This document shows positions 1-64,000 of a stretch of 64,000 bases of DNA, in pieces. Origin of the DNA: Isoetes taiwanensis (lineage: Eukaryota > Streptophyta > Lycopodiopsida > Isoetales > Isoetaceae). Made by a program: the position numbers and the translations under genes. The notes beneath the pieces are model-generated. The model was not told the origin of the DNA. It did not search any database and worked only from the letters and a program-made list of their open reading frames with translations. The DNA is taken from assembly GCA_021234155.1 (NCBI GenBank), contig JAJEKV010000020.1, positions 8,168,563-8,232,562 of the forward strand, written 5' to 3'. The number at the start of each line of letters is the position of its first letter. Position 1 is the first letter of the stretch.

Positions 1-1365
1 AAGATTATTGTTAACTTTACACGTCAGAAAATAAAAGAGCAAAAGAGATTCAAGAACTAAATCACAAAACTTACATTGTGAAGAGTGTAATTTTCGAAGA
101 CAGAAATCTGCAAGCGGTGGTGTGTATGTAAGGCACTGGAGCACGCTATTCAAATAGCAAGTATTACCGAGATTCCTAAGACCTGAAGGTCGGCTTTTGC
201 GCCGCCACTCCTCTGGCCAGGTTATATGCAATGGGGGGACACAAGCCATATAAAATTTTGAATTGGAGACAAAAAGTACCGAGTAAAAACGAATTCGGTC
301 CTCAATACTTCAGCAAGAGCTGCATTTCAACAACAGACTCCTCTGAGGTAATACAAGAAATGAATATGAAACTTATTCTTGGAGAATCTGATGTACGCTT
401 TGAATTCTGATACTTGCAGTCCAGAATTACTAGTTTCTGCCGAATTGAAAAAAATGGCTTCTCAAGCGCGAACCTAGACCTCTATTTAGAACCTTGCTCA
501 TAAAAGATTAAACCGGAGCTCTTTATAAAACTGAACCCAAAAACCTAATCTCTGTTTTACAGCCGCATTGCCATAAAACTTCAAAATTGAAACAATATAC
601 TGAATAAATCTGTGACGACTTCAAAATCGATGGATAAACACCATTCTTCCTGTGTTCTTGCTGTAGTTACTATAACTCATAAAGCGATACAAATAATAAG
701 CTGAAATGCTTGTCCCCGGCAACCCTAACAAAGAAAAAAACACTAGAATACTTGTCTTTATATGTCGGACTCGATTCTTGACCAATTCTCTGCAAAATTT
801 TGGAGGGCGAGGCTCCTTGTGTGAGCGGCCGGAGCCGTTTCTGGGCCTAGGTGTCGCAGCAGAAGCTTCGGATAGTGGAAAACTAGTTAATTTGGAGTAT
901 GCGTGTGGCCAAGGGAGGGATTTAATCTGCTGACGTGGGCCGAATCGGGTCGTTTTATCTTCGTGCGCACCTGGCCATTTCAAGTACAGGTCGTCACTAT
1001 CTTGCCGGTAAAATTCTCCCCCCTAAAATTGGGGTCTTCAAGTTAAATATTAATATATGTTTTTTCCAAGGATTATGGGTTTATTTCGTGGGATTGAATA
1101 TGGGTCGTTGATCTTCAGCATATCCCGCGCATGATGCCACATCAACGGCTGCCATTTTTTCCACACAAAAATGCTTTGCCACTTTCTAAGGTCGATTCGA
1201 AACATGCCAAACATATAATTTCATCATCCATTAAATTTGGAACCTTTGCCCATCACCGTCATATATGAACCTTTGCACATCACCGCGATACACTTCAAAC
1301 CCATGGCTGAAACAAAACAATCAAAAAACAAGCTCCGTCTCATGGCATAGCTGTGGCAATAGTGA
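1..1365. other. No gene recognised
   Basis: The stretch is AT-rich with a more GC-rich patch near 790-990. Open frames exist on both strands there but show no known motif, no convincing start context and no splice-supported extension. I see nothing I would annotate as a gene. Confidence 0.5.
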
Positions 1366-1736
1366 TTGCCAATGAAAAAACATGCACTCCAAAGCTCCAT
1401 ACCTCCAACTGGAAGAAAACTCAATCGAATTCTAATAATACAACTGCCCACGATTCAATACACAATACTACCGTCAATACCAAAAAGAGAATGCATAAAA
1501 ACACCCCCTGTCAGCTCTGAGACCCAAAATCAAATAACCCAAACCGGGTTGAAAGGATGGCAAATCCACGAAACCAAAATGCAGAAAAAACCGAAACCCT
1601 GCTTCGAACTGCCGCAAATTCAGAACCCACGAAAGTGGATAAAATACGCCACAACCCACCAAAGGAGGCGCCGGATCTTCAAGGCTAAGGATGAATCCAG
1701 GAAAAAAGGGATGGATGAGCAGAAAACGCTTCAGTT

Positions 1737-1870
1737 CCGCTCCTTAACTGGACTTTCAAATCTTTTCACGAAAAAGCCCATATTGCTGGATATGTTGTTC
1801 GGCCGCTCCTTAACTGGACTTTCAAATCTTTTCACAAAAAAGCCCATGTTGCTAGATATGCTGTTCGGCC
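1737..1870. repeat. Two-copy 66-bp tandem repeat inside an open frame
   Basis: Two adjacent 66-bp copies differ at only a few bases. The period equals 22 codons, so a plus-strand frame open over 1366-1947 carries a duplicated peptide (SLTGLSNLFTKKP, then LLDMLFG). The frame has no recognised domain and begins within low-complexity sequence, so whether it is coding is open. Confidence 0.85.
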
Positions 1871-2089
1871 GCCATAGCTTCAGCTCCGGAACAACATTAT
1901 CTACAGCTGTTCAAGACTGCCCTGAACAACTGCACAAAGCGGAATAAGGAGACGTCTAGCCCTCTTGATTCGCCATCCATCCTACCTAGCAGAGGTCGTT
2001 TCCATTCAATCGTCCCTCTGGGCCCATGCTCTAGGAACGAACATGTCAGAAAAGACAGAAATACCAAATCCGTCTTCATAGCCTAATAA

Positions 2090-3090
2090 GATGCAAAACA
2101 ACAAAGCAACAGGTCGTTTCTTGGCTTCAACGATGCCGGCGCCTGCTCTGCTCCGCCGCACCTGCAAAAACAGAGAGCTCAGCCTCGAAAAAGGAAGTGG
2201 CGTGAAACGCTATCGATGCCCTACAATTTAGCATGAAAAATAGCCAACAAAAAACTTGCAAACAAATTAAAATTAGAAACTAGACCACTAAATGCAAACA
2301 AGCTGCTCAAACATGCCAAAATATACCCTTTTTCATACAATACGGCATCAAAATCATAGTCCTAACCACTGATTCCCAAATACCAAACTAAAATCGCAGA
2401 AGTTTATGTTTCATTTTAGTAACCTTGTCCATAACATAACGTGAGTAATAATAATAACAACAAGAAATAACAAGAAATTTATTGCGGCGGCGCCGCCGCG
2501 AACAGTTCTCTCCACCGAATATTGTTAAGTTGAAACAATGCCAGTTCTAGACATGTGAAAGTTAAAGTAATTGCACTGCTCATGCCTATGCTGGTGTACG
2601 AAGCAGCTACAGGGTGTCGAATTGTATCATAAGTTGCTATTTTTGCTTGCTTTGTCTCTTCTAGCCGAATGGTGTGCAGTGAATCACCAGTGCGTCGTCA
2701 GCCAGCAAAGCAAACTCTACTGCATCGCCAAGCCAGTAATTGCAGTCAGATCCTCCTGAAGGATCAATCTTGAAATGCTTCAATTTTAAGCTTAGATTTG
2801 TTTTGATGCAAGCTAGATCCAACTAAATCTTTGTTAAACCCAAGTCGAATCCACTTCAAAATACGACTATCAATTCTGAAAGACAATACCTTTTGCTTGA
2901 ATTAAGTAGGACATCTGACAAACCTCAAAACCTTAGGCGAAATCGTATTTCATATTTCAAAATCATAGGCGCATCCAATCATAAATGAATATAAGCGAAA
3001 CGAGAAGTGCTTACAGGTGCCAACATACAATCTGGGTCGTAGGGTCGACGAATCCGACGATTGTGGTAGTCCAGGGTGCACCTCGTTTAT
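2090..3090. other. No gene recognised
   Basis: Mixed AT-rich sequence with one perfect GC palindrome region near 2483-2500 (centre GGCGCC). No open frame with a recognisable motif. Confidence 0.5.
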
Positions 3091-3684
3091 AAGCATGTAT
3101 ACGCGTCTCGTCCAAGTAATTTTGAAGGGAGAAAATGTGTGAGAACAAAAAAATGATTATATAGGTATTATGATTGTCTGCCAGTAATGCCCGCAATGAA
3201 TGAGTCTACACACGTGTCGTGTTGTAATTTTCAAGGCATGTAAATCTTCTGCAATAAATCAATCCATCGGCTTCATTTAATGCCGAAAGGTCGACGTCAC
3301 AATATCTTTTGTAATAAATGAGATGTTGACGTCAAGAAATCCTCCCTAATAAATAAGCATGTATAAGTGTCCCGTCCAAGTAATTTTGAAGGGAGGAAAT
3401 ATGTGAGAACGAAAAAATGATTATATAAGTGTCATGATTGTCCGCCATAAATGCCCGCAATGAATGAGTCTACACACATGTCATGTTGTAGTAATTTTCA
3501 AGGCTGTAAATCTTCTGCAATAAATCAATCCATCGGCTTCATTTAATGCCTAAAGGTTGACGTCACAAAATCTTTTGTAATAAATGAGATGTCGACGAAT
3601 AAATAAGCGTGTATACATGTCTCGTCCAAGTAATTTTGAAGGGAGAAAATGTGTGAGAACAAAAAAATGATTATATAAGTTTCA
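3091..3684. repeat. Tandem repeat of about 250 bp, 2.3 copies
   Basis: Units begin near 3091, 3355 and 3605. All start with a GTATA-containing block followed by CGTCCAAGTAATTTTGAAGG. The third unit is cut short at 3684, where a Helitron-like terminus begins. Units 1 and 2 differ by scattered substitutions and small indels, so the array is not recent. Confidence 0.85.
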
Positions 3685-3712
3685 CTAGAAAAAGTGCCTA
3701 GCATTGCTGGGC
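3685..3712 (-). mobile_element. Helitron 3' terminus
   Basis: Read on the minus strand, a 7-bp stem (GCCCAGC/GCTAGGC, loop of 3) is followed after 7 nt by CTAG and then a T. This is the known layout of Helitron 3' ends (hairpin, short spacer, CTRR, insertion between A and T). The interrupted tandem repeat supports it: intact unit 2 reads TCA|TGATTG where unit 3 reads TCA followed by CTAG. The 5' TC end was not found, and no Rep/helicase coding sequence is seen. Confidence 0.65.
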
Positions 3713-5039
3713 TTTTCGTCGGCCATAAGCTGAAAAACTAATGTAGTTAAAGTTATAGTTAATATTTATTTCTACACCTTTAATCAACCCCAACAAAAGT
3801 GTATCACAGTAACATTTGATTCAAAAGTATTTGTGATGGCAATGTGGATGGTGTTATTTCAAGATGTGGATGGATTGCTAATAAGAAAAACCATGTGATT
3901 TTAGTTTTGCAGCGACCTGCGTATGTTTGATGATTTGAAGATCTCCCGAAAATTTGCCTTTGGATTGGATGTTACATTGTCATATTTTCTCACAGTTTAG
4001 AACTTTGGTTTTTTCAATAATTTGTTTCCTACAATTAGCATTCTAAATGCATGTAAAATAGATGAAAATAGTTTTACCAAAAGTCATTCGGCATTGGCGG
4101 ACATAAGTAGAAGTTTGTCTCTATATCAGTCATCATTGGGCATATATAGCTATATAATTTATGATATAGGACTGATAACTTTCAGTGTGCATATATGGGT
4201 TTGGATATGCTCTTTGTAGATTAATTGATGATACCTTGGACATTAAAGAGTGGAATGTTGTTATGAAATTACTGTCTAGAGCAACTGGACATGTGCTCCA
4301 CATGTCGACCATTAGTGGTTATATGTGTTAACCAAGGTGGTCATATAATTTACACATTCAAACCACATGACGACCTTTAGTACTTGTGTGTATTAACCAA
4401 GGTAGTCATATAATCTACACATTCAATATGGTTGTATGCATGTAGTATAAATGATATACTGTGTTTATTATAGAAGGCTTAAACATTCAGATAAGCCTTC
4501 TACATGTTGCAATAACTTGGCTCTTGCCACTTTGAAAGTAAGAGAAGAGTAACAGATCGTTGAATGTAACAACTTCAGTTTTTTTTCTATTATTGCAAGT
4601 TCCAAACCAACAATTAGAAAATTGTTAACAGGTCCGCATACATGCATACGATACTGAAATACAGACCATATGCATTATCAAATTAGCGTATCTAATTGTT
4701 CCTAGGACATGCATCTCTCTTAGTCGATACGTGGTTCTACAAAAATAATGCAGAAAATCCAAATATTATATGGCCTAAATGATTTCATGACAAGCAGATA
4801 TGACTTCAATCTCGAGCCAGTTTCAGTTCAGAGCAAGATTTTATCGCCCAAACAAATACCAGCGAAGGTGGGATAGCTAAAGACAAAACGCAGTTTATAG
4901 ATATGGTTTCAATGTAACCAGTCTGCCATATAATATGTAGCATAGCTCTAACTATGAAATGCTCACTTTTTCAAATAATTTAAGAGATAAAATAGTTTTC
5001 CATTTCCAAGATTTGCAACTTACAAAGCTGTGGAGAATA
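3713..5039. other. No gene recognised; possibly Helitron interior
   Basis: AT-rich noncoding sequence lying on the interior side of the Helitron terminus at 3685. It contains a short direct repeat around 4325-4440 (ACCAAGGT.GTCATATAAT.TACACATTCAA). No open frame with known motifs. Confidence 0.45.
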
Positions 5040-6492
5040 GAATAGTTTTTTAGCGTCCACGGAGACCAATTGGCCTATGGGACCCAAACAAAAAGAGGGC
5101 AGCAAGCGATATCGACCGTGATTAAAAACCCCACTACGAAAGGGTTTTCGAGGGAAAACCTTAGCAATAATAAGCATGTCGACACACTCATAAATGGCAT
5201 AGGACGGTTCAATACCGTCCCGTGGGACATAAACGAGTCCGCATCCATAACCTCCTCGGAGGTATGACCCCAACAATCCCATCGACGCCGTAGTCAATAA
5301 TCGATGCAACGGCTGGCCGTGCACTAGTAATCGAACATATCGCCTTTAATATGGGCAAATGCCGGGCAGATCTGGAGGGCATGACATTCATCCTCAATCG
5401 CGCCCGACAACAACACCGCAAAGCCTTTGCTCGTGGTTCCCGAGCCCAACGCCCCGCTTCAATGCGGAGGCGATGTGCACCGTCTTAATGGAAGCGATAA
5501 GTCCAAGCTTCTTCATGGGCAGCCGGATGTACAAGTACTAGTGTGGGCCTCTTTGTGAGCCTAGGATTGACTTGTGCGATAGTGTGCCGCCTTAACGTGC
5601 GCCGAGCCTCTGCATCCCGTGGCTTGCTAAGGAAAGTAGCATCCGTGTGCAGTTTAAGTGCCTCGCGATCTTTCTTTGTCATGACCGGACGCGATCCTGC
5701 TTGCCTCGCACACCCCAAAAAGAGAACCACCGAGTTTGCTTGTCTTTCCAAATAGGATTTCAGCGCGTTGGGGACCCATCGCCGCGGGCCAAAGCAAGGT
5801 GGGGCAAGCGCGTATCAGCCCATAGCGACCACCTTTTGGAAGTAAACGATATGGCGCTCCAATGCTGCCCCGCTGGAGGGGTAGAAAGCCCGCCTCCGGA
5901 GTAGGATCTGGTATGGAACTGTGGACTTTACCCCTGTGGCTCGCGCCAAGAAGGCCTTCTCGCACTGCCGAGGTCATTCCGTGTGTTGAGGGATATCACC
6001 GACCCCACACTTTATACAAAAGGACCGGCCCACCAAGGCCCTCAAACAAATGTGACGGTGGCCCCAGCATACAACTCCTCCTTTGTGGCTGTTGTTCTCG
6101 CATGGCATATAGTGCTTTCCAACCCGCCGTGACCATGTACTCGATAATCGCATCCCAATGAGTGGTAGTTGAGAACTCAATCCCCAAGTACTTGTAGGTC
6201 GGAGCCACCTCTACCTCCTGTCCCTGGTAAGTGAATGTGGGAAGCCTTGGCTGACGGGATGATGCAACTAGAAGCACCCTAGTTTTGGCCAAGTTAACTC
6301 GCATGCCAGTGAATTGGCAAAAAGTGTCAAGAGCATCCAAGTGACGTTGCATGTCCTCTGGAGTATAGGCCATGAGGTTGACATCGTCAGCATATATGAG
6401 TTGCCGGATTGTGTGATGCATGAGATGTGCGCCTGCACCTCCATGTTCAGAGAGCCAATCTTCCAACTGATCAATGTATAGGCCAAAGAGTC
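5040..6492 (-). mobile_element. LINE, reverse transcriptase C-terminal part and 3' UTR
   Basis: The minus-strand frame from about 6492 to 5996 shows the RT palm: LFGLYIDQLEDWL, then the catalytic YADDVNLMAYT, then TYKYLGIEFS. Further downstream the coding signal decays through several frames to about 5430. The 3' end (about 5150-5040) matches, in opposite orientation, the 3' tail of another LINE copy at 29070-29185. The upstream RT part is missing because foreign sequence starts at about 6493; the endonuclease half of a related element lies at 10036-12590 on the same strand. It is broken and cannot be autonomous. Confidence 0.85.
5125..5148 (-). other. Conserved LINE 3'-UTR stem-loop
   Basis: On the minus strand AAAACCC pairs with GGGTTTT across a 10-nt loop. 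The same stem with a different 10-nt loop occurs in the LINE copy at 29082-29105. An upstream GGTTTTC could also pair with the AAAACC arm, giving an alternative hairpin in both copies. Confidence 0.6.
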
Positions 6493-7629
6493 TTCATCCC
6501 TATTTTTGATTCAGTTCTTATATTTGGGTGCTGGAGAGGCCCTGCGGATCTCCAGTACAGGTTCATAATTTCGATATTATGCAGAATCTCAATCTGTTGT
6601 CTTGTGCCCAACGGGCAAGCCAATGGATGGTCTCATCCCTGAAGTATTCTTACTGCACATCTCCACCCGTTCGTGATAATATCAGAAGCCCACCGGCTCT
6701 CTAGATCTCCCTGCATATATTGCCCAGGTCCTGCAAAAGCAGAGCTGTGCAACCCACACAAACAATAGCCGTTTTTCTAAAAGGGGGCTATGTCTTTGAG
6801 CCCTCTTCTGCCACTGTTCGAGCTCGAAAATGTTATCTTTAGGTGCATCTTACTATGTCGCAGCATCCACATTTGGCCTTAAAACAGCAGATAGTCCAAA
6901 AGGGGCAAAATCACTCCGGTTTCCTCACGAAGCTTCTTCTTGCTCTGTTTCTTGTCAAAATCAGTACATTGTGTCTATCGATCAAGGCAACACATTTACT
7001 TTGTTCAGCTTCTATGCTCTGCCTTAAGCGGTATCTGAAAAAAAAAGTTTAGTCTCTTCATTTAAAAGCAGGGCTCATCATCCTTCCATAAGTTTTTTTT
7101 CTTCCCCCAACTGCGAGAAACAGAGGCCCAAAGGTTACAACAAACACATTTTTGCTTCGCTGCAAATCTACTCTCTTAAAGTATATGCCCTGTTTCTGTT
7201 TTTTAACTGTAATGCAAAAGGCTTTGATGCAGAGTTCCCGAGTTACACCATTGGTCGATCATCTGCTTCTTTCAAACATCACGTGCGCCCTTTGGGTCCT
7301 CCCAGGCTCAGCGACATAATGGAAGAACCTCTACTTTCTTTGGTAGCAACCAAGCTTCATTGGAATCATCAACAAATCCGGCAAGCATACAAACCATTCA
7401 GGCACATACCTCTCTTCGTGCTTCATCGACCTTCATAAAACTGTGGAAATTGAAGTCTTTCAGTCACCGCCAGACTCGTTTCACCCAGATCATAGCAGAT
7501 TCATCTCTTGCATTTTGGCAAATATATTGCACTATTCGTATGCACGGGTTCCTTCAGTTCATTCCGGCAGACCATCACACAACCATAAAGGCCTTGAGAA
7601 CTTCCACAACAAAGCAGCAAGTAACACCA

Positions 7630-8110
7630 CGGCCCCTCATGGCGTGGAGACTCTCAGCGGAAAATGACGGCCACGGCCCATCACGGCCTGGCTTCTCTGA
7701 TCTTCCTGGCATAACTTTGCTTATGAAAACAGAGTAAGTTCAACACCACAGGGTCTGCAGTCGTTTTCCTGCTCGCTACATGAAATACATCGATCTGATC
7801 CTGATGGTAACCGTTCAAGTCTTCTGCGACCCACGGCATCCACGGCACCCACGACATCTGAATCTCCACCACTCCATGGCCATATTTCGACCTCCGTGAA
7901 TCTCACAGCCCTATTCCAGAAGGATTGGCTTCACAGAGTCTCACCACGCCCCCCAGAAGTCCGGCCCACGCCACAAGATATCCACGGCCTCCCCACCTGC
8001 CCCTCAAAGATCAAAGCCCCCACGGCCCATCACGGCATGGACCCTCCCACGGCCATCACTTGCCAAGGCGCCTTCAAATCACCGAACCCCACGGCCCATC
8101 ACGATGTGGC
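7630..8110. repeat. Dispersed CACGGCCCATCACGG motif
   Basis: Near-identical copies of CACGGCCCATCACGG occur at about 7672, 8020 and 8091, with a variant at about 7632. Shorter CCACGGC words occur at about 7830-7850 and 8048. The spacing is irregular. Confidence 0.6.
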
Positions 8111-8989
8111 CACGGCAACTTCAAAGACTCCACCTACCGACGGGCGCGGGCACCAATTCCGCATGCGGCCCACCCAACCATTGAAAAAAAAAAAGGGGGA
8201 GGGGGTGAGCATGAAATTTTTAATTGTCCGCAGATTAAAGGCACGGCACCTATCATTCAACACACATATCTTCAATGACTCGATTCTTTTATGGCAACAT
8301 TTGCACTTCGGCCATTCAAGATGGGCAACATTCTTGGTATTTTCCACTTCTTCTACTATTGAAGAGGGTTTTTTATACCATCTATCATGTTCTATACATG
8401 GCGTGCTTATAAGCAAAAGGCGAAGAAGATGATTCAACCTTCCGCCCTTTCATACCTTTCACCTTTACATGGCCCAACCAAGATGTTAAGGCCATTCTTT
8501 AGCACTTGATGCAAACTCGATCAACGCCCCCTTGGCGGATTTGTTTAATGGTGACTTCTTGACCCCTTCTTCAATTTTTGAGGCATTATGCCTTTGAGGT
8601 GCAACTTTCATCAACCTAAAATTCCAGCAAAGACCATCATTCTCTTTCCACAACAAACTCACGCCCAAAGGCATGAGTTCATCAAAATTGTCACTACCCT
8701 CAAGCGTGACTTTGAGCACAACTTTCAATCCTTTTTTCATGCAAGAAGTCTTTGGAGCATAATTTGGGCACATTTTGGGGACGCCATCTTTGTCGCATTC
8801 TTGGAGATCTTCTTTGCACCCTTTGTACCAACAAACCGACAAAAATGCAAGTGTGTAGGCCTTTTTTTTTTCAGAATCTTTCCTCAACATTTAAGCTTAC
8901 CTCATCGACCCAAATGCGTATGCTTGAGAGACAATTTTTTCAATCCATCTCTGGCCGCCCATAATACATGGCGGTTGAGCCTCTTTCAA

Positions 8990-9215
8990 GTTCAACAAAT
9001 GGCGTGAAGATGACTTAGGACCTTCCGCTTCTTCAATTTCAACTCCTTCCAGCTCAACTATCTCGCTTCAAACTCATTCAAGTTCCATAAATGGCGTGAA
9101 GATGACTTAGGGCCTTCCCCCCTTCAATCACTTATGTTTCAACTCTTTCAAGTTCAACTCCTTGTTTCAACTTTTCAAGTTCAAGAATGGCGTGAAGATG
9201 ACTTAGGCCTTCCGC
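8990..9215. repeat. Tandem repeat of about 95 bp
   Basis: The phrase GGCGTGAAGATGACTTAGG recurs at about 9001, 9092 and 9190. Between copies lie related pyrimidine-rich segments containing TTCAACTC and TTCAAGTTC. Noncoding. Confidence 0.7.
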
Positions 9216-9553
9216 CTTCAACACTTTTTTTGTTTCCTCATTTTTGTTCAACTCATTCCAAGACACTTTGATTGGCGATGTATTCGAGCTAAGTGGCAAG
9301 CTCTATAAGAAGTGGTGACAAAATTCTCAACATTAGATTCGACTTCTATGGATTTAAAGGAGCTCGTGGCAAGCTCAAGAGAAGTGGTGACAAAACCTTC
9401 TCAACCTCTCATGATTTTTGTACTTCATCGACATTGGCATTTTTGGGTCAAGGCTTTTGGCGACATTATCATTATTTCCCTCACTTTTAGCCATCAAGTA
9501 AAATGTTTAACCTGATGTTATAAAGGTTCTACATAGTTTGGTGTGGTGGGGAG

Positions 9554-9995
9554 TGTTAGCCCTTTGGGCTAAACATATGTATGAGTGGCATAGGCCACAT
9601 GTATTTATCACATTGGACCACTTGATCTAGGGCCCAGATTTAGCCCACATATGTGGTAGGTGGCATAGGCCACATGTATTTGTCATATTGGACCCCACAC
9701 CCACGCCCGATTTAGCCTAGATTTGTGGTAGGTGAGATGTCGGGCTAGGGTTAGGGTTTTGCTCTCACGATTTAAAGAGAGCATTTCCTCTCATTGTTTA
9801 GGTTTTTGCTCACGCTTTGGAGCACCTCCTTTGGAGCATCAATGTGATTCTGTTTTGTTCATTCTTTCTCTTGTTCTTGTTCTTGGAGTTTTTTCGCACC
9901 TTCTTTTGTTGATCCATGAGCATTTGTGGCAGCCTTGTGGCATCCGGGCAGTCATGGACTGCTGCAAGGTGATGCCAAAACCCCAAACATCAACA
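9554..9995 (+). mobile_element. Copia-like LTR (solo or 3' LTR)
   Basis: A purine run just before 9554 resembles a polypurine tract. The repeat opens TGTTAG and is proposed to close with ATCAACA near 9995, giving about 442 bp. An internal segment (GGCATAGGCCACATGTATTT) is repeated near 9579 and 9662. No paired LTR is in the window and no coding parts are attached, so this is a fossil remnant. Its age cannot be estimated without the partner LTR. Confidence 0.5.
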
Positions 9996-10035
9996 ATCGG
10001 GCGCCTCGCCCTCGAGCTGGTCGTGATAAATTAAG

Positions 10036-12590
10036 TATTGCAAGTACTGCACTCCATTGCTCCAAGGTGATGTTCCCCGTGGGCTGAACAGTTTTGCTCA
10101 AGACCCTTCTCCGTAATGTCCGGGTGCCGGGTCCAGAGACCAAACATCCGCTTGTTGATGCTCGTGGAGGTATCCGGCCTTCTTGTCCTGAGAAAGGAGC
10201 GGTATTGACCGACGGCCTGTGGGGAGATGGGATCGATGACTTGCCTGAGTGTCGCGCTTGAGCTCCCGACACTCATCATCAAACCATCCGCTATGGGAAG
10301 TGGTAGTGCTCGAGGTTCGCGAGCGAGCCTCTCCCAAAGCATCCTTCCGCACCGCCGGCGATGAGTCACCGGAAAGCGCATTGCTCGTGAAGTGTGGGAG
10401 TTGCAGCAGCCCCGCGATCATGCTCAAGCAGATGGGCATAGGTCCCCGCGACGGGCCGTAGTCCAAAGCGGTGGGGCACCGGCAGTTTGAGGTAGTAGAT
10501 GCACGGGGAGCCTCCCAATGGAGATGCATGAACAAAGGGGGCGGTGGTCCGAAGTCTACTTCCTCGCCCCCGAAAGTTCGGCCCCATGGAAAGATGAGTA
10601 ACAGTGCGCATCTCGCCCTCAACCAAACAGATAATCCACCACACCGGAGCCGCCCCTTGGTTCTCCCCGCCTACAAGTGCGCCAGCTAGAAGACGCCATT
10701 GTGCCAACCTATTACAAATAACCGTGTCAAAGATACTACCCAAAGAACAACAATCCGCCGCCATAGCGCAAAATATGGTCGCTGCCCCGATATCCTTGAC
10801 CAAGCCACCTCGCGGTTCAACTGCAAGACGCCCTTCCGCCAGGGCTCAAATTTTGAACTCGCCGGGCCTCAGGCGGCATTAAAGTCGCCAAGCAACATAA
10901 CCCCGCCTAACTGCTTAGGCTTAGGCCAGATGTCATCATATAGATCGACATAGGGCTCCAATCGATCCACATCCGGAATGAGTGTTATAGAAATTGCTCT
11001 CAGATGTGGAAAGTAGCATGCCGCTATGAAAAGAGTGTCGCCACCGCCATGCCGCACTCGCACTCCACAAATAGCGATTGTACTCAATGCTGCTTTTGTG
11101 CAACGGTGACCGAAAATTCAAGGTTGCACGGTAGTAACAGCCACCCCGCCATGCCCTCGCCCTTGGCACTCATTGAACACCGAAATGCGAGATAGCCCGA
11201 GGTCCTGTGTTCCGGCCCCCGTGATGTTCCCATGTTTCCATGAGGAAAATCAGATCCATATCCGGGCGCAATAGCATTGAGACTTCCTCGCTTTTCGCTG
11301 GGGAAGCCCCGACAGCCCAAGACACCATCCCGAGGCACATTTCCTATTTGTTGGCATTCATGTGGACGCCGATGGTCTCGCCTCGCAGGCGGGGAGGAAG
11401 CAAGCAGCATCCGAAAGCGTTAGCCTGAGCGGCGGAGCAGGAGGTGCAAGGGAGGTACCGGCAGCAGCAGCAGAAGGAGGAGGGCAGGGCCCTGACGGAC
11501 GCATTGCCTCTAAGAACCTCAAAGAGCGCCGCCTCGAAATGCTGCTTGCCCCGACAAGGCCTCGCACTTTCCACGACACCCTCGACTGGGACTCGGGGCC
11601 ACCGGCCGGACTCCCCTTCCATCGGGTGAGATCCTGGGTCGATATACAGAAAGTTCGCTTGCCTACTCGACGCTAGAATAGCTCACACGACTCCCAAGAT
11701 GTTCCGCCAATCGCAGGAAGGTGACACGCCAGCGGGTCGACTGCGGCGCTGAGTCCCAAGGTCGCTGCTCTAGCGATGTGTACCACGCTTGGGAATGACA
11801 TTCGAGATAGGATCTCATCCCCGATGCGCTTTGGTGAGATCTTCTCCCCGCCTCCTCCGAGAGTCCACGCACCACCACATTATGGCGCTTCGGCGCTCAA
11901 GCCCCCCCCCAAGCCATTGAGTCGAGGGCAACAAGAGGCCGCCCCAAAGGTGTGACGCCTGCTGGCCGGAGTGTGTGGGCGCCTACAAAGGGCGATGTGG
12001 TGGTGCGAGATGGAGGAGGTGGTGTCTGGCCCATGTCTGCTGGGCAACCCGGGCCGGGGGCACGCGGCGCTTTGCTTCCCAGTGTGTTCATGGACCTCAA
12101 AGATGGAGGTCGCCGCCTGTTGGGCAATGGTTGCTTTGAGCTCCCGAATCTCCTGATCTTGTGCCTCAGCCCTAGTCTGCAGGGTTCTTAGCTCTGCCTG
12201 GCTGGCTTCAACGATGGCTCGGACGTTGTGTATCATGGTGGCATACCCCTCAGCTTCTGACTTGAGGCGGGAAATAGTTGCCACTGTATCTTGCTCCACA
12301 CCCTGCTTGTTGCATGCTATAGTCTCCATGGTGGTGAGGAGGGAGTCCACGCGAGCTCGCAAGTCGGCAAGGCCCTGCTTATCCTGTTGCCTCTCAAAGT
12401 GGGCTGCTTAAGCCCGCCTTTCTAACCGCGTGATGCGGGGTCTCCATCTCTCAGAACCCGCTGCCGCTTTCACGCTAACCGCTCTTTTGAGCACGGGGAT
12501 GCCGAGGATCAGATGTCTGCCGTCAATCCCGCAATCCGTTCTATTACTCTGGCCTTTCCTCCAAATTGTTAGAGCCACCATAAGCTGCAC
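10036..12590 (-). mobile_element. LINE, ORF1 coiled coil and endonuclease half
   Basis: GC-rich minus-strand coding sequence unlike its AT-rich surroundings. In order along the minus strand: a coiled-coil segment (about 12362-12090, repeated L/E/A heptads, e.g. LKSEAEGYATMIHNVRAIVE) typical of a LINE ORF1; then an APE-type endonuclease. The endonuclease shows the MLLGDFNA motif near 10870 and a degraded SDHRPL-like end near 10560. The linker motif WFDDECRELKR lies near 10290. The frames are broken in several places. The rest of the RT is displaced to 5996-6492, and the region between endonuclease linker and RT palm is missing. A shorter related fragment lies at 37590-37865. Confidence 0.8.
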
Positions 12591-12745
12591 ATGAGGGCAT
12601 CAATTCTTACAAGCAGGAGACCATCTCGTAATGGGCCAGTAAACTACAAGTTTTCCAGTTTTGAATTATCAGCTTCAGGAACATCATAATGACAATAGAC
12701 GTTTCTGTACAATGTCCATTTTTGCCATTGCTTTTTTGCTTAATC

Positions 12746-12800
12746 CGCAGACCTCCTAAATTATGTATGAACCATCATTCAATTAAATTGGGATTATGTC
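12746..12800 (+). repeat. Left terminal inverted repeat
   Basis: Core at 12770-12800 (begins AACCATCATTC, ends GGGATTATGTC). It is the reverse complement of 22555-22585 apart from one base. The outer part (CGCAGAC...TATGTATG) resembles 22586-22611 with small gaps. Confidence 0.75.
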
Positions 12801-13439
12801 TTAATTTTGGGACAAATTTCATATTGCATGTTTTTAGTAGCATATTCAAATTCACACATTTCACCTCATTATTATGAAAACGTAATATCATATTATTTAC
12901 AAAATAGTCAATATTTCACAATATAGCACCATATCATAAAAACGTGATAACAAAAATTTACATAGTTATTCAACTTTTCTTCAAGCACCCCAATGATATC
13001 ATAGCCTTCTTCCCGACATCCCGAGGTATTGTAATTCTCGATTTCTAGCCGGAATAGTGTTTGGAGTCCATGAGTACAAAAAAAAACTTTCATAGTCTAG
13101 CCAAAGATCGATCACTCTGATTTCTCCTCCATCTCTTTGTCCAACAACTGACTACCTTTCTTTATCCGACACGCTGGTCAACCGATGCACCGGACACCAC
13201 CATTCCACCCGCAAGACATGGTTGAAGTTAATATTACCTTCTTCTTTGCAAATATCGAGATAGTGAACCCCAACCACACCGGATATGTATCTAAATCACT
13301 GGCTTTTACTACCACAAATTGGTGGCATTCCAAGTCAAGGAAGGTTCATAAGCATCCATGCCTAGAAACTTTGGCCTATTGTTCTTAGGACCAACATAGT
13401 GTTTGTCGGAGGAGGAGGAGCATATTGCTTTAATGAATG

Positions 13440-15860
13440 CTACTTACAAGTGTCATCAACATCCTCAAAGACTCGCTAAGATCTTCCACCTAGTTTTAGA
13501 CAACCACCCTTCTTTCAATTCATCTGAGGATGTGTCTATCTCCCCCAACAGGTTAATCACCTTCTTCTAGTAAGCCACCAAGGCACGGTTGGTGTCATCC
13601 GGATTGGTTTGCCAATGCTTTATATAGTCCCGATTCCTTCCTTAGTCAATCCCAATTGCTTCACTTCTTTAGTAGGTTTTAATGCTTTTTGGTTGACCTG
13701 AGAGGTATCATAGGCTTGCCATTCTCATCTCTACGCCATATTTCCTCCCCTCTTCTCCACTCATCCTCTCAATGTCTCATCTTCCATTGGAAGATTGGAA
13801 TCCCATCTCTCACCCAAAAGTGAACTGCAGAGGCCCTCGAATAACCTTCAAGATCCAATGTATAACCATCCACAAAGCTCTTCCAATCGGGCACTTCTTC
13901 TATGAGAGAACCTATAGGGTTTGGAGTAGTGCATTCATGCAAGATTTCCATTAGCCTAGGAAAGTTGGTCACCGTCACGCTTCAAGATACAACTATATTT
14001 GCCAAATAATGCATCCACATCCTCATGGGTATGCCCGCATAAGAAACCCAAATTAACTCTTTCAAATATCCCCACAAATGTTAAGTAGGATAGGAAAGAA
14101 AACATCCACTGTTTTATTTTGGCCAAGACAATTATCAAGTTGCAAGAGAAACCTTTTGGGTAGATCTTGAGGTCTAGCACGGAAGTTGAAGCTCCAACAC
14201 GCTCATTAGACCCATGCTTCCTAAACCTTGCCTTGTGAACTTTTCAATATTGTTAGGGTTTCCATCTAACAATGCTCTATGTAGTGCCCGGCTAGTCAGA
14301 GGGTCCCGAGGTGACCATTGTATCCATTTTCATAGTTTCTCAAACACCTCATGATACTCCCAATATGAAAAAATCTGACCATCACTCCACAACTCCAAAC
14401 TAAAATGGCCATAGTAGGTTTGAGTCCCGCCCATGCAAGATTGCCCCAAATATTGAGATCTGAAGGGGTATGATCTTCCACATGACTTTGGTATGTACTT
14501 GAATTGTGGAAGACAAGTCTTTTGCTGGTCCATCTTGTCATGTATAATACATAAATAGTTATTGGGTTCCAATGCGTATAATGTCCTCCACATCCAATAA
14601 CATGATCTACATGATAGTTGGTCACCATATGGTCCTTCATATGCTCCCTTTATCCTAGCCCTTTGACTAGGTTGCACGCCTTATCAAGAGTCTCCTTCAA
14701 CTTAGCACATAAATTGCACTTTGCAAAGTTGTTTGAAGTTGCTATGGTGACATGATTGAAATGCTTCTTCCATAACCTACTAAAGCTAGGTTGGGATATT
14801 GAAGAATTCCCAATTCCTCAAGTAGTGAATTCACTTCTTCCAAAATACTCTTTTGAGTACAATGTGATGGCAACCTTTTCTCAACAACCGCTTCTTCCCT
14901 TTTCATCCCTTCGCTTTTGTGTGGCATAGACTCGCATTGAAATCAATATATTTTTCAAATATCTCCCCGGCAACAAGGTCCTAGCCGTTGGTCTCAACAA
15001 ACCATTATTTCCATGTAAAGCAATCCCGTTCCCCTCACTGCTTTTTTTTGGCCAATTATGCCATGAAGAAGTTGGAATTGCATGGATAGTCCGCCATGCT
15101 TTTGCACATATCCATTTGCCTAGCAAAGGGTATCTTTTTCTCTGCTTGGTTTCTTTCATCCCTCAAGTGCATGCTCAAGATTGTGTACATGTAGGTCCTC
15201 CTCCTCTCATCAACAAAGGTACTTTGAAAAGTGGCTCTTGCTTCCACCAATTGTTCTATTGTAAAGAATTGCATACAAGCACTCCAACAACAATCTGAGC
15301 CCCTAACCTTCACCATTGTCTCAATGCTTGGTGTCACTAATCAACTTGGCTCTTTTGCTAGGATAATGTCCGCAACCGATACTTCTCCCTTTGCCTAGGT
15401 TTAGAGTTCCAACCGCCAATGGATCAATATCAAGACAATCATTGTCCCCAACAACCTCGCTCTCTCGAAAAATATAATCCTCCACAAATTGAACACTACT
15501 TATAGGCCATGCCATGATGCAAGGAACCTCCAATTGCTTGACACAACCAAAACATTCCTTGTCACCCAAACCTTTACCTTTCTAGTTGTCTTCCAACATC
15601 GAAATTGCAATACCAATATTGTCTTCCCCTAGCCTTTCATCATTAACAAATTTGACCAGATCCGCTAGCACAATGACTCCTTGGCCTACTATTTCCTTGT
15701 TGCACTTGTGCATGATTCTCACCTTCTTGTTCCTCCATTGCACCCTACTATATAGACTAATTGTTTTTCTTCAACATTCTTGCTAGGAGTTGGTTTTTCA
15801 TTGATATTGCTCTTTTCAATATGTTGCACACCATCTTGAGTTGGAGAGGCACCATTGACC
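13440..15860 (-). pseudogene. DUF7869-type transposon gene, decayed
   Basis: Minus-strand segments appear in the order known for proteins with a DUF7869 domain. An N-terminal region contains CAKAWRTIHAIPTSS followed by ALHGNNG (near 15130-15010). Then comes IIHDKMDQQKTCLPQ (near 14540), then a segment ending GFLCGHTHEDVDALFGKYS (near 14050-13995), then an acidic PDWKSFVDGY segment (near 13890). The His-rich GHTHED motif is the family hallmark. The biochemical role of the domain is not established to my knowledge; a transposase role is inference from the surrounding inverted repeats. Several frame changes and stops interrupt the gene, so it is not functional. The likely start is near 15860. 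Confidence 0.65.
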
Positions 15861-16266
15861 TAGGCAAATTTTACCATTTTTAGTCAATGAGTAGGAAAAA
15901 ATTATTACACCATAAGATAAAAAAAGTACGTACATTTATGGAATATGTAGAGGTAAATCAAATTTTTTTAAAAGCAAGAAATTCCTTGGAAATAGCTTTA
16001 ATATAATAATAACAATGGGTGTAAACGAAATCATTTAAAACAAGAATTTTCGTGGCAACAACAAGGAAATGACATTTATATAAATATATCTAAATTTTAA
16101 TTATCGAAAATTTGGATATATGATTACGAAAAGACATATAGCTGATAGACATGAGAATTTATTATCCATAATAATATACCCTAGATGATATAGTCAAGGA
16201 ATTTCAGACGCCTGCAAGCAGTTATTTGAGGCAATCAATTATTCACGCTAATTTCTAATTAACCCC

Positions 16267-16275
16267 TATATAAAT
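16267..16275 (+). promoter_or_regulatory. Putative TATA box of the plus-strand gene
   Basis: TATATAAAT lies about 120 bp before the acidic open segment at 16441 and between the two divergent genes. The position fits a core promoter; transcription is not shown. Confidence 0.35.
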
Positions 16276-16356
16276 CCGCTTCACGCCTCAAGACCTCCAT
16301 CCCGTCTAAATTTTTTTTCGCCTATGAAGCTGCCTCACCTCGGCCGACCTTCATGA

Positions 16357-16662
16357 AGAACCCGAGGTCCCTCAAAGAGATGTCGGGTTGAAGAACCCCC
16401 TCAATCCTCCCCCCTCCCCATTGATTTTCTTTCCCAATTCTCCTCTGATTCCTCCTCTGATGAAGAGGAGGAAGAGGAGGAGTTGGAGGAAGAGGAGGAG
16501 TTGGATTCGCAGAAGATGACCGCCTCGGCTTCGGGTTGGCTTGACCACGAAACAGAGAATGAATTCTCTCGGGCCGAGCCTGAGGAGGAGGAGGAGGAAG
16601 AAGATTCAGAAGGTGGTCGACAATTCGACCAATTTTTGGAGTGGTTGAGAGATGAACCAGGT
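16357..16662 (+). CDS. Acidic low-complexity segment, partial
   Basis: The frame is open from 16357, without an ATG until about 16516. It runs through a Ser/Asp/Glu tract (SSDSSSDEEEEEEL) and a second Glu tract, then ends RQFDQFLEWLRDEPG at a possible donor (CCAG|GTTTGC) followed by a poly-T run. It may be an early exon of the plus-strand gene of the inverted-repeat element. It could also be a purine-rich repeat that happens to be open. No known domain. Confidence 0.3.
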
Positions 16663-17393
16663 TTGCATGTTTGCTTTTTTTTTTTTTTTTTTTTGCTTTC
16701 TTTCTTTTCTAACACCTTTCTTTCTTCTTTGTTGCGGCGTGGAAGAAGAGTGTCCATGCGAGGTAAAAGCTTCATCCCAGAGCGCAACAAGAATCATCAG
16801 AACTCCTGACATACTTATCCCCGAAATGAATTCCATGACAAGCTTTGCAGTCGGATCGATGGAGTCGATCTTGCATAATCCTACTTTCCTTTTCTGATTT
16901 GTAGTTAACATGAAACATTCATCTTCGACACTGCAGACAATTGCCTATTCAAACACTTTTACTGGAAATTATTGTACAAGCTATAGGAATGAGATGCTTA
17001 CCAGAATTCTGTAGCCATTCTTGAGAAGCCGATTCGAAGTTCTCGAAATCACAAAAAGTATGGAAACGCAAAAGGCTCGGAAAAATTCGAGTTACAAGAA
17101 AGCTTAGGTTAATTACATTTTGGCAGGATAAATTTGGCGGGATACATTTTGGGTAGATTGGTTTTTAAAAACTCAATGAAAGAAGTCGGCGGACGGGTCT
17201 TCGTCATTATTATTTGTATGTGTTAAGAATATTTCGAAACTGCATTTTGTGTTTTCTTGAAATTCAAATTTCTCTCGTGCAGGTAGAAAATGCTATTTCT
17301 CGTACAGGTAGAAAAAGCTATTTCTTCGAGCAGCTCGAAAGGCCAGATCCGAAAGCGACCTTCCGACTCTGCTACTAGCGCTTAATTCCTGAG

Positions 17394-17510
17394 ATGTCTT
17401 CTAAAACGAATCGAGGTCGAGGCGGACGGGGCAGAGGAAGCGGTGGAAGAGGAATCTCAAAACCCGGCACTTCTCAAGTTTCAGAGGACGTTGATCGTAA
17501 TACCACGTAA
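17394..17510 (+). CDS. RGG-rich N-terminal segment
   Basis: ATG at 17394 opens MSSKTNRGRGGRGRGSGG and reads to a stop at 17508-17510 (38 residues). GT dinucleotides near the end could serve as donors into the segment starting near 17963. RGG/RG tracts usually bind RNA or DNA, which would suit an accessory protein of a transposon, but this is inference. It probably starts the plus-strand gene of the inverted-repeat element; the downstream parts are in mixed frames. Confidence 0.4.
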   Translation: MSSKTNRGRGGRGRGSGGRGISKPGTSQVSEDVDRNTT

Positions 17511-17962
17511 TACACGTAACCCTATTCAAGGTATTTAATTTGCCACGTATCATACACCGTGGTGGAGAGTATTATGCTTGCATGAATTTGAGATATTTCC
17601 TTGCCTTCGCTTAATATGCTTTGCATGAGTTTGAGTTATTATGCTTTGCATGAATTTTAAGTATTACCATCGCTTAATGCTCGATTGTCCGCTTTGTAGA
17701 ACATAATTTTGCTCGCTTTTTATAGAATATAGCAAAGGATGCTTGGAGATAGCAATAGTGTGAAATATGGATTCATAAAGGGTATGTAGCTTAAAATGTG
17801 GATGCAAACTAATTTAGTTTCAAATCCACGATAGCATGGTCAATAATAGGAGCTACCAACACGCCAAGCTGAATTGTACTAATTTAGGTTTAAATGCACG
17901 CCAAGCGTGATCTCTTGTTCCTCAAAAAGTACTCTAAAAAAAATGTTCATCTTCTTTTGTAG

Positions 17963-18609
17963 TGCCCAAGAGGAAGAAAACCACTAATAATTCGGGTTCT
18001 ATTCCCCGCCAAGAAAGCAAGGGTAGACGACCCGTCGCAAAGACCATATGATCTCACCTTAGATGATGAAGGGCCGATTCTTATAGCAACCAATCGACCC
18101 CCGCCACCTCAAGAGGAAATGGACGAGGGTGCCGAGTGGTACGCTGACCTTGCCAAGACAAATGGCAAGCTTGACTTAACTCTCTTCTCGAGGAAAAAGA
18201 AAGCGCATAAGATGACCAAACAAGGGATCCTAATCTCTTGTGAGGAAGAGGATGACACCACCGCAAATTGCTCTTGGAGATTACACATAAGCAAAAGAAA
18301 GATCCGCCGGACTTACTCACTTTGAGAGCTAATCGATACAAGGATACGCTCATGAAGACAGATGTGAACGGTGAGACATGTTTTAAGTATGGTTGGCCAA
18401 CCAATGTAGCGCTTACGCCAATATCTATTTGCCAAGGGGTTACAAAATGGCGCGTAGAGGCATGTTCACTAAAACCGACACCAAGTCACTATTTGCGCCA
18501 AGCTAGGGAATTAGCTGACTTGAAAGCTTCTAGGAGGGTCCTAGATCTAGGGAAGGATGTTCAACCCGCAGCTTGTCGGAAGGCATGGAGGCTTCGCTTT
18601 TTAGAATGA
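17963..18609 (+). pseudogene. Unknown plus-strand gene, middle part
   Basis: After a possible acceptor (TTTTGTAG at 17955-17962) a Lys/Arg-rich start (PKRKKTTNN) gives way, in other frames, to two coding-like blocks. The first is LTLDDEGPILIATNRPPPP to about 18250. The second is about 18300-18609 with RANRYKDTLMKTDVNGETC. Reading passes between frames, so it is broken or mis-spliced in my reading. I do not recognise the family. A decayed continuation may run to about 18900. Confidence 0.35.
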
Positions 18610-19149
18610 AGCTTTATTGGGTGGCGCAAAGCCTAGAGGCCATGAACAAGCTGAATAAGCACGACCATTATCCATTGGGTCTTAAGGAAAGTTTTATGAT
18701 CCATGTGAAGTCCCTCATCCGCTTCACCAAGCTCCATTTATGTTAGCGTAAGATATGATTCAAAGACATGCCATGGAGATTGTTCGTAGCATGATTAGTA
18801 ATCCGTGTCAAATGCCTATGCCAAATGATGTGTTACCTTGGGATACGATCTCGAACAAGCTCGGCAGTATGGACTAACGCCGAGGAGCTATTATTAAATA
18901 ATGATATTAAATTGGCCATCATCGACGGGCAAAGATTCCGTTGAGGCACAAAAAAGGCCCTCATCGTGCAAAAGAACAAACAGCCAAACCATGTTCTATA
19001 ATCACTATGCGATAGGAGGTGTCGCCTCTTGATGGCAATACTTCACCTGCAGATTTGGCTGAGATTAGTGCAACTTTGAATGAAATGGGGAAGACATTTC
19101 TATACAAAAGGTAATTTACTGCATTAGGATGTTAGCACTTTAATATTCA

Positions 19150-19425
19150 TGCCAGGCGTTCATTCAAATGAAACCAATTCACGCCAGGCGTGATTTCAAA
19201 AGATACCAAATCACGCCAGCGCAGTTAAATCAAACCAATTCAGCCGGGCGAATTGGTTTGATTTGAAAGCACGCCTGGCATGATTTGGTCTCATTTGAAA
19301 TCACGCTTGGCGTGAATTCAACCGATTCGAAAGCACGCCCGGCGTGAATTGCATTAGTATTTAATTCATTTCACGCCAGGCGTACTTTGAGGTTGATCTT
19401 TTCTATTGAAATCGCGCCCGACGTG
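19150..19425. repeat. Regular array of a 13-bp palindrome
   Basis: Nine copies of CACGCCNGGCGTG or close variants are spaced about 29-32 bp apart, widening to about 38-40 bp at the right end. Exact palindromes lie at 19180-19192 and 19334-19346. The intervening sequence is also partly repeated and inverted (AAACCAATT / AATTGGTTT, ATTTGAAA). Further single or degenerate copies lie at 17851, 17897, 21412-21560 and 22539. Confidence 0.85.
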
Positions 19426-19859
19426 TTTCTTGTCTTCTGATAGTGATTCAATGCCTGTACTTTTGGCAGTCTATATGTGGAGCAACTGCGCCACGCCCAT
19501 CAACAGTGGGTGGAATATGGCTGCCCATTACCCACCGCATGTATGGTCAAAGTCCGAGGCTTTCAAGTCTGGAGCGGACTCGCCGCATGCATAATTATAC
19601 AAGAGAAGAAGAAAATTGCAAGAAAATCAAAGAAAAAAAGGTGGTGATGACATTGCAGATCCTTCCTCGAAAGCTCATCTAGCGTGTCAGGCCCAACAGA
19701 CTCAGATAAAAGATTGTGTTTTGTAAGGAGGCAAGATGGCAAAAGTGGAATGAATTCGGGACGCTTATGCACAAGGGAAGCCGCCGATACTATGGGTAGG
19801 GTGCCTCCCTCGTTGATGTAAGCATCTTTGACTTGAATGTGACGAGATGAGAAAGACTT

Positions 19860-20200
19860 AGGGGCTAGACGACGCCGAGACCATTTGGGTTTTATACCAA
19901 AGCTTAAAGAAGGAAGTCTTATACAAGAAGAGTGCTTTCACTAAGGATAGGATGTCCTTCGCTGAGTGCCGCAAATATGTGAAGGATGTACGTACAATGA
20001 AGTCACCAGTAGGAGCCGAAGTTACAAAGGCTATCGGGGATGTGGCATTATCCGAAATTGGATTGTCGGACAAATACAAGGTCAAGAATGATGACATCAA
20101 GAAGTTTGTATTATGGTCAAAGGACTTCCTAAAGAATTGGAAGGCTAAAAATACAAAACATAAGGAGACTCTACCCCTAAGGTACTTGGGCCGAAGTTGA
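19860..20200 (+). pseudogene. Unknown plus-strand gene, later part
   Basis: A coding-like block runs DDAETIWVLYQSLKKEV, then MSFAECRKYVKDVRTMKSP, VALSEIGLSDKYKVKNDD and FVLWSKDFLKNWKAKN to a stop at 20198. It is rich in Lys/Asp/Glu and predicted helical. A further short block (KKITGEEDTAQRFTSIGYKG) follows in another frame to 20290. The family is not recognised. It belongs, by position and strand, with the segments at 17963 and 21873. Confidence 0.4.
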
Positions 20201-21411
20201 GAAGAAAAGTGGCCCTTGTGAAGAAGATTACCGGAGAAGAAGACACCGCCCAAAGATTCACCTCCATTGGGTACAAAGGTCTCTTGCCGTAATCAACCGA
20301 TTGCCTTAAAAATATATCACTCTTTGTGTTGGACAAAGGGTGGGAGAGGAGATATGGGCATGAATCGGAAGACTACAAAGCAGCTTATTTACCACCGTGA
20401 TAGGATTGACAACCGAGAGGTCCTTCACCGAGGGATGCCTAATATATGATGTTAAAGATAATGAGTCATAACATAACTAAGATGGCACATGTGATCTTTA
20501 TTATGATAGCCATGTTTGTCGACGAGGAATATGATATTGCTAAGGCCAAGGGTGACAATAGCAAAGCATGGGAATGTTTTCTTCTAGATGATCCGTGACT
20601 TAAGAACTATATTCTATCATACGGATCGATCACCGTAACGGGATGAGTCGAAGAGGATGAGGATCGGGACCCCTCCTAAGTGGGGAAATCAAGCACGAGC
20701 TACAAACTAAGGAGAAGGGCCCCTTAAATAAAAATGGGATTTCCGCCTATGGTCGCTTACCTCGTCGAGGCATTTGCTCCAATTGATACAACCCGCTTGG
20801 AGCTTCATGTTGAGGTTATATTGCCCGAGAGGCTCTTATGGGTGTTAGAAGATGTCACCGCTTTGTGAGTGATGAGCAGCCAAAGACTTTCTTGAACCAT
20901 TCCTCATGCATGTGCTTGCCAAATCTCCTAAAGGCCCTTATGGCAACCTGAAAAATCATCAGAATCAAAAAGTCTCAGACTTGTCCAATTCGAAAGTGGA
21001 CGATGGTTCCGTGAGGGAACTAGTAATGCGCAAACGAAAAAGGAAAGCAATGAACAAATAGTCTGCTAAACCGGCTGCTCAAAGTAATGTGATCGCTGGG
21101 CGAATTTAAGGAATATCCTTGCCTCCCTTCGTGGTGATGCAAGCAACAATAGAGGAGATTCACAAAGTTAACAATGAACTAATTGACAGGGTAACCAAAA
21201 CAAGGCAACCAAGGCGACTCTAGTGATTCACGGTGTTTGCCAAATCAATAGTAAAATAATGTCGGGCCAGAAGGACGCAAATGGAACTAATAGAAAATAA
21301 CAATTCTAACAAATCGTAAGAGCACGACGATTAAGGGTGGCTAAGGGGCTTAAGGGGAGAATGACGCCGACGGCGGCAAATGGCCGAAGATGATAGGTAT
21401 GGCCTTGCCCA

Positions 21412-21560
21412 TTTAAAATCGCGCCACGCCGTGATTTAATTTGTATTACCTTTGAATTAAATCGCCAGCCCGTGTTTTTGATTATTTTTCGTTGTCAAAC
21501 AAAATCACGCCGAGCGCCGATTTGGTTAAGACTATCTCAAATCACGCTTGGCGCTTTTGT
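21412..21560. repeat. Second, degenerate palindrome cluster
   Basis: Four degenerate relatives of CACGCCNGGCGTG (for example TCACGCTTGGCGC at 21542) lie within 150 bp, each next to ATTTNATTTG-like words as in the main array at 19150-19425. Confidence 0.6.
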
Positions 21561-21872
21561 ATTGTTTGTGTTATCGTATCTTGGCCGACCGGATACATGT
21601 TTGATGTTTCCACTTCCATTGCGTTTCTAAGAAGGTTGTGGTGTTCGACCTAAACGGAGTCCTTTACAAGACTTTTCCAAAAAATAAAGTGGCTAGAGAT
21701 CGGTTTCATCGACACCAAAGAGAATCAAACACCAAGTGGATCTATCCGCGGCGCACTTGAAGGAGATGCTAGATGAGGCATTCAGTGTTATTTCGAGTTG
21801 GTATTTGGTCATCCATGGAACTAAGGAACATCAAGGATACTTTGGAGGCACTGGGGAAATGCGAGACATTGG

Positions 21873-22247
21873 TTGACCTTTTGGGATCGTAACAAATGTG
21901 TGAAGTTCACTAATCCCAAGGATCCAACAGGCAAGCCTATCTTCATCAAACACTTGAGTAACATGATCGACGAACTTGGTATCGAGAATAAGGATGATAT
22001 AATCATAGTGGATGATGATGCTCTCAAATGCTTCTACAATCAAATGCAGGCCCTGAATCCACCATCTTACGATCCAAAAAACTTTGCGACAGATGATTTT
22101 CTGGTGAAGTTTGTGTCTATTATGCATAATTTGGCTATGGGGATGATGGTGGGTGAAGTGTTAGATTCATACCCAGACCTGGATAGAACGGCTGACATGG
22201 AACCACACCTTGTTAAATACGTGGAAAAACATGGATTGATCCCTTAA
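21873..22247 (+). CDS. Unknown plus-strand gene, C-terminal part
   Basis: From ATG 21873 to a TAA at 22245-22247, 124 residues, beginning MTFWDRNKCVKF and ending VEKYGLIP-like (VEKHGLIP). An acidic centre (ENKDDIIIVDDDALKCF) is followed by helical segments. A coding-like stretch upstream (about 21740-21872) lies in another frame, so the ATG may be an internal Met. No known domain was recognised. It ends about 300 bp before the right inverted repeat, which fits the 3' end of the element's plus-strand gene. Confidence 0.45.
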   Translation: MTFWDRNKCVKFTNPKDPTGKPIFIKHLSNMIDELGIENKDDIIIVDDDALKCFYNQMQALNPPSYDPKNFATDDFLVKFVSIMHNLAMGMMVGEVLDSYPDLDRTADMEPHLVKYVEKHGLIP

Positions 22248-22554
22248 TGTTTTATTGGAATATATGATATTTTTGTATGATATTTGTGCCATGTATCGAT
22301 AATTTCGAGTCTGGAATTGCCTCGCAAATAATGCAATCTGTTATTATCAAACCTAGTATTATCATCTAAATGCTCTTCAATTTTGGTCTAATCTATGTTA
22401 GCAACTTGCTCTTCATTTTTGCATATTTCAATTTGCATATGAAACGTCACACGTGAATCGCAACCTTATGTTATTTTTGAAGTCCAAAAAAAAAAGATTA
22501 AAAAAAACAAAAACCCCCTAGAAGACAACAGCAGGTTGGCGTGATTTTGGAGTT

Positions 22555-22611
22555 GACATAATCCCAATTTAATTGGATGATGGTTTATGCTTACATATTT
22601 TGCAGTCTTCG
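22555..22611 (-). repeat. Right terminal inverted repeat
   Basis: Reverse complement of the left repeat: 22555-22585 matches 12770-12800 with one mismatch. A palindrome half-site (GGCGTG) lies just inside at 22538. Beyond 22611 similarity to the left flank ends. Confidence 0.75.
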
Positions 22612-23029
22612 TTTCCATGTTCTGCTACATCTACTTGAGAGCCCAAATGAGCATTTTGTCGATGTGTTTGCTTGTCTTAACCAACCTGCCAATCCAACCA
22701 CTTTGGACATACGATGCCGTCACCACAGATCATGAAAATATGTTTCTCGCTCTGCCTCGTTAAGTAGCACCACAGAAAGAGAAATTTATGACTGGAAAAA
22801 GAAGCTTGCTTTAGCCTGCAAGTTAACTATCTCGATAGGATATCCTGCAGGCATACATTCCTTCATACCAAAAGTTTTTGTGTTGCTATTTCCTATTGTT
22901 ACTGAATCCAGCTTTGCATATGAGCATGCACCACCATTGGTTGGAAATGATTTAGATGGTCTGAAGTTTGTTGATATTGGCTATACATTACCATCAGGGG
23001 AGACTACATTGAGGAAGGGCTAATAGTGC

Positions 23030-24270
23030 TAGATACAATGAATTTTGATGTTTATAGCCCGTTAGCATCAGACCCACTATTGGGCTGCATACATGCACAA
23101 AACGGCACTTTCAAAAATTGCTTTCTCTTCTTGCAGATTCTCCAATTGCATTTGTCTGATAAATTCAAAGTGCATCCATGCCACTCCCATTCCCATATTG
23201 AGTGTAGCCTGCAACCATTACACTCTACGATATGACATTTGTCTTGATCATTCAATGAAAGACACTAAAAGCATCCTCTATGCATAGAAGTCCAAAAGCG
23301 TATTGCCTACATGGATATCCCAACTACACACCTTTTGACAAAGCATTGCATGGATCAATATTTGCTCCATAGCGAGCATATCACAGCATGCGCACAGGAC
23401 ACTAAGAACCATCAATTCATTTGGTTCCATGTGTGCCTGTCGCATCTGCCAGAAAATCCTAACCACACCTTCACTATTATAAGAATGCACCCATCAATGA
23501 TGACCGTCCATGAAATAAAAATTACCTTGGGATGGATAATCGACCAAACACTATGCACGCATCCACCACACTCCCAGTCTTGGCATAAATGTCAACAAGG
23601 GAGTCCCCTAAAATAGCATCTGATGCACAAAAAGCTTTCAAAATACAGTCATGAATCCATTTTGAAATTGAAATAGACATACAAACACTCAACTACTTAA
23701 GGCGGCAAGAAAGGTAACTTTATTTGGTTTTACATTCTCATGTTGCATATGTTCCAAACACTAAAAAATTCCTTTGCTTTGTCATATTCAAAAATAATTG
23801 TGCTCCATGATATACCATTATGCAATGATATCCTACTAAATAGATGGCAAGCAACATTTATACTCTCACATTTAGCATACATGTCAAGGACAAAACATTG
23901 CTAAAATGGGACATATGATTAAATCCTTTCCAGAGTATCTGAGTGCAGATGTTTCCCCTCTTCCAAGGCTGGAAGTACCATGGATGTGCTGACAACAGTA
24001 ACGAATGGCACATTATTTGGTCTTAACACTCTTGCTTCATTAGTTCATACAGCAACAAAGCCCCTCTTCCATCACCATATTGAGCATACCCTGTGATTGT
24101 TGTTGTCCAGATATATGCATTACACAATTCCATTATAGATAAATGTACAAAATATTGGCATGAATACAGCTCCTGCTGCAATGTGGAAATGAAGAAAATT
24201 GCATTATGCGCCAATTTTGAAGGTCATAATCTTTCAGATACTAAACATAACAAGTTACTCACCTTTGCAA
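23030..24270 (-). pseudogene. PPR protein gene remnant
   Basis: Minus-strand pieces carry pentatricopeptide-repeat signatures. One is WTTTITGYAQYGDGRGALLLYELMKQ (near 24120-24030), with the conserved W-x-x-x-I-x-GYAQ-G pattern. Another is NELMVLSVLCACCDMLAMEQ then VGNTLLDFYA (near 23440-23280). Degraded repeats follow to about 23040. Frames are interrupted and repeats are lost, so this looks like a decayed copy of an organelle RNA-editing type PPR gene. Plant genomes, fern and lycophyte ones especially, hold many such genes. Confidence 0.65.
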
Positions 24271-26830
24271 TTACAAATGTTGCAGTGAATTAGTAGCTGT
24301 AAACAGCAAACCCAAAAAAATTACCTGCTTAGTTTAGGACTAATGCCTTCACTATGCAAGGAACACCAAAAGATGAGACTACGTGCAACCAACAGGCACT
24401 ATATTATACTCATTTTAATGTCAATACCTTCAACTTGCTCATTTTGGTGCTGATGCCTCTAGCCTGCTATTTAAACCATCATGTATATGCCATAAACACA
24501 TAAAGAAATTTTGACAAGTGCTAAGGTATCAGAATGTTGAGTTGGTGAAAAGAACAGTGTTGAATATTGTTTTATGACATCTTTGTATATAGATTAATTA
24601 AACTGAATGTTTGGAGAAATGCTTTATTTTGAGAAATGTTCTCACTGATCACACAAAGAGTCACGATGGCTGGACATTTTCTAGGTCTTGCTCAATCATA
24701 AATTTCCTTGTGGGGCTGAAATGACAGCCGCATTTTCTGCTTTAATGCTAGGTAAGCAGCGAGTTGCTTCGTGGTTCTCCAATGAGAAATAAGCATCTTA
24801 TAACCAAATGTTGACTTTAGAACATCCCCATTGTCTGCCCAACGACATCATTAGAGTATGCAAATAGCTTATAAGACTCTAAAAAGTACAAGCTACCTAC
24901 ACATATATTGCTCAACATATCAGATTATAATAGTTTGACAGCAAACTAAGGTCAGATATATGTGCAAGCTTATAGAACCATGCAGACATATAATAGGCGT
25001 TCATAGCTACCAAATTATATACATAAGACTTACTTGTTTGAAGTAATGTTCATGAGTTCCAGTTTTTCCCTGGGTATGCACATTAGTGGTAAGTATATAT
25101 CTGCAGAAAAAACAAGGGCAATAAGAACATATCATTAGCTCTAGACTCAATATATGTGAAGACTGAAGATATCGTATCCAATCCAGACGCAGACATGTTG
25201 ATCCATTGTTATGTCTGAGAGTATTCAAGCATTGGCAATAGATACTATTAGTTATACATCTAAATATCAGCAGCTATTGTTTCACTAAAAACGGAGATTT
25301 AGCTTGCATTAATATCGATATTATTGACACTATTACAAAAAGATGGCTTGCCAACAAAATTAGGAGGCCTAATTTGCTCTGACCGGTAGTGGTGCTTTCT
25401 CCTCACTACCTTCTCTCCCATCTACAATTCAAGAAACAATTTAGCCAACAAGCTTCATAACCTTTATCTAGTGCAAGCAAATTGTCCAGCTAAACAACTA
25501 ACTGACTTTATTAAAGTGGCAATCTTTTCACCGGATCGTGTTGATCTTGCCTCTCTTGCCATGCCAACACAAATATGGAGATAATTAAGCTGGCTATATC
25601 CAAGATATACATTCAAAATTCACAACGAATTGTGTAGTTGCATCCAAACAAAGGCCCATTCAGCAAACTCAACAATTGTTTTCATAGGAATGCTGATAAT
25701 AAGAATTAAGTAATGGAAATAATTAGTTTCAGAAAGTTCTCCTACCATCAATGAAATGTCAATGTAACTGGTTGCTAATGTCAATAAAACCAACACTGTT
25801 GATGTTAAGCATATGAATGCTACCTGAGGCATGCAATAACGATTAGGTGCCTTTTGCTATTTTCTGCTTCATAAATGTTCCTTTTGTGAGCAGACAGCTG
25901 TACCTCGCTGGCATTGCTCCAATGACAACAGAATAGTAATATTGTTGCCCTTAAACATTAAAATTACATCTCCTCAAATTCAGTAGCTAGCTCACTAAAT
26001 GCAACTATGTTCTCGATTAGTCTATAGTATGAGATCAACTATATAACCAATAAATTTCACATCCAGAAAAGCTCACTGTAACGCTCTCTATGGGAAGAGG
26101 TTCATTGATCTATAAACACGGAAACTCAAACAACCATATAAGTTGTAATTTACATTCAAATGGCATATCTTTGTAGCTTATCACATCCAATATCAAATGG
26201 GTTTTTAAAGCAGCCAATAGGAGGTCCATTAGGTAGAGTACAATCTACACTTTTCTTGGATGAAAGCTCCTTGGCCAACACTCCTTGCTACATTGCCATG
26301 AACTTCCATCTCTGTATTATAACGATGGAAGAAGTCTTGCTGGTGAAATAAAAACACTTGAGGTGGATAGTATTACATCAGGTTCTGGCTAAGAACTAAA
26401 TGGGAAAACATGGGCCTTATTGAAGTGCACATAGAACCTTCTCTTTGATAGGCCATTGGCAAAGGTTTAAAGAATCAGATGTTATACCTGCTCTTTCATA
26501 GGTCTTGGCAAAGATTTAAAGAATCAGAGGTTGTTTTAAAGCCGCTTTCGCTTAAAAGCTCACTTTCAATCGTTTCTTATTGTAAACAAACTTGCGGTAA
26601 TTTTTGAAGGATTACCATGCATGAGTATGAGGATCAAAAAGGTCATACGCAACTCACCTCTTGTTCAAGATTGAAAGAATTTATATTTTGAATTTCAAAA
26701 GAGTTGTGCATTATTCATAAGTCACACTTTCAAAGTTGGAATTTACTGCAAATCCTTACTGCATTGAAAATAACATATCAGTCCATGGATAAACGAAACT
26801 GAAACAACAAAAAAATACGATCGCCAAACA
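24271..26830. other. No gene recognised
   Basis: AT-rich intergenic-like sequence with scattered short frames on both strands; none shows a motif, splice-supported extension or repeat structure that I can defend. Confidence 0.5.
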
Positions 26831-26844
26831 GAGCGACAGGTGAG

Positions 26845-28213
26845 ATGTGTAGAAGAAAAACCTTTCTACTTTGCCGTTGCACAAGAAAAACCTTCTGCAT
26901 CGTCGCTGTAGGTAAACCTTCTTTCAATTCTGACTTAAAAGGTACCATACAAGAGCTCATTGGTTGCTTGCTTTGTGTAGCTAATAGCACACGTCCTGAT
27001 ATTGCATATGCAGTTAATTTTTTAAGCCGTTTTTTAAATAATCCAGGACAGGCACATTGGCTCGCAGCAAAACGAGTTCTTAGGTATTTGAAAGGAACTC
27101 TTAATCATGGATTGGAGTATAAGGTGGGCAAAGAACCTAGTTTAGCGCCCAAGGCTTATGCTGATGCAGATTGGGCAGGAGACTTAGATTCTCGGAAACC
27201 CACCTCTGGGTATGTCACTATGTTAGGAGAACCTGCAATATCATGGCGAAGCAAAAAGCAATCCTCAGTTGCAATGTCTTCAGACGAAGCAGAATATGCA
27301 GCAGTATCTCTAGTAGCAAAGGAAATAGTGTGGCTCAAGGGTCTTCTACTCGAACTTGGAATTATACAGGATAGTGTAGTGCATATATATAGTGATAGCA
27401 TGAGTTGCATAGCTATGACAAAAAATCCAGTAATGCACGAGAGGACCAAGCACATTGAGCTACGTATGCATTTTGTTAGAGATTTGGTCGTGAAAGGATT
27501 GATATAGGTTTTATATATATCGACCAATAATCAAATGGCAGATTTACTGACAAACCACTGCAAGAAGACAAATTCAATAAATTTAAACTTGGACTTTGCA
27601 TTGGAAACCCTTGTGACATGAAGAAGGAGTGTTAAAATAATAGTTAAAAGATAATCATGTCACAATAGAAATTTGAGGTGCATGATTTACACATAATAGG
27701 CCAGGTGGAAATATCAGAAATTTTTTGGATCATCGCATATAGCATAAAGGCGAGATCGGATTAATTGAAGGTGAAGACAGACGGATTAGAAAGTACAAGT
27801 GTCGGATTGCTGTAAGCCAGACCGGATTTGCTGAGCAGGCCAGACCGGATTTGTTGAGCAGGCCAGACCGGAGTTGCTGAGCAGGTCAGGCCAGATTTGC
27901 TGAGTGGTCTTCCCGGAACTGTTTTTCTATTGCAGGCCTAGCCTGATTACTCTGAACAGCCGATTAATCTTGCTCCAATTTCATGCTGCGACAGACTATG
28001 GGCTCAGGCTGCTCTGGATTTTCTAGCCAGAAGATATGGAATAGCAGTGAATCGCTAAGCCTTGATTGCTCTGGCTTTTTCTAGCCAGAAGATACTGAAT
28101 TGCAGTGGATCACTAAGCCTTGTTTGCTCTGGCTTCTTCTAGCCGGAATATATTTGTCGCAGTGGATCACTATTTATTTGTTAGTTACATACTGTCTTGC
28201 TGAAATATCAACA
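26845..28213 (+). mobile_element. Ty1/copia fragment with 3' LTR
   Basis: The frame to 27507 carries the end of a copia reverse transcriptase (GCLLCVANSTRPDIAYAV) and RNase H (KAYADADWAGDLDSRKPTSG, SSDEAEYAAVS, KTKHIELR-like end). A purine run and a TGTTA start at 27630 mark the LTR, which closes with ATCAACA at 28213. Everything upstream of the RT end (gag, integrase, 5' LTR) is absent, so it is a 5'-truncated fossil. The retained frame is long and the remnant has few breaks, suggesting moderate age. Confidence 0.8.
27630..28213 (+). repeat. Copia LTR, about 584 bp
   Basis: TG...CA bounded. It carries two internal tandem repeats: four 23-bp units at 27818-27908 (CAGACCGGATTTGCTGAGC core) and about 2.7 units of about 59 bp at 28012-28170 (CTCTGG...TCTAGCC...GAT.ACTAAGCC). 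These make the U3 region unusually repetitive. Confidence 0.65.
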
Positions 28214-29207
28214 GAGCCTGTCCTTTTATACGGGGTTGAAGTATGGGGCCCAGTAGTATTCCTCGCTACCTGGAATGACTTGGAACAGGTGCAGAAAGCC
28301 TTCTTGGTACGAGCACTAGGGTTGAAGTCCACAATTCCATATCAAATTCTACTACAGAAGACGGGATTCTTGCCTCTTCAGAGGGCGGCCCTTGATCGCC
28401 ACATTGTCTATTTCTAGAAGGTGGTCAATATGGACGATGCTCGTCTCCCTAACCTAGCTTATATCATGGCAATGGGGCCGCAGCACCTTAAGGCCTGTTG
28501 GAGGGAAAAGAGATCTCAATGGTTGGCTAGATGGAATATGCATGAGCTATAGCTTGAGGCAATATCTTGACCCTTGCTTCCTCAGCAAGCTTTGGGATGC
28601 CAGTGCCCTTGAACAGGTCAAGACAACACGCTATCAGCGCCACATAAATCCCACATTGGAACGATGCCCGCAATGCTACCTGCATATCCACTTGCCCATG
28701 AAAAGGCACAGACTCATTGCCTCCATTCGCACAGGGGCACACCATCTTCGAATTGAGACGTGCAGATGGATTGGTGAGCCACGCCAGGACAGGCTCTGTC
28801 AATGCTGCCAAATGGGAGTCATTGAGGATGAATCTCATACCCTTCAAAACTGCCCAGCATATGATCAAATCCGAACGCGCTATGCTGAGTTGGTCAGGCC
28901 TGGCCAGCCGCTATATGTGACATTGAGAACGGCTTTCGTACGGGTGCTGGGATCATACCTTTAGGAGATTATGGACATGCGAGATCAGCTATGTCTGACA
29001 TGTATATATACATTTATTTCATGATGATGTATACTTGTACAGTTTGACAACATTCTTATTACTGCCATGGTTTTTCCCTCGAAAACCCTTCAGGGTATGG
29101 GTTTTTTAACCCAGACAGTAATAAGTTTGCTGCACTCCTTCTGAGTCCCATAGGCCAATTGGTGTCAGTGGACGATAAAAATCATTCATTCTTTCTTTCT
29201 TTCTTTG
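28214..29207 (+). mobile_element. LINE, RT C-terminus, zinc finger and 3' UTR
   Basis: Coding starts directly after the copia LTR with PVLLYGVEVWGP, a typical post-RT motif, and runs to about 28416. In a second frame (about 28560-28964) it continues to a zf-RVT type end with RLCQCCQMGVIEDESHTL and NCPAYDQIR, the CCHC knuckle of plant LINEs, ending at a TAG near 28962. At least one frame change separates the two parts. The 3' UTR (29070-29185) matches that of the LINE at 5040-5160. It ends in a TTCT microsatellite (29190-29207) and not in poly(A). Confidence 0.85.
29082..29105 (+). other. Conserved LINE 3'-UTR stem-loop
   Basis: AAAACCC and GGGTTTT pair over a 10-nt loop, as in the copy at 5125-5148. 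GGTTTTT lies just upstream and could compete for the AAAACC arm. Confidence 0.6.
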
Positions 29208-31455
29208 AGCCAAAAGAAAATTAGGTCATCCTGGGGATCTGAGCCAAAAATATAACCCAACCAAAAAAATATTTTGCCAGCTCTTTTCGCAATTGCAGAT
29301 TCAACAATTCAAGGACGTCCCATACTACAAATCTGGCATACCTTTATGCTACAGATGATTTCCAAAGCCAGGTCTAGGAGTTAAAGAAAAAGGATCACTT
29401 ACCAGAAGAATTTCTAAAGACTGTAAATCCCGATCCCTTCTTCTTTTTCTGCAAGAATGCTCCATTCAGATCTACTCTTTGCTCCTAGATCTGCCTTCAA
29501 TCAAGCTAATAATGACAATACATGCAAGAAATCTGTTAGCTTGGAAAAACAGCTCTTGATCTTATAGATCTCATGACTTAGCCCTGTTTTGTAGAGATTG
29601 TAGAAGATCTATAAAATCCCCCTTGGAAAACAGCAAGAATCCTTGAAGTGTTATCAGATCCATTGCCTTCTCCAAGTTTAGCAAGGATTTGTAAGCAAAC
29701 AAGTCTTAAATGCTCAAAACCAACCTGAATGTAAGCTTTCTACCTGCTTCTTCACAAATCTTTATGATCTGGAAACAGATCCTAGTAGTGCATTAAGAAT
29801 TTACCACAATCTAGAATGCAAAGCTGCCAAACCGTCCAACTCTATTTGGCTCTGATACGATAATAGAATATAGTAATAGGGAGGAGGCATGAGAAGAGAG
29901 AAATAGGACAAACTAGTTCAATTGATAACGGATATGTTATATGTACATGTACATATGTATACATATAGAGATTCCATACTCTTAATAGTTGCTTTGTTGG
30001 GGGAGGCAAATCAAGCTTATCTATTTCTTAAATCATGGAAGATCCAATTTTATCAAGATCTAATTGTTCCCAGCCAGGGAAGGGCATCCATAGTGTCTAG
30101 TATAACAAAAAAATCTCTGACAAATATTAGCAGTTTTTAATTCCACCAAAAAAGAGCACAATGACTAAAACAAAACATGTGAAGCCTGCAAATACGAGTC
30201 TTAATGTCAGATGCTAATCTCTATTTATAGTTTAGAGCAGTGGAATGAACCTATGGAAGGCATTCTTGCTGCCTTGTTAATCTCTGAAGCTCGTGTATGA
30301 TTTAATCCATAGAAACACCCAAGAAGCTCAAGAAACACCCAAAATTTGATGCTTTTGCGAAGTTAATTTTGTCTGAATGCATCTGGCACTCTTCTCACTA
30401 TACCTTTGACCTCAATAGAGAATGCAAACCTTTTATCAGCGAACTCTAAAACAAGTGTTCTTGTCAAAAATGTAATTTCCCTCCTAGCACAAAAAGGAAA
30501 AACAACAAATCTTGCTATCAGCAGACTCTAAGACAAACATTCTTACAATGCATATGCCAATGAGGACACAACCACCAACCTAAACTGGAGGATTGTATCT
30601 TCGAGGGATTCTGATTGCTGACCAAGTCCAATTCAAATTTCAAATAAAGTCAATTGAAGTTGGAGGCTGAAACCAATACAATTTAGTCAGGTCACAAAAA
30701 AAGAGCACAATAACAAAGCTCCAAGTGTTTTTGCTTAAACACAATAGTAGATGTTAGAGCTTTAGAGCAGCCCAAATAGAAAGAACCGACGTAAAGGCAT
30801 TATCGCTGCTTTGGTTTCTGCAACCTTAGGTATAATTTCTCTCCATAAACATGCCACTTTATGACAAATATTGTGTTAGTTCAAGAAGTGATGCTTTTGA
30901 TAAGTTCAAATTTTTGGTTCTTCATCACATGCATCTGCAGATTTCTAACACAAAATGCACGGACAAAAAATCAAGCGCACATAATTTTCGTCACTCATCT
31001 ATAGTATGAACTATACTTCAGTTTCTGACCCTTATACTCTAAGAAGTAGAGTTGTATGACCCTTATCCTACACTGTTATCTTTCATCCTCGATACTGGAA
31101 TTCCATCGCTCAAGTCAATGGCAAAGAGACCGTGTCCAGCATATCTTCAAGTGGCTTAGCTCCTTGTCTTTGAAGGACCAACCATAGATAATGACAAATG
31201 GTTTGGGTCCATGGACCATTTGAGTGATGTCCAGATCGGAAGTATGCAACGCAAGTAGGAATCAATAAGCAACATATTGATGGCTTTCATGTTCCATATA
31301 TAGTTCCCAGAAAATGTGGTGACAGAGGGGATGTTACATATATTTTATTTAAAAATTATTAAGAAACATATTCAGATATAATATATATAACAATAAGTTG
31401 TCATAGAAAATGTATACAACCTAAAGATATCAACAAGATGAGTACTTAGTATATA
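29208..31455. other. No gene recognised
   Basis: AT-rich sequence. Parts around 29400-29880 and 30150-31000 read like UTR or intron sequence but carry no open frame with known motifs. Short similar passages (AAAGAGCACAATNAC near 30151 and 30698, with TTTAGAGCAG nearby) hint at an old internal duplication. Confidence 0.45.
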
Positions 31456-31484
31456 CTAGTAACGGGTGCCCAGCGATGCCGTGC
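31456..31484 (-). mobile_element. Second Helitron-like 3' terminus
   Basis: On the minus strand an imperfect hairpin (31468-31484, 5 of 7 pairs) is followed after 8 nt by CTAG and T. The word order and bases resemble the terminus at 3685-3712 (ACTAG, then GTGCC.AGC.ATGC). Insertion would be between A 31455 and T. The 5' end was not identified. Confidence 0.45.
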
Positions 31485-32420
31485 ATAAATACAATTTTGT
31501 GCGGCAACCATGAACCTGTAGACAAACTTATAAGACCTAACTATACTTGAGGTGGAATGAAGAGAACACAATATGGTGTATTGTTCACTTGATATTGTAC
31601 ACATATATAGGAAGTATTATAATCTTCAAATGTTATTTGCTCACGAAGAGACTTTAGAGCAAAAGGAAGGCATATATCTATAGATTGTAGTAAAACATTT
31701 TTGCTACGAATGCAGTTCTTCCATGCAAAAGAAAAAGTGGAACTCGATTCAACATTCTTATTATACATTATTATTATATCAGTGAAGCACTATATAGACT
31801 CTTTATGTAATCTAATAACTTGCTTTGTTAAATTATGTTGGATCATCGATATGTCTTCCTACATGCAAGGTGCAGCTTGATTCTAACATAAGAATGTGCT
31901 ATGAATTGCAATTATGAGAGGCAACCTGCAAATGCAAAAGGTGAAATAACATATCAACAATGATAAAGAAACTTTGCAAAGTTGGAACGAAGATTATGTA
32001 TTTTAGTTGTAGTTGCCATTATGGAAGCCATGTCACATTTCAAGGGTGAATGAACCTGAAAATCATGGGGGACTATTTATTTTAGCTTTGAGTTGCAGTT
32101 GCCATAGCCACATAGAAAGTACGTACTTTGGGTTACATGGAAAGTTCACGGTAAGGTAACATGCTTAGATCACATTTGTAAACATATCGCAATAATTAAG
32201 ATCCAAGATCCATTTGGGGAGGGGAGGAGGGGCTTTAGATTGCTCGAAAGGGATTCAATCAAGAGAAATAGCCCAACAAAATTTTATTGAATCAAAAAAG
32301 AAAATGTAGATGTGGGAATGTGAACCTCGAATATGCCACATTCTAATAGCTGATCAATATAACAATTACATGCGTTCGAAGCTTTTTGCAGATTTGCGAA
32401 ATGCTCAATATAATATAATT
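31485..32420. other. No gene recognised; possibly Helitron interior
   Basis: AT-rich sequence on the interior side of the Helitron-like terminus at 31456. A minus-strand frame of 75 codons at 31541-31768 has no known motif. Confidence 0.4.
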
Positions 32421-32424
32421 TTTC

Positions 32425-35150
32425 TTTTTTAAAAGACGAGAGCCTTTATTATTCAAAGAAAGTTACAAACAAGTACAATGGAAACTAAAAACTCAGTGGA
32501 GAAAGTGTCCACTAGAGCAAATCCACCCCACTCGAATACAAAATCTAAATTATAGTGTAAAAGGGAGCAAAAGCTCATGAGTAAGTGTGAACGTGAAGGT
32601 AATGCTCCCAAATATGACTCTTCACTTCATTTGCTATTGATGAGCATTTGAATGCTTTGACAATTTGTTGTTGGGCCTCGATAAGAACTTGTGCATCAGA
32701 ACAAACATGACCTTTGAATATGAGAAGATTCATTCTCTTCCAAATGGACCAAATGATCCATGCAGAAGTCAGATGAAAAGCTCTTTGTGTCAAATTTTTC
32801 CAGCCAGTTGGGTAGACTGATAATAACACGCTGCTATTCAAACTACAGTGAAAAAGACCTTCAAACCACATCCAAACATGCCTGACATATTGATATAAAG
32901 AAGCAATGCTCAATTGCCTCGTCCCTCTCTGCACATAGGGGACAAAGTGCAGACACATCTGAACGAAACCTGTGCACCACAATATTAATGCGCACACAAC
33001 AATGAATGATTTGCCACCACAAAACAGATACTTTGTGATGGAGCAGTTTATCCCATATCCATTTCCAATACTGCTTTCTGCTGGTCCCTAGGGATGACCA
33101 AACGCCACTTTGCTGAAGGAGGCATGGCTTCAGCAGTAAGCAAGATCTTATACATGGAGTTCACCAACATATCTGCTTTGACAAGCTCATGTACCACCCA
33201 AAGCTGAGAGGGCATCCATTTGTGCTATTGGAGGCAAAACTGAAGATACCTTCTGCCAAATAGCCCAATCCCATCTTAAAAGGCGGAACTTAGCTTTATA
33301 CTCTTCCCAGGTCAGCAACCACATTTAATTATTATACCAATTGGATATTATATCCACACCTACCAATTTCCATCGACGCTACATCAACGGATGGACTGAA
33401 GATACTAGAGGATTACCATCTAAGGGAATCCACCAACATCTCGCAGTAGTCCTAGTATATGCAAGATGGTGAAAATGAAATAGAGATCGTATAGTCTCCC
33501 ATGCAGTAAGCAATCCTCTGAGAAATGAAGAAGCATTAGGATGTATTATTAGTGGGTAAAATAGAGCCCAAAGGAGAAGTAGCCTAACATATGGAGACCA
33601 GAAAGAGATGCACATTTGCAAAGACTGATACACAAGATGGGAGCCTGGGGATAAACTTAGAAATCATCACTTTGCTCTGCAAAAGAAAATTGATCACCCC
33701 AAGGCCGCCAAAATGCGTTGGCAACACTCTGCCCAATTGACTTTGACATCAGTGCCCTCCTCTGATTCCCCCCAAATGAAGTTCCTAACAACTCGATAAT
33801 GAGTTGGAATTTTGACTATGGAGCTAACATAAATGAGGCCATATACACAACATTGACTTAACCAGCCATGGAGAGCTTAGTTGTGGACCACCAAAAAGGG
33901 TGCTTTTTTAAGCCTTTATTCACTGCCTTCCAAGCATCTCCAAATGAGATATGAACACCTATAGGGATAACAAGAAGTTTGGTTGCTTTACCATGGGGAA
34001 GAATCTTCCATGGAAATGCAGTTACACATGGTGGAACTAGAGAGTCCAATGCCCATAGTGCTGTACACATTTGCGAACCAAAAAAGAAAATACCAGATGC
34101 CAGGGAAAAAGAGTCTAGCAAGGAAACGGCATTCTGCAAATTTTTCTCATTTGCTATCAAGAAAAGGAAAGTGTCGTCTGCATATTGATGATAATCTCCT
34201 GTGATCCATTGTTCATAGGAAGTTCATGCAAGATGCCTTCTTTAGCGGCAAGAGAGAAGACTTGAACAGGAACCTCTGCCCTGTAAAAAATAGTGGAGCC
34301 AGTGGGCAGCCCTGACGGATACTACGACCCACCTGAAAGAATGCTGAGGGTTCCCCTTGAAAGAGAATAGAAGAATGAGCAGAGTGATGAAGTCTCATGA
34401 CATCATCAGTGAATTAAGCACCAAAACCAAAGCGTAAGAGACATTTCTCTAGGAAGGTCCAGTTGACACTATCATATGTTTTTGTAAAGTCCAGTTTCAA
34501 ATATACTATTTCATGACCCTAAAGCCGAGCCCAATAAATACCTTCGTAAGCAGCAGCTATATTGTTCAATATGCATCGCCATGGCAGAAATCTTGACTGA
34601 GTGAAGGATATGGAATCGACAAGAATGTCCTGAAGCTTTTGTACATAAGCCTTGGCAATGATCTTATACATAAGAGATAACAAGGTAATTGGGCGCCAAC
34701 CTAAATTGATAAAGGCTCCTTGTACTTGGGATCGAGAGAAATGCATTCCGAGTTAATAATTTTGTCTAGATGCCTCTGCCACTTGAAATCTCGAAAGACA
34801 TCATACATATCATCACCAACCCAGTCCCAGAACTTCTGAAAGAACTACACAGGAATACCATCAATTCAAGGATACTTTTCTCTCTTCAAAAGAAAGGTAG
34901 CATCTGCCATATCAATCATCGTAATCTCTGCTTCTAAATAAGCCCTTTGCTCCTGAGATACAATAGGATGTACCTTAGCAAGTAATGCCGCCTGAACGTC
35001 TTGTTGGAAGAGAAGGTGCCAAGAAGCAAAGAAAGAAGGATAGTGGCGATGCAGAAAGAGCTTAAGTTGCTCATGATCAGAAATGAGAGACCCCGCTTGA
35101 ACTTGGAGAGCCACCATCATAGAAGCTTGTCTATGATTTTTTGCAGCTCT
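32425..35150 (-). mobile_element. L1-like LINE, 5'-truncated
   Basis: Minus-strand RT motifs occur in order: an RT thumb-side N-terminal block (LISDHEQLKLFLHRHYPSFF, near 35080), WRPITLLSLMYKIIAKAY (near 34690), VGRSIRQGCPLAPLFF (near 34330), the catalytic QYADDTFLFLIANEK (near 34170), and the C-terminal WIIWSIWKRMNLLIFKG (near 32740). It ends near 32425 with an AATAAA signal and an A-rich tail on the minus strand. The motif style (W.IW..RN..IF) is that of plant L1. Multiple frame changes show it is dead; endonuclease and ORF1 are absent. It belongs to a different lineage from the GC-rich LINE at 5-12.6 kb. Confidence 0.85.
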
Positions 35151-35216
35151 GAAGGAAGCATGCGACGTTCCACGTATTTATATGCCTTTTTGAGTATAAA
35201 TACATGACACGTCACT

Positions 35217-35247
35217 ATGAATAATTAATGGCACATTAATTATTCAT
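35217..35247. repeat. Perfect 14-bp inverted repeat
   Basis: Arms ATGAATAATTAATG and its exact complement are separated by GCA. A related word (CATTAATTATT) recurs at about 35271. It sits in a noncoding AT-rich stretch. Confidence 0.8.
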
Positions 35248-35289
35248 AAGCTAAGGTTAGCTATGTTAATCATTAATTATTAAGGTGGA

Positions 35290-35681
35290 AACCTAACCCT
35301 GAGTATTAGCTTTAGCTGCCACAACCTTTTTGTGGAAAGAAAAGGGCTTCAACGTCTTGGCAGCCTTGGCCTCTTTAGCATTCTCTTCCTCAATTCTTCT
35401 TCTGGTGGCCATGTTAAGATCTCCTTTCTTACGGACCATGCCCAACACTAGCACAGATTCGACATAAAGCCCAATGAACAGAACAAGAGCAGGGCGTCGA
35501 AATCGTCTACCATTCCGCTATATAAGGAAATATCACAGGCTATTTTACAATAGACCTTGATACCGTCAGTCCTATACTCCACAAACACGATTGCATACTT
35601 GGAAGCCAGCTCCGAAACAAGAAAGTACTTCTCCAGATGTAATTTTTGAAGAATACCATTACGAATTGTTTTCAGCCGCAC
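35290..35681 (-). CDS. Unidentified basic protein fragments
   Basis: Two minus-strand frames lie back to back. One at about 35437-35290 starts MVRKKGDLNMATRRRIEEE, continues KEAKAAKTLKPFSFHKK and stops near 35291 (48 residues, very basic, helical). The other at 35681-35448 contains ASKYAIVFVEYRTDGIKVY. They could be exons of one gene or remnants of an element near the LINE. I do not recognise either, and base composition gives no further clue. Confidence 0.25.
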
Positions 35682-35700
35682 AACCGCAGCCCTAATGTTC

Positions 35701-37342
35701 AGCGATCACATCTGTAACTTAAATTATTTTTCCTTTAACATTTTTAACCATATAGGATATAACCCTTTAAGCTCTTCACGCAAGTCTAAGAGAATACTTG
35801 GTCTGCATAACAATGTCAACACCCTATACTTCAAATCATAACCATGAAAGCCCTGAACGTATGGACTCTACACAAAATCCAAGCAGCCTTTGTAAGGAAC
35901 TAGGCCCTCTATATTTTGTCCAAAGCATTAATGCTCTTTACTACAGTCCTTGTAGTAATCTATCCCACATGCTGCCTAGAGGTCCTGCCAAACCCAAGTC
36001 CAAATATCTAGATCAACACTATTCATAAAATCATACCATAGCTTGTAGAGCCAACACCGCCCTATGCAGAGAAAAAGAAAACAAGTAACCTAAATAATTC
36101 AACACAATGTATTTAGCAAATATAATTAATCATCATCAAACATGGACTTAAGGGTTACAAAATCATGGTTTCAACAGAAAGTATTGTACTGATCATCATG
36201 GTAGATAGTAGACCTTCATAAAAGGCTCCATATCCTATATCCTTCTTAATCACCTTAATTGGTAAACGAACCATAATGCCTATCACCATGCTTAATGAAT
36301 GCATATTATGTAGGCATTCTGGCAATAGCCACTACCAAGTACCCCTATTAGGTTTTGCATAACAATAACTCCAACTTCACTATGGGGCCACTATGACCCA
36401 ACAAATAGCAACCATCTAATATCCTTATTAGAATCTACATAACTTCATATCCCCTTTTCATAGGAAGTCATTATGACCATAGATGACATATAATAAAAAA
36501 GAAAAGAAAAAAAGAAAAAGAAAAAAAAAAAAGAGAGAGAGAACCATTCCAAAAGGCAGACATCAAAAAAACGCGTCCGTGGATCTGCATCAACTGAATA
36601 GAAGGTCGACGTGAAGGGGGAAGAGAAGGAGATAACGAAGGTCTTCCAATAGTTGTAGAATTACAAGCGAGTGAAGATCATGGATATAATTGATTTGTGT
36701 AGGGACCTGAGAACACAACAAGCAAGCAAGAACAACATGTTTAGTTATGTTTCTCCAAGATCTGTTCATGTAAGAAAATCCTAAACCCTCTCTCTTCTGA
36801 TTCACATAAATGATGCTGAATGCATTAAAAGAAATATTGTTGAAGGAAAAATGAAAAACATGAAATAATGCAATGCAAATGAGTTCCAGATGAGTTGCTG
36901 AAGGGGTAAAATGATGCAAATCCAGAATAAACAGCATTAAAAAAAATTCGTACTTATGGAAAAAAATGTTATTGATGCCAAATTAATCATGTTGGCTTCA
37001 TATGGTAAGAGGCGAATGAAGTAGAAGAGAAATTCTCTTGGTAGAAATCAAGGCGAATGCTAAAGAATCGATCATAATTTCCTTGACGTCGAGTATTTAT
37101 GCGGGAGAATGCATCGTCAAGAATTTGGCTAAAATCAAAAAATATAATAATTATGTAGCCTACCTGACATTCGCATGTAATTTCTGAAAAAATCCTAAAT
37201 ATAGCATCTTAACAAATATTCGCCCCATAAGGGAAACCCTGCTTGAGAAACATGCGGTACTGTCTGATCGCATGTGAGCGCAAGGCGGGGTCAGTGATCT
37301 ATCAGAGCCAGCATTTAAGCTCACTGCATTCTCATCAAACCA
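35701..37342. other. No gene recognised
   Basis: AT-rich noncoding sequence with a purine-rich low-complexity run at about 36496-36542 (mostly A with AG/GA). No defensible frame. Confidence 0.5.
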
Positions 37343-37570
37343 CTAGTTATGAGGAAAGATTGTAGCTCCCAAGGGCATCCTTGAGCTGTTTCTTCCAAAC
37401 CATCGATCGACAACAATCATAAGCACATTGATTAACTGGCCAGTCTGTTGCTGTAGCGTGGAGAGCTGCAATACTTTTTCTACATCAGTCGTAACCATCT
37501 GGGCATATGTCTCTGCATGGTCATAATCCAAGCGCAGCTGAGACACACGAGATGCGCGAGCATTGGGCAT
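37343..37570 (-). CDS. Unidentified 75-residue ORF, possible coiled coil
   Basis: ATG at 37570 to a stop at 37343. The middle (TTDVEKVLQLSTLQQQTGQL) has a heptad-like pattern. It abuts, on the same strand, a LINE endonuclease fragment at 37590-37865, so it could be part of a mobile element or an unrelated exon. No known family. Confidence 0.25.
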   Translation of the reverse strand: MPNARASRVSQLRLDYDHAETYAQMVTTDVEKVLQLSTLQQQTGQLINVLMIVVDRWFGRNSSRMPLGATIFPHN

Positions 37571-37589
37571 CTGTAGGAAAAGGAGTCTG

Positions 37590-37865
37590 TACCAACATGA
37601 AGGTGGATAGCCAGATGCAGATCCTACTCTCCCACCAGCTCATAATCCATAGCATTGGAGCCGCCCCTGGTCCTCTTGCCTACAAGTGTAGATGCTAGAG
37701 GATGGTCATTGCACTAGTCCATTGCAAATGACCATGTCAAAGATGTTGCACAACAGAAGCAGCTGCCTGCTATAGTCCGTCATCTGATGCCCATGGCCAA
37801 GCCACCTCTGCAGGGCATAACTTTAACACGTCCTCTGCCAAGGGGTCATATTATGCAAAAAGAAG
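37590..37865 (-). mobile_element. LINE endonuclease fragment
   Basis: The sequence is clearly similar at DNA level to 10600-10860 of the GC-rich LINE (shared GGAGCCGCCCC, CCTACAAGTG, GTGTCAAAGAT-like and GGCCAAGCCACCTC words, same strand). The translation keeps IFDMVICNGL against IFDTVICNRL. It is a short isolated fragment, more diverged and less GC-rich than the longer copy. Confidence 0.75.
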
Positions 37866-38269
37866 CCATAGTTTTCTATTTCACAATCATATTTTATAAA
37901 TAATCTAATATGAAATATGAAGGTTGTTGAGTATTATATTCCGTCTTAATATTGTTATTTATGTAAATTTGTTGTGTTGAAAACCATTCTAAGGAGTTAG
38001 CATATAATAAATGACTTAAACCGAAAGGATTTAAGTTTAAATATTGCCCTTAAAAAACAAAGGCGACAACATGTAAATTTAACCCTAGATTGTCATGACA
38101 TTTCTGTCTACATAGCTAAGCCCAAACACAAAATATATGAGATGATCTTTGCAAAACATTGTAGAAACATTTCCCAGTCTGTGTGCTTGTTTGTTTTCTT
38201 TCATTTCGAGTCTACGCTTGTTTGTTTTCTTTCACATCTCTTTTTGAAAGGCTTATGGGCATTGAGAGT
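37866..38269. other. Intergenic, 3' side of the J-domain gene
   Basis: AT-rich sequence lying downstream of the stop of the gene at 38270-39883; probably 3' UTR and intergenic. No motif recognised. Confidence 0.5.
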
Positions 38270-39883
38270 TCAATACCAATCAACCGTTTTTGTGCTACGT
38301 TTAGGTTTGCGTTTGACTCCTCTAAACCGCCCATTTTCAAAATTTGCCCGAGCAATGAGGCTTTCCAACATCAGCATCTCACTTGAACTTTCTCTGCTTT
38401 CTATGGCTCTGAGGAACAAGGGGAAAAATCATGACAGCATGAGCTAATTTTTTTGAAAAAAAAACACATGCTCTTGTAGTGGTTGGTTACCTTTGCAGCA
38501 AATCTTCCAGGATTTGTCTCTGAGCAGGGGTAACATAGTAAATGCAGTTTCTTGGACACTGACCTACAGCAAGCTGAACATGATAGACATCCCCTTGTCC
38601 TGCAGCATTATAATCATTGGTTTGATCATAAGCCCCAGCCCTCTTTTGCTTGAAATATTTTTTTGTTTTAGCCTTTGTATCCAATCAACTTCTATACAAG
38701 TATCAAATCTTGCCTTGCATGATGGCCCGTGCACTACCTGTGTCTTCAGAAAACTCAAAAACAAGTGGTGCTCTAGCAACACATGAGTATGGGCATCCTG
38801 CAATTGATAGCAACAAAAAAATAGGCTGAATGCGCTGAGAGAACTGTTAACATCATGGGTATAATACCTTTGTGGCAACGAAGGCAACAACAACAGGAAT
38901 TCTTCTAAGCAATAAAAGAATACTTATTATCTTGAAGTTGATGTCTAATATTTCTTGTCACTACCTGAATTGTTTTTTATGACAGCAGTCATGTTCTTGG
39001 AAAAGCCTTACCGATCAGATTGAAAAGTAGTACAATGTTGTTAAACCTAAATTGAGATTCAAGATTTACTGTTTCCTGAACCAATGTCTTGTCTCTTGTA
39101 TGTAATGGACAGCTAACTGGCAATATGGCCCATTACTTTGTTCTGCTTATATTACTATAATGTCGGCAATGTAGGCACACTAAAAAAAAGACTACCTTTC
39201 CCTATACAAAGCAGCTCATGAACAAAAATGTCCTCGGCTTCAGTTTCTGGTTCTTCAAAAGGGTCAAAGTTTTTCCTGCAAAGTCCAGATTCTCTTAGCA
39301 AAACTATAAAATGAGTGTTCCTTTAGGACATGTGTAGTCTTGAGTTCCAGTCTATAAAGCAAATGGGGAAATAAACTCTGAAAACGTTTTCCTAACCTTG
39401 GAATTACTCCCTTTTTCGAATTTTCCATCAGCAGCTAAGGTAACAAAAAAGGTTTTATCATTCAAATAGCAGATAAATGATAAACAGAGATAGAGAAAAT
39501 CACACCTCGTAAGCATTTATAAGACACTGGGTAATAGCTTCAGCATTTTCAGAGCCTTTGTAAACATCAGGATGATAATTTTTGACCTGAGATGAGGACC
39601 ATAATGTCAGGCCAACTACAAGAAAAACTTCGGGAAACGGAACACGAAACATAAATAATTAGGGTCTATGGAGCATACATACCTTAGCTCTGAAAGCCGA
39701 CTTGATATCTTCTGCTGTACAATTTTCTGATAACCCCAGGATGTCCAGGGGATCCGCCTTCATCATCCATTCCAGCAATCCGGCGCTAGTGGGGTATTGG
39801 CCAGCAGCAAATGCGATAGTACTATGCTGGTTTGCAAAGGCAGAGGGGAAAAACTGGCAGGGCAAAGCGCCATAGCTGTGCAT
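38270..39883 (-). CDS. J-domain protein with ferredoxin-like 4Fe-4S domain
   Basis: Seven exons join in phase (39883-39683, 39586-39506, 39434-39397, 39275-39196, 38797-38714, 38599-38491, 38408-38270) to 243 residues. An N-terminal region of about 40 residues could be a plastid transit peptide. The J domain follows: DPLDILGLSENCTAEDIKSA, HPD at about 72-74, and INAYELLMEN. Next is a linker FDPFEEPETEAEDIFVHELL and a cysteine cluster CIGKGCPYSC, later GQCPRNCIYYVTPAQR. The C-terminal tail is basic (GVKRKPKRSTKTVDWY). This order is that of the plant chloroplast J-proteins with a ferredoxin-type cluster (the DJC76/77/82 group of Arabidopsis). Those are thought to work with plastid Hsp70; the exact role is not fixed. 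Exon 5 has a GC donor in this model, with an in-frame GT alternative. The start at 39883 is the in-frame ATG that gives the J-domain frame. It looks intact. Confidence 0.85.
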
Positions 39884-41275
39884 TTCGGAGCAGCAGCTTT
39901 AGATTTTGCTCGCCATAACCGAGCTTTCATCAATGGAAATTTTTTGTGCCTTTTTTCTGTGCCCCGAAGCATGCCCCATCAGCTTGACTTGACCAATAGG
40001 CCTGGTCAATGGGACTCCATAAGAGGATACAAGGTGTGTGTGGTGTAGAAAAACAATGGATAGTAGAAGAAATTTAGGGCCACCCCGCGGGCTGTCCAGG
40101 CACACTGCATGACATCATAAAAATTGGCAAGCCTTTTTTCAAGGACCATCTACACCGTTCTTAAGCATGGTTAGGAGTTCCTCCCCTAAAAATCTGCCCA
40201 CTTCTTTTAAATTTTGGTCATCCAAAAAAAATTCGGCAATTTTCTGCCAAAAAAATCAAAACTTTCGGCAAAATACACTAGAAAATGCATTAACATATAT
40301 TTTTTCAGTAGCCTCAAATTATATCACAAAATCAAAATCCAACACAAGGATCAATGTCATGGAAAAGGAAAAATACATTCATGTCATTTTATAGCCATGA
40401 CACCCAAGATCTATGTGCCCATTTATCCTTCCATGAAACATATATCACAAAATCCAGCGCAATGATCAATGTCAATGAAAGTTACAACAAATTCACGTAA
40501 AAAAACTTAAGATATCCTGGAAGTGCAGTATTTTAAGGTTTCCTGGAAGTGCCAACTGCACATAAATGGGAGATGCGAACATAATTTAAATAATGAAGAA
40601 CAAACTACAGAAGCGCATATTTAACATAATTTAAAGAATAGGGGTTGCCTCCTAGGACAAGTATTTTGATGTAGGTATAAGGAGTATTTAAAGAATAGGG
40701 GTTGCCTCCTATAAGTATTTTGATGTAGGTATAAGGAGTGCTTTGATGCAGGGGAGGAGGAGACCATGTTTGTTGGGGGAGGGGTTTGAGATTAGTGAGC
40801 ATTGGCATATGATTTAGAAGGGGATGTTGATTTATTTAACCTTGTGTTATATCTTTTGTAAATTCACACATGAAGAATAAGTAATTATCACTGGTCCAAA
40901 AAAAAAATATCTTATGTAAATAAATGACAGCAATCCTTGTTGTCAAGTCTACGACCCAATAGGCTATGTTTTTGTTATGCAATGGCCAACTTCTTTTGGT
41001 TTGAAACACGTCTGAAACAGCTTCTGAATATGCAACGGATGAAAGCATCACAGCAAAAATGGTCCATGCAAGCATGGCGCTCTCAGATTTTGCCAGCTCT
41101 GTGTTCCAAATCCTTTGTGTTTTATATGGAAACTCTTTTACCGCTTGCAGTGCTACACTTCATATCATTTATCCGCTTATATAACCTTAGCCCCCAGCCT
41201 TTTGCCTCAACCTTTTAGAAACTACCTTTCGAACATGGCATGACGTGAAAACATGTATCTTATACCACTTCTTTA
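39884..41275. other. Intergenic region between J-domain and recombinase genes
   Basis: Probable 5' flank of the J-domain gene (39884-40110), then AT-rich DNA with a two-copy tandem repeat at 40629-40739. No gene recognised. Around 40930-41220 a plus-strand frame of 93 codons has no known motif. Confidence 0.45.
40629..40739. repeat. Two-copy tandem repeat of about 57 bp
   Basis: Both copies begin ATTTAAAGAATAGGGG and end GTAGGTATAAGGAGT. The second lacks 3 bp (AGGAC versus AT in the centre). Noncoding. Confidence 0.85.
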
Positions 41276-41371
41276 ACGTAAACAACGGGGAGGGCTTTTT
41301 TCCTCCTGGATTCTTGTTTTTGTTTCCTCGGTGGAAACTTCTGTTGGTGGCGGGGCTTAAGCGGCGCCGCC
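41276..41371. repeat. Left GC-rich inverted repeat beside recombinase gene
   Basis: Outer block 41276-41303 (ACGTAAACAACGGGG then AGGGCTTTTTTCC) is the reverse complement of 44288-44316 except for one extra base. The inner block ends GGTGGCGGGG then TTAAGCGGCGCCGC, matching inverted sequence at 44396-44420. It lies just beyond the 3' end of the recombinase gene. Confidence 0.65.
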
Positions 41372-41387
41372 AGTATTGTTTATTCAG

Positions 41388-41510
41388 AAAATTTCACTAT
41401 TGTTTACAATTCCATTGCAATTCAAAGTTTCACTATTCCATTGCAATTCAAAATTTCACTATTCCATTGCAATTCAAAATTTCGATCCCATTACAATCCA
41501 AAATTCTGAA
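41388..41510. repeat. Tandem repeat of about 26 bp near recombinase 3' end
   Basis: About three to four copies of TTTCACTATTCCATTGCAAT with decaying outer copies. It ends some 50 bp before the stop codon of the gene at 41557, so it may lie in its 3' UTR. Confidence 0.8.
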
Positions 41511-41556
41511 ACTGTGAATTCCAGATAAAATCCAAAATTTTAACAGCTGAAATTGT

Positions 41557-43675
41557 TCATTTGGAAACTTTGTTGCAATTCTGAAGGACACTAGCTAATC
41601 CAGAAGCATCTGCAAGTGAAACAATCACACATTGATTCAATGTTGCACCAGCAAAAGATTGGCCACCAGAGTTGTTCATAGTTGTCTGCGTTCGACATAA
41701 CTCAGGATGAGCATTGAAGACGGCATCCCAGAAATTATCATCATCATTCTCGTAAACAATGGGTGCTTCATTTCCTGCAACTGTAAGCTCACTATGCTGC
41801 ACAGCCAAGCTAGTATCTGTACCATGTTTATCTGCTACAACATTTCCTATTACATAAAAAAACAATGAATCACTAACCTGTTTCAAAAAAGAAAAAATAA
41901 GAACAAAAATACTAACCTGTTTCAATAGGCGACTTATTCTCCTTTCCTTCCGCACCGAGGCAATGAGGAGGCGGTTTTCATTCTATTACACGAAAAAAAG
42001 ATAACATGTTATTGTTTACATAACAAAAAGCAGCAATTGAAAGACAAATAAAGAAAATAAATTACCAGAATTGACATTCATGTCAGTCGACTGCTGCAAC
42101 ACTTTAGATGACGATGAACCAAGAAATTTTGACTGTTGTTTCTTCATTTCTTCCTTAAGAACATCCTCGTACATCCTCAATGTGCCATCATCATTATACG
42201 GACGAGCATTAATATTCATAGCTGCATTCACCTGAATATCTGTAGACCTGTCATACCTGCACAACACAATAAATCAAGCATGAGTATATACTAAATGAAA
42301 TAAATTGAAAAAAACTAATTAGACTTACTTCTGATACGACTCGGTAGTTCTATGTCCAGTAACCAGCTTCCCAACTTCTGGAGGTACACCAGCCAACGAC
42401 ATCCGAGTGACAGCAGACACCCTCCCACTCTTGTTTGACATTTCAGCATCAAGGACCTTTCCCATCGCCTTCAACCATGATGTCAATTGATTCTGACCAA
42501 CCCTGGTCTTCCCATACCATGCCTAAAAAGAAATCAATGTCAGAAATAAACAAGAAAACAAAAATAAATAGCAAAACTTAAATGCTTACTTCTCTAGGCC
42601 TGTCAATTGGCTGAAGAAATAAAGGTCGAGGTGCTGGAGACTCCTTGGCAGGTAAATGACGAACATATTGTTTATATGTGACTAGAAAATCCTCCTCATA
42701 ACTCCATATAGGAGGTCTAAAGTGAGAAGGATCGAATCTAGTAATTGTGGTACCCCAATTCTTGCTTGTTCTTTCATTATAGAGCAAAAACTCACTCGAG
42801 TTATCAGACTCAATGGTTAAATCAACATCCATTACATTCCAAACCTCACCAGCAGCTCTAATAGCAAACCTTGAACACAAATAGAAACAGAGCCTCTTCT
42901 GACAGCCCCTACTATGAGATATTTCATAATCATAATCATTCAATAGGTCCAGCTCAGTCCTAAAGGATAAAACTGGGGCTTTCTTTCCTCTAGTGACAAC
43001 TCCAGCCAACCTAGATCTATCTGAAGCTCCTATAAATGCAAGCCTAGACCTAGTAAACACAGGATCATGCAAAATATTGAAAGGAATAACGTCCCTTTGT
43101 GCTGTTGCTGCAATACTAGCATCTTGTTTCTTCCTTATCATTCTGCCAAACGCCTTATAAAGGCAGTTCAAGCTGCAAAGAAAACAAAACAGAAAGTCAG
43201 AAATACAGAAAACAATTAAAAGACAAAAAAAAGTAAAAACTTACGTTGATGGAGGATATAGCAGACCATTTCTCTTCTTCACTTGAATCATAAACCTCAC
43301 AAGCAGACTATCCAACTTAATGTGAGGAATATCCTCGATAGGAACAGAAACATCTTCTCCAACCCACGCCCTCCACTTATCAAACTTCTTTCTGGCCCAC
43401 TGACTTACCCTAGGAGTCTTATCCTTACCTCCTCCTTCAATCTCCTTTAACATTCTCTCATCTAAAGCCATAAACTCTTGACATTCATCATCCTTCACGT
43501 CTGGTTCAACAAAATCCACATGAAACCAGTCTTCCTTTGCCACACTTTCCATTAAGTCCCTAACATCATCACGATTTACAGTTTGCAACACAGAATCCAA
43601 CTCTGTTCCTGTTTCCTCCCTACAGAGGTCTTCATCCGCATCAAGAATGGCAAAAGATGGTTCACTTAGCCCCAA
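41557..43675 (-). CDS. Crypton-type tyrosine recombinase, multi-exon
   Basis: Five exons with canonical GT-AG sites join in phase (to 43245, 43172-42590, 42522-42329, 42256-42066, 41846-41557). From the first ATG at 43552 the product has 521 residues; the frame is open upstream to 43684 and an upstream exon may supply the true start. An N-terminal SAM-like core-binding part (ARKKFDKWRAWV, LLVRFMIQVKKRNGLLYPPS) precedes the catalytic domain. Catalytic positions seen: Arg I in FAIRAAGE (about 208), Lys in ERTSKN (about 240), Lys/Arg in SNKSGR (about 328/331, Lys where His is usual), His in TGHRT (about 354) and Tyr in YQKYDRS (about 363). The block PLFLQP...WYGKTRVGQNQL is typical of Crypton recombinases and the related animal DUF3504 proteins. 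No break was found. It may be a live element or a domesticated gene. Confidence 0.8.
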
Positions 43676-43839
43676 TGCGGTCGGCTAATCTTTGCATGCA
43701 AGCTAAGGAACAACAAAACACAATCGAACACCGCTTTCCTCCGCCATAGTGTGCACAAACCGCAAAAAAACCAAAACCTGTTAGAAATTTATAAAGAACA
43801 CTAAAAGTAAAAAAATTACCTTCTGAACTCAAGAAACTT

Positions 43840-44060
43840 CGCCAAGACTCAAGAACTCCCAAGAACTCGTCCCAAGAACTCGAACTTCGCCAAAACTTCG
43901 CCCGAAAAGTCGCTAGAACTTCGCCCGAACTCCTCGGAACTCCTCGGAATGCCGAACTTCGCCAAACTCCTTCAAATCCGAAAAAACTTGAAGTCGACGA
44001 CGATGCGCCAACGTACAACTTCGCCGTAACTCAAAACAACTCGCCAGAACTCAAAAACTC
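43840..44060 (-). repeat. Low-complexity leader upstream of recombinase gene
   Basis: The words AACTTCGCC and AAGAACTC recur many times. On the minus strand the stretch has no ATG and ends at a good donor (TCAGAAG|GTAATT near 43819). It could be a noncoding first exon whose intron ends at an AG just before 43684 or nearby. Confidence 0.4.
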
Positions 44061-44286
44061 CAAGAAAGCTTCAAGAAAGCTCGAAATGCAGAAAAATCGG
44101 CATCAAAATGAAGCTAAGGGGATGGCGCCACCGTCAAGCTACACGGCGAGGCGAGCGCCACAGCAGCGCCTCAGAAAAATGACTCCGAGCTGCCGGAGTT
44201 ACGCCATCGCCAAAGCTTGCGCTCAAAAGAAACAGGGGCCAATTCATGCAAAAAAATCCACGTCGGCGACACGTCAGCACCACCTC

Positions 44287-44456
44287 GGAAAAAAGCCCTC
44301 CCCGGTTGTTTACGTAAGCGAACCGCCACGTGTCGGAGTTTCCGTGGGGAAACTTTCGGCGGCACCACTTTCGCGGCTCCGCCCGCCGTCATTAAGCGGC
44401 GCCGCTGAAAGTTCCGCCACCAAAAAACCTCCCCGCGGTTTTTCTGTGCGTAAATA
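44287..44456. repeat. Right GC-rich inverted repeat beside recombinase gene
   Basis: Contains two related outer modules in the same orientation (44288-44316 and about 44417-44452). Each has AAAAAA followed by CCTCCCCG and then GTAA. The palindrome TTAAGCGGCGCCGC lies between them at 44393-44406. Both modules are inverted relative to 41276-41303. Lies upstream of the recombinase gene, so promoter function is also possible. Confidence 0.55.
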
Positions 44457-44459
44457 TCA

Positions 44460-45766
44460 TCGAGCTCAATCTGTTTCTGTTCACCAAAGCAAGCAGAATC
44501 CTTCCTCGCAACCACCTTGTTGCAGCCCCGGATAGCGATAGCGAGCCGCGATTACCCAGTTTAAGGCGATTTGGCCACAAGCCACCAAAATTTGGCTCAA
44601 GTTTTTGATCATCTGTTTTTTTTGGAAGTTCGGTTAAGATCTACAACTTATCACCGGAGTTTTGCTCCAGAACATACAGTTCAGACAAGTCACACACTCA
44701 CTGTAGCATCTGGTTTGCTTCTTTGGAAAAGCAACGTGGTTATTAAAGCCTTACACATTACACAATCTTTCAAAATATGAATAAAAATATACTACTACAT
44801 TACTACTACTAATATAATAACTTGCAGAAATGGAAATGCAGGCTTGGGGTGAAGGTTAAGGTGGGGATAGATAGATACATTCACAAAACTTATTTTAACA
44901 TGATTGTCTAGTGGAGTTTGATGGCGTGCTTCTGCTTTTGTTGGTGCTATAATATGATGAAATATTAGTTATGTGGGCTTTATGCAAGTGTCATTTGAAT
45001 GTGAGAGAAAGCATAAGGAATGTATGTTTAAAGGTACATAGCTTACGTTTATAGTTACTTAGTATTAGTAGAGGTATAGCATTTTTGCTAACAAGTTTGT
45101 ATGTATATGTAGTTTTACTAGTTCTCGGATGGATTTCATATTGTTTTGTGTGCTTGTGTAATAAGCATTTAATGTTTACCTCGTGTCTAGTTGTTGCTAC
45201 ATTAGCAGTGTTTTGGTGAGTTTGATACAAGCGTTAAGATACGAATTGAAAGGTTATTAGCGCTTAAAATTATTGCGTGATAGGGAAAGAGTGTGCAATT
45301 CCAATTACTTGATATTATCACAAATTACGAGCACTGAACTGCAAGGTTATGGCGGTTACCTCGTGCGTTGTTGCGACATTAGCAGTGCTTTTGTTTGGAT
45401 GAAAGTCTACTGTCGTGATTGGTGATACAATCGACAATTGTTTCCTGCCCTTTATTCGTGATAGCATTACGTACAGTAGACCTAGTGTGAACGTGCCGAG
45501 GACGGATACACTGGACAGGTTGTTAACACCGATACTTAGTGCTGGGTGAAACTAGGCAGATTGGCCGACACACAGGAAAGGGCTTCATATCCAGCCACAA
45601 TCTCAGGAAGAATATATAGCTACACAGGTTATTTGATTTGATTTATGATTTCACAGATAGGTCTGGACCATCTCTGTTTGCCGACTCAAGTCCTATCCAA
45701 GCCTATTCAGCATCATCGAGATTCCAGCTCCAGCTCTGGCAACTGCCTATTTCGCAAGCTGCCAGA
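44460..45766. other. No gene recognised
   Basis: AT-rich noncoding sequence; two passages near 45177-45260 and 45357-45425 share CCTCGTG, TTGTTGC and ACATTAGCAGTG words, suggesting an old internal repeat. Confidence 0.45.
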
Positions 45767-45870
45767 TTTTGCCTCCATCCTTTGATTTGCTTCGCTCCCA
45801 TATCCAGCTCTAGATAAACGCCACCTTTTGCCTCCATCCTTTGATCTGCTTGGCTCCCATATCCAGCTCT
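45767..45870. repeat. Two-copy tandem repeat, 59-bp period
   Basis: Both copies read TTTTGCCTCCATCCTTTGAT then CTCCCATATCCAGCTCT with a few substitutions. Confidence 0.85.
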
Positions 45871-45932
45871 GTCTCTTCTTGCTTCGTCCAGCTGCTTTGA
45901 CCTGCCTCTGTCTAGCAGCCTCGCCTTCTTCC

Positions 45933-46217
45933 ATGACCTGCAAGGCCAGAGAACTGGCGCGGCAGCAAATGAAACACCATACATCGCATGACGAGTTGCT
46001 TGATATTCAGCATCGTGTGGCCTCTTGCTTCGAGTTGGAATCAGACCAGGATATGATCACACAGTTTTGGGGCAAGGGATATTTTAACGGGCGGGAGGTC
46101 TGTGTTGAGCGGACCTACATGTATGACCTTCTTCATCTGCTGTACGCCACTATTTTGAAGCAGTCACATTCCACGAGCACCTCGAGTGCCGATGGGCCAT
46201 TATGCGACCGATGCTAG
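45933..46217 (+). CDS. Unidentified 94-residue ORF
   Basis: ATG at 45933 begins MTCKARELARQQMKHH. The central part (LDIQHRVASCFELESD, then FWGKGYFNGREVC) looks coding but matches no family I know. It lies directly upstream of LINE ORF1 sequence on the same strand and may be its N-terminal part. Confidence 0.3.
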   Translation: MTCKARELARQQMKHHTSHDELLDIQHRVASCFELESDQDMITQFWGKGYFNGREVCVERTYMYDLLHLLYATILKQSHSTSTSSADGPLCDRC

Positions 46218-47016
46218 TATCTGGTGAAGATCCATTTCATGTGCCGTCATGTGCTGATGCTAGTGTCAGATCGGCAAGCGCCCGCATGTTCACACCTGCA
46301 GCATGGTCGAGGTACATGAGGGACCGGATACACGCCAGGAGGAGGGGCCACGCCATTTGGTTTGCAGAACCCGCCTTCGGATGCACAAGACCGAGCTTTG
46401 AATTTACGTATCATAGGGGTAGAGGAGACAAACACCGAGGGGCAGACGGATTTGGAGGTCGCTAAGCAATTCTTCTGTGGGGTTATGCATGCCCCAGCTG
46501 TTGGACTGGTGTCTGCAGCTATAGGGTGGGGGCTGCACGTCCTGATCGACCTCGACACCTTCTAATTCGCCGGGATGGGTTGAGTCGTCACCGGTGTTCT
46601 TCAAAGACGGAAATCATTTGAGGGGCACTACTTTTTTCATTACAGGAAGATCTTTCTCCCATGCAGCTATGCAATCGCCGGAATGAGTTGTGCAAGGTTA
46701 GGGAAGCCCGTCAACACAAGAAATGTGCGGTATACCGAGGAGGAGCAGCAATTATCCTAGACCATTGGCCTTCTAATCCGTGGACAGGCTATGTTTAGGG
46801 TCTCTCAGCACTAGCAGTACCATATTATGAGAACAAATCGCTTTCATTTGGTTTGGGCGCTTGCCCTCAGCATGTATATATACTAATTTAGGCTTCTGCG
46901 ATGGGGCTTTGTCCCCGAGCTCTTGTTTGGGCTTACACCCCTCTTTCATGTACTGGTCCCATAACCCGATTGGGTTTCCGTGGACGTTAAAAATCTTCTT
47001 CTTCTTCTTCTTCTTC
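46218..47016 (+). mobile_element. LINE ORF1 fragment joined to a LINE 3' tail
   Basis: The plus-strand frame near 46370-46560 reads ALNLRIIGVEETNTEGQTD then LEVAKQFF, an RRM-like LINE ORF1 signature. After a frame change, EDLSPMQLCNRRNELCKV and AVYRGGAAIIL (near 46650-46760) give the usual ORF1 end. Endonuclease and RT are absent. At 46955-46995 comes the tail GTGGACGTTAAAAATC and its upstream CCCATA, as in the LINE copies at 5040 and 29160. A TTC microsatellite (46995-47016) follows. It is an internally deleted copy. Confidence 0.7.
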
Positions 47017-50000
47017 TCACGACCATTATGGCTTTGCACTCCCAAAAATAATAGCCAACATAAAAAAAAAAATAGAAATGAGGCTGGAGACTTAACGAAT
47101 AGGTGATAAAGCATAGAAAAAGCGAGGGAAATAGGTCGTGAGAACACTACATTGTTCTGCAACATGGTTCTATACTCTGCAACACATGCTTATGGCTCCA
47201 TAGTTTGATTTGGAATTTGCCCTATTGCATGTTTAACTGTTTACCCTAGTTCATGTTTCTTCCTGATGGTTGCTTAATAGTATAAGCAAAAGTGAGAAAG
47301 AAGATCCACAACAAATGTTTTTCTCTAGAAACACATGAATTTTTGGGCAGTTTTGCTAGCTAAACTTTGGAGCATCATATCTTGGCGACCAGGGATCGTT
47401 TTCATGTGATTTTTACTTTTTTTTGAAAAGTTTTGAATGAGGTTTCCAGATTGGATCTGATCAGGCCGAAATTCATCTAGATCTAGGAGATATCATAGAA
47501 AGAATGATGATGGGTCAAAATTGACTGCACTGTGTATCTTCTTATATAGTTTGATTCCTAAAGGAAGGACATTTTAGAAGGAAAACAGTTACAAGGTAGC
47601 ACGGAAGCATTCTAGAAGCAATTCTCATGTGGGTGGTTGTGTCTTACACCAGGGGTTATTCTTGAATTGCTTGAGTGATATTCTTTGATTGTAATGGAAG
47701 GCTTTTGGGATTAAGTTACTTGATTTTGATGGTGATTGAATTGAAGAATCAATGATGCATAAGAGAATGAATCATGTTGGATGTTAATAAATAGAATAGA
47801 TGCATCTTAGATATTGAAATAATAGATACAAATCAAAACTAAGATGATCATATGACATAGTCATATGGGATGCTAGTTCTCTATGAGGAGAAGGCTTTTG
47901 AGAAGCTTATGGGGGCTTCATATGGGGGCTTCAATGGACATGGCCATGGCATGGAGCCATTGTGGGACTAATAAATGTACAATATAAGAATTTATGACGT
48001 CCATATGGGTATTATACTCGTATGTACAGAGATGGTCGTCGCACGGATACAAAAGGGGGCTCAATGCCCTGATAAGTTTAGTCGAAGCTAAAAAAGAAAA
48101 CCAATTTGTACCATAAGTCAAACAACTCCATTCCTCTTCCTCTGTCTGCATAATGCGTTTTCTTCAGTTGGGTATACACTTTTGATTTTAACGGAAGGCA
48201 TATGCAAGAAATGGTTTTTCCCTCAACTATAAAACTTCAATGCTCTGAAATGTTTCTGAAGCTATATATTGTGTATAAATTGTGGTCAGATATAATATAA
48301 AGGTGGTGGAAATGTGTACTTAGTATCTACAACTGAACAAGTCCAGGCAGCAGTTCATGAGGCATTCGTGCAAAAAGCTCCTGCAGTAATAAACGTAAGA
48401 ACTAGTTAAAGCTGCAGCACTAGAGGCATGTACTGTTCTGATGCCATTTTATGTTAATGGAAGCATTCATTTTCTTGTCCTGTTGTTTACATAGCTTCCT
48501 TCTTGTCATTAATAAATATGTTTGATTTGCTTTATTGTAAGAGAGTCTTACATCTTGGAAGAAGTTTTATAGGCCCTATGTTTAGGCATTAACTAGTGGA
48601 TGGGTATATGAAGGAGATTTTGCATGTTCAGAGGCTCAGATGTGTGTGATTATTTTATAATTGTTAAAACTAGTGGTTGACATTGTTTTGGAAAAAATTG
48701 CATTTTTATTTAATGTCTTGTGTGATAAGGTCTCAAAATTGTAAAACGCGTATGGTATTACATAAGATTGTGAATGGTTATGGAGGTGTATTTGTAGATA
48801 TTTTCGTATGATGCTGATGGTGGATGGGCTGGTTTGACCCAAAAGCTGCCTTCAATTTCATCAAAGTCGCTATTTCAGGTGTTAGAACGACGTGACATGG
48901 ACATGCTAAAAGAGAATAACGTGGCATCTTGCTATTTAGGCAAGATATATTCTATTTTCGGTATTCTGATCTAGGTTAAGCGTAGAGCAAGGAACAGGGG
49001 CGGTACTGCATGATAGCAACAGGGTTGTGTTATTGATGCTGGGTGGGGCGTTGCAAGATGGCGACAAGGTTCCGCGATTGATCCATTGGCCTTTTGTAGC
49101 AGAGACGAAGCCAATGGAGGAAGGGTTAGTGATCCTCAACCAAAGTACTTCATAATTCTTGCCCTCTTTCTATTTCTGTGTACGAAATTCGAGTATTCTA
49201 AGCAATCTTTCCAGTTTTTTCTTTCCTTTCTGATTTGATTTTTTAACATTTGAAGCTCAGTGCCGATTTGCTTGTATTCGATCCTTGTCTTTGAGCCAAC
49301 AAAATTTTGCAGACCAGATTGAGCGCAGGTTTTTGTTTGTTCTTGTTAAATTTACAGATGGCATGATAATCTTTGGATTCATGAGGTGTTTGTAAGTTCT
49401 TTTTTCTAAGTTGGAAGGGCTTGAAGGAGGAGCTTATGATGTTTCTGACCAAGTGCAGTCTTTGGAGAGTGCTGGCGGCCATGACAAGTAAGACACGTGC
49501 GCTCAGGCATGATAATCACTCTGTTACACTTGGTTGGAAGAATGTCTTAGCCTAGTTTTCATGAACCTCTTTGCTTGCAGCAGGTTTGGGCCACGTCGTC
49601 CGAGCGAAATATATGTAGAACTTGAGATTTGCATATTGGTTTCAAGGGATATGGTGCTGCCTATTCTGGCAGGAGGTTCGAATCCTCTTAGGATGCAATC
49701 TGTGAAGTTAGTTCTATTATTAGTGAATGGTAATATGACCATGTCTGTGTTGACTTGCATAGCCGACTTCGTCCAATGGTTTAGGAATCATATGATGACG
49801 TGGAAAAGGGTGTTTGACCCCATCACAAATTGTGTAGACAGTGGAGAATGTAGCATAGGGAATATTAATTGGAATATTATGCAAATCAATGGCCATGATT
49901 TCACGATAAATGGAAACAAGCGAACAAGCGATTAAGCATAATAGGCACTTGCAAAAGAGAGTGATGATGAGGGCATTTTGACAGTCGCCAATGCGGCTGC

Positions 50001-50493
50001 AACAACACTTATTGATGCTACTTTGGCTACATGCGCATTCAGGTGATAAGCAACCTAATATAAATGTAGGTGCTGATAAGCAACCTAATACAAAATAGTA
50101 GTTCTTGTGGATTGTGGGGACATTCAACGGTTACTTGCCCACATGTACCACAAACACTGACAGGAATATCATAATGTCTCTTTGCATTTGCTTCTATTCA
50201 AGTGAGTGCATGGTCTTAGATATCTATCTCGTGTTTTATGCTAATTTCAAGCACTGCTTTGGACATTTTAGGTCCTTGGATGGGACAAGGGCTCCAATGA
50301 ATTGTAAAATTTTGATAATCCACAATTTCAGAGCTGTTCAGCAAATATAGATAATTTTTTATTATGGTTATCATTACCATCGGAAACATAATCATCTTCA
50401 CCATTTCTTGAGATGGTAACATTTGTTTCTTCCATGATCTTTAGGCTTCCAAAATATATTTTCAGTAGTAGATATATACAATCAATACTTCAA
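47017..50493. other. No gene recognised
   Basis: AT-rich sequence with short frames but no motif I can name. A plus-strand frame at 49534-49935 (133 codons) is open but lacks a supported function. Near 50036-50098 a 30-bp phrase (GATAAGCAACCTAATA) is duplicated. The lower end is the 3' flank of the amine oxidase gene. Confidence 0.45.
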
Positions 50494-53400
50494 TCAAAGT
50501 TTCGACAAAATAATATTTTGAGCTTCAGTCTGGTCCTTAGCCCTGTTGTCAACCTTGTCATCTCCATCAGCTTCACTTGGAGGCACGTCAATTGCAGGAG
50601 AACAATTAAAGAACCCATGTGGCTGCAAAAAGAACCCAAAGTTATTTTCTACCTCAAGGATTAGCGGTCTATGACAAATGCATGATTTGCATAATGGACT
50701 ATAAATGCCCAAACTAAAGTAATAATATGCTGGAAAATCTAGCAATGGTAGTTGGCAGTAAAATAATGATTCAGAATGACATGGAAGACTCGTACCATCA
50801 ACATAAATCCAATGCGATCTACTGGCATGACAGGCCAGTCCTCCAGTCGAGGAACATGTGTTACTCCAAAGCAATACCTGCAGTGGATAATATTAACAAT
50901 ACATTAACAATACATACTTCTAACACATTGTGATCACATAAAGCTGGAAGATTGCTTGGACAGCTTTTCTTACTTCAGTCATGTCATGTTGGCCATCAAG
51001 GAAAATTTACATAAGGGCTGCAAGGACTTGATGCACTGACACTTCATCAGTTACCAGAACAGACAAGGCAGGTGGAATCTCAAGGTACTCGCTGGGAGAA
51101 TCATATGGAATTGATGCAATTATTTGTGATAGTAGAGGCAATGATTGAAATGAGTTGTTAATGAGGGACAACATAAGGAAATAAAAACTGCATTACTGGC
51201 AGTCAAGGAGACAAATCAAAACAGGGTCGAGCTAAGGACGAAATTATTTCCTGTCTTATTGTAGCATTTAGACTCTGTTACCTTACCCTGGCAAGGTTTA
51301 GAAAGGAAAAGTTTTGAACCAGTATAGAGTTGAGACCAACATCTTTTGATTCTGTTTTGGTATACGATCTGACCATAAGTACACTGAATAAACCTGATAG
51401 GTCAAATGTCAAGAATATAGATTGCAACAAAGACTTACTTTCCTCTAGCAAGAATCAATGGTACCTTCCAGCCAAGCTATATGACATCTAGCTCTTTTGT
51501 GTGAAATTGAGATACTGGGATATCAGCATTCAGCCATTGCCTATTATGCTGAGACATAGTTTTAAACCCCATGATTGTAGTAGAAGTTTTAAGGCATGAA
51601 ACGAAAATGATGAAGCAATACATGCAGTATCCACATAGATACAGATACAAAGAGATTGTTGTGGAACTGATGGAACTTAGCATGATAACTTTTGTCTTGT
51701 CTTCGGACATGCAGATCTATGGACCAATAGACATAATCATCATATTATATCAAATTCTACTCTACTTATAAGAAACCAAAGATATCGCACTTACCAGAGC
51801 ACAACATTTGCTTCTTCAAGCTTCCTATCCTGTGCAACCCATGTTGGCAAACCCTCACCAACCCGTGGATTTTGATTGGGGAATTCACCACCAGGAAACA
51901 TTTCTTCTGGATGAAACTGTGTTACCCATAGATGGTGCTTTAGGAAGGCTGCACGCCTCAGAACCTTTGCTTCTGACCCTAAAAGTGGGGCACAGTTTGA
52001 CCCTGGAAGGAGCTTGTAACCAGTCAGCTGTCCAGTACGGTTTACTGTTCTTGTATTACGAACCTGCAACACACATTCATTAGTTACCAATACATCATAA
52101 AGGTATGGTCCTAGTAACTATACAAAATTTCTAAATCACTTCAAGGATAAGCATTGACAAGGTAACCATATTGACACTCCAGATAGAGTGCTAAGAATGA
52201 GCTAACTGAGACTTTGTAGCCTGGCCCATTCCTTATGTTCATCATTAGAAGCAAGCTCAGAAGATGAACATAGAATCAAAATGAAGAATGAGGCTACAAT
52301 AAGTTGTAGATACATAATTCATGTTGTGTCCAGTGTGAAGTAAAAATGCAGTACGAGATGGATGTAATAACTCAAGACCAAATCTAACAGCCAGCCATCT
52401 TATTCTGTTCGCAACTGTCAGACCCTCCCATCTCATTGCATTTACATGCCAACCATAGTATCCTCTTTATCCAATCCCGTGCAGCCTGCAAGAACTTCTC
52501 AAAGTACAACCTTTATGACTACATACAGTTCCATGGCAGGGCTCCATCCATAGGTATGACTATCTTATATCTAAAGGGAAGACGCTGCTCAATGATATAA
52601 CAGCACCCAAGGAGGTTTGGAACTAGGGACTGGTTTACTACATATATGTGCCGGTCCAATGTAACCTCTAGGGGGGGTAAAATTGCTGTGCTTTGTCCTC
52701 CCTGAAAAGTGACCAAACTCCCAATTATACCAAGACGTGGAGCCAATGGATCCAAGAGGCAGCCTGATCAGATGGAGATTATCCAGTGTCATGTCTCGTG
52801 CAATATCTCAGCCTTACCTATCCATGTCGCGCTAGCTATGACAGGGTCAACTTATCACTAGGTGATATATGATTGATGATAATCTCTAAATGTGAAAATA
52901 TGACACTGAAGGACCCCCAAACACATGATGAATCAGTTTAGCTTTTTTTTGTAATGGTGACTCAAGTCCAAGAATTTTGTTCAGGATGAATTCAAGAGGG
53001 ACGTCTGTGAATAAGAATTGTACCAGTTTGGAACTGTTCCAACCTGTGACAATCTTTATCGTATCTTACGTTCCCTCGATAAGCCAGTGTATTTGGCTGA
53101 ACCAAGAAAACAAGTGATTAATCATTCGAAGTCCAACAAACAAACAAAACTTTTATAGAAGCATAGAAAAAGTACAATCCAATGACGCGCAGTACTAATG
53201 TTGCAATCACGCTGAGCATGTTTCTCAGAGCTTAACAATGTCTCCTCCGCATAGAAGGCATTATTATGTGGGTTCTCGGGCCCTGAATCTTCTGCTTTTA
53301 CATTAACTTCCACTACCTGCAAAACATACAGAAACCCAATTTAGGTTACAATCCATGAATATAATAGGAAAGGATATGATTTACCTGATTTGCAGCTTCA

Positions 53401-56400
53401 CCAGGCTTTGAATCCACTGACATGTCCATACGAGCAACAAAAAAATGTTGATGTACAGGAGCATAAAGTCCAGGTGCAATCATTGTACCATGTTTCCTTC
53501 TTTCTCCTGGAGGGAGGGCACCAAGACTCAAAATACCGGTAAGCTTTACTTCAGCCTCTATCTTCCCATCCTGAGTAACAGAGAAATTAGTAATGACAAA
53601 CAATAAAGAGTTCTAAGTGGGGTTACAATATTTTTCCTGAAGTTCAAGAAGCAAATTTGCTTCCAACCTAACCCAAAGAAACATGTGTGCACTGATAAGA
53701 GGGCTAGACGTTTCCTTTTCAATGACCCACAAAACTAAAGTTGAGCTTGGGATATCCTTCAAACATATATAGTCATGATTTTGCAACCTTAAACTAGCAG
53801 TTTTGAAATACTGTATCGAGGATCCAATAATTTACCATTTTCAGGCTTTTCGTAATGAAGCAAAACAGCATTGTACATCTACAGCTGAGCTGTAAAGCTC
53901 TAGTTAAAATATTGACGATACCTGATACAAATGCCAGAAAAATCCATATTCATAGTTGGAAATAGTGCAGATAAAAGAAATTGAGAGTCGCCTGGATCTC
54001 CTTACTTCAGCAAGACCTGTCCTCCAATCCTGATGTTTCCACAGTATGCCATAATCTTCCTCATGCATGCAAATAGCATTTTCGATCTTCTCTACACTGC
54101 CATTGAAGCTCGAAAGATAGGCATGGAAATAATAAATGTATCCAAGACAGTCACATCCCTACATCCATATCCAAGGCTTTGCTTAGATAATCAGCAAACA
54201 ATGCCATTTTAAAGCCTCAAGGTACTAATTTACATAGAACTGGCCAAAATCTTTCTTAAGTATTAGACAAACATACATATAAGCTAACCTTTGTCAATGA
54301 ATGAGCATTTTTTCCCAGACCATCTTCTCCTGCATCAAATGCATTCTTTCGATAGTGTGGATCATGAGGATCTCCATAAGGCACCACCATTTCAACAAAA
54401 CTCAAACGATGTGCAATACATCTGCGACCTCTGCTTCCATCATTGTATCCCACTGAATACATAACAAGGCCTTCCCTGGGAGTAAATCCCACACGAAAGC
54501 TCCACTGCAGAAATAAAGGATTTTTCAAATAATATTGTCAAAAGAAGAAGATATAGTCAAGTTTTCAATGAAAGATAAAGTTACTGCACTTTCTTATATC
54601 TACAAACCTTTTGCCATTCTACTGCATAGCCATTTACGCGAAATGAGGGCCCTTCTGGCTGTGTAATTTTGATTGGCTTAAGGTCGCTCCTTAATGAACC
54701 CGAAATATGAGAAGGAGTGTAATTGCGCAAAGGATCGGAAGGTGGCAATGGAATGAATTTCTGATCTTCAAATTCTATTACTTGCATTGTTTGCAGATTT
54801 ACGAGTATGTGAATCCCTTCAATAGGTCGTGCATATCCATTTTCCATGGAGCAATCACTTTCAGTTCTGCAAAATAGTAGTGGCTTTGCTAGTCTCCTAC
54901 TGGGAATATCTGCTTCAGAATAGTAGCCTACACACCTGTAGCAGCATCATGTTAATCTACAAGGAAGGGAAACTTAATGGAGCATCAACGATTTACCATG
55001 GATCTACCATGACAAGCTCCATGTTATCTACGCCCCTTTTTCTCATTGCTTCCTGGAAAGGTCCATAACTCTTTACAGTGGCCTCACACAAAGCATATTC
55101 TTCTGCGTCCTAGAATGTATCAAGGGCATCAAAATGTAGAAACAGAAATTAGTATTCCTCTAGGACATGATTGAAACAAATTTTAAAATAAAAAGTACTG
55201 TGCTCCGAAAAATTAAAATTTCGTGTTGTAAAATTTTTAAGATCACGGCACCTAGCAATCCTAATTTATGCCATTACAGTGTTCTCAAGATTGGTGACTA
55301 TATGTACAGACATTATCTTTAAATAAATCTAATATGTAAGCTCAATGTACACAAAGAACTCAGCAGAAAGCACATTATGAAACCCATAGAACTTGAAGTC
55401 TCTTTATAATGGGACGTGTAGCTAAGCAGGAGCACATTATAAAATGCATAGAACATGTAAGTCCTTCTGTAATGGGATGTGTATATCCCACTATTAATAT
55501 AAGTATTGCGCCATATTGCACCAATTGGACATGGTTTTGGACCACTACAGATGAAATTCCGAGGTAACTATACAATATCTGAGGCATTATGCACTAAATA
55601 ATTACTAATAAAAACCTATGGCCTACTACTAGAAATCAAACCCGCACCCATTGAAGAGAGAGTGCATATAGTTCAAAACATGCAAATATCAATAAACAAT
55701 GTTGTATAGAAACAGAAGGAAACATGATTGATAAACTTGTTTTATATCACATAAATAATACTTGGGGCATTCAATTTCTTTGCAAGATAGGGCTAAAGTG
55801 CTATAAGTCAATGGAAACTCAAAAAGTTGCTTACCATTGAAGGTTGCACATCAGGAATGACTTTGCTGGAGAGCACTTTACCCCGATGACGACCACCTCG
55901 TGTAACAGCATGAACTTCTGTCAGTTCCACAACCCAGATACTTGTTTCATTTGTCCGAAGGTTATATACTATAAGCCTTGCTTGTCTCGGAGGCAGCTGC
56001 AACGGAACAATGGCTCCCTTTTGCATTGTAGAAACATAGTAACTTGGTTGATAAGGTGGAAAGAAGTACGCATCTGCAAGGCATACCACCTCTTTGGAAG
56101 GTTCGTTCAGAGTAACCTCCACAAATCTCATGGCATCTCGTATCTGAAATTAGATATTTCAATTAAATCTGCTACAAAGTGACGAGACAGGGAAAGCTAA
56201 AACTGTAGAAAGTTTACCTCTGGAGTTGCTCCAGCTGCCCTGACTGTTGCAGTAGCTACTGTAACCTCTTCAAGGCTGAGGGGATCTAATGGATGACTAG
56301 TTTGTGTCTGGAACAAGAGAACGCCTGCTCCTGCATTTGGGGCAAAATTTATTTGCATATCATTCTTCACAATAGACATGGGAATCTTTAACTTCTCCAA

Positions 56401-56767
56401 ATAGCCAATTGGCCAAGTGTTGCTTCACATGTATCACATACATAGCGGTAGAGAACAACTCTTACTTTGTTAAATAGTGCCTACCTTTTGTAACAGCAGG
56501 ATTTGTTGCCTTCGTTAACGTCGTATAGGCGGATCCTTCGCCAACCCATTCGTTGCCATTTAGCTCGCCAACGACTGCCTCGGTTTTAAATAATACGGAT
56601 TTCCCATTCTTAGCTGGGTCTAAAGCTGTTACCTTAGTAATGAGCCCCGATGTTGAATTTCTCTCAATGCGTTTAACTTCTTCTTTCCCAGAGCAGGCAC
56701 CGCATGTCTTATTATTTTCTGCTGGATTTGCATTGGCTAGAATCTCAGGGGTCGGTTTTCTGGCCAT
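50494..56767 (-). CDS. CuAO: Copper amine oxidase, peroxisomal type
   Basis: Twelve exons. Exons 3-12 (56143-55835, 55109-54997, 54935-54608, 54504-54289, 54158-53922, 53570-53385, 53316-53176, 52063-51795, 50877-50796, 50622-50494) join exactly in phase. Exon 2 ends at 56218. Exon 1 (ATG 56765-56767) fits best if it ends at 56633 (ACTAAG|GTAACA), giving about 772 residues. It contains the TPQ motif SNYEYGFFW (Tyr about 494), copper ligands HQH (about 544/546) and [13 protein letters not shown] (His about 710), and the C-terminal SKL peroxisomal signal. The family deaminates primary amines to aldehyde, ammonia and hydrogen peroxide. Closest match by memory is the At2g42490 type, of similar length. 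Odd: where the yeast and plant family has YLDAHF/YFDAHF with the catalytic-base Asp, this gene reads YFHAYL (His about 437). The rest is well kept. Confidence 0.93.
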
Positions 56768-59700
56768 CTTCGCCTTGCAATCGAAGCAGAACTAATGGGA
56801 CCTAAGTGATAAGTAAGGGATATTGAGTTGAAAGAATCGACAATGAGATTTCTGAGCTGGATCAGAAGAAATTGGAATCAGCTGTTAGGCTGCAGGATAT
56901 GAATAAGTTATGGACAACGCCCAATAAATTATTTGAGCTGGGGAAGTGAATTTTCAAGTAAAATATGGCAATGAGATGAAGAAAAGAATAATCCACAGAG
57001 GGCGGCAAAGACCCAAGTAAAATCTGGCCGTGCCAGGCAATACCCACAATCCTTGAATGCAAATAATCTAACAAGGTATTCCTGGATCCAAACCGAGCTA
57101 CTGAAGGGCATCCCAACACTGACAAGCGAAGAATTCCAACAAAGGAATGAGAGACCAAGCTTATGGCTATGGCGGATGCTGTCCGAATGATGGGCAGAGC
57201 GGGGATGAATACGCATGCATGCAAAGACAGGGGTGGGATAAATAAAAAGGCTTAAAGGCGCCGCCCTATTTGTTTTGATTAAGGGGCAATATTATTATTT
57301 TTTATTTAAGAATTTGCTTTCTAATTCTAATGTGAGACGTTTTCTTAATGGTGGAATATGCTATGTGATAGCGATATTGTTCATATCTTATCCCTCCTAT
57401 ATTTGAAGGGAAAACTAGTGGTGTGGTCTTTCCACATAGTGCTCTATGTCCTATTCTGTTGTCTTGTTATAGTTTAGTCTATTGTATACTTATATGTCCC
57501 CTATTCCTGTATTCCTGCAGGCTTTTCCAACCTCAAGTTGTGGATCAATAATCCCACATCAATCTCAAATTGCAGATGGAATACTTGCACGTTTTGGGTT
57601 TAGCCAAATGCTGTGTTGACATCTGTCCTCACCATCTACCACTTCAGTGGTCTCTTAATATCCCTTTTGCACTAGCTCTTTGAATGTAACAACTAAGTCT
57701 ATGATATGCTCTTTCCCAATTGTCGTGATCTTGTAGGTTGGCAATATAATATGATAGACAAGTTCAGGGTTGTTGCACTCCAGTTGTGTTGTAATTAGGA
57801 ACTCCGCCAAATAAAGCTATGAATGCAAGTAAGTTAGGTGCATGGGCCTAATCTACAAATTTTGAATTTCCATACGTCTTTGTGGTTTCTGGTAATGTTC
57901 TCAATTTCTTTGTCTCGATTAGCAAGAAAAGCAAGATGAGTTGGTCATAAATTTGTAGGGAAAGGTTGCATGGATTTGGAGGGTATGAGAGTCCATTGGA
58001 GCAAAAAGAAGAGCTCGAAGAAGCAAAAAGGGGATAGGAAGAAGATGGCGGGCAAAATTCACTGAAGGTAAGAAAGCACTACCACAAATGGCATTCGCAA
58101 AGAAGTGCAACCATCAGTTCGTAGGCAGAGCAGAGAAAATTTAGTTGAATCTTAAATTTGCCATCAAAGAAATTGGATAGAAAAGCAATCTGCAAGGGTT
58201 GTAGAACATGCCCTTGAAGATCAAATTCTTTCCATTTCCAATGACCTTGAAGCAAAAGAGCAAATTTTGCAATCTAAGAACCACAAGTTAGAAGCTCAAA
58301 TCTTCAGCAAAAGAATAATGGCAAAACATATGCCAAAAGAAATATATTCCTGACCACCAGGATAGAAAAACCTAATTTTAATCAAATGGAGTATTTCACT
58401 ACATTGCACAACCAAATGGGCTGCATTTATCATGGCTTATGCCAAGCTCGCTCAAGGCCGTATCGCTATTATATTGAACATTGTGGGGCTTTGAGCTATG
58501 AAGAGTGTCAATAATGTTTGCAGTTCTTAAAGCATGTGCAATGATGAACGTTCTCTCGCATGTGAGAGTTATTCATATATGGATCTTTGAATGTGAGTTG
58601 TGTTGTAATGATATTGTGGGGAACACTTTGATTGATGCATAAGGCATGATTGTTACATGGTTTTTTGCGTTGCCCGAAGGGCAATCCCTAAGCATGAAAG
58701 TGAGGATTGAAGGATATTAGCGGAATGTCCTAAGTGTGAGGCCGAGATTTGTGGTTAGTCCGGAATGTGTGAGGAATACCTTCAAAACAGGGTTTCCCTT
58801 AAGAAACTTTTTTATGTGTGCAAGTTTAGAACACTAGGCGAACTTCACAATTTAGAAGTCAGCTAAGGTGGCGAATATTTTCTTTTGTGGACATTAGCAC
58901 ATAATATCCAAGGCGAATATATGATGAACAACATTGAACTACATAAAAAAATAATTTCGTGCTTATACAACTACCTGGTTTCACAACAAACTATTCCTTT
59001 GGTCGAACACGTTTTTGATTATGTGGTTTCACAACGAACTGTTCTTCGAACACACGTTGGATGATATGCGCTCTACATTTTTAGACGTTAGAAAACCATA
59101 TGCTTCTTAAAGCATTTGGAATTATAATCTTGTTCGTCATTACATATGTTTCTAACAATTAAAACCTGCATTATACAACACATAGCATCCTTCACAAAGC
59201 ACCTGCAGTGGTTCAAACTTTATCAGCAAATGTTAGTACAAATTGTTGGCTTCGCTAGTACCCCGGACATCATATCAAATGCCCTATTTCTTCGTTGTAC
59301 TGGGTCTAACGACCACACTCAGAACTATTACCATAATAAAACCTTACGAAGGGAATACACACCAGATCAATTTCACGACCACTTAATCAGCTTCTATGAT
59401 TCAGGTAAATAATTGGGCTTTTAATTATTCAGCTCATAAATCATTGTAAGCAAAGAATGAGACATGTGAAACAACAATGTTCATGTGCAGGGACTATATG
59501 ACAGTGGTGCAGAAGGATAGCAGTGTGTTCTTATCCACCAATAGGATTCTTTCCAGCACAAATAACAATTCATGGTAAAGGAAGTCTGGAATGCATCAAT
59601 ACATTAAACCAAGATGTTCAAGAAATGAATTCCAGATTAATAAAGAGCATAGAGGAACTGAACAAAAGCCTCACAGACCTAAACCTCACAGAGTAAACTT

Positions 59701-61296
59701 ACCTTTTCAGAGTAAGAACTGTGGTCCTTAAATCAGATTTTGACAGCTTGGTTTTGCAGGTTTTTCAATAGGATTCACAGGCTGTTGTAGAAGTGGACGT
59801 TTTGAAGCTTCAATCCTGTGTAATTTCTTGACACTTACTTGCACTGCATACCATGCAGTGCAAGTATGTATACTGGGATGCCTACCATGCCACTGATTCC
59901 ATGAACAGCATCTTGGCCCAAAGTATCTTTCCAACCCAAGTTGCATAATAAATCTGCTCAAAAAACAAATCCTAGTTGCATAATATATCTTGCTATGGGT
60001 TGAACGTCAAATTTTTCACATGCTTCTTCTACAGCTACAACTTAGAATACATAATTTTAATCAGTGCATTCATGATAGTAACAACTGCCCCAATTCCATA
60101 GTGTAAGATGTAATTGTGCATCCTCCTACCTAAAGCTAGATCAACCTTTCTTGCATATATTTTGGGCATGTGCTGACTGAAATAGCTGAACTGCCTCCTC
60201 CATCATCCCTGCCCAGCATAACCAGCAATAATTATATGATCAAAGACATTCCGTCGCATTGCAATACATCTCTATAAGAAGGCTTACTATGTAAATATCT
60301 TTTTGTAACATATTATGTGATGTAATCATGGATGCACTTACTGCCTAAGCGTGCCCACATGTGCCAAATGCTTGCAGAAAAGAAGCAGATGATATAACCA
60401 GCATAAAAGTTGGTAGTGGGATATCCCTTCATGCCTTATCAGAACCTTCTGTTATAGATTGACGGCATGTTCACATTGCTTAACATTCTATTCTTAGATC
60501 TTATGCGTTGTCATCCCAAAGAAAAACATCTTTAATAAAAGATAATAGTTGGTCTGTCAGCAACAAGGGGAAATAAAAATCAGAAGATAGTGCCATCATT
60601 GCATTTTAGAAAGAAATGTAAAGCAGATTTGTACTTCATGCATGGGGTCCGAGGAATCAGTCAAATCAAGAGCACTTGCTTTTCTCAAATAACGTTTACC
60701 TTTGAAGACTACGAAGAGTAAACCTTTGCCTGAATGGTTGTTGAACTTGAAACCGCCACATCTGAATGAATGGCATGTATAGCATCAATTAAACAATGAT
60801 TTTCTCAAAACTATGAGAAACCTATGAAATAGCTTAATAATCCTTATAAAATATTTCCTTGTTACCACGGACTATCCCAAAGAGCCCTGATTAAGTCGAA
60901 CTAGACATCAAATAAAAGCCAAGACAAACCTCCTTTGCAGTAAAGCTATTAGGGCAAGCATAGATACCCATCAAAGAAATGGCTCTGCAAGCATTTTTGA
61001 AACAAAGGACAATGATTCGAAGCATAAAAATGAAGTAAACTCAACCTTGAATATCTTACTTGATCTATAGCATTATAAGAGAACAAAAGTTTGACCTTTT
61101 AACCATGGCGGCGAATCTACAGAAAGAAATGTCCGGCTTTCTGTCGAGATCAGGGCGAATACCATCAATCATGCCTTCGGGCTGTAGGCGAAGCAGGCCA
61201 AGGTCGGAGCTCGTTTGGTAGAAGAGCAGGCGAGACTTTAAAAAATTAATAAATAAGGCAACCTACTACCCCTTCGTAGTAAAATATAAAACAATC
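56768..61296. other. Mostly noncoding; upstream flank of amine oxidase gene
   Basis: The first 500 bp are the probable promoter and leader region, with the palindrome GGCGCC in AAAGGCGCCGCCC at about 57248-57260. Beyond it the sequence is AT-rich. A short plus-strand frame near 58135-58351 is coiled-coil like (ISNDLEAKEQILQSKNHKLE). Another near 59250-59405 (VGFASTPDIISNALFLRC) ends at a possible donor. I cannot assign either. Confidence 0.45.
59250..59405 (+). CDS. Possible orphan exon
   Basis: An open plus-strand segment reads VQIVGFASTPDIISNALF then LRREYTPDQFHDHLISFYDS and ends at TCAG|GTAAAT. The amino-acid texture is coding-like, but no neighbouring exon or known family supports it. 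A decayed gene remnant is equally likely. Confidence 0.25.
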
Positions 61297-62372
61297 ATAA
61301 AAAGTAGCATTCGAACGGGGGAGAATGTTTCTTGGCGCAGCCCTTAGCGCCTGCGGCTAGGGCGGCAGCAGAGGAAGGAGGCCGCCCTCCTCTCCTCTCT
61401 TTCCGGCACTGCTGCAGACCTTCTTGCAGATCAAAGACCAAACCGGTGCTAGTGGGGTTTGCCAGTGCTCCAGACGATTTTGCCTTCAAAGAATTTGCAG
61501 ATCAGATTTTGAAGCAGCTTCAAGGCGGTCTTTTGGATTCAGGCTTAATCTTTAGAAGAATGATGATTTATATCACACCGAAAGGGCGTAGAGTCTATAA
61601 GGTGGAGCGAAATTTAAGCAGAATCTTTAAAGAAAGTTGCTTAGGGTCTTTTCGGCGGTCTTTCTAGTTGGATCTTCGGATCATTTGGTTTTTTTCCCCT
61701 CCTCTTGCTCTTTCTTGCTAGCAGAAAGATCTGGAGGTGTTTTTCTTGGAAGAAGTTGAGTAAATTCTTGATCTCGACATTACGGTTTATAAATGTAATG
61801 TTGGGTTATTTGAGATTGCCGAGCTAGGGATCTATTGTGCCAGTGATGCTTCCATATCAAGACCGGATATCATGAGCCGAGATTTTAGGGAGAGTTCGTG
61901 GTCGGGCGTGTGTCTAGCCGATTCATGTGTCTACCGACCGGGCGCACCCCCGACAATGCAAACATCTCCTTTTGATCTCACATACGGTAATAAAATTGTA
62001 TAATTTGATCATAGTTTGAAGTATGGGATTCCACGAACAGGCGAGACCTGCTCAGTTACTCTTCATCTCTTTCCATCTTCATTTCTAGTTTTGCAAGAGG
62101 TTTTTGGAGCATTCAAGATTTGTTTGTAGTTGTGGAAAATGGGTACTTGGCTCCTATAGTACTCTGTTTAATTTAGACAGAAGAAGAGGTTGAGAGAGGC
62201 TCATGTGTTCTTTAGTTACAGACATGATTCAGATCCAGATGGGATCCTTTGTACTTAACTTATATCTGATCCATAGAGGGATCTCTGTATTGTAATTCTT
62301 CCTATCTGATTAATACAGAAACTTCTTTCCTTCAAAAAAAAATAAAAAATAAAAAAATAAAAAGTAGCATTC
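61297..62372 (+). mobile_element. Retroposed sequence with 16-bp target duplication
   Basis: ATAAAAAGTAGCATTC stands at 61297-61312 and again at 62357-62372. Between them the insert ends in an A-rich tail (62333-62356), preceded by a pyrimidine-rich 3' end like that of plant L1 or a polyadenylated RNA. The 5' part is GC-rich and contains a plus-strand frame (to 61667) with PVLVGFASAPDDFAFKEFA and no in-frame ATG at its start. The hallmarks are those of LINE-driven retroposition. Source could be a cellular mRNA or a truncated LINE; no RT or endonuclease motif is present. Confidence 0.7.
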
Positions 62373-62980
62373 TGGCAAAGATTTCCCCTTTAAAGGAAAC
62401 TCTGCTTCAAAAGCTTCGTGAGCATGGGTTATATGTCAAACTTGAGAAGTGTCAGTTCGAACAGGATAATTTGGAGTTCCTTGGCTATCATATCACTCCA
62501 CATGGAGTCTTTATAGATCCCGAAAAGGTCAGCATTGTTTTAAAGTGGCAAACACCTTCATCCATTCGAGATGTTCAGTGTTTTCTTGGCTTTGCCAATT
62601 TCTATGGTGTTTCATTTGGGATTATTTGGAGATTGCCCTTCTTTTGACACGCCTCACGGCTAAGGATGTTCCATTTGAATGGAGTGTGGAAGCAGAATTT
62701 GCTTTCATTATCCTGAAGTATGCTTTTACCATCGCATCAGTTCTTGCCCATGCAGATCCTTCACGCCCATATGTTCTCAGAGTAGATGCTTCTGATTTTG
62801 CTCTTGACAATATCCTGTCACAAGAGGGGGATGACCATTAATTGCATCCGATAGCTTATCATTCGCAGAAGTACTGCTGAAATCAACTATCCAATTTATG
62901 ACAAGAAGTTGATTCTTTTAAGGAGTGGAGATGTTTTATGGAAGTATCTCTTCGGTCTATACAGATCATTGAGTCTAGGC
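62373..62980 (+). mobile_element. Ty3/gypsy fragment (RT end and RNase H start)
   Basis: Reads LREHGLYVKLEKCQFEQ, LEFLGYHITPHGVFIDPEKV and, in another frame, FEWSVEAEFAFIILKYAF and RPYVLRVDASDFALDNILSQ. These are the RT thumb and RNase H start of a gypsy polyprotein. Both ends are missing. The right side passes abruptly into amine-oxidase DNA at 62981. It is a fossil with a few breaks and no LTRs, so no age estimate. Confidence 0.85.
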
Positions 62981-63735
62981 GCATAAAGTCCAGGTGCAAT
63001 CATTGTACCATGTTTCCTTCTTTCTCCTGGAGGGAGGGCACCAAGACTCAAAATACCGGTAAGCTTTACTTCAGCCTCTATCTTCCCATCCTGAGTAACA
63101 GAGAAATTAGTAATGACAAACAATAAAGAGTTCTAAGTGGGGTTACAATATTTTTCCTGAAGTTCAAGAAGCAAATTTGCTTCCAACCTAACCCAAAGAA
63201 ACATGTGTGCACTGATAAGAGGGCTAGACGTTTCCTTTTCAATGACCCACAAAACTAAAGTTGAGCTTGGGATATCCTTCAAACATATATAGTCATGATT
63301 TTGCAACCTTAAACTAGCAGCTTTGAAATACTGTATCGAGGATCCAATAATTTACCATTTTCAGGCTTTTCGTAATGAAGCAAAACATCATTGTACATCT
63401 ACAGCTGAGCTGTAAAGCTCTAGTTAAAATATTGACGATACCTGATACAAATGCCAGAAAAATCCATATTCATAGTTGGAAATAGTGCAGATAAAAGAAA
63501 TTGAGAGTCGCCTGGATCTCCTTACTTCAGCAAGACCTGTCCTCCAATCCTGATGTTTCCACAGTATGCCATAATCTTCCTCATGCATGCAAATAGCATT
63601 TTCGATCTTCTCTACACTGCCATTGAAGCTCGAAAGATAGGCATGGAAATAATAAATGTATCCAAGACAGTCACATCCCTACATCCATATCCAAGGCTTT
63701 GCTTAGATAATCAGCAAACAATGCCATTTTAAAGC
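62981..63735 (-). pseudogene. Duplicated amine oxidase segment, exons 7-8
   Basis: Copy of 53461-54215 at a constant offset of 9520. I see only two differences, both in an intron (near 63331 and 63389), so the copy is very recent. It includes all of exon 7 (63442-63678, with the His in place of the catalytic Asp) and most of exon 8 (62981-63090). It is cut off at the left against a gypsy fragment and cannot encode an enzyme. Confidence 0.92.
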
Positions 63736-64000
63736 TTGTAACCAGTCAGCTGTCCAGTACGGTTTACTGTTCTTGTATTACGAACCTGCAACACACATTC
63801 ATTAGTTACCAATACATCATAAAGGTATGGTCCTAGTAACTATACAAAATTTCTAAATCACTTCAAGGATAAGCATTGACAAGGTAACCATATTGACACT
63901 CCAGATAGAGTGCTAAGAATGAGCTAACTGAGACTTTGTAGCCTGGCCCATTCCTTATGTTCATCATTAGAAGCAAGCTCAGAAGATGAACATAGAATCA
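63736..64000 (-). pseudogene. Duplicated amine oxidase segment, exon 10 start
   Basis: Copy of 52014-52278 (offset 11722), apparently identical, joined to the previous copy at a shared AGC. It holds the first part of exon 10 (63736-63785) and intron 9 sequence and runs off the window. Relative to the gene, the order of the two pieces is reversed while the strand is kept. Confidence 0.92.

What the first reader, a model, noticed from the sequence alone, without database searches (positions are those of the whole stretch)
12746..22611. Large inverted-repeat element with a DUF7869 gene and an unknown divergent gene
Two inverted repeats 9.8 kb apart match over 31 bp with one difference and extend with weaker similarity. 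Between them lie a minus-strand DUF7869-type gene, a divergent plus-strand gene of unknown family with acidic and RGG segments, and private palindrome arrays. I know no named plant DNA-transposon superfamily with this content. If confirmed, DUF7869 could be a transposase or transposon-borne factor in this lineage (inference).
Basis: partly seen in the sequence, partly recalled or inferred. Interest (0 to 1): 0.82.

Follow-up and report, generated by a model that had tools for sequence, protein, structure and literature searches.

The report
Giant Sola-like transposon in a quillwort
The stretch is a decayed copy of a large jumping gene in what is probably the quillwort Isoetes taiwanensis; its uncharacterised DUF7869 gene is probably the enzyme that moves it, and its second gene ends in a phosphatase domain and may also bind and methylate DNA.

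Summary
The window copy runs 12770-22585 (9,816 bp) with 31-bp terminal inverted repeats (one difference) flanked by TATG. Its genome (size matches Isoetes taiwanensis) holds 3,176 such ends at up to 3 mismatches, reversed control 0. Five full-length copies measure 12.3-13.0 kb; the window copy lacks about 2.4 kb. All 18 copies read at both ends have an exact 4-bp target duplication, and one copy interrupts an ORF with 38 uninterrupted relatives among 40 scored places. It is a bona fide DNA transposon.

DUF7869 (E 2.7e-39 in another copy) also sits in a second element family with its own left end, so it is most likely the transposase. The 4-bp duplication, TIR and size fit the named Sola superfamily, so 'no named superfamily' is probably wrong; protein-level membership could not be tested. 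The plus-strand gene ends in an NIF/FCP1-like phosphatase domain (E 3.4e-15) and shows weak ParB-like and methyltransferase-like signals, the pair reported opposite the transposase in an Ectocarpus Sola1 element. Both Isoetes families carry private palindrome arrays near this gene, possible binding sites of its product (inference). The RNase H-like fold was not tested.

The parts
12766..12769 (.). left 4-bp target-site duplication TATG
12770..12800 (+). left terminal inverted repeat, 31 bp, outer end AACCATCATTC
   Evidence: match stops here (query 24-25) in 27 of 36 other copies scored
12973..15859 (-). decayed DUF7869 (putative transposase) gene; limits approximate, carried over from open frames in other copies
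   Evidence: 560-aa open frame in another copy, L025:7147-8826, E 2.7e-39
13956..14680 (-). DUF7869 core of this copy, split over three frames: LCIIHDKMDQQKTCLP, LQLDNCLGQNK and GHTHEDVDALF segments
   Evidence: motif columns
16328..16650 (+). first exon of the plus-strand gene: basic then acidic N terminus; limits approximate, start Met read in copy C1034
16750..16752 (.). junction where 2.4-2.5 kb present in the five full-length copies is missing from this copy
17896..19385 (.). six palindromes TCACGCCNGGCGTGA (up to 2 mismatches), five of them clustered at 19179-19385 with spacings of 90, 32, 32 and 38 bp
18690..18945 (+). ParB-like / DGQH segment (AIIDGQ), decayed in this copy; limits approximate
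   Evidence: weak model matches in other copies
20728..20948 (+). possible DNA-methyltransferase motif-I segment, decayed and split over two frames; limits approximate
   Evidence: weak; no family match for the first family's own piece
21605..22247 (+). NIF / FCP1-like phosphatase domain (VVVFDLNGVL), C-terminal part of the plus-strand gene
   Evidence: E 7.5e-4 here; E 3.4e-15 in copy L044:2504-3136
22555..22585 (-). right terminal inverted repeat, 31 bp, outer end AACCATCATCC
22586..22589 (.). right 4-bp target-site duplication TATG

Best explanation
This is an internally deleted, mutated copy of a 12-13 kb TIR DNA transposon family of (probably) Isoetes taiwanensis, best placed with the Sola, perhaps Sola1, superfamily. 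Shown: paired 31-bp TIRs, insertion that duplicates 4 bp of target, empty sites, 3,176 ends in the genome, and two divergent genes between the ends. Inferred: the minus-strand DUF7869 protein is the transposase, which binds the TIRs, cuts the element out and inserts it through a D-D-acidic active site (IIHDKMD, LQLDN, GHTHxxxD). Inferred: the plus-strand gene encodes an accessory protein with an acidic N terminus, a ParB-like DNA-binding part, a DNA methyltransferase-like part and (clear) an NIF/FCP1-like phosphatase, which binds and marks the element's own DNA and so influences its transcription or silencing. In the window copy both genes are broken.
For: TSD of exactly 4 bp in 18 of 18 copies read at both ends (6, 2 fetched and read, 10). 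TIR counts 1598 + 1578 against control 0 + 0. Of 100 listed exact places, 21 consecutive convergent pairs lie under 40 kb, 13 of them 12.0-12.9 kb apart. Empty site: joined flanks match uninterrupted at 38 of 40 scored places, best 98% over 400 of 400; the other two are the copy's own flanks 12.3 kb apart. DUF7869 E 2.7e-39; in the genome 9902 candidates, 150 scored, 150 over the cut-off. A second DUF7869 family is inserted in a TATA site of the first, and its left limit recurs (query 38-50) in 34 of 39 other scored places. LQLDN, NKN and GHTHxxxD are kept over three lineages. Shared variants in DUF7869 are 44 amino-acid-changing to 26 silent, singletons 125 to 33 (Fisher p 0.014). NIF E 3.4e-15. 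The weak ParB-like and MTase-like signals stand in one gene on the strand opposite DUF7869, as in Ectocarpus Sola1-1.
Against: No Sola transposase sequence was available, so homology of DUF7869 to Sola is untested; the RNase H-like fold is untested. The first acidic motif (IIHDKMD) was seen in one family only. By codon position the shared DUF7869 variants are 22/22/26, no third-position excess. ParB-like and MTase-like matches are all below curated cut-offs: DndB E 0.04 in the whole C363 frame and 0.0032 in its trimmed piece, 0.081 in the trimmed C1067b piece, whose longer frame had no match. The second family's ParB-like piece has no ParB match. For MTase, the second family's 113-aa frame has no family match; its 84-aa trimmed piece gives E 0.18 and 0.0036, and the two-family profile E 0.25 to RsrI methylase. 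The first family's own frame gives no MTase match. tblastn of the first family's plus-gene pieces finds no significant similarity in the second family (all E above 1). No DPPY-type motif lies between the two segments in the copies scanned. The codon test shows no clear selection on the plus-strand gene. The right end of the second family was not found.
Confidence: 0.68

Rival explanations
1. The element is a DNA transposon of a new superfamily: DUF7869 is its transposase but is not related to Sola; the shared 4-bp TSD is coincidence.
For: Pfam gives no other family over cut-off for the DUF7869 protein pieces scanned, no PDB sequence matches it beyond chance, no paper in the held library names DUF7869, and no Sola sequence could be compared.
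Against: TSD length, TIR length, size and a host outside the flowering plants fit Sola as described in PMC10741241; the opposite-strand gene weakly resembles that of Ectocarpus Sola1-1.
Confidence: 0.22
2. DUF7869 is a passenger and the plus-strand gene, or an unrecognised gene, supplies the transposase.
For: Evidence of constraint on DUF7869 is modest and its fold is untested; much of the plus-strand gene has no family match.
Against: DUF7869 also occurs in a second family with a different recurrent left end, at about 40% identity, and in very many further places. The plus-strand gene gives an NIF phosphatase match and no transposase match in the pieces scanned.
Confidence: 0.08
3. The plus-strand gene is a patchwork of captured host gene pieces (for example a plant NIF phosphatase exon) with no role in transposition.
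For: NIF is a domain of cellular genes; its DLNGV motif resembles, from memory, plant NIF-like proteins. No clear sign of selection in the codon test. tblastn finds no similarity of this gene to the second family's fetched part.
Against: The same 3' end reaches the TIR in 27 other scored places. Segments of the second family can be aligned to the ParB-like and MTase-like segments by position and motif, at only 27-28% identity.
Confidence: 0.28
4. Not a transposon: a segmental duplication or an assembly artefact with chance inverted repeats.
For: None found.
Against: 18 of 18 four-bp TSDs of varied sequence, empty sites, 3,176 ends against control 0.
Confidence: 0.005

Closest known systems
Sola superfamily of DNA transposons (Sola1; e.g. 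Sola1-1_Ec32 of Ectocarpus, PMC12477816; superfamily description in PMC10741241; Sola2 with 4-bp TSD in PMC3627910; passages only of each)
   Same: 4-bp TSD, TIR within the reported length range, large size, host outside the flowering plants, second gene on the opposite strand; ParB-like and methyltransferase-like signals there are weak here.
   Different: Here the transposase candidate is a DUF7869 protein, the second gene ends in an NIF phosphatase domain, there are private palindrome arrays near that gene, and there are 3,176 ends in one vascular-plant genome. Homology to Sola transposases was not tested.
Pfam PF25273 (DUF7869)
   Same: Direct domain match, E 2.7e-39.
   Different: The Pfam entry carries no function; here the domain is tied to defined transposon ends and TSDs.
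EnSpm/CACTA giant plant transposons
   Same: Size over 10 kb, short TIR.
   Different: CACTA/CACTG ends and 3-bp TSDs are absent.
KDZ elements (Zisupton, Dileera), some carrying a DNA-modifying TET/JBP gene in fungi (PMC12730594, passages)
   Same: DNA transposons that can carry a DNA-modifying accessory gene.
   Different: 8-bp TSD; no match of the proteins scanned to any Pfam transposase family.

Membership tests
Sola superfamily | 4-bp target-site duplication | tested here: met
   18 of 18 copies
Sola superfamily | TIRs of 11-1124 bp; size mostly 2-9 kb, some over 15 kb (PMC10741241) | tested here: met
   31-bp TIR; five full-length copies of 12.3-13.0 kb
Sola superfamily | DDD/E transposase homologous to Sola1/2/3 transposases | not testable with these tools
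   no Sola sequence held; the two papers tried are not held (the second DOI was given from memory); conserved LQLDN and GHTHxxxD motifs only
Sola1 with ParB-MTase gene (as Sola1-1_Ec32) | opposite-strand gene with ParB-like and N6/N4 methyltransferase domains | tested here: inconclusive
   weak matches only, below curated cut-offs, and several scans with none
EnSpm/CACTA | CACTA/CACTG ends and 3-bp TSD | tested here: not met
   ends AACCATCAT, TSD 4 bp
PIF/Harbinger | 3-bp TSD TAA/TTA | tested here: not met
hAT; Mutator; KDZ/Zisupton | TSD of 8 bp; 7-12 bp; 8 bp | tested here: not met
   longest exact flank repeat is 4 in 10 of 10; 4 by eye in the other 8
piggyBac / Kolobok | TTAA target (Kolobok from memory) | tested here: not met
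   0 of 18 TSDs are TTAA
Ginger | TG..CA ends, TSD 4-6 bp, Gypsy-like integrase | tested here: not met
   ends AA..TT; no integrase match in the pieces scanned
DUF7869 (PF25273) | score over the gathering cut-off of 26 bits | tested here: met
   39.2 bits in the window, 135.2 bits in another copy
RNase H-like DDE transposases | RNase H-like fold with acidic triad | not tested
NIF/FCP1 phosphatases (PF03031) | score over the cut-off of 21.8 bits | tested here: met
   56.5 bits in copy L044:2504-3136; 19.6 bits, under the cut-off, in the broken window copy

The most novel reading that the evidence does not exclude
Giant DUF7869 (Sola1-like) transposons of a lycophyte carry a private self-marking system. 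An accessory protein with ParB-like, DNA-methyltransferase-like and NIF-phosphatase parts recognises arrays of family-specific palindromes inside the element (TCACGCCNGGCGTGA in one family, AAATRGCGCAGCTGCGCCATTT in the other). It methylates or otherwise marks its own DNA, in the manner of bacterial parS sites, helping the element to escape silencing or to mark new copies. Palindrome and protein would have co-evolved family by family.
Probability: 0.2. Interest if true: 0.86.

Novelty: new variant of a known kind. Interest (0 to 1): 0.62.

Why it matters
It proposes a function for a domain of unknown function that is very common in this genome (9902 candidate places, the best 150 scored and all over the cut-off): the DUF7869 protein is tied here to defined ends, 4-bp target duplications and empty sites. 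If it joins Sola1, many genes now called unknown could be annotated as transposases. Giant transposons with DNA-modifying accessory genes, reported from algae and fungi, would extend to an early vascular plant at high copy number. The palindrome arrays make it possible to test directly whether a eukaryotic transposon marks its own DNA.

Tried and rejected
Relatives outside the genome: DUF7869 profile scans of IMG/VR viral contigs and GTDB genomes gave 24 and 41 pattern stretches, none confirmed; 0 of the 14 control genomes. PDB sequence search with DUF7869 gave only chance hits. The right end of the second family was not within the fetched stretch. A DPPY-type motif was looked for between the ParB-like and motif-I-like segments and not found; matches elsewhere were taken as chance. 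NCBIfam added nothing for the ParB- and MTase-like parts, though it gave HAD-type matches at E 1e-4 for the NIF piece. The readings 'PTB domain' (E 0.015-0.027) and 'SPT8 propeller' (E 0.0024-0.015) for plus-strand pieces were rejected as far below the cut-offs. Selection on the plus-strand gene: no clear signal; in the NIF exon the singletons (33:24) and not the shared variants (19:4) were poor in amino-acid changes, opposite to expectation. Structure prediction was not run, for the reason given in the membership table. Literature: in ten searches I saw no listing, abstract start or passage on DUF7869 or on Sola elements in Isoetes; I read passages of the two Isoetes genome papers for these words, no whole text, and the library holds open-licence papers only.
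Full report
What is there. The window lies in a 1,658,258,908-base assembly of 1,110 contigs. The published Isoetes taiwanensis assembly has 1658.30 Mb in 204 scaffolds and 909 contigs (PMC8566536, passages), so I take the host to be this quillwort (inference from size only). The reported inverted repeats are real and are the only two matches in the window. Flanks and other copies set the ends at 12770 and 22585.

It is a transposon family. The TIR occurs 1598 times forward and 1578 reverse at up to 3 mismatches, with 0 and 0 for the reversed control. The DNA searches scored 28 of 5461 and 37 of 3588 candidates, so copy counts from them are lower bounds. 3,176 ends would make about 1,600 elements (inference). 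Of the 100 exact left-variant places listed, 21 consecutive convergent pairs lie under 40 kb, 13 of these 12.0-12.9 kb apart; 5 neighbouring pairs under 40 kb have other orientations. I fetched 10 copies. Five have both ends in the stretch and measure 12.3-13.0 kb (C1034, C1036, C1056, C1063, C1067a). In the other five (C363, C1018, C1067b, C941, C1033) no right end was found in the stretch, and in C1033 no left TIR either at up to 5 mismatches. The window copy lacks 2.4-2.5 kb near 16751 that the five full-length copies have.

Target duplication and empty site. All 18 copies read at both ends have an exact 4-bp duplication: TATG (window), TAAT, TTTA, ATAG, TACT, AAGG, ATGA, GATT (fetched, printed, compared by eye), AGTT, CAAA, TATA, CCTC, AACT, GATT, TAGA, ATGC, CATT, ATAA. 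In the ten the longest exact flank repeat is 4. Of the 15 convergent pairs under 14 kb, 12 were read and 3 (C5, C24, C223) were not. Copy C1034 interrupts a Helitron-like ORF. Its joined flanks with one TACT give one open frame and match without interruption at 38 of the 40 places scored (of 364 candidates), best 98% over 400 of 400 bases; the other two places are its own flanks 12.3 kb apart.

The DUF7869 gene. In the window the gene is in pieces; PF25273 matches 13956-14243 (E 7.2e-10). In copy C363 a 560-aa open frame matches at E 2.7e-39. The family is very common in this genome: 9902 candidates, 150 scored, 150 over the cut-off, 0 of 14 control genomes. Copy C1018 carries, inserted at a TATA of the first family, a second element family. 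Its left limit (query 38-50) recurs in 34 of 39 other scored places. It has its own terminal sequence (AAGCAGAGTTTCATTAAAGTTGGAATTC; 240 + 217 places, control 0), which by eye resembles the first TIR, and a DUF7869 gene about 40% identical. With a third sequence (L069) the invariant columns include LQLDN, NKN and GHTHxxxD. Upstream the first family has LCIIHDKMDQQKTCLP; that part was not readable in the other two. The order of acidic motifs is what an RNase H-like DDE transposase would show, but that is inference; no fold was computed. In 12 copies of the 560-aa region, variants shared by two or more copies are 44 amino-acid-changing to 26 silent, singletons 125 to 33 (expected ratio 3.23; Fisher p 0.014). 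This modestly suggests that the gene was kept working between insertions; against it, shared variants show no third-position excess (22, 22, 26).

The plus-strand gene. It starts with a basic then acidic exon and ends with an NIF/FCP1-like phosphatase domain (E 3.4e-15 in copy C1063; 7.5e-4 in the window). In between, two weak signals agree with a published precedent. A segment ending IIDGQHSVEA matches DndB at E 0.04 in the whole C363 frame, 0.0032 as a trimmed piece, and 0.081 in the trimmed C1067b piece, whose longer frame had no match. A ParB-like phage family matches at E 0.44. The second family has INGNHSVAAAQ (27% identity over the aligned piece) but no ParB match of its own. Further on, the second family's 113-aa frame with IVLDFFSGGAFSRASLHVGR has no family match, while its 84-aa trimmed piece matches N6_N4_Mtase at E 0.18 and a phage DNA methyltransferase family at E 0.0036. 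The corresponding first-family frame gives no methyltransferase match. A profile of the two (28% identity) finds in the PDB only the methylase RsrI, at E 0.25. tblastn of the first family's plus-strand pieces against the second family's fetched part finds nothing below E 1, and no DPPY-type motif was seen between the segments. So the ParB and methyltransferase readings are leads. The precedent is the 21.5-kb Sola1-1_Ec32 element of Ectocarpus, with a ParB-like plus N4/N6 methyltransferase gene on the strand opposite the transposase (PMC12477816, passages); that paper says similar proteins are known from green and red algal transposons.

Palindromes. TCACGCCNGGCGTGA (up to 2 mismatches) occurs in 10 of 11 first-family copies looked at, 1 to 15 times each; the exception, C1018, holds only the left part of the first family. 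A longer exact form occurs at 95 places in the genome, control 0. The second family has a different one, AAATGGCGCAGCTGCGCCATTT: 1487 places at up to 2 mismatches, control 0. Of 50 such places listed, 33 lie 7.0-15.1 kb inward of a listed left end of that family, 0 only outward, and 17 have no listed left end nearby; the list of ends was incomplete. In both families the arrays lie between open frames of the plus strand, so probably in introns. That they are sites for the ParB-like part is my inference.

Placement. TSD, TIR, size and host fit Sola as described in PMC10741241 (passages). CACTA, Harbinger, hAT, Mutator and Ginger are excluded by the TSDs or ends given there, Zisupton by its 8-bp TSD (PMC12730594, passages), piggyBac by its TTAA target (abstract start), Kolobok by the same target (recalled). 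Direct homology to Sola transposases could not be tested. I therefore say that it works like, and probably is, a Sola element, at about 65%.

Noticed in passing
L027:4995 onward (C1018:32420457): A second high-copy DUF7869 element family with its own end sequence and a different palindrome array, inserted at a TATA site of the first family; right end not found.
   Followed up: partly
genome-wide, e.g. C1018:2451208, C1081:6389563, C1034:11587087: Among the 150 best-scoring DUF7869 places are open frames of 987, 857 and 784 aa; they score above the best first-family copy scanned (135 bits), so they are probably other lineages (inference).
   Followed up: no
copy C1034 flanks (L041, L042): The copy interrupts a Helitron-like ORF (by eye); relatives of that stretch are themselves abundant (364 candidates, 40 scored).
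   Followed up: yes
copies C1067b (L036), C941 (L038) and C1033 (L040): Frames that read by eye like Copia polyprotein pieces (C1067b, C941) and a LINE reverse transcriptase (C1033) lie in or just beyond the right part of these copies; not searched.
   Followed up: no
window 26803-27507 (+): Open frame that reads by eye like the end of a Copia polyprotein (reverse transcriptase / RNase H); not searched.
   Followed up: no
window 5996-6493 (-) and 28458-28964 (+): Frames that read by eye like pieces of LINE reverse transcriptases; not searched.
   Followed up: no
L019:1501-1636: A right end of the first family followed by only 136 bp of element sequence, so a deleted copy or a junction with another sequence.
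   Followed up: no
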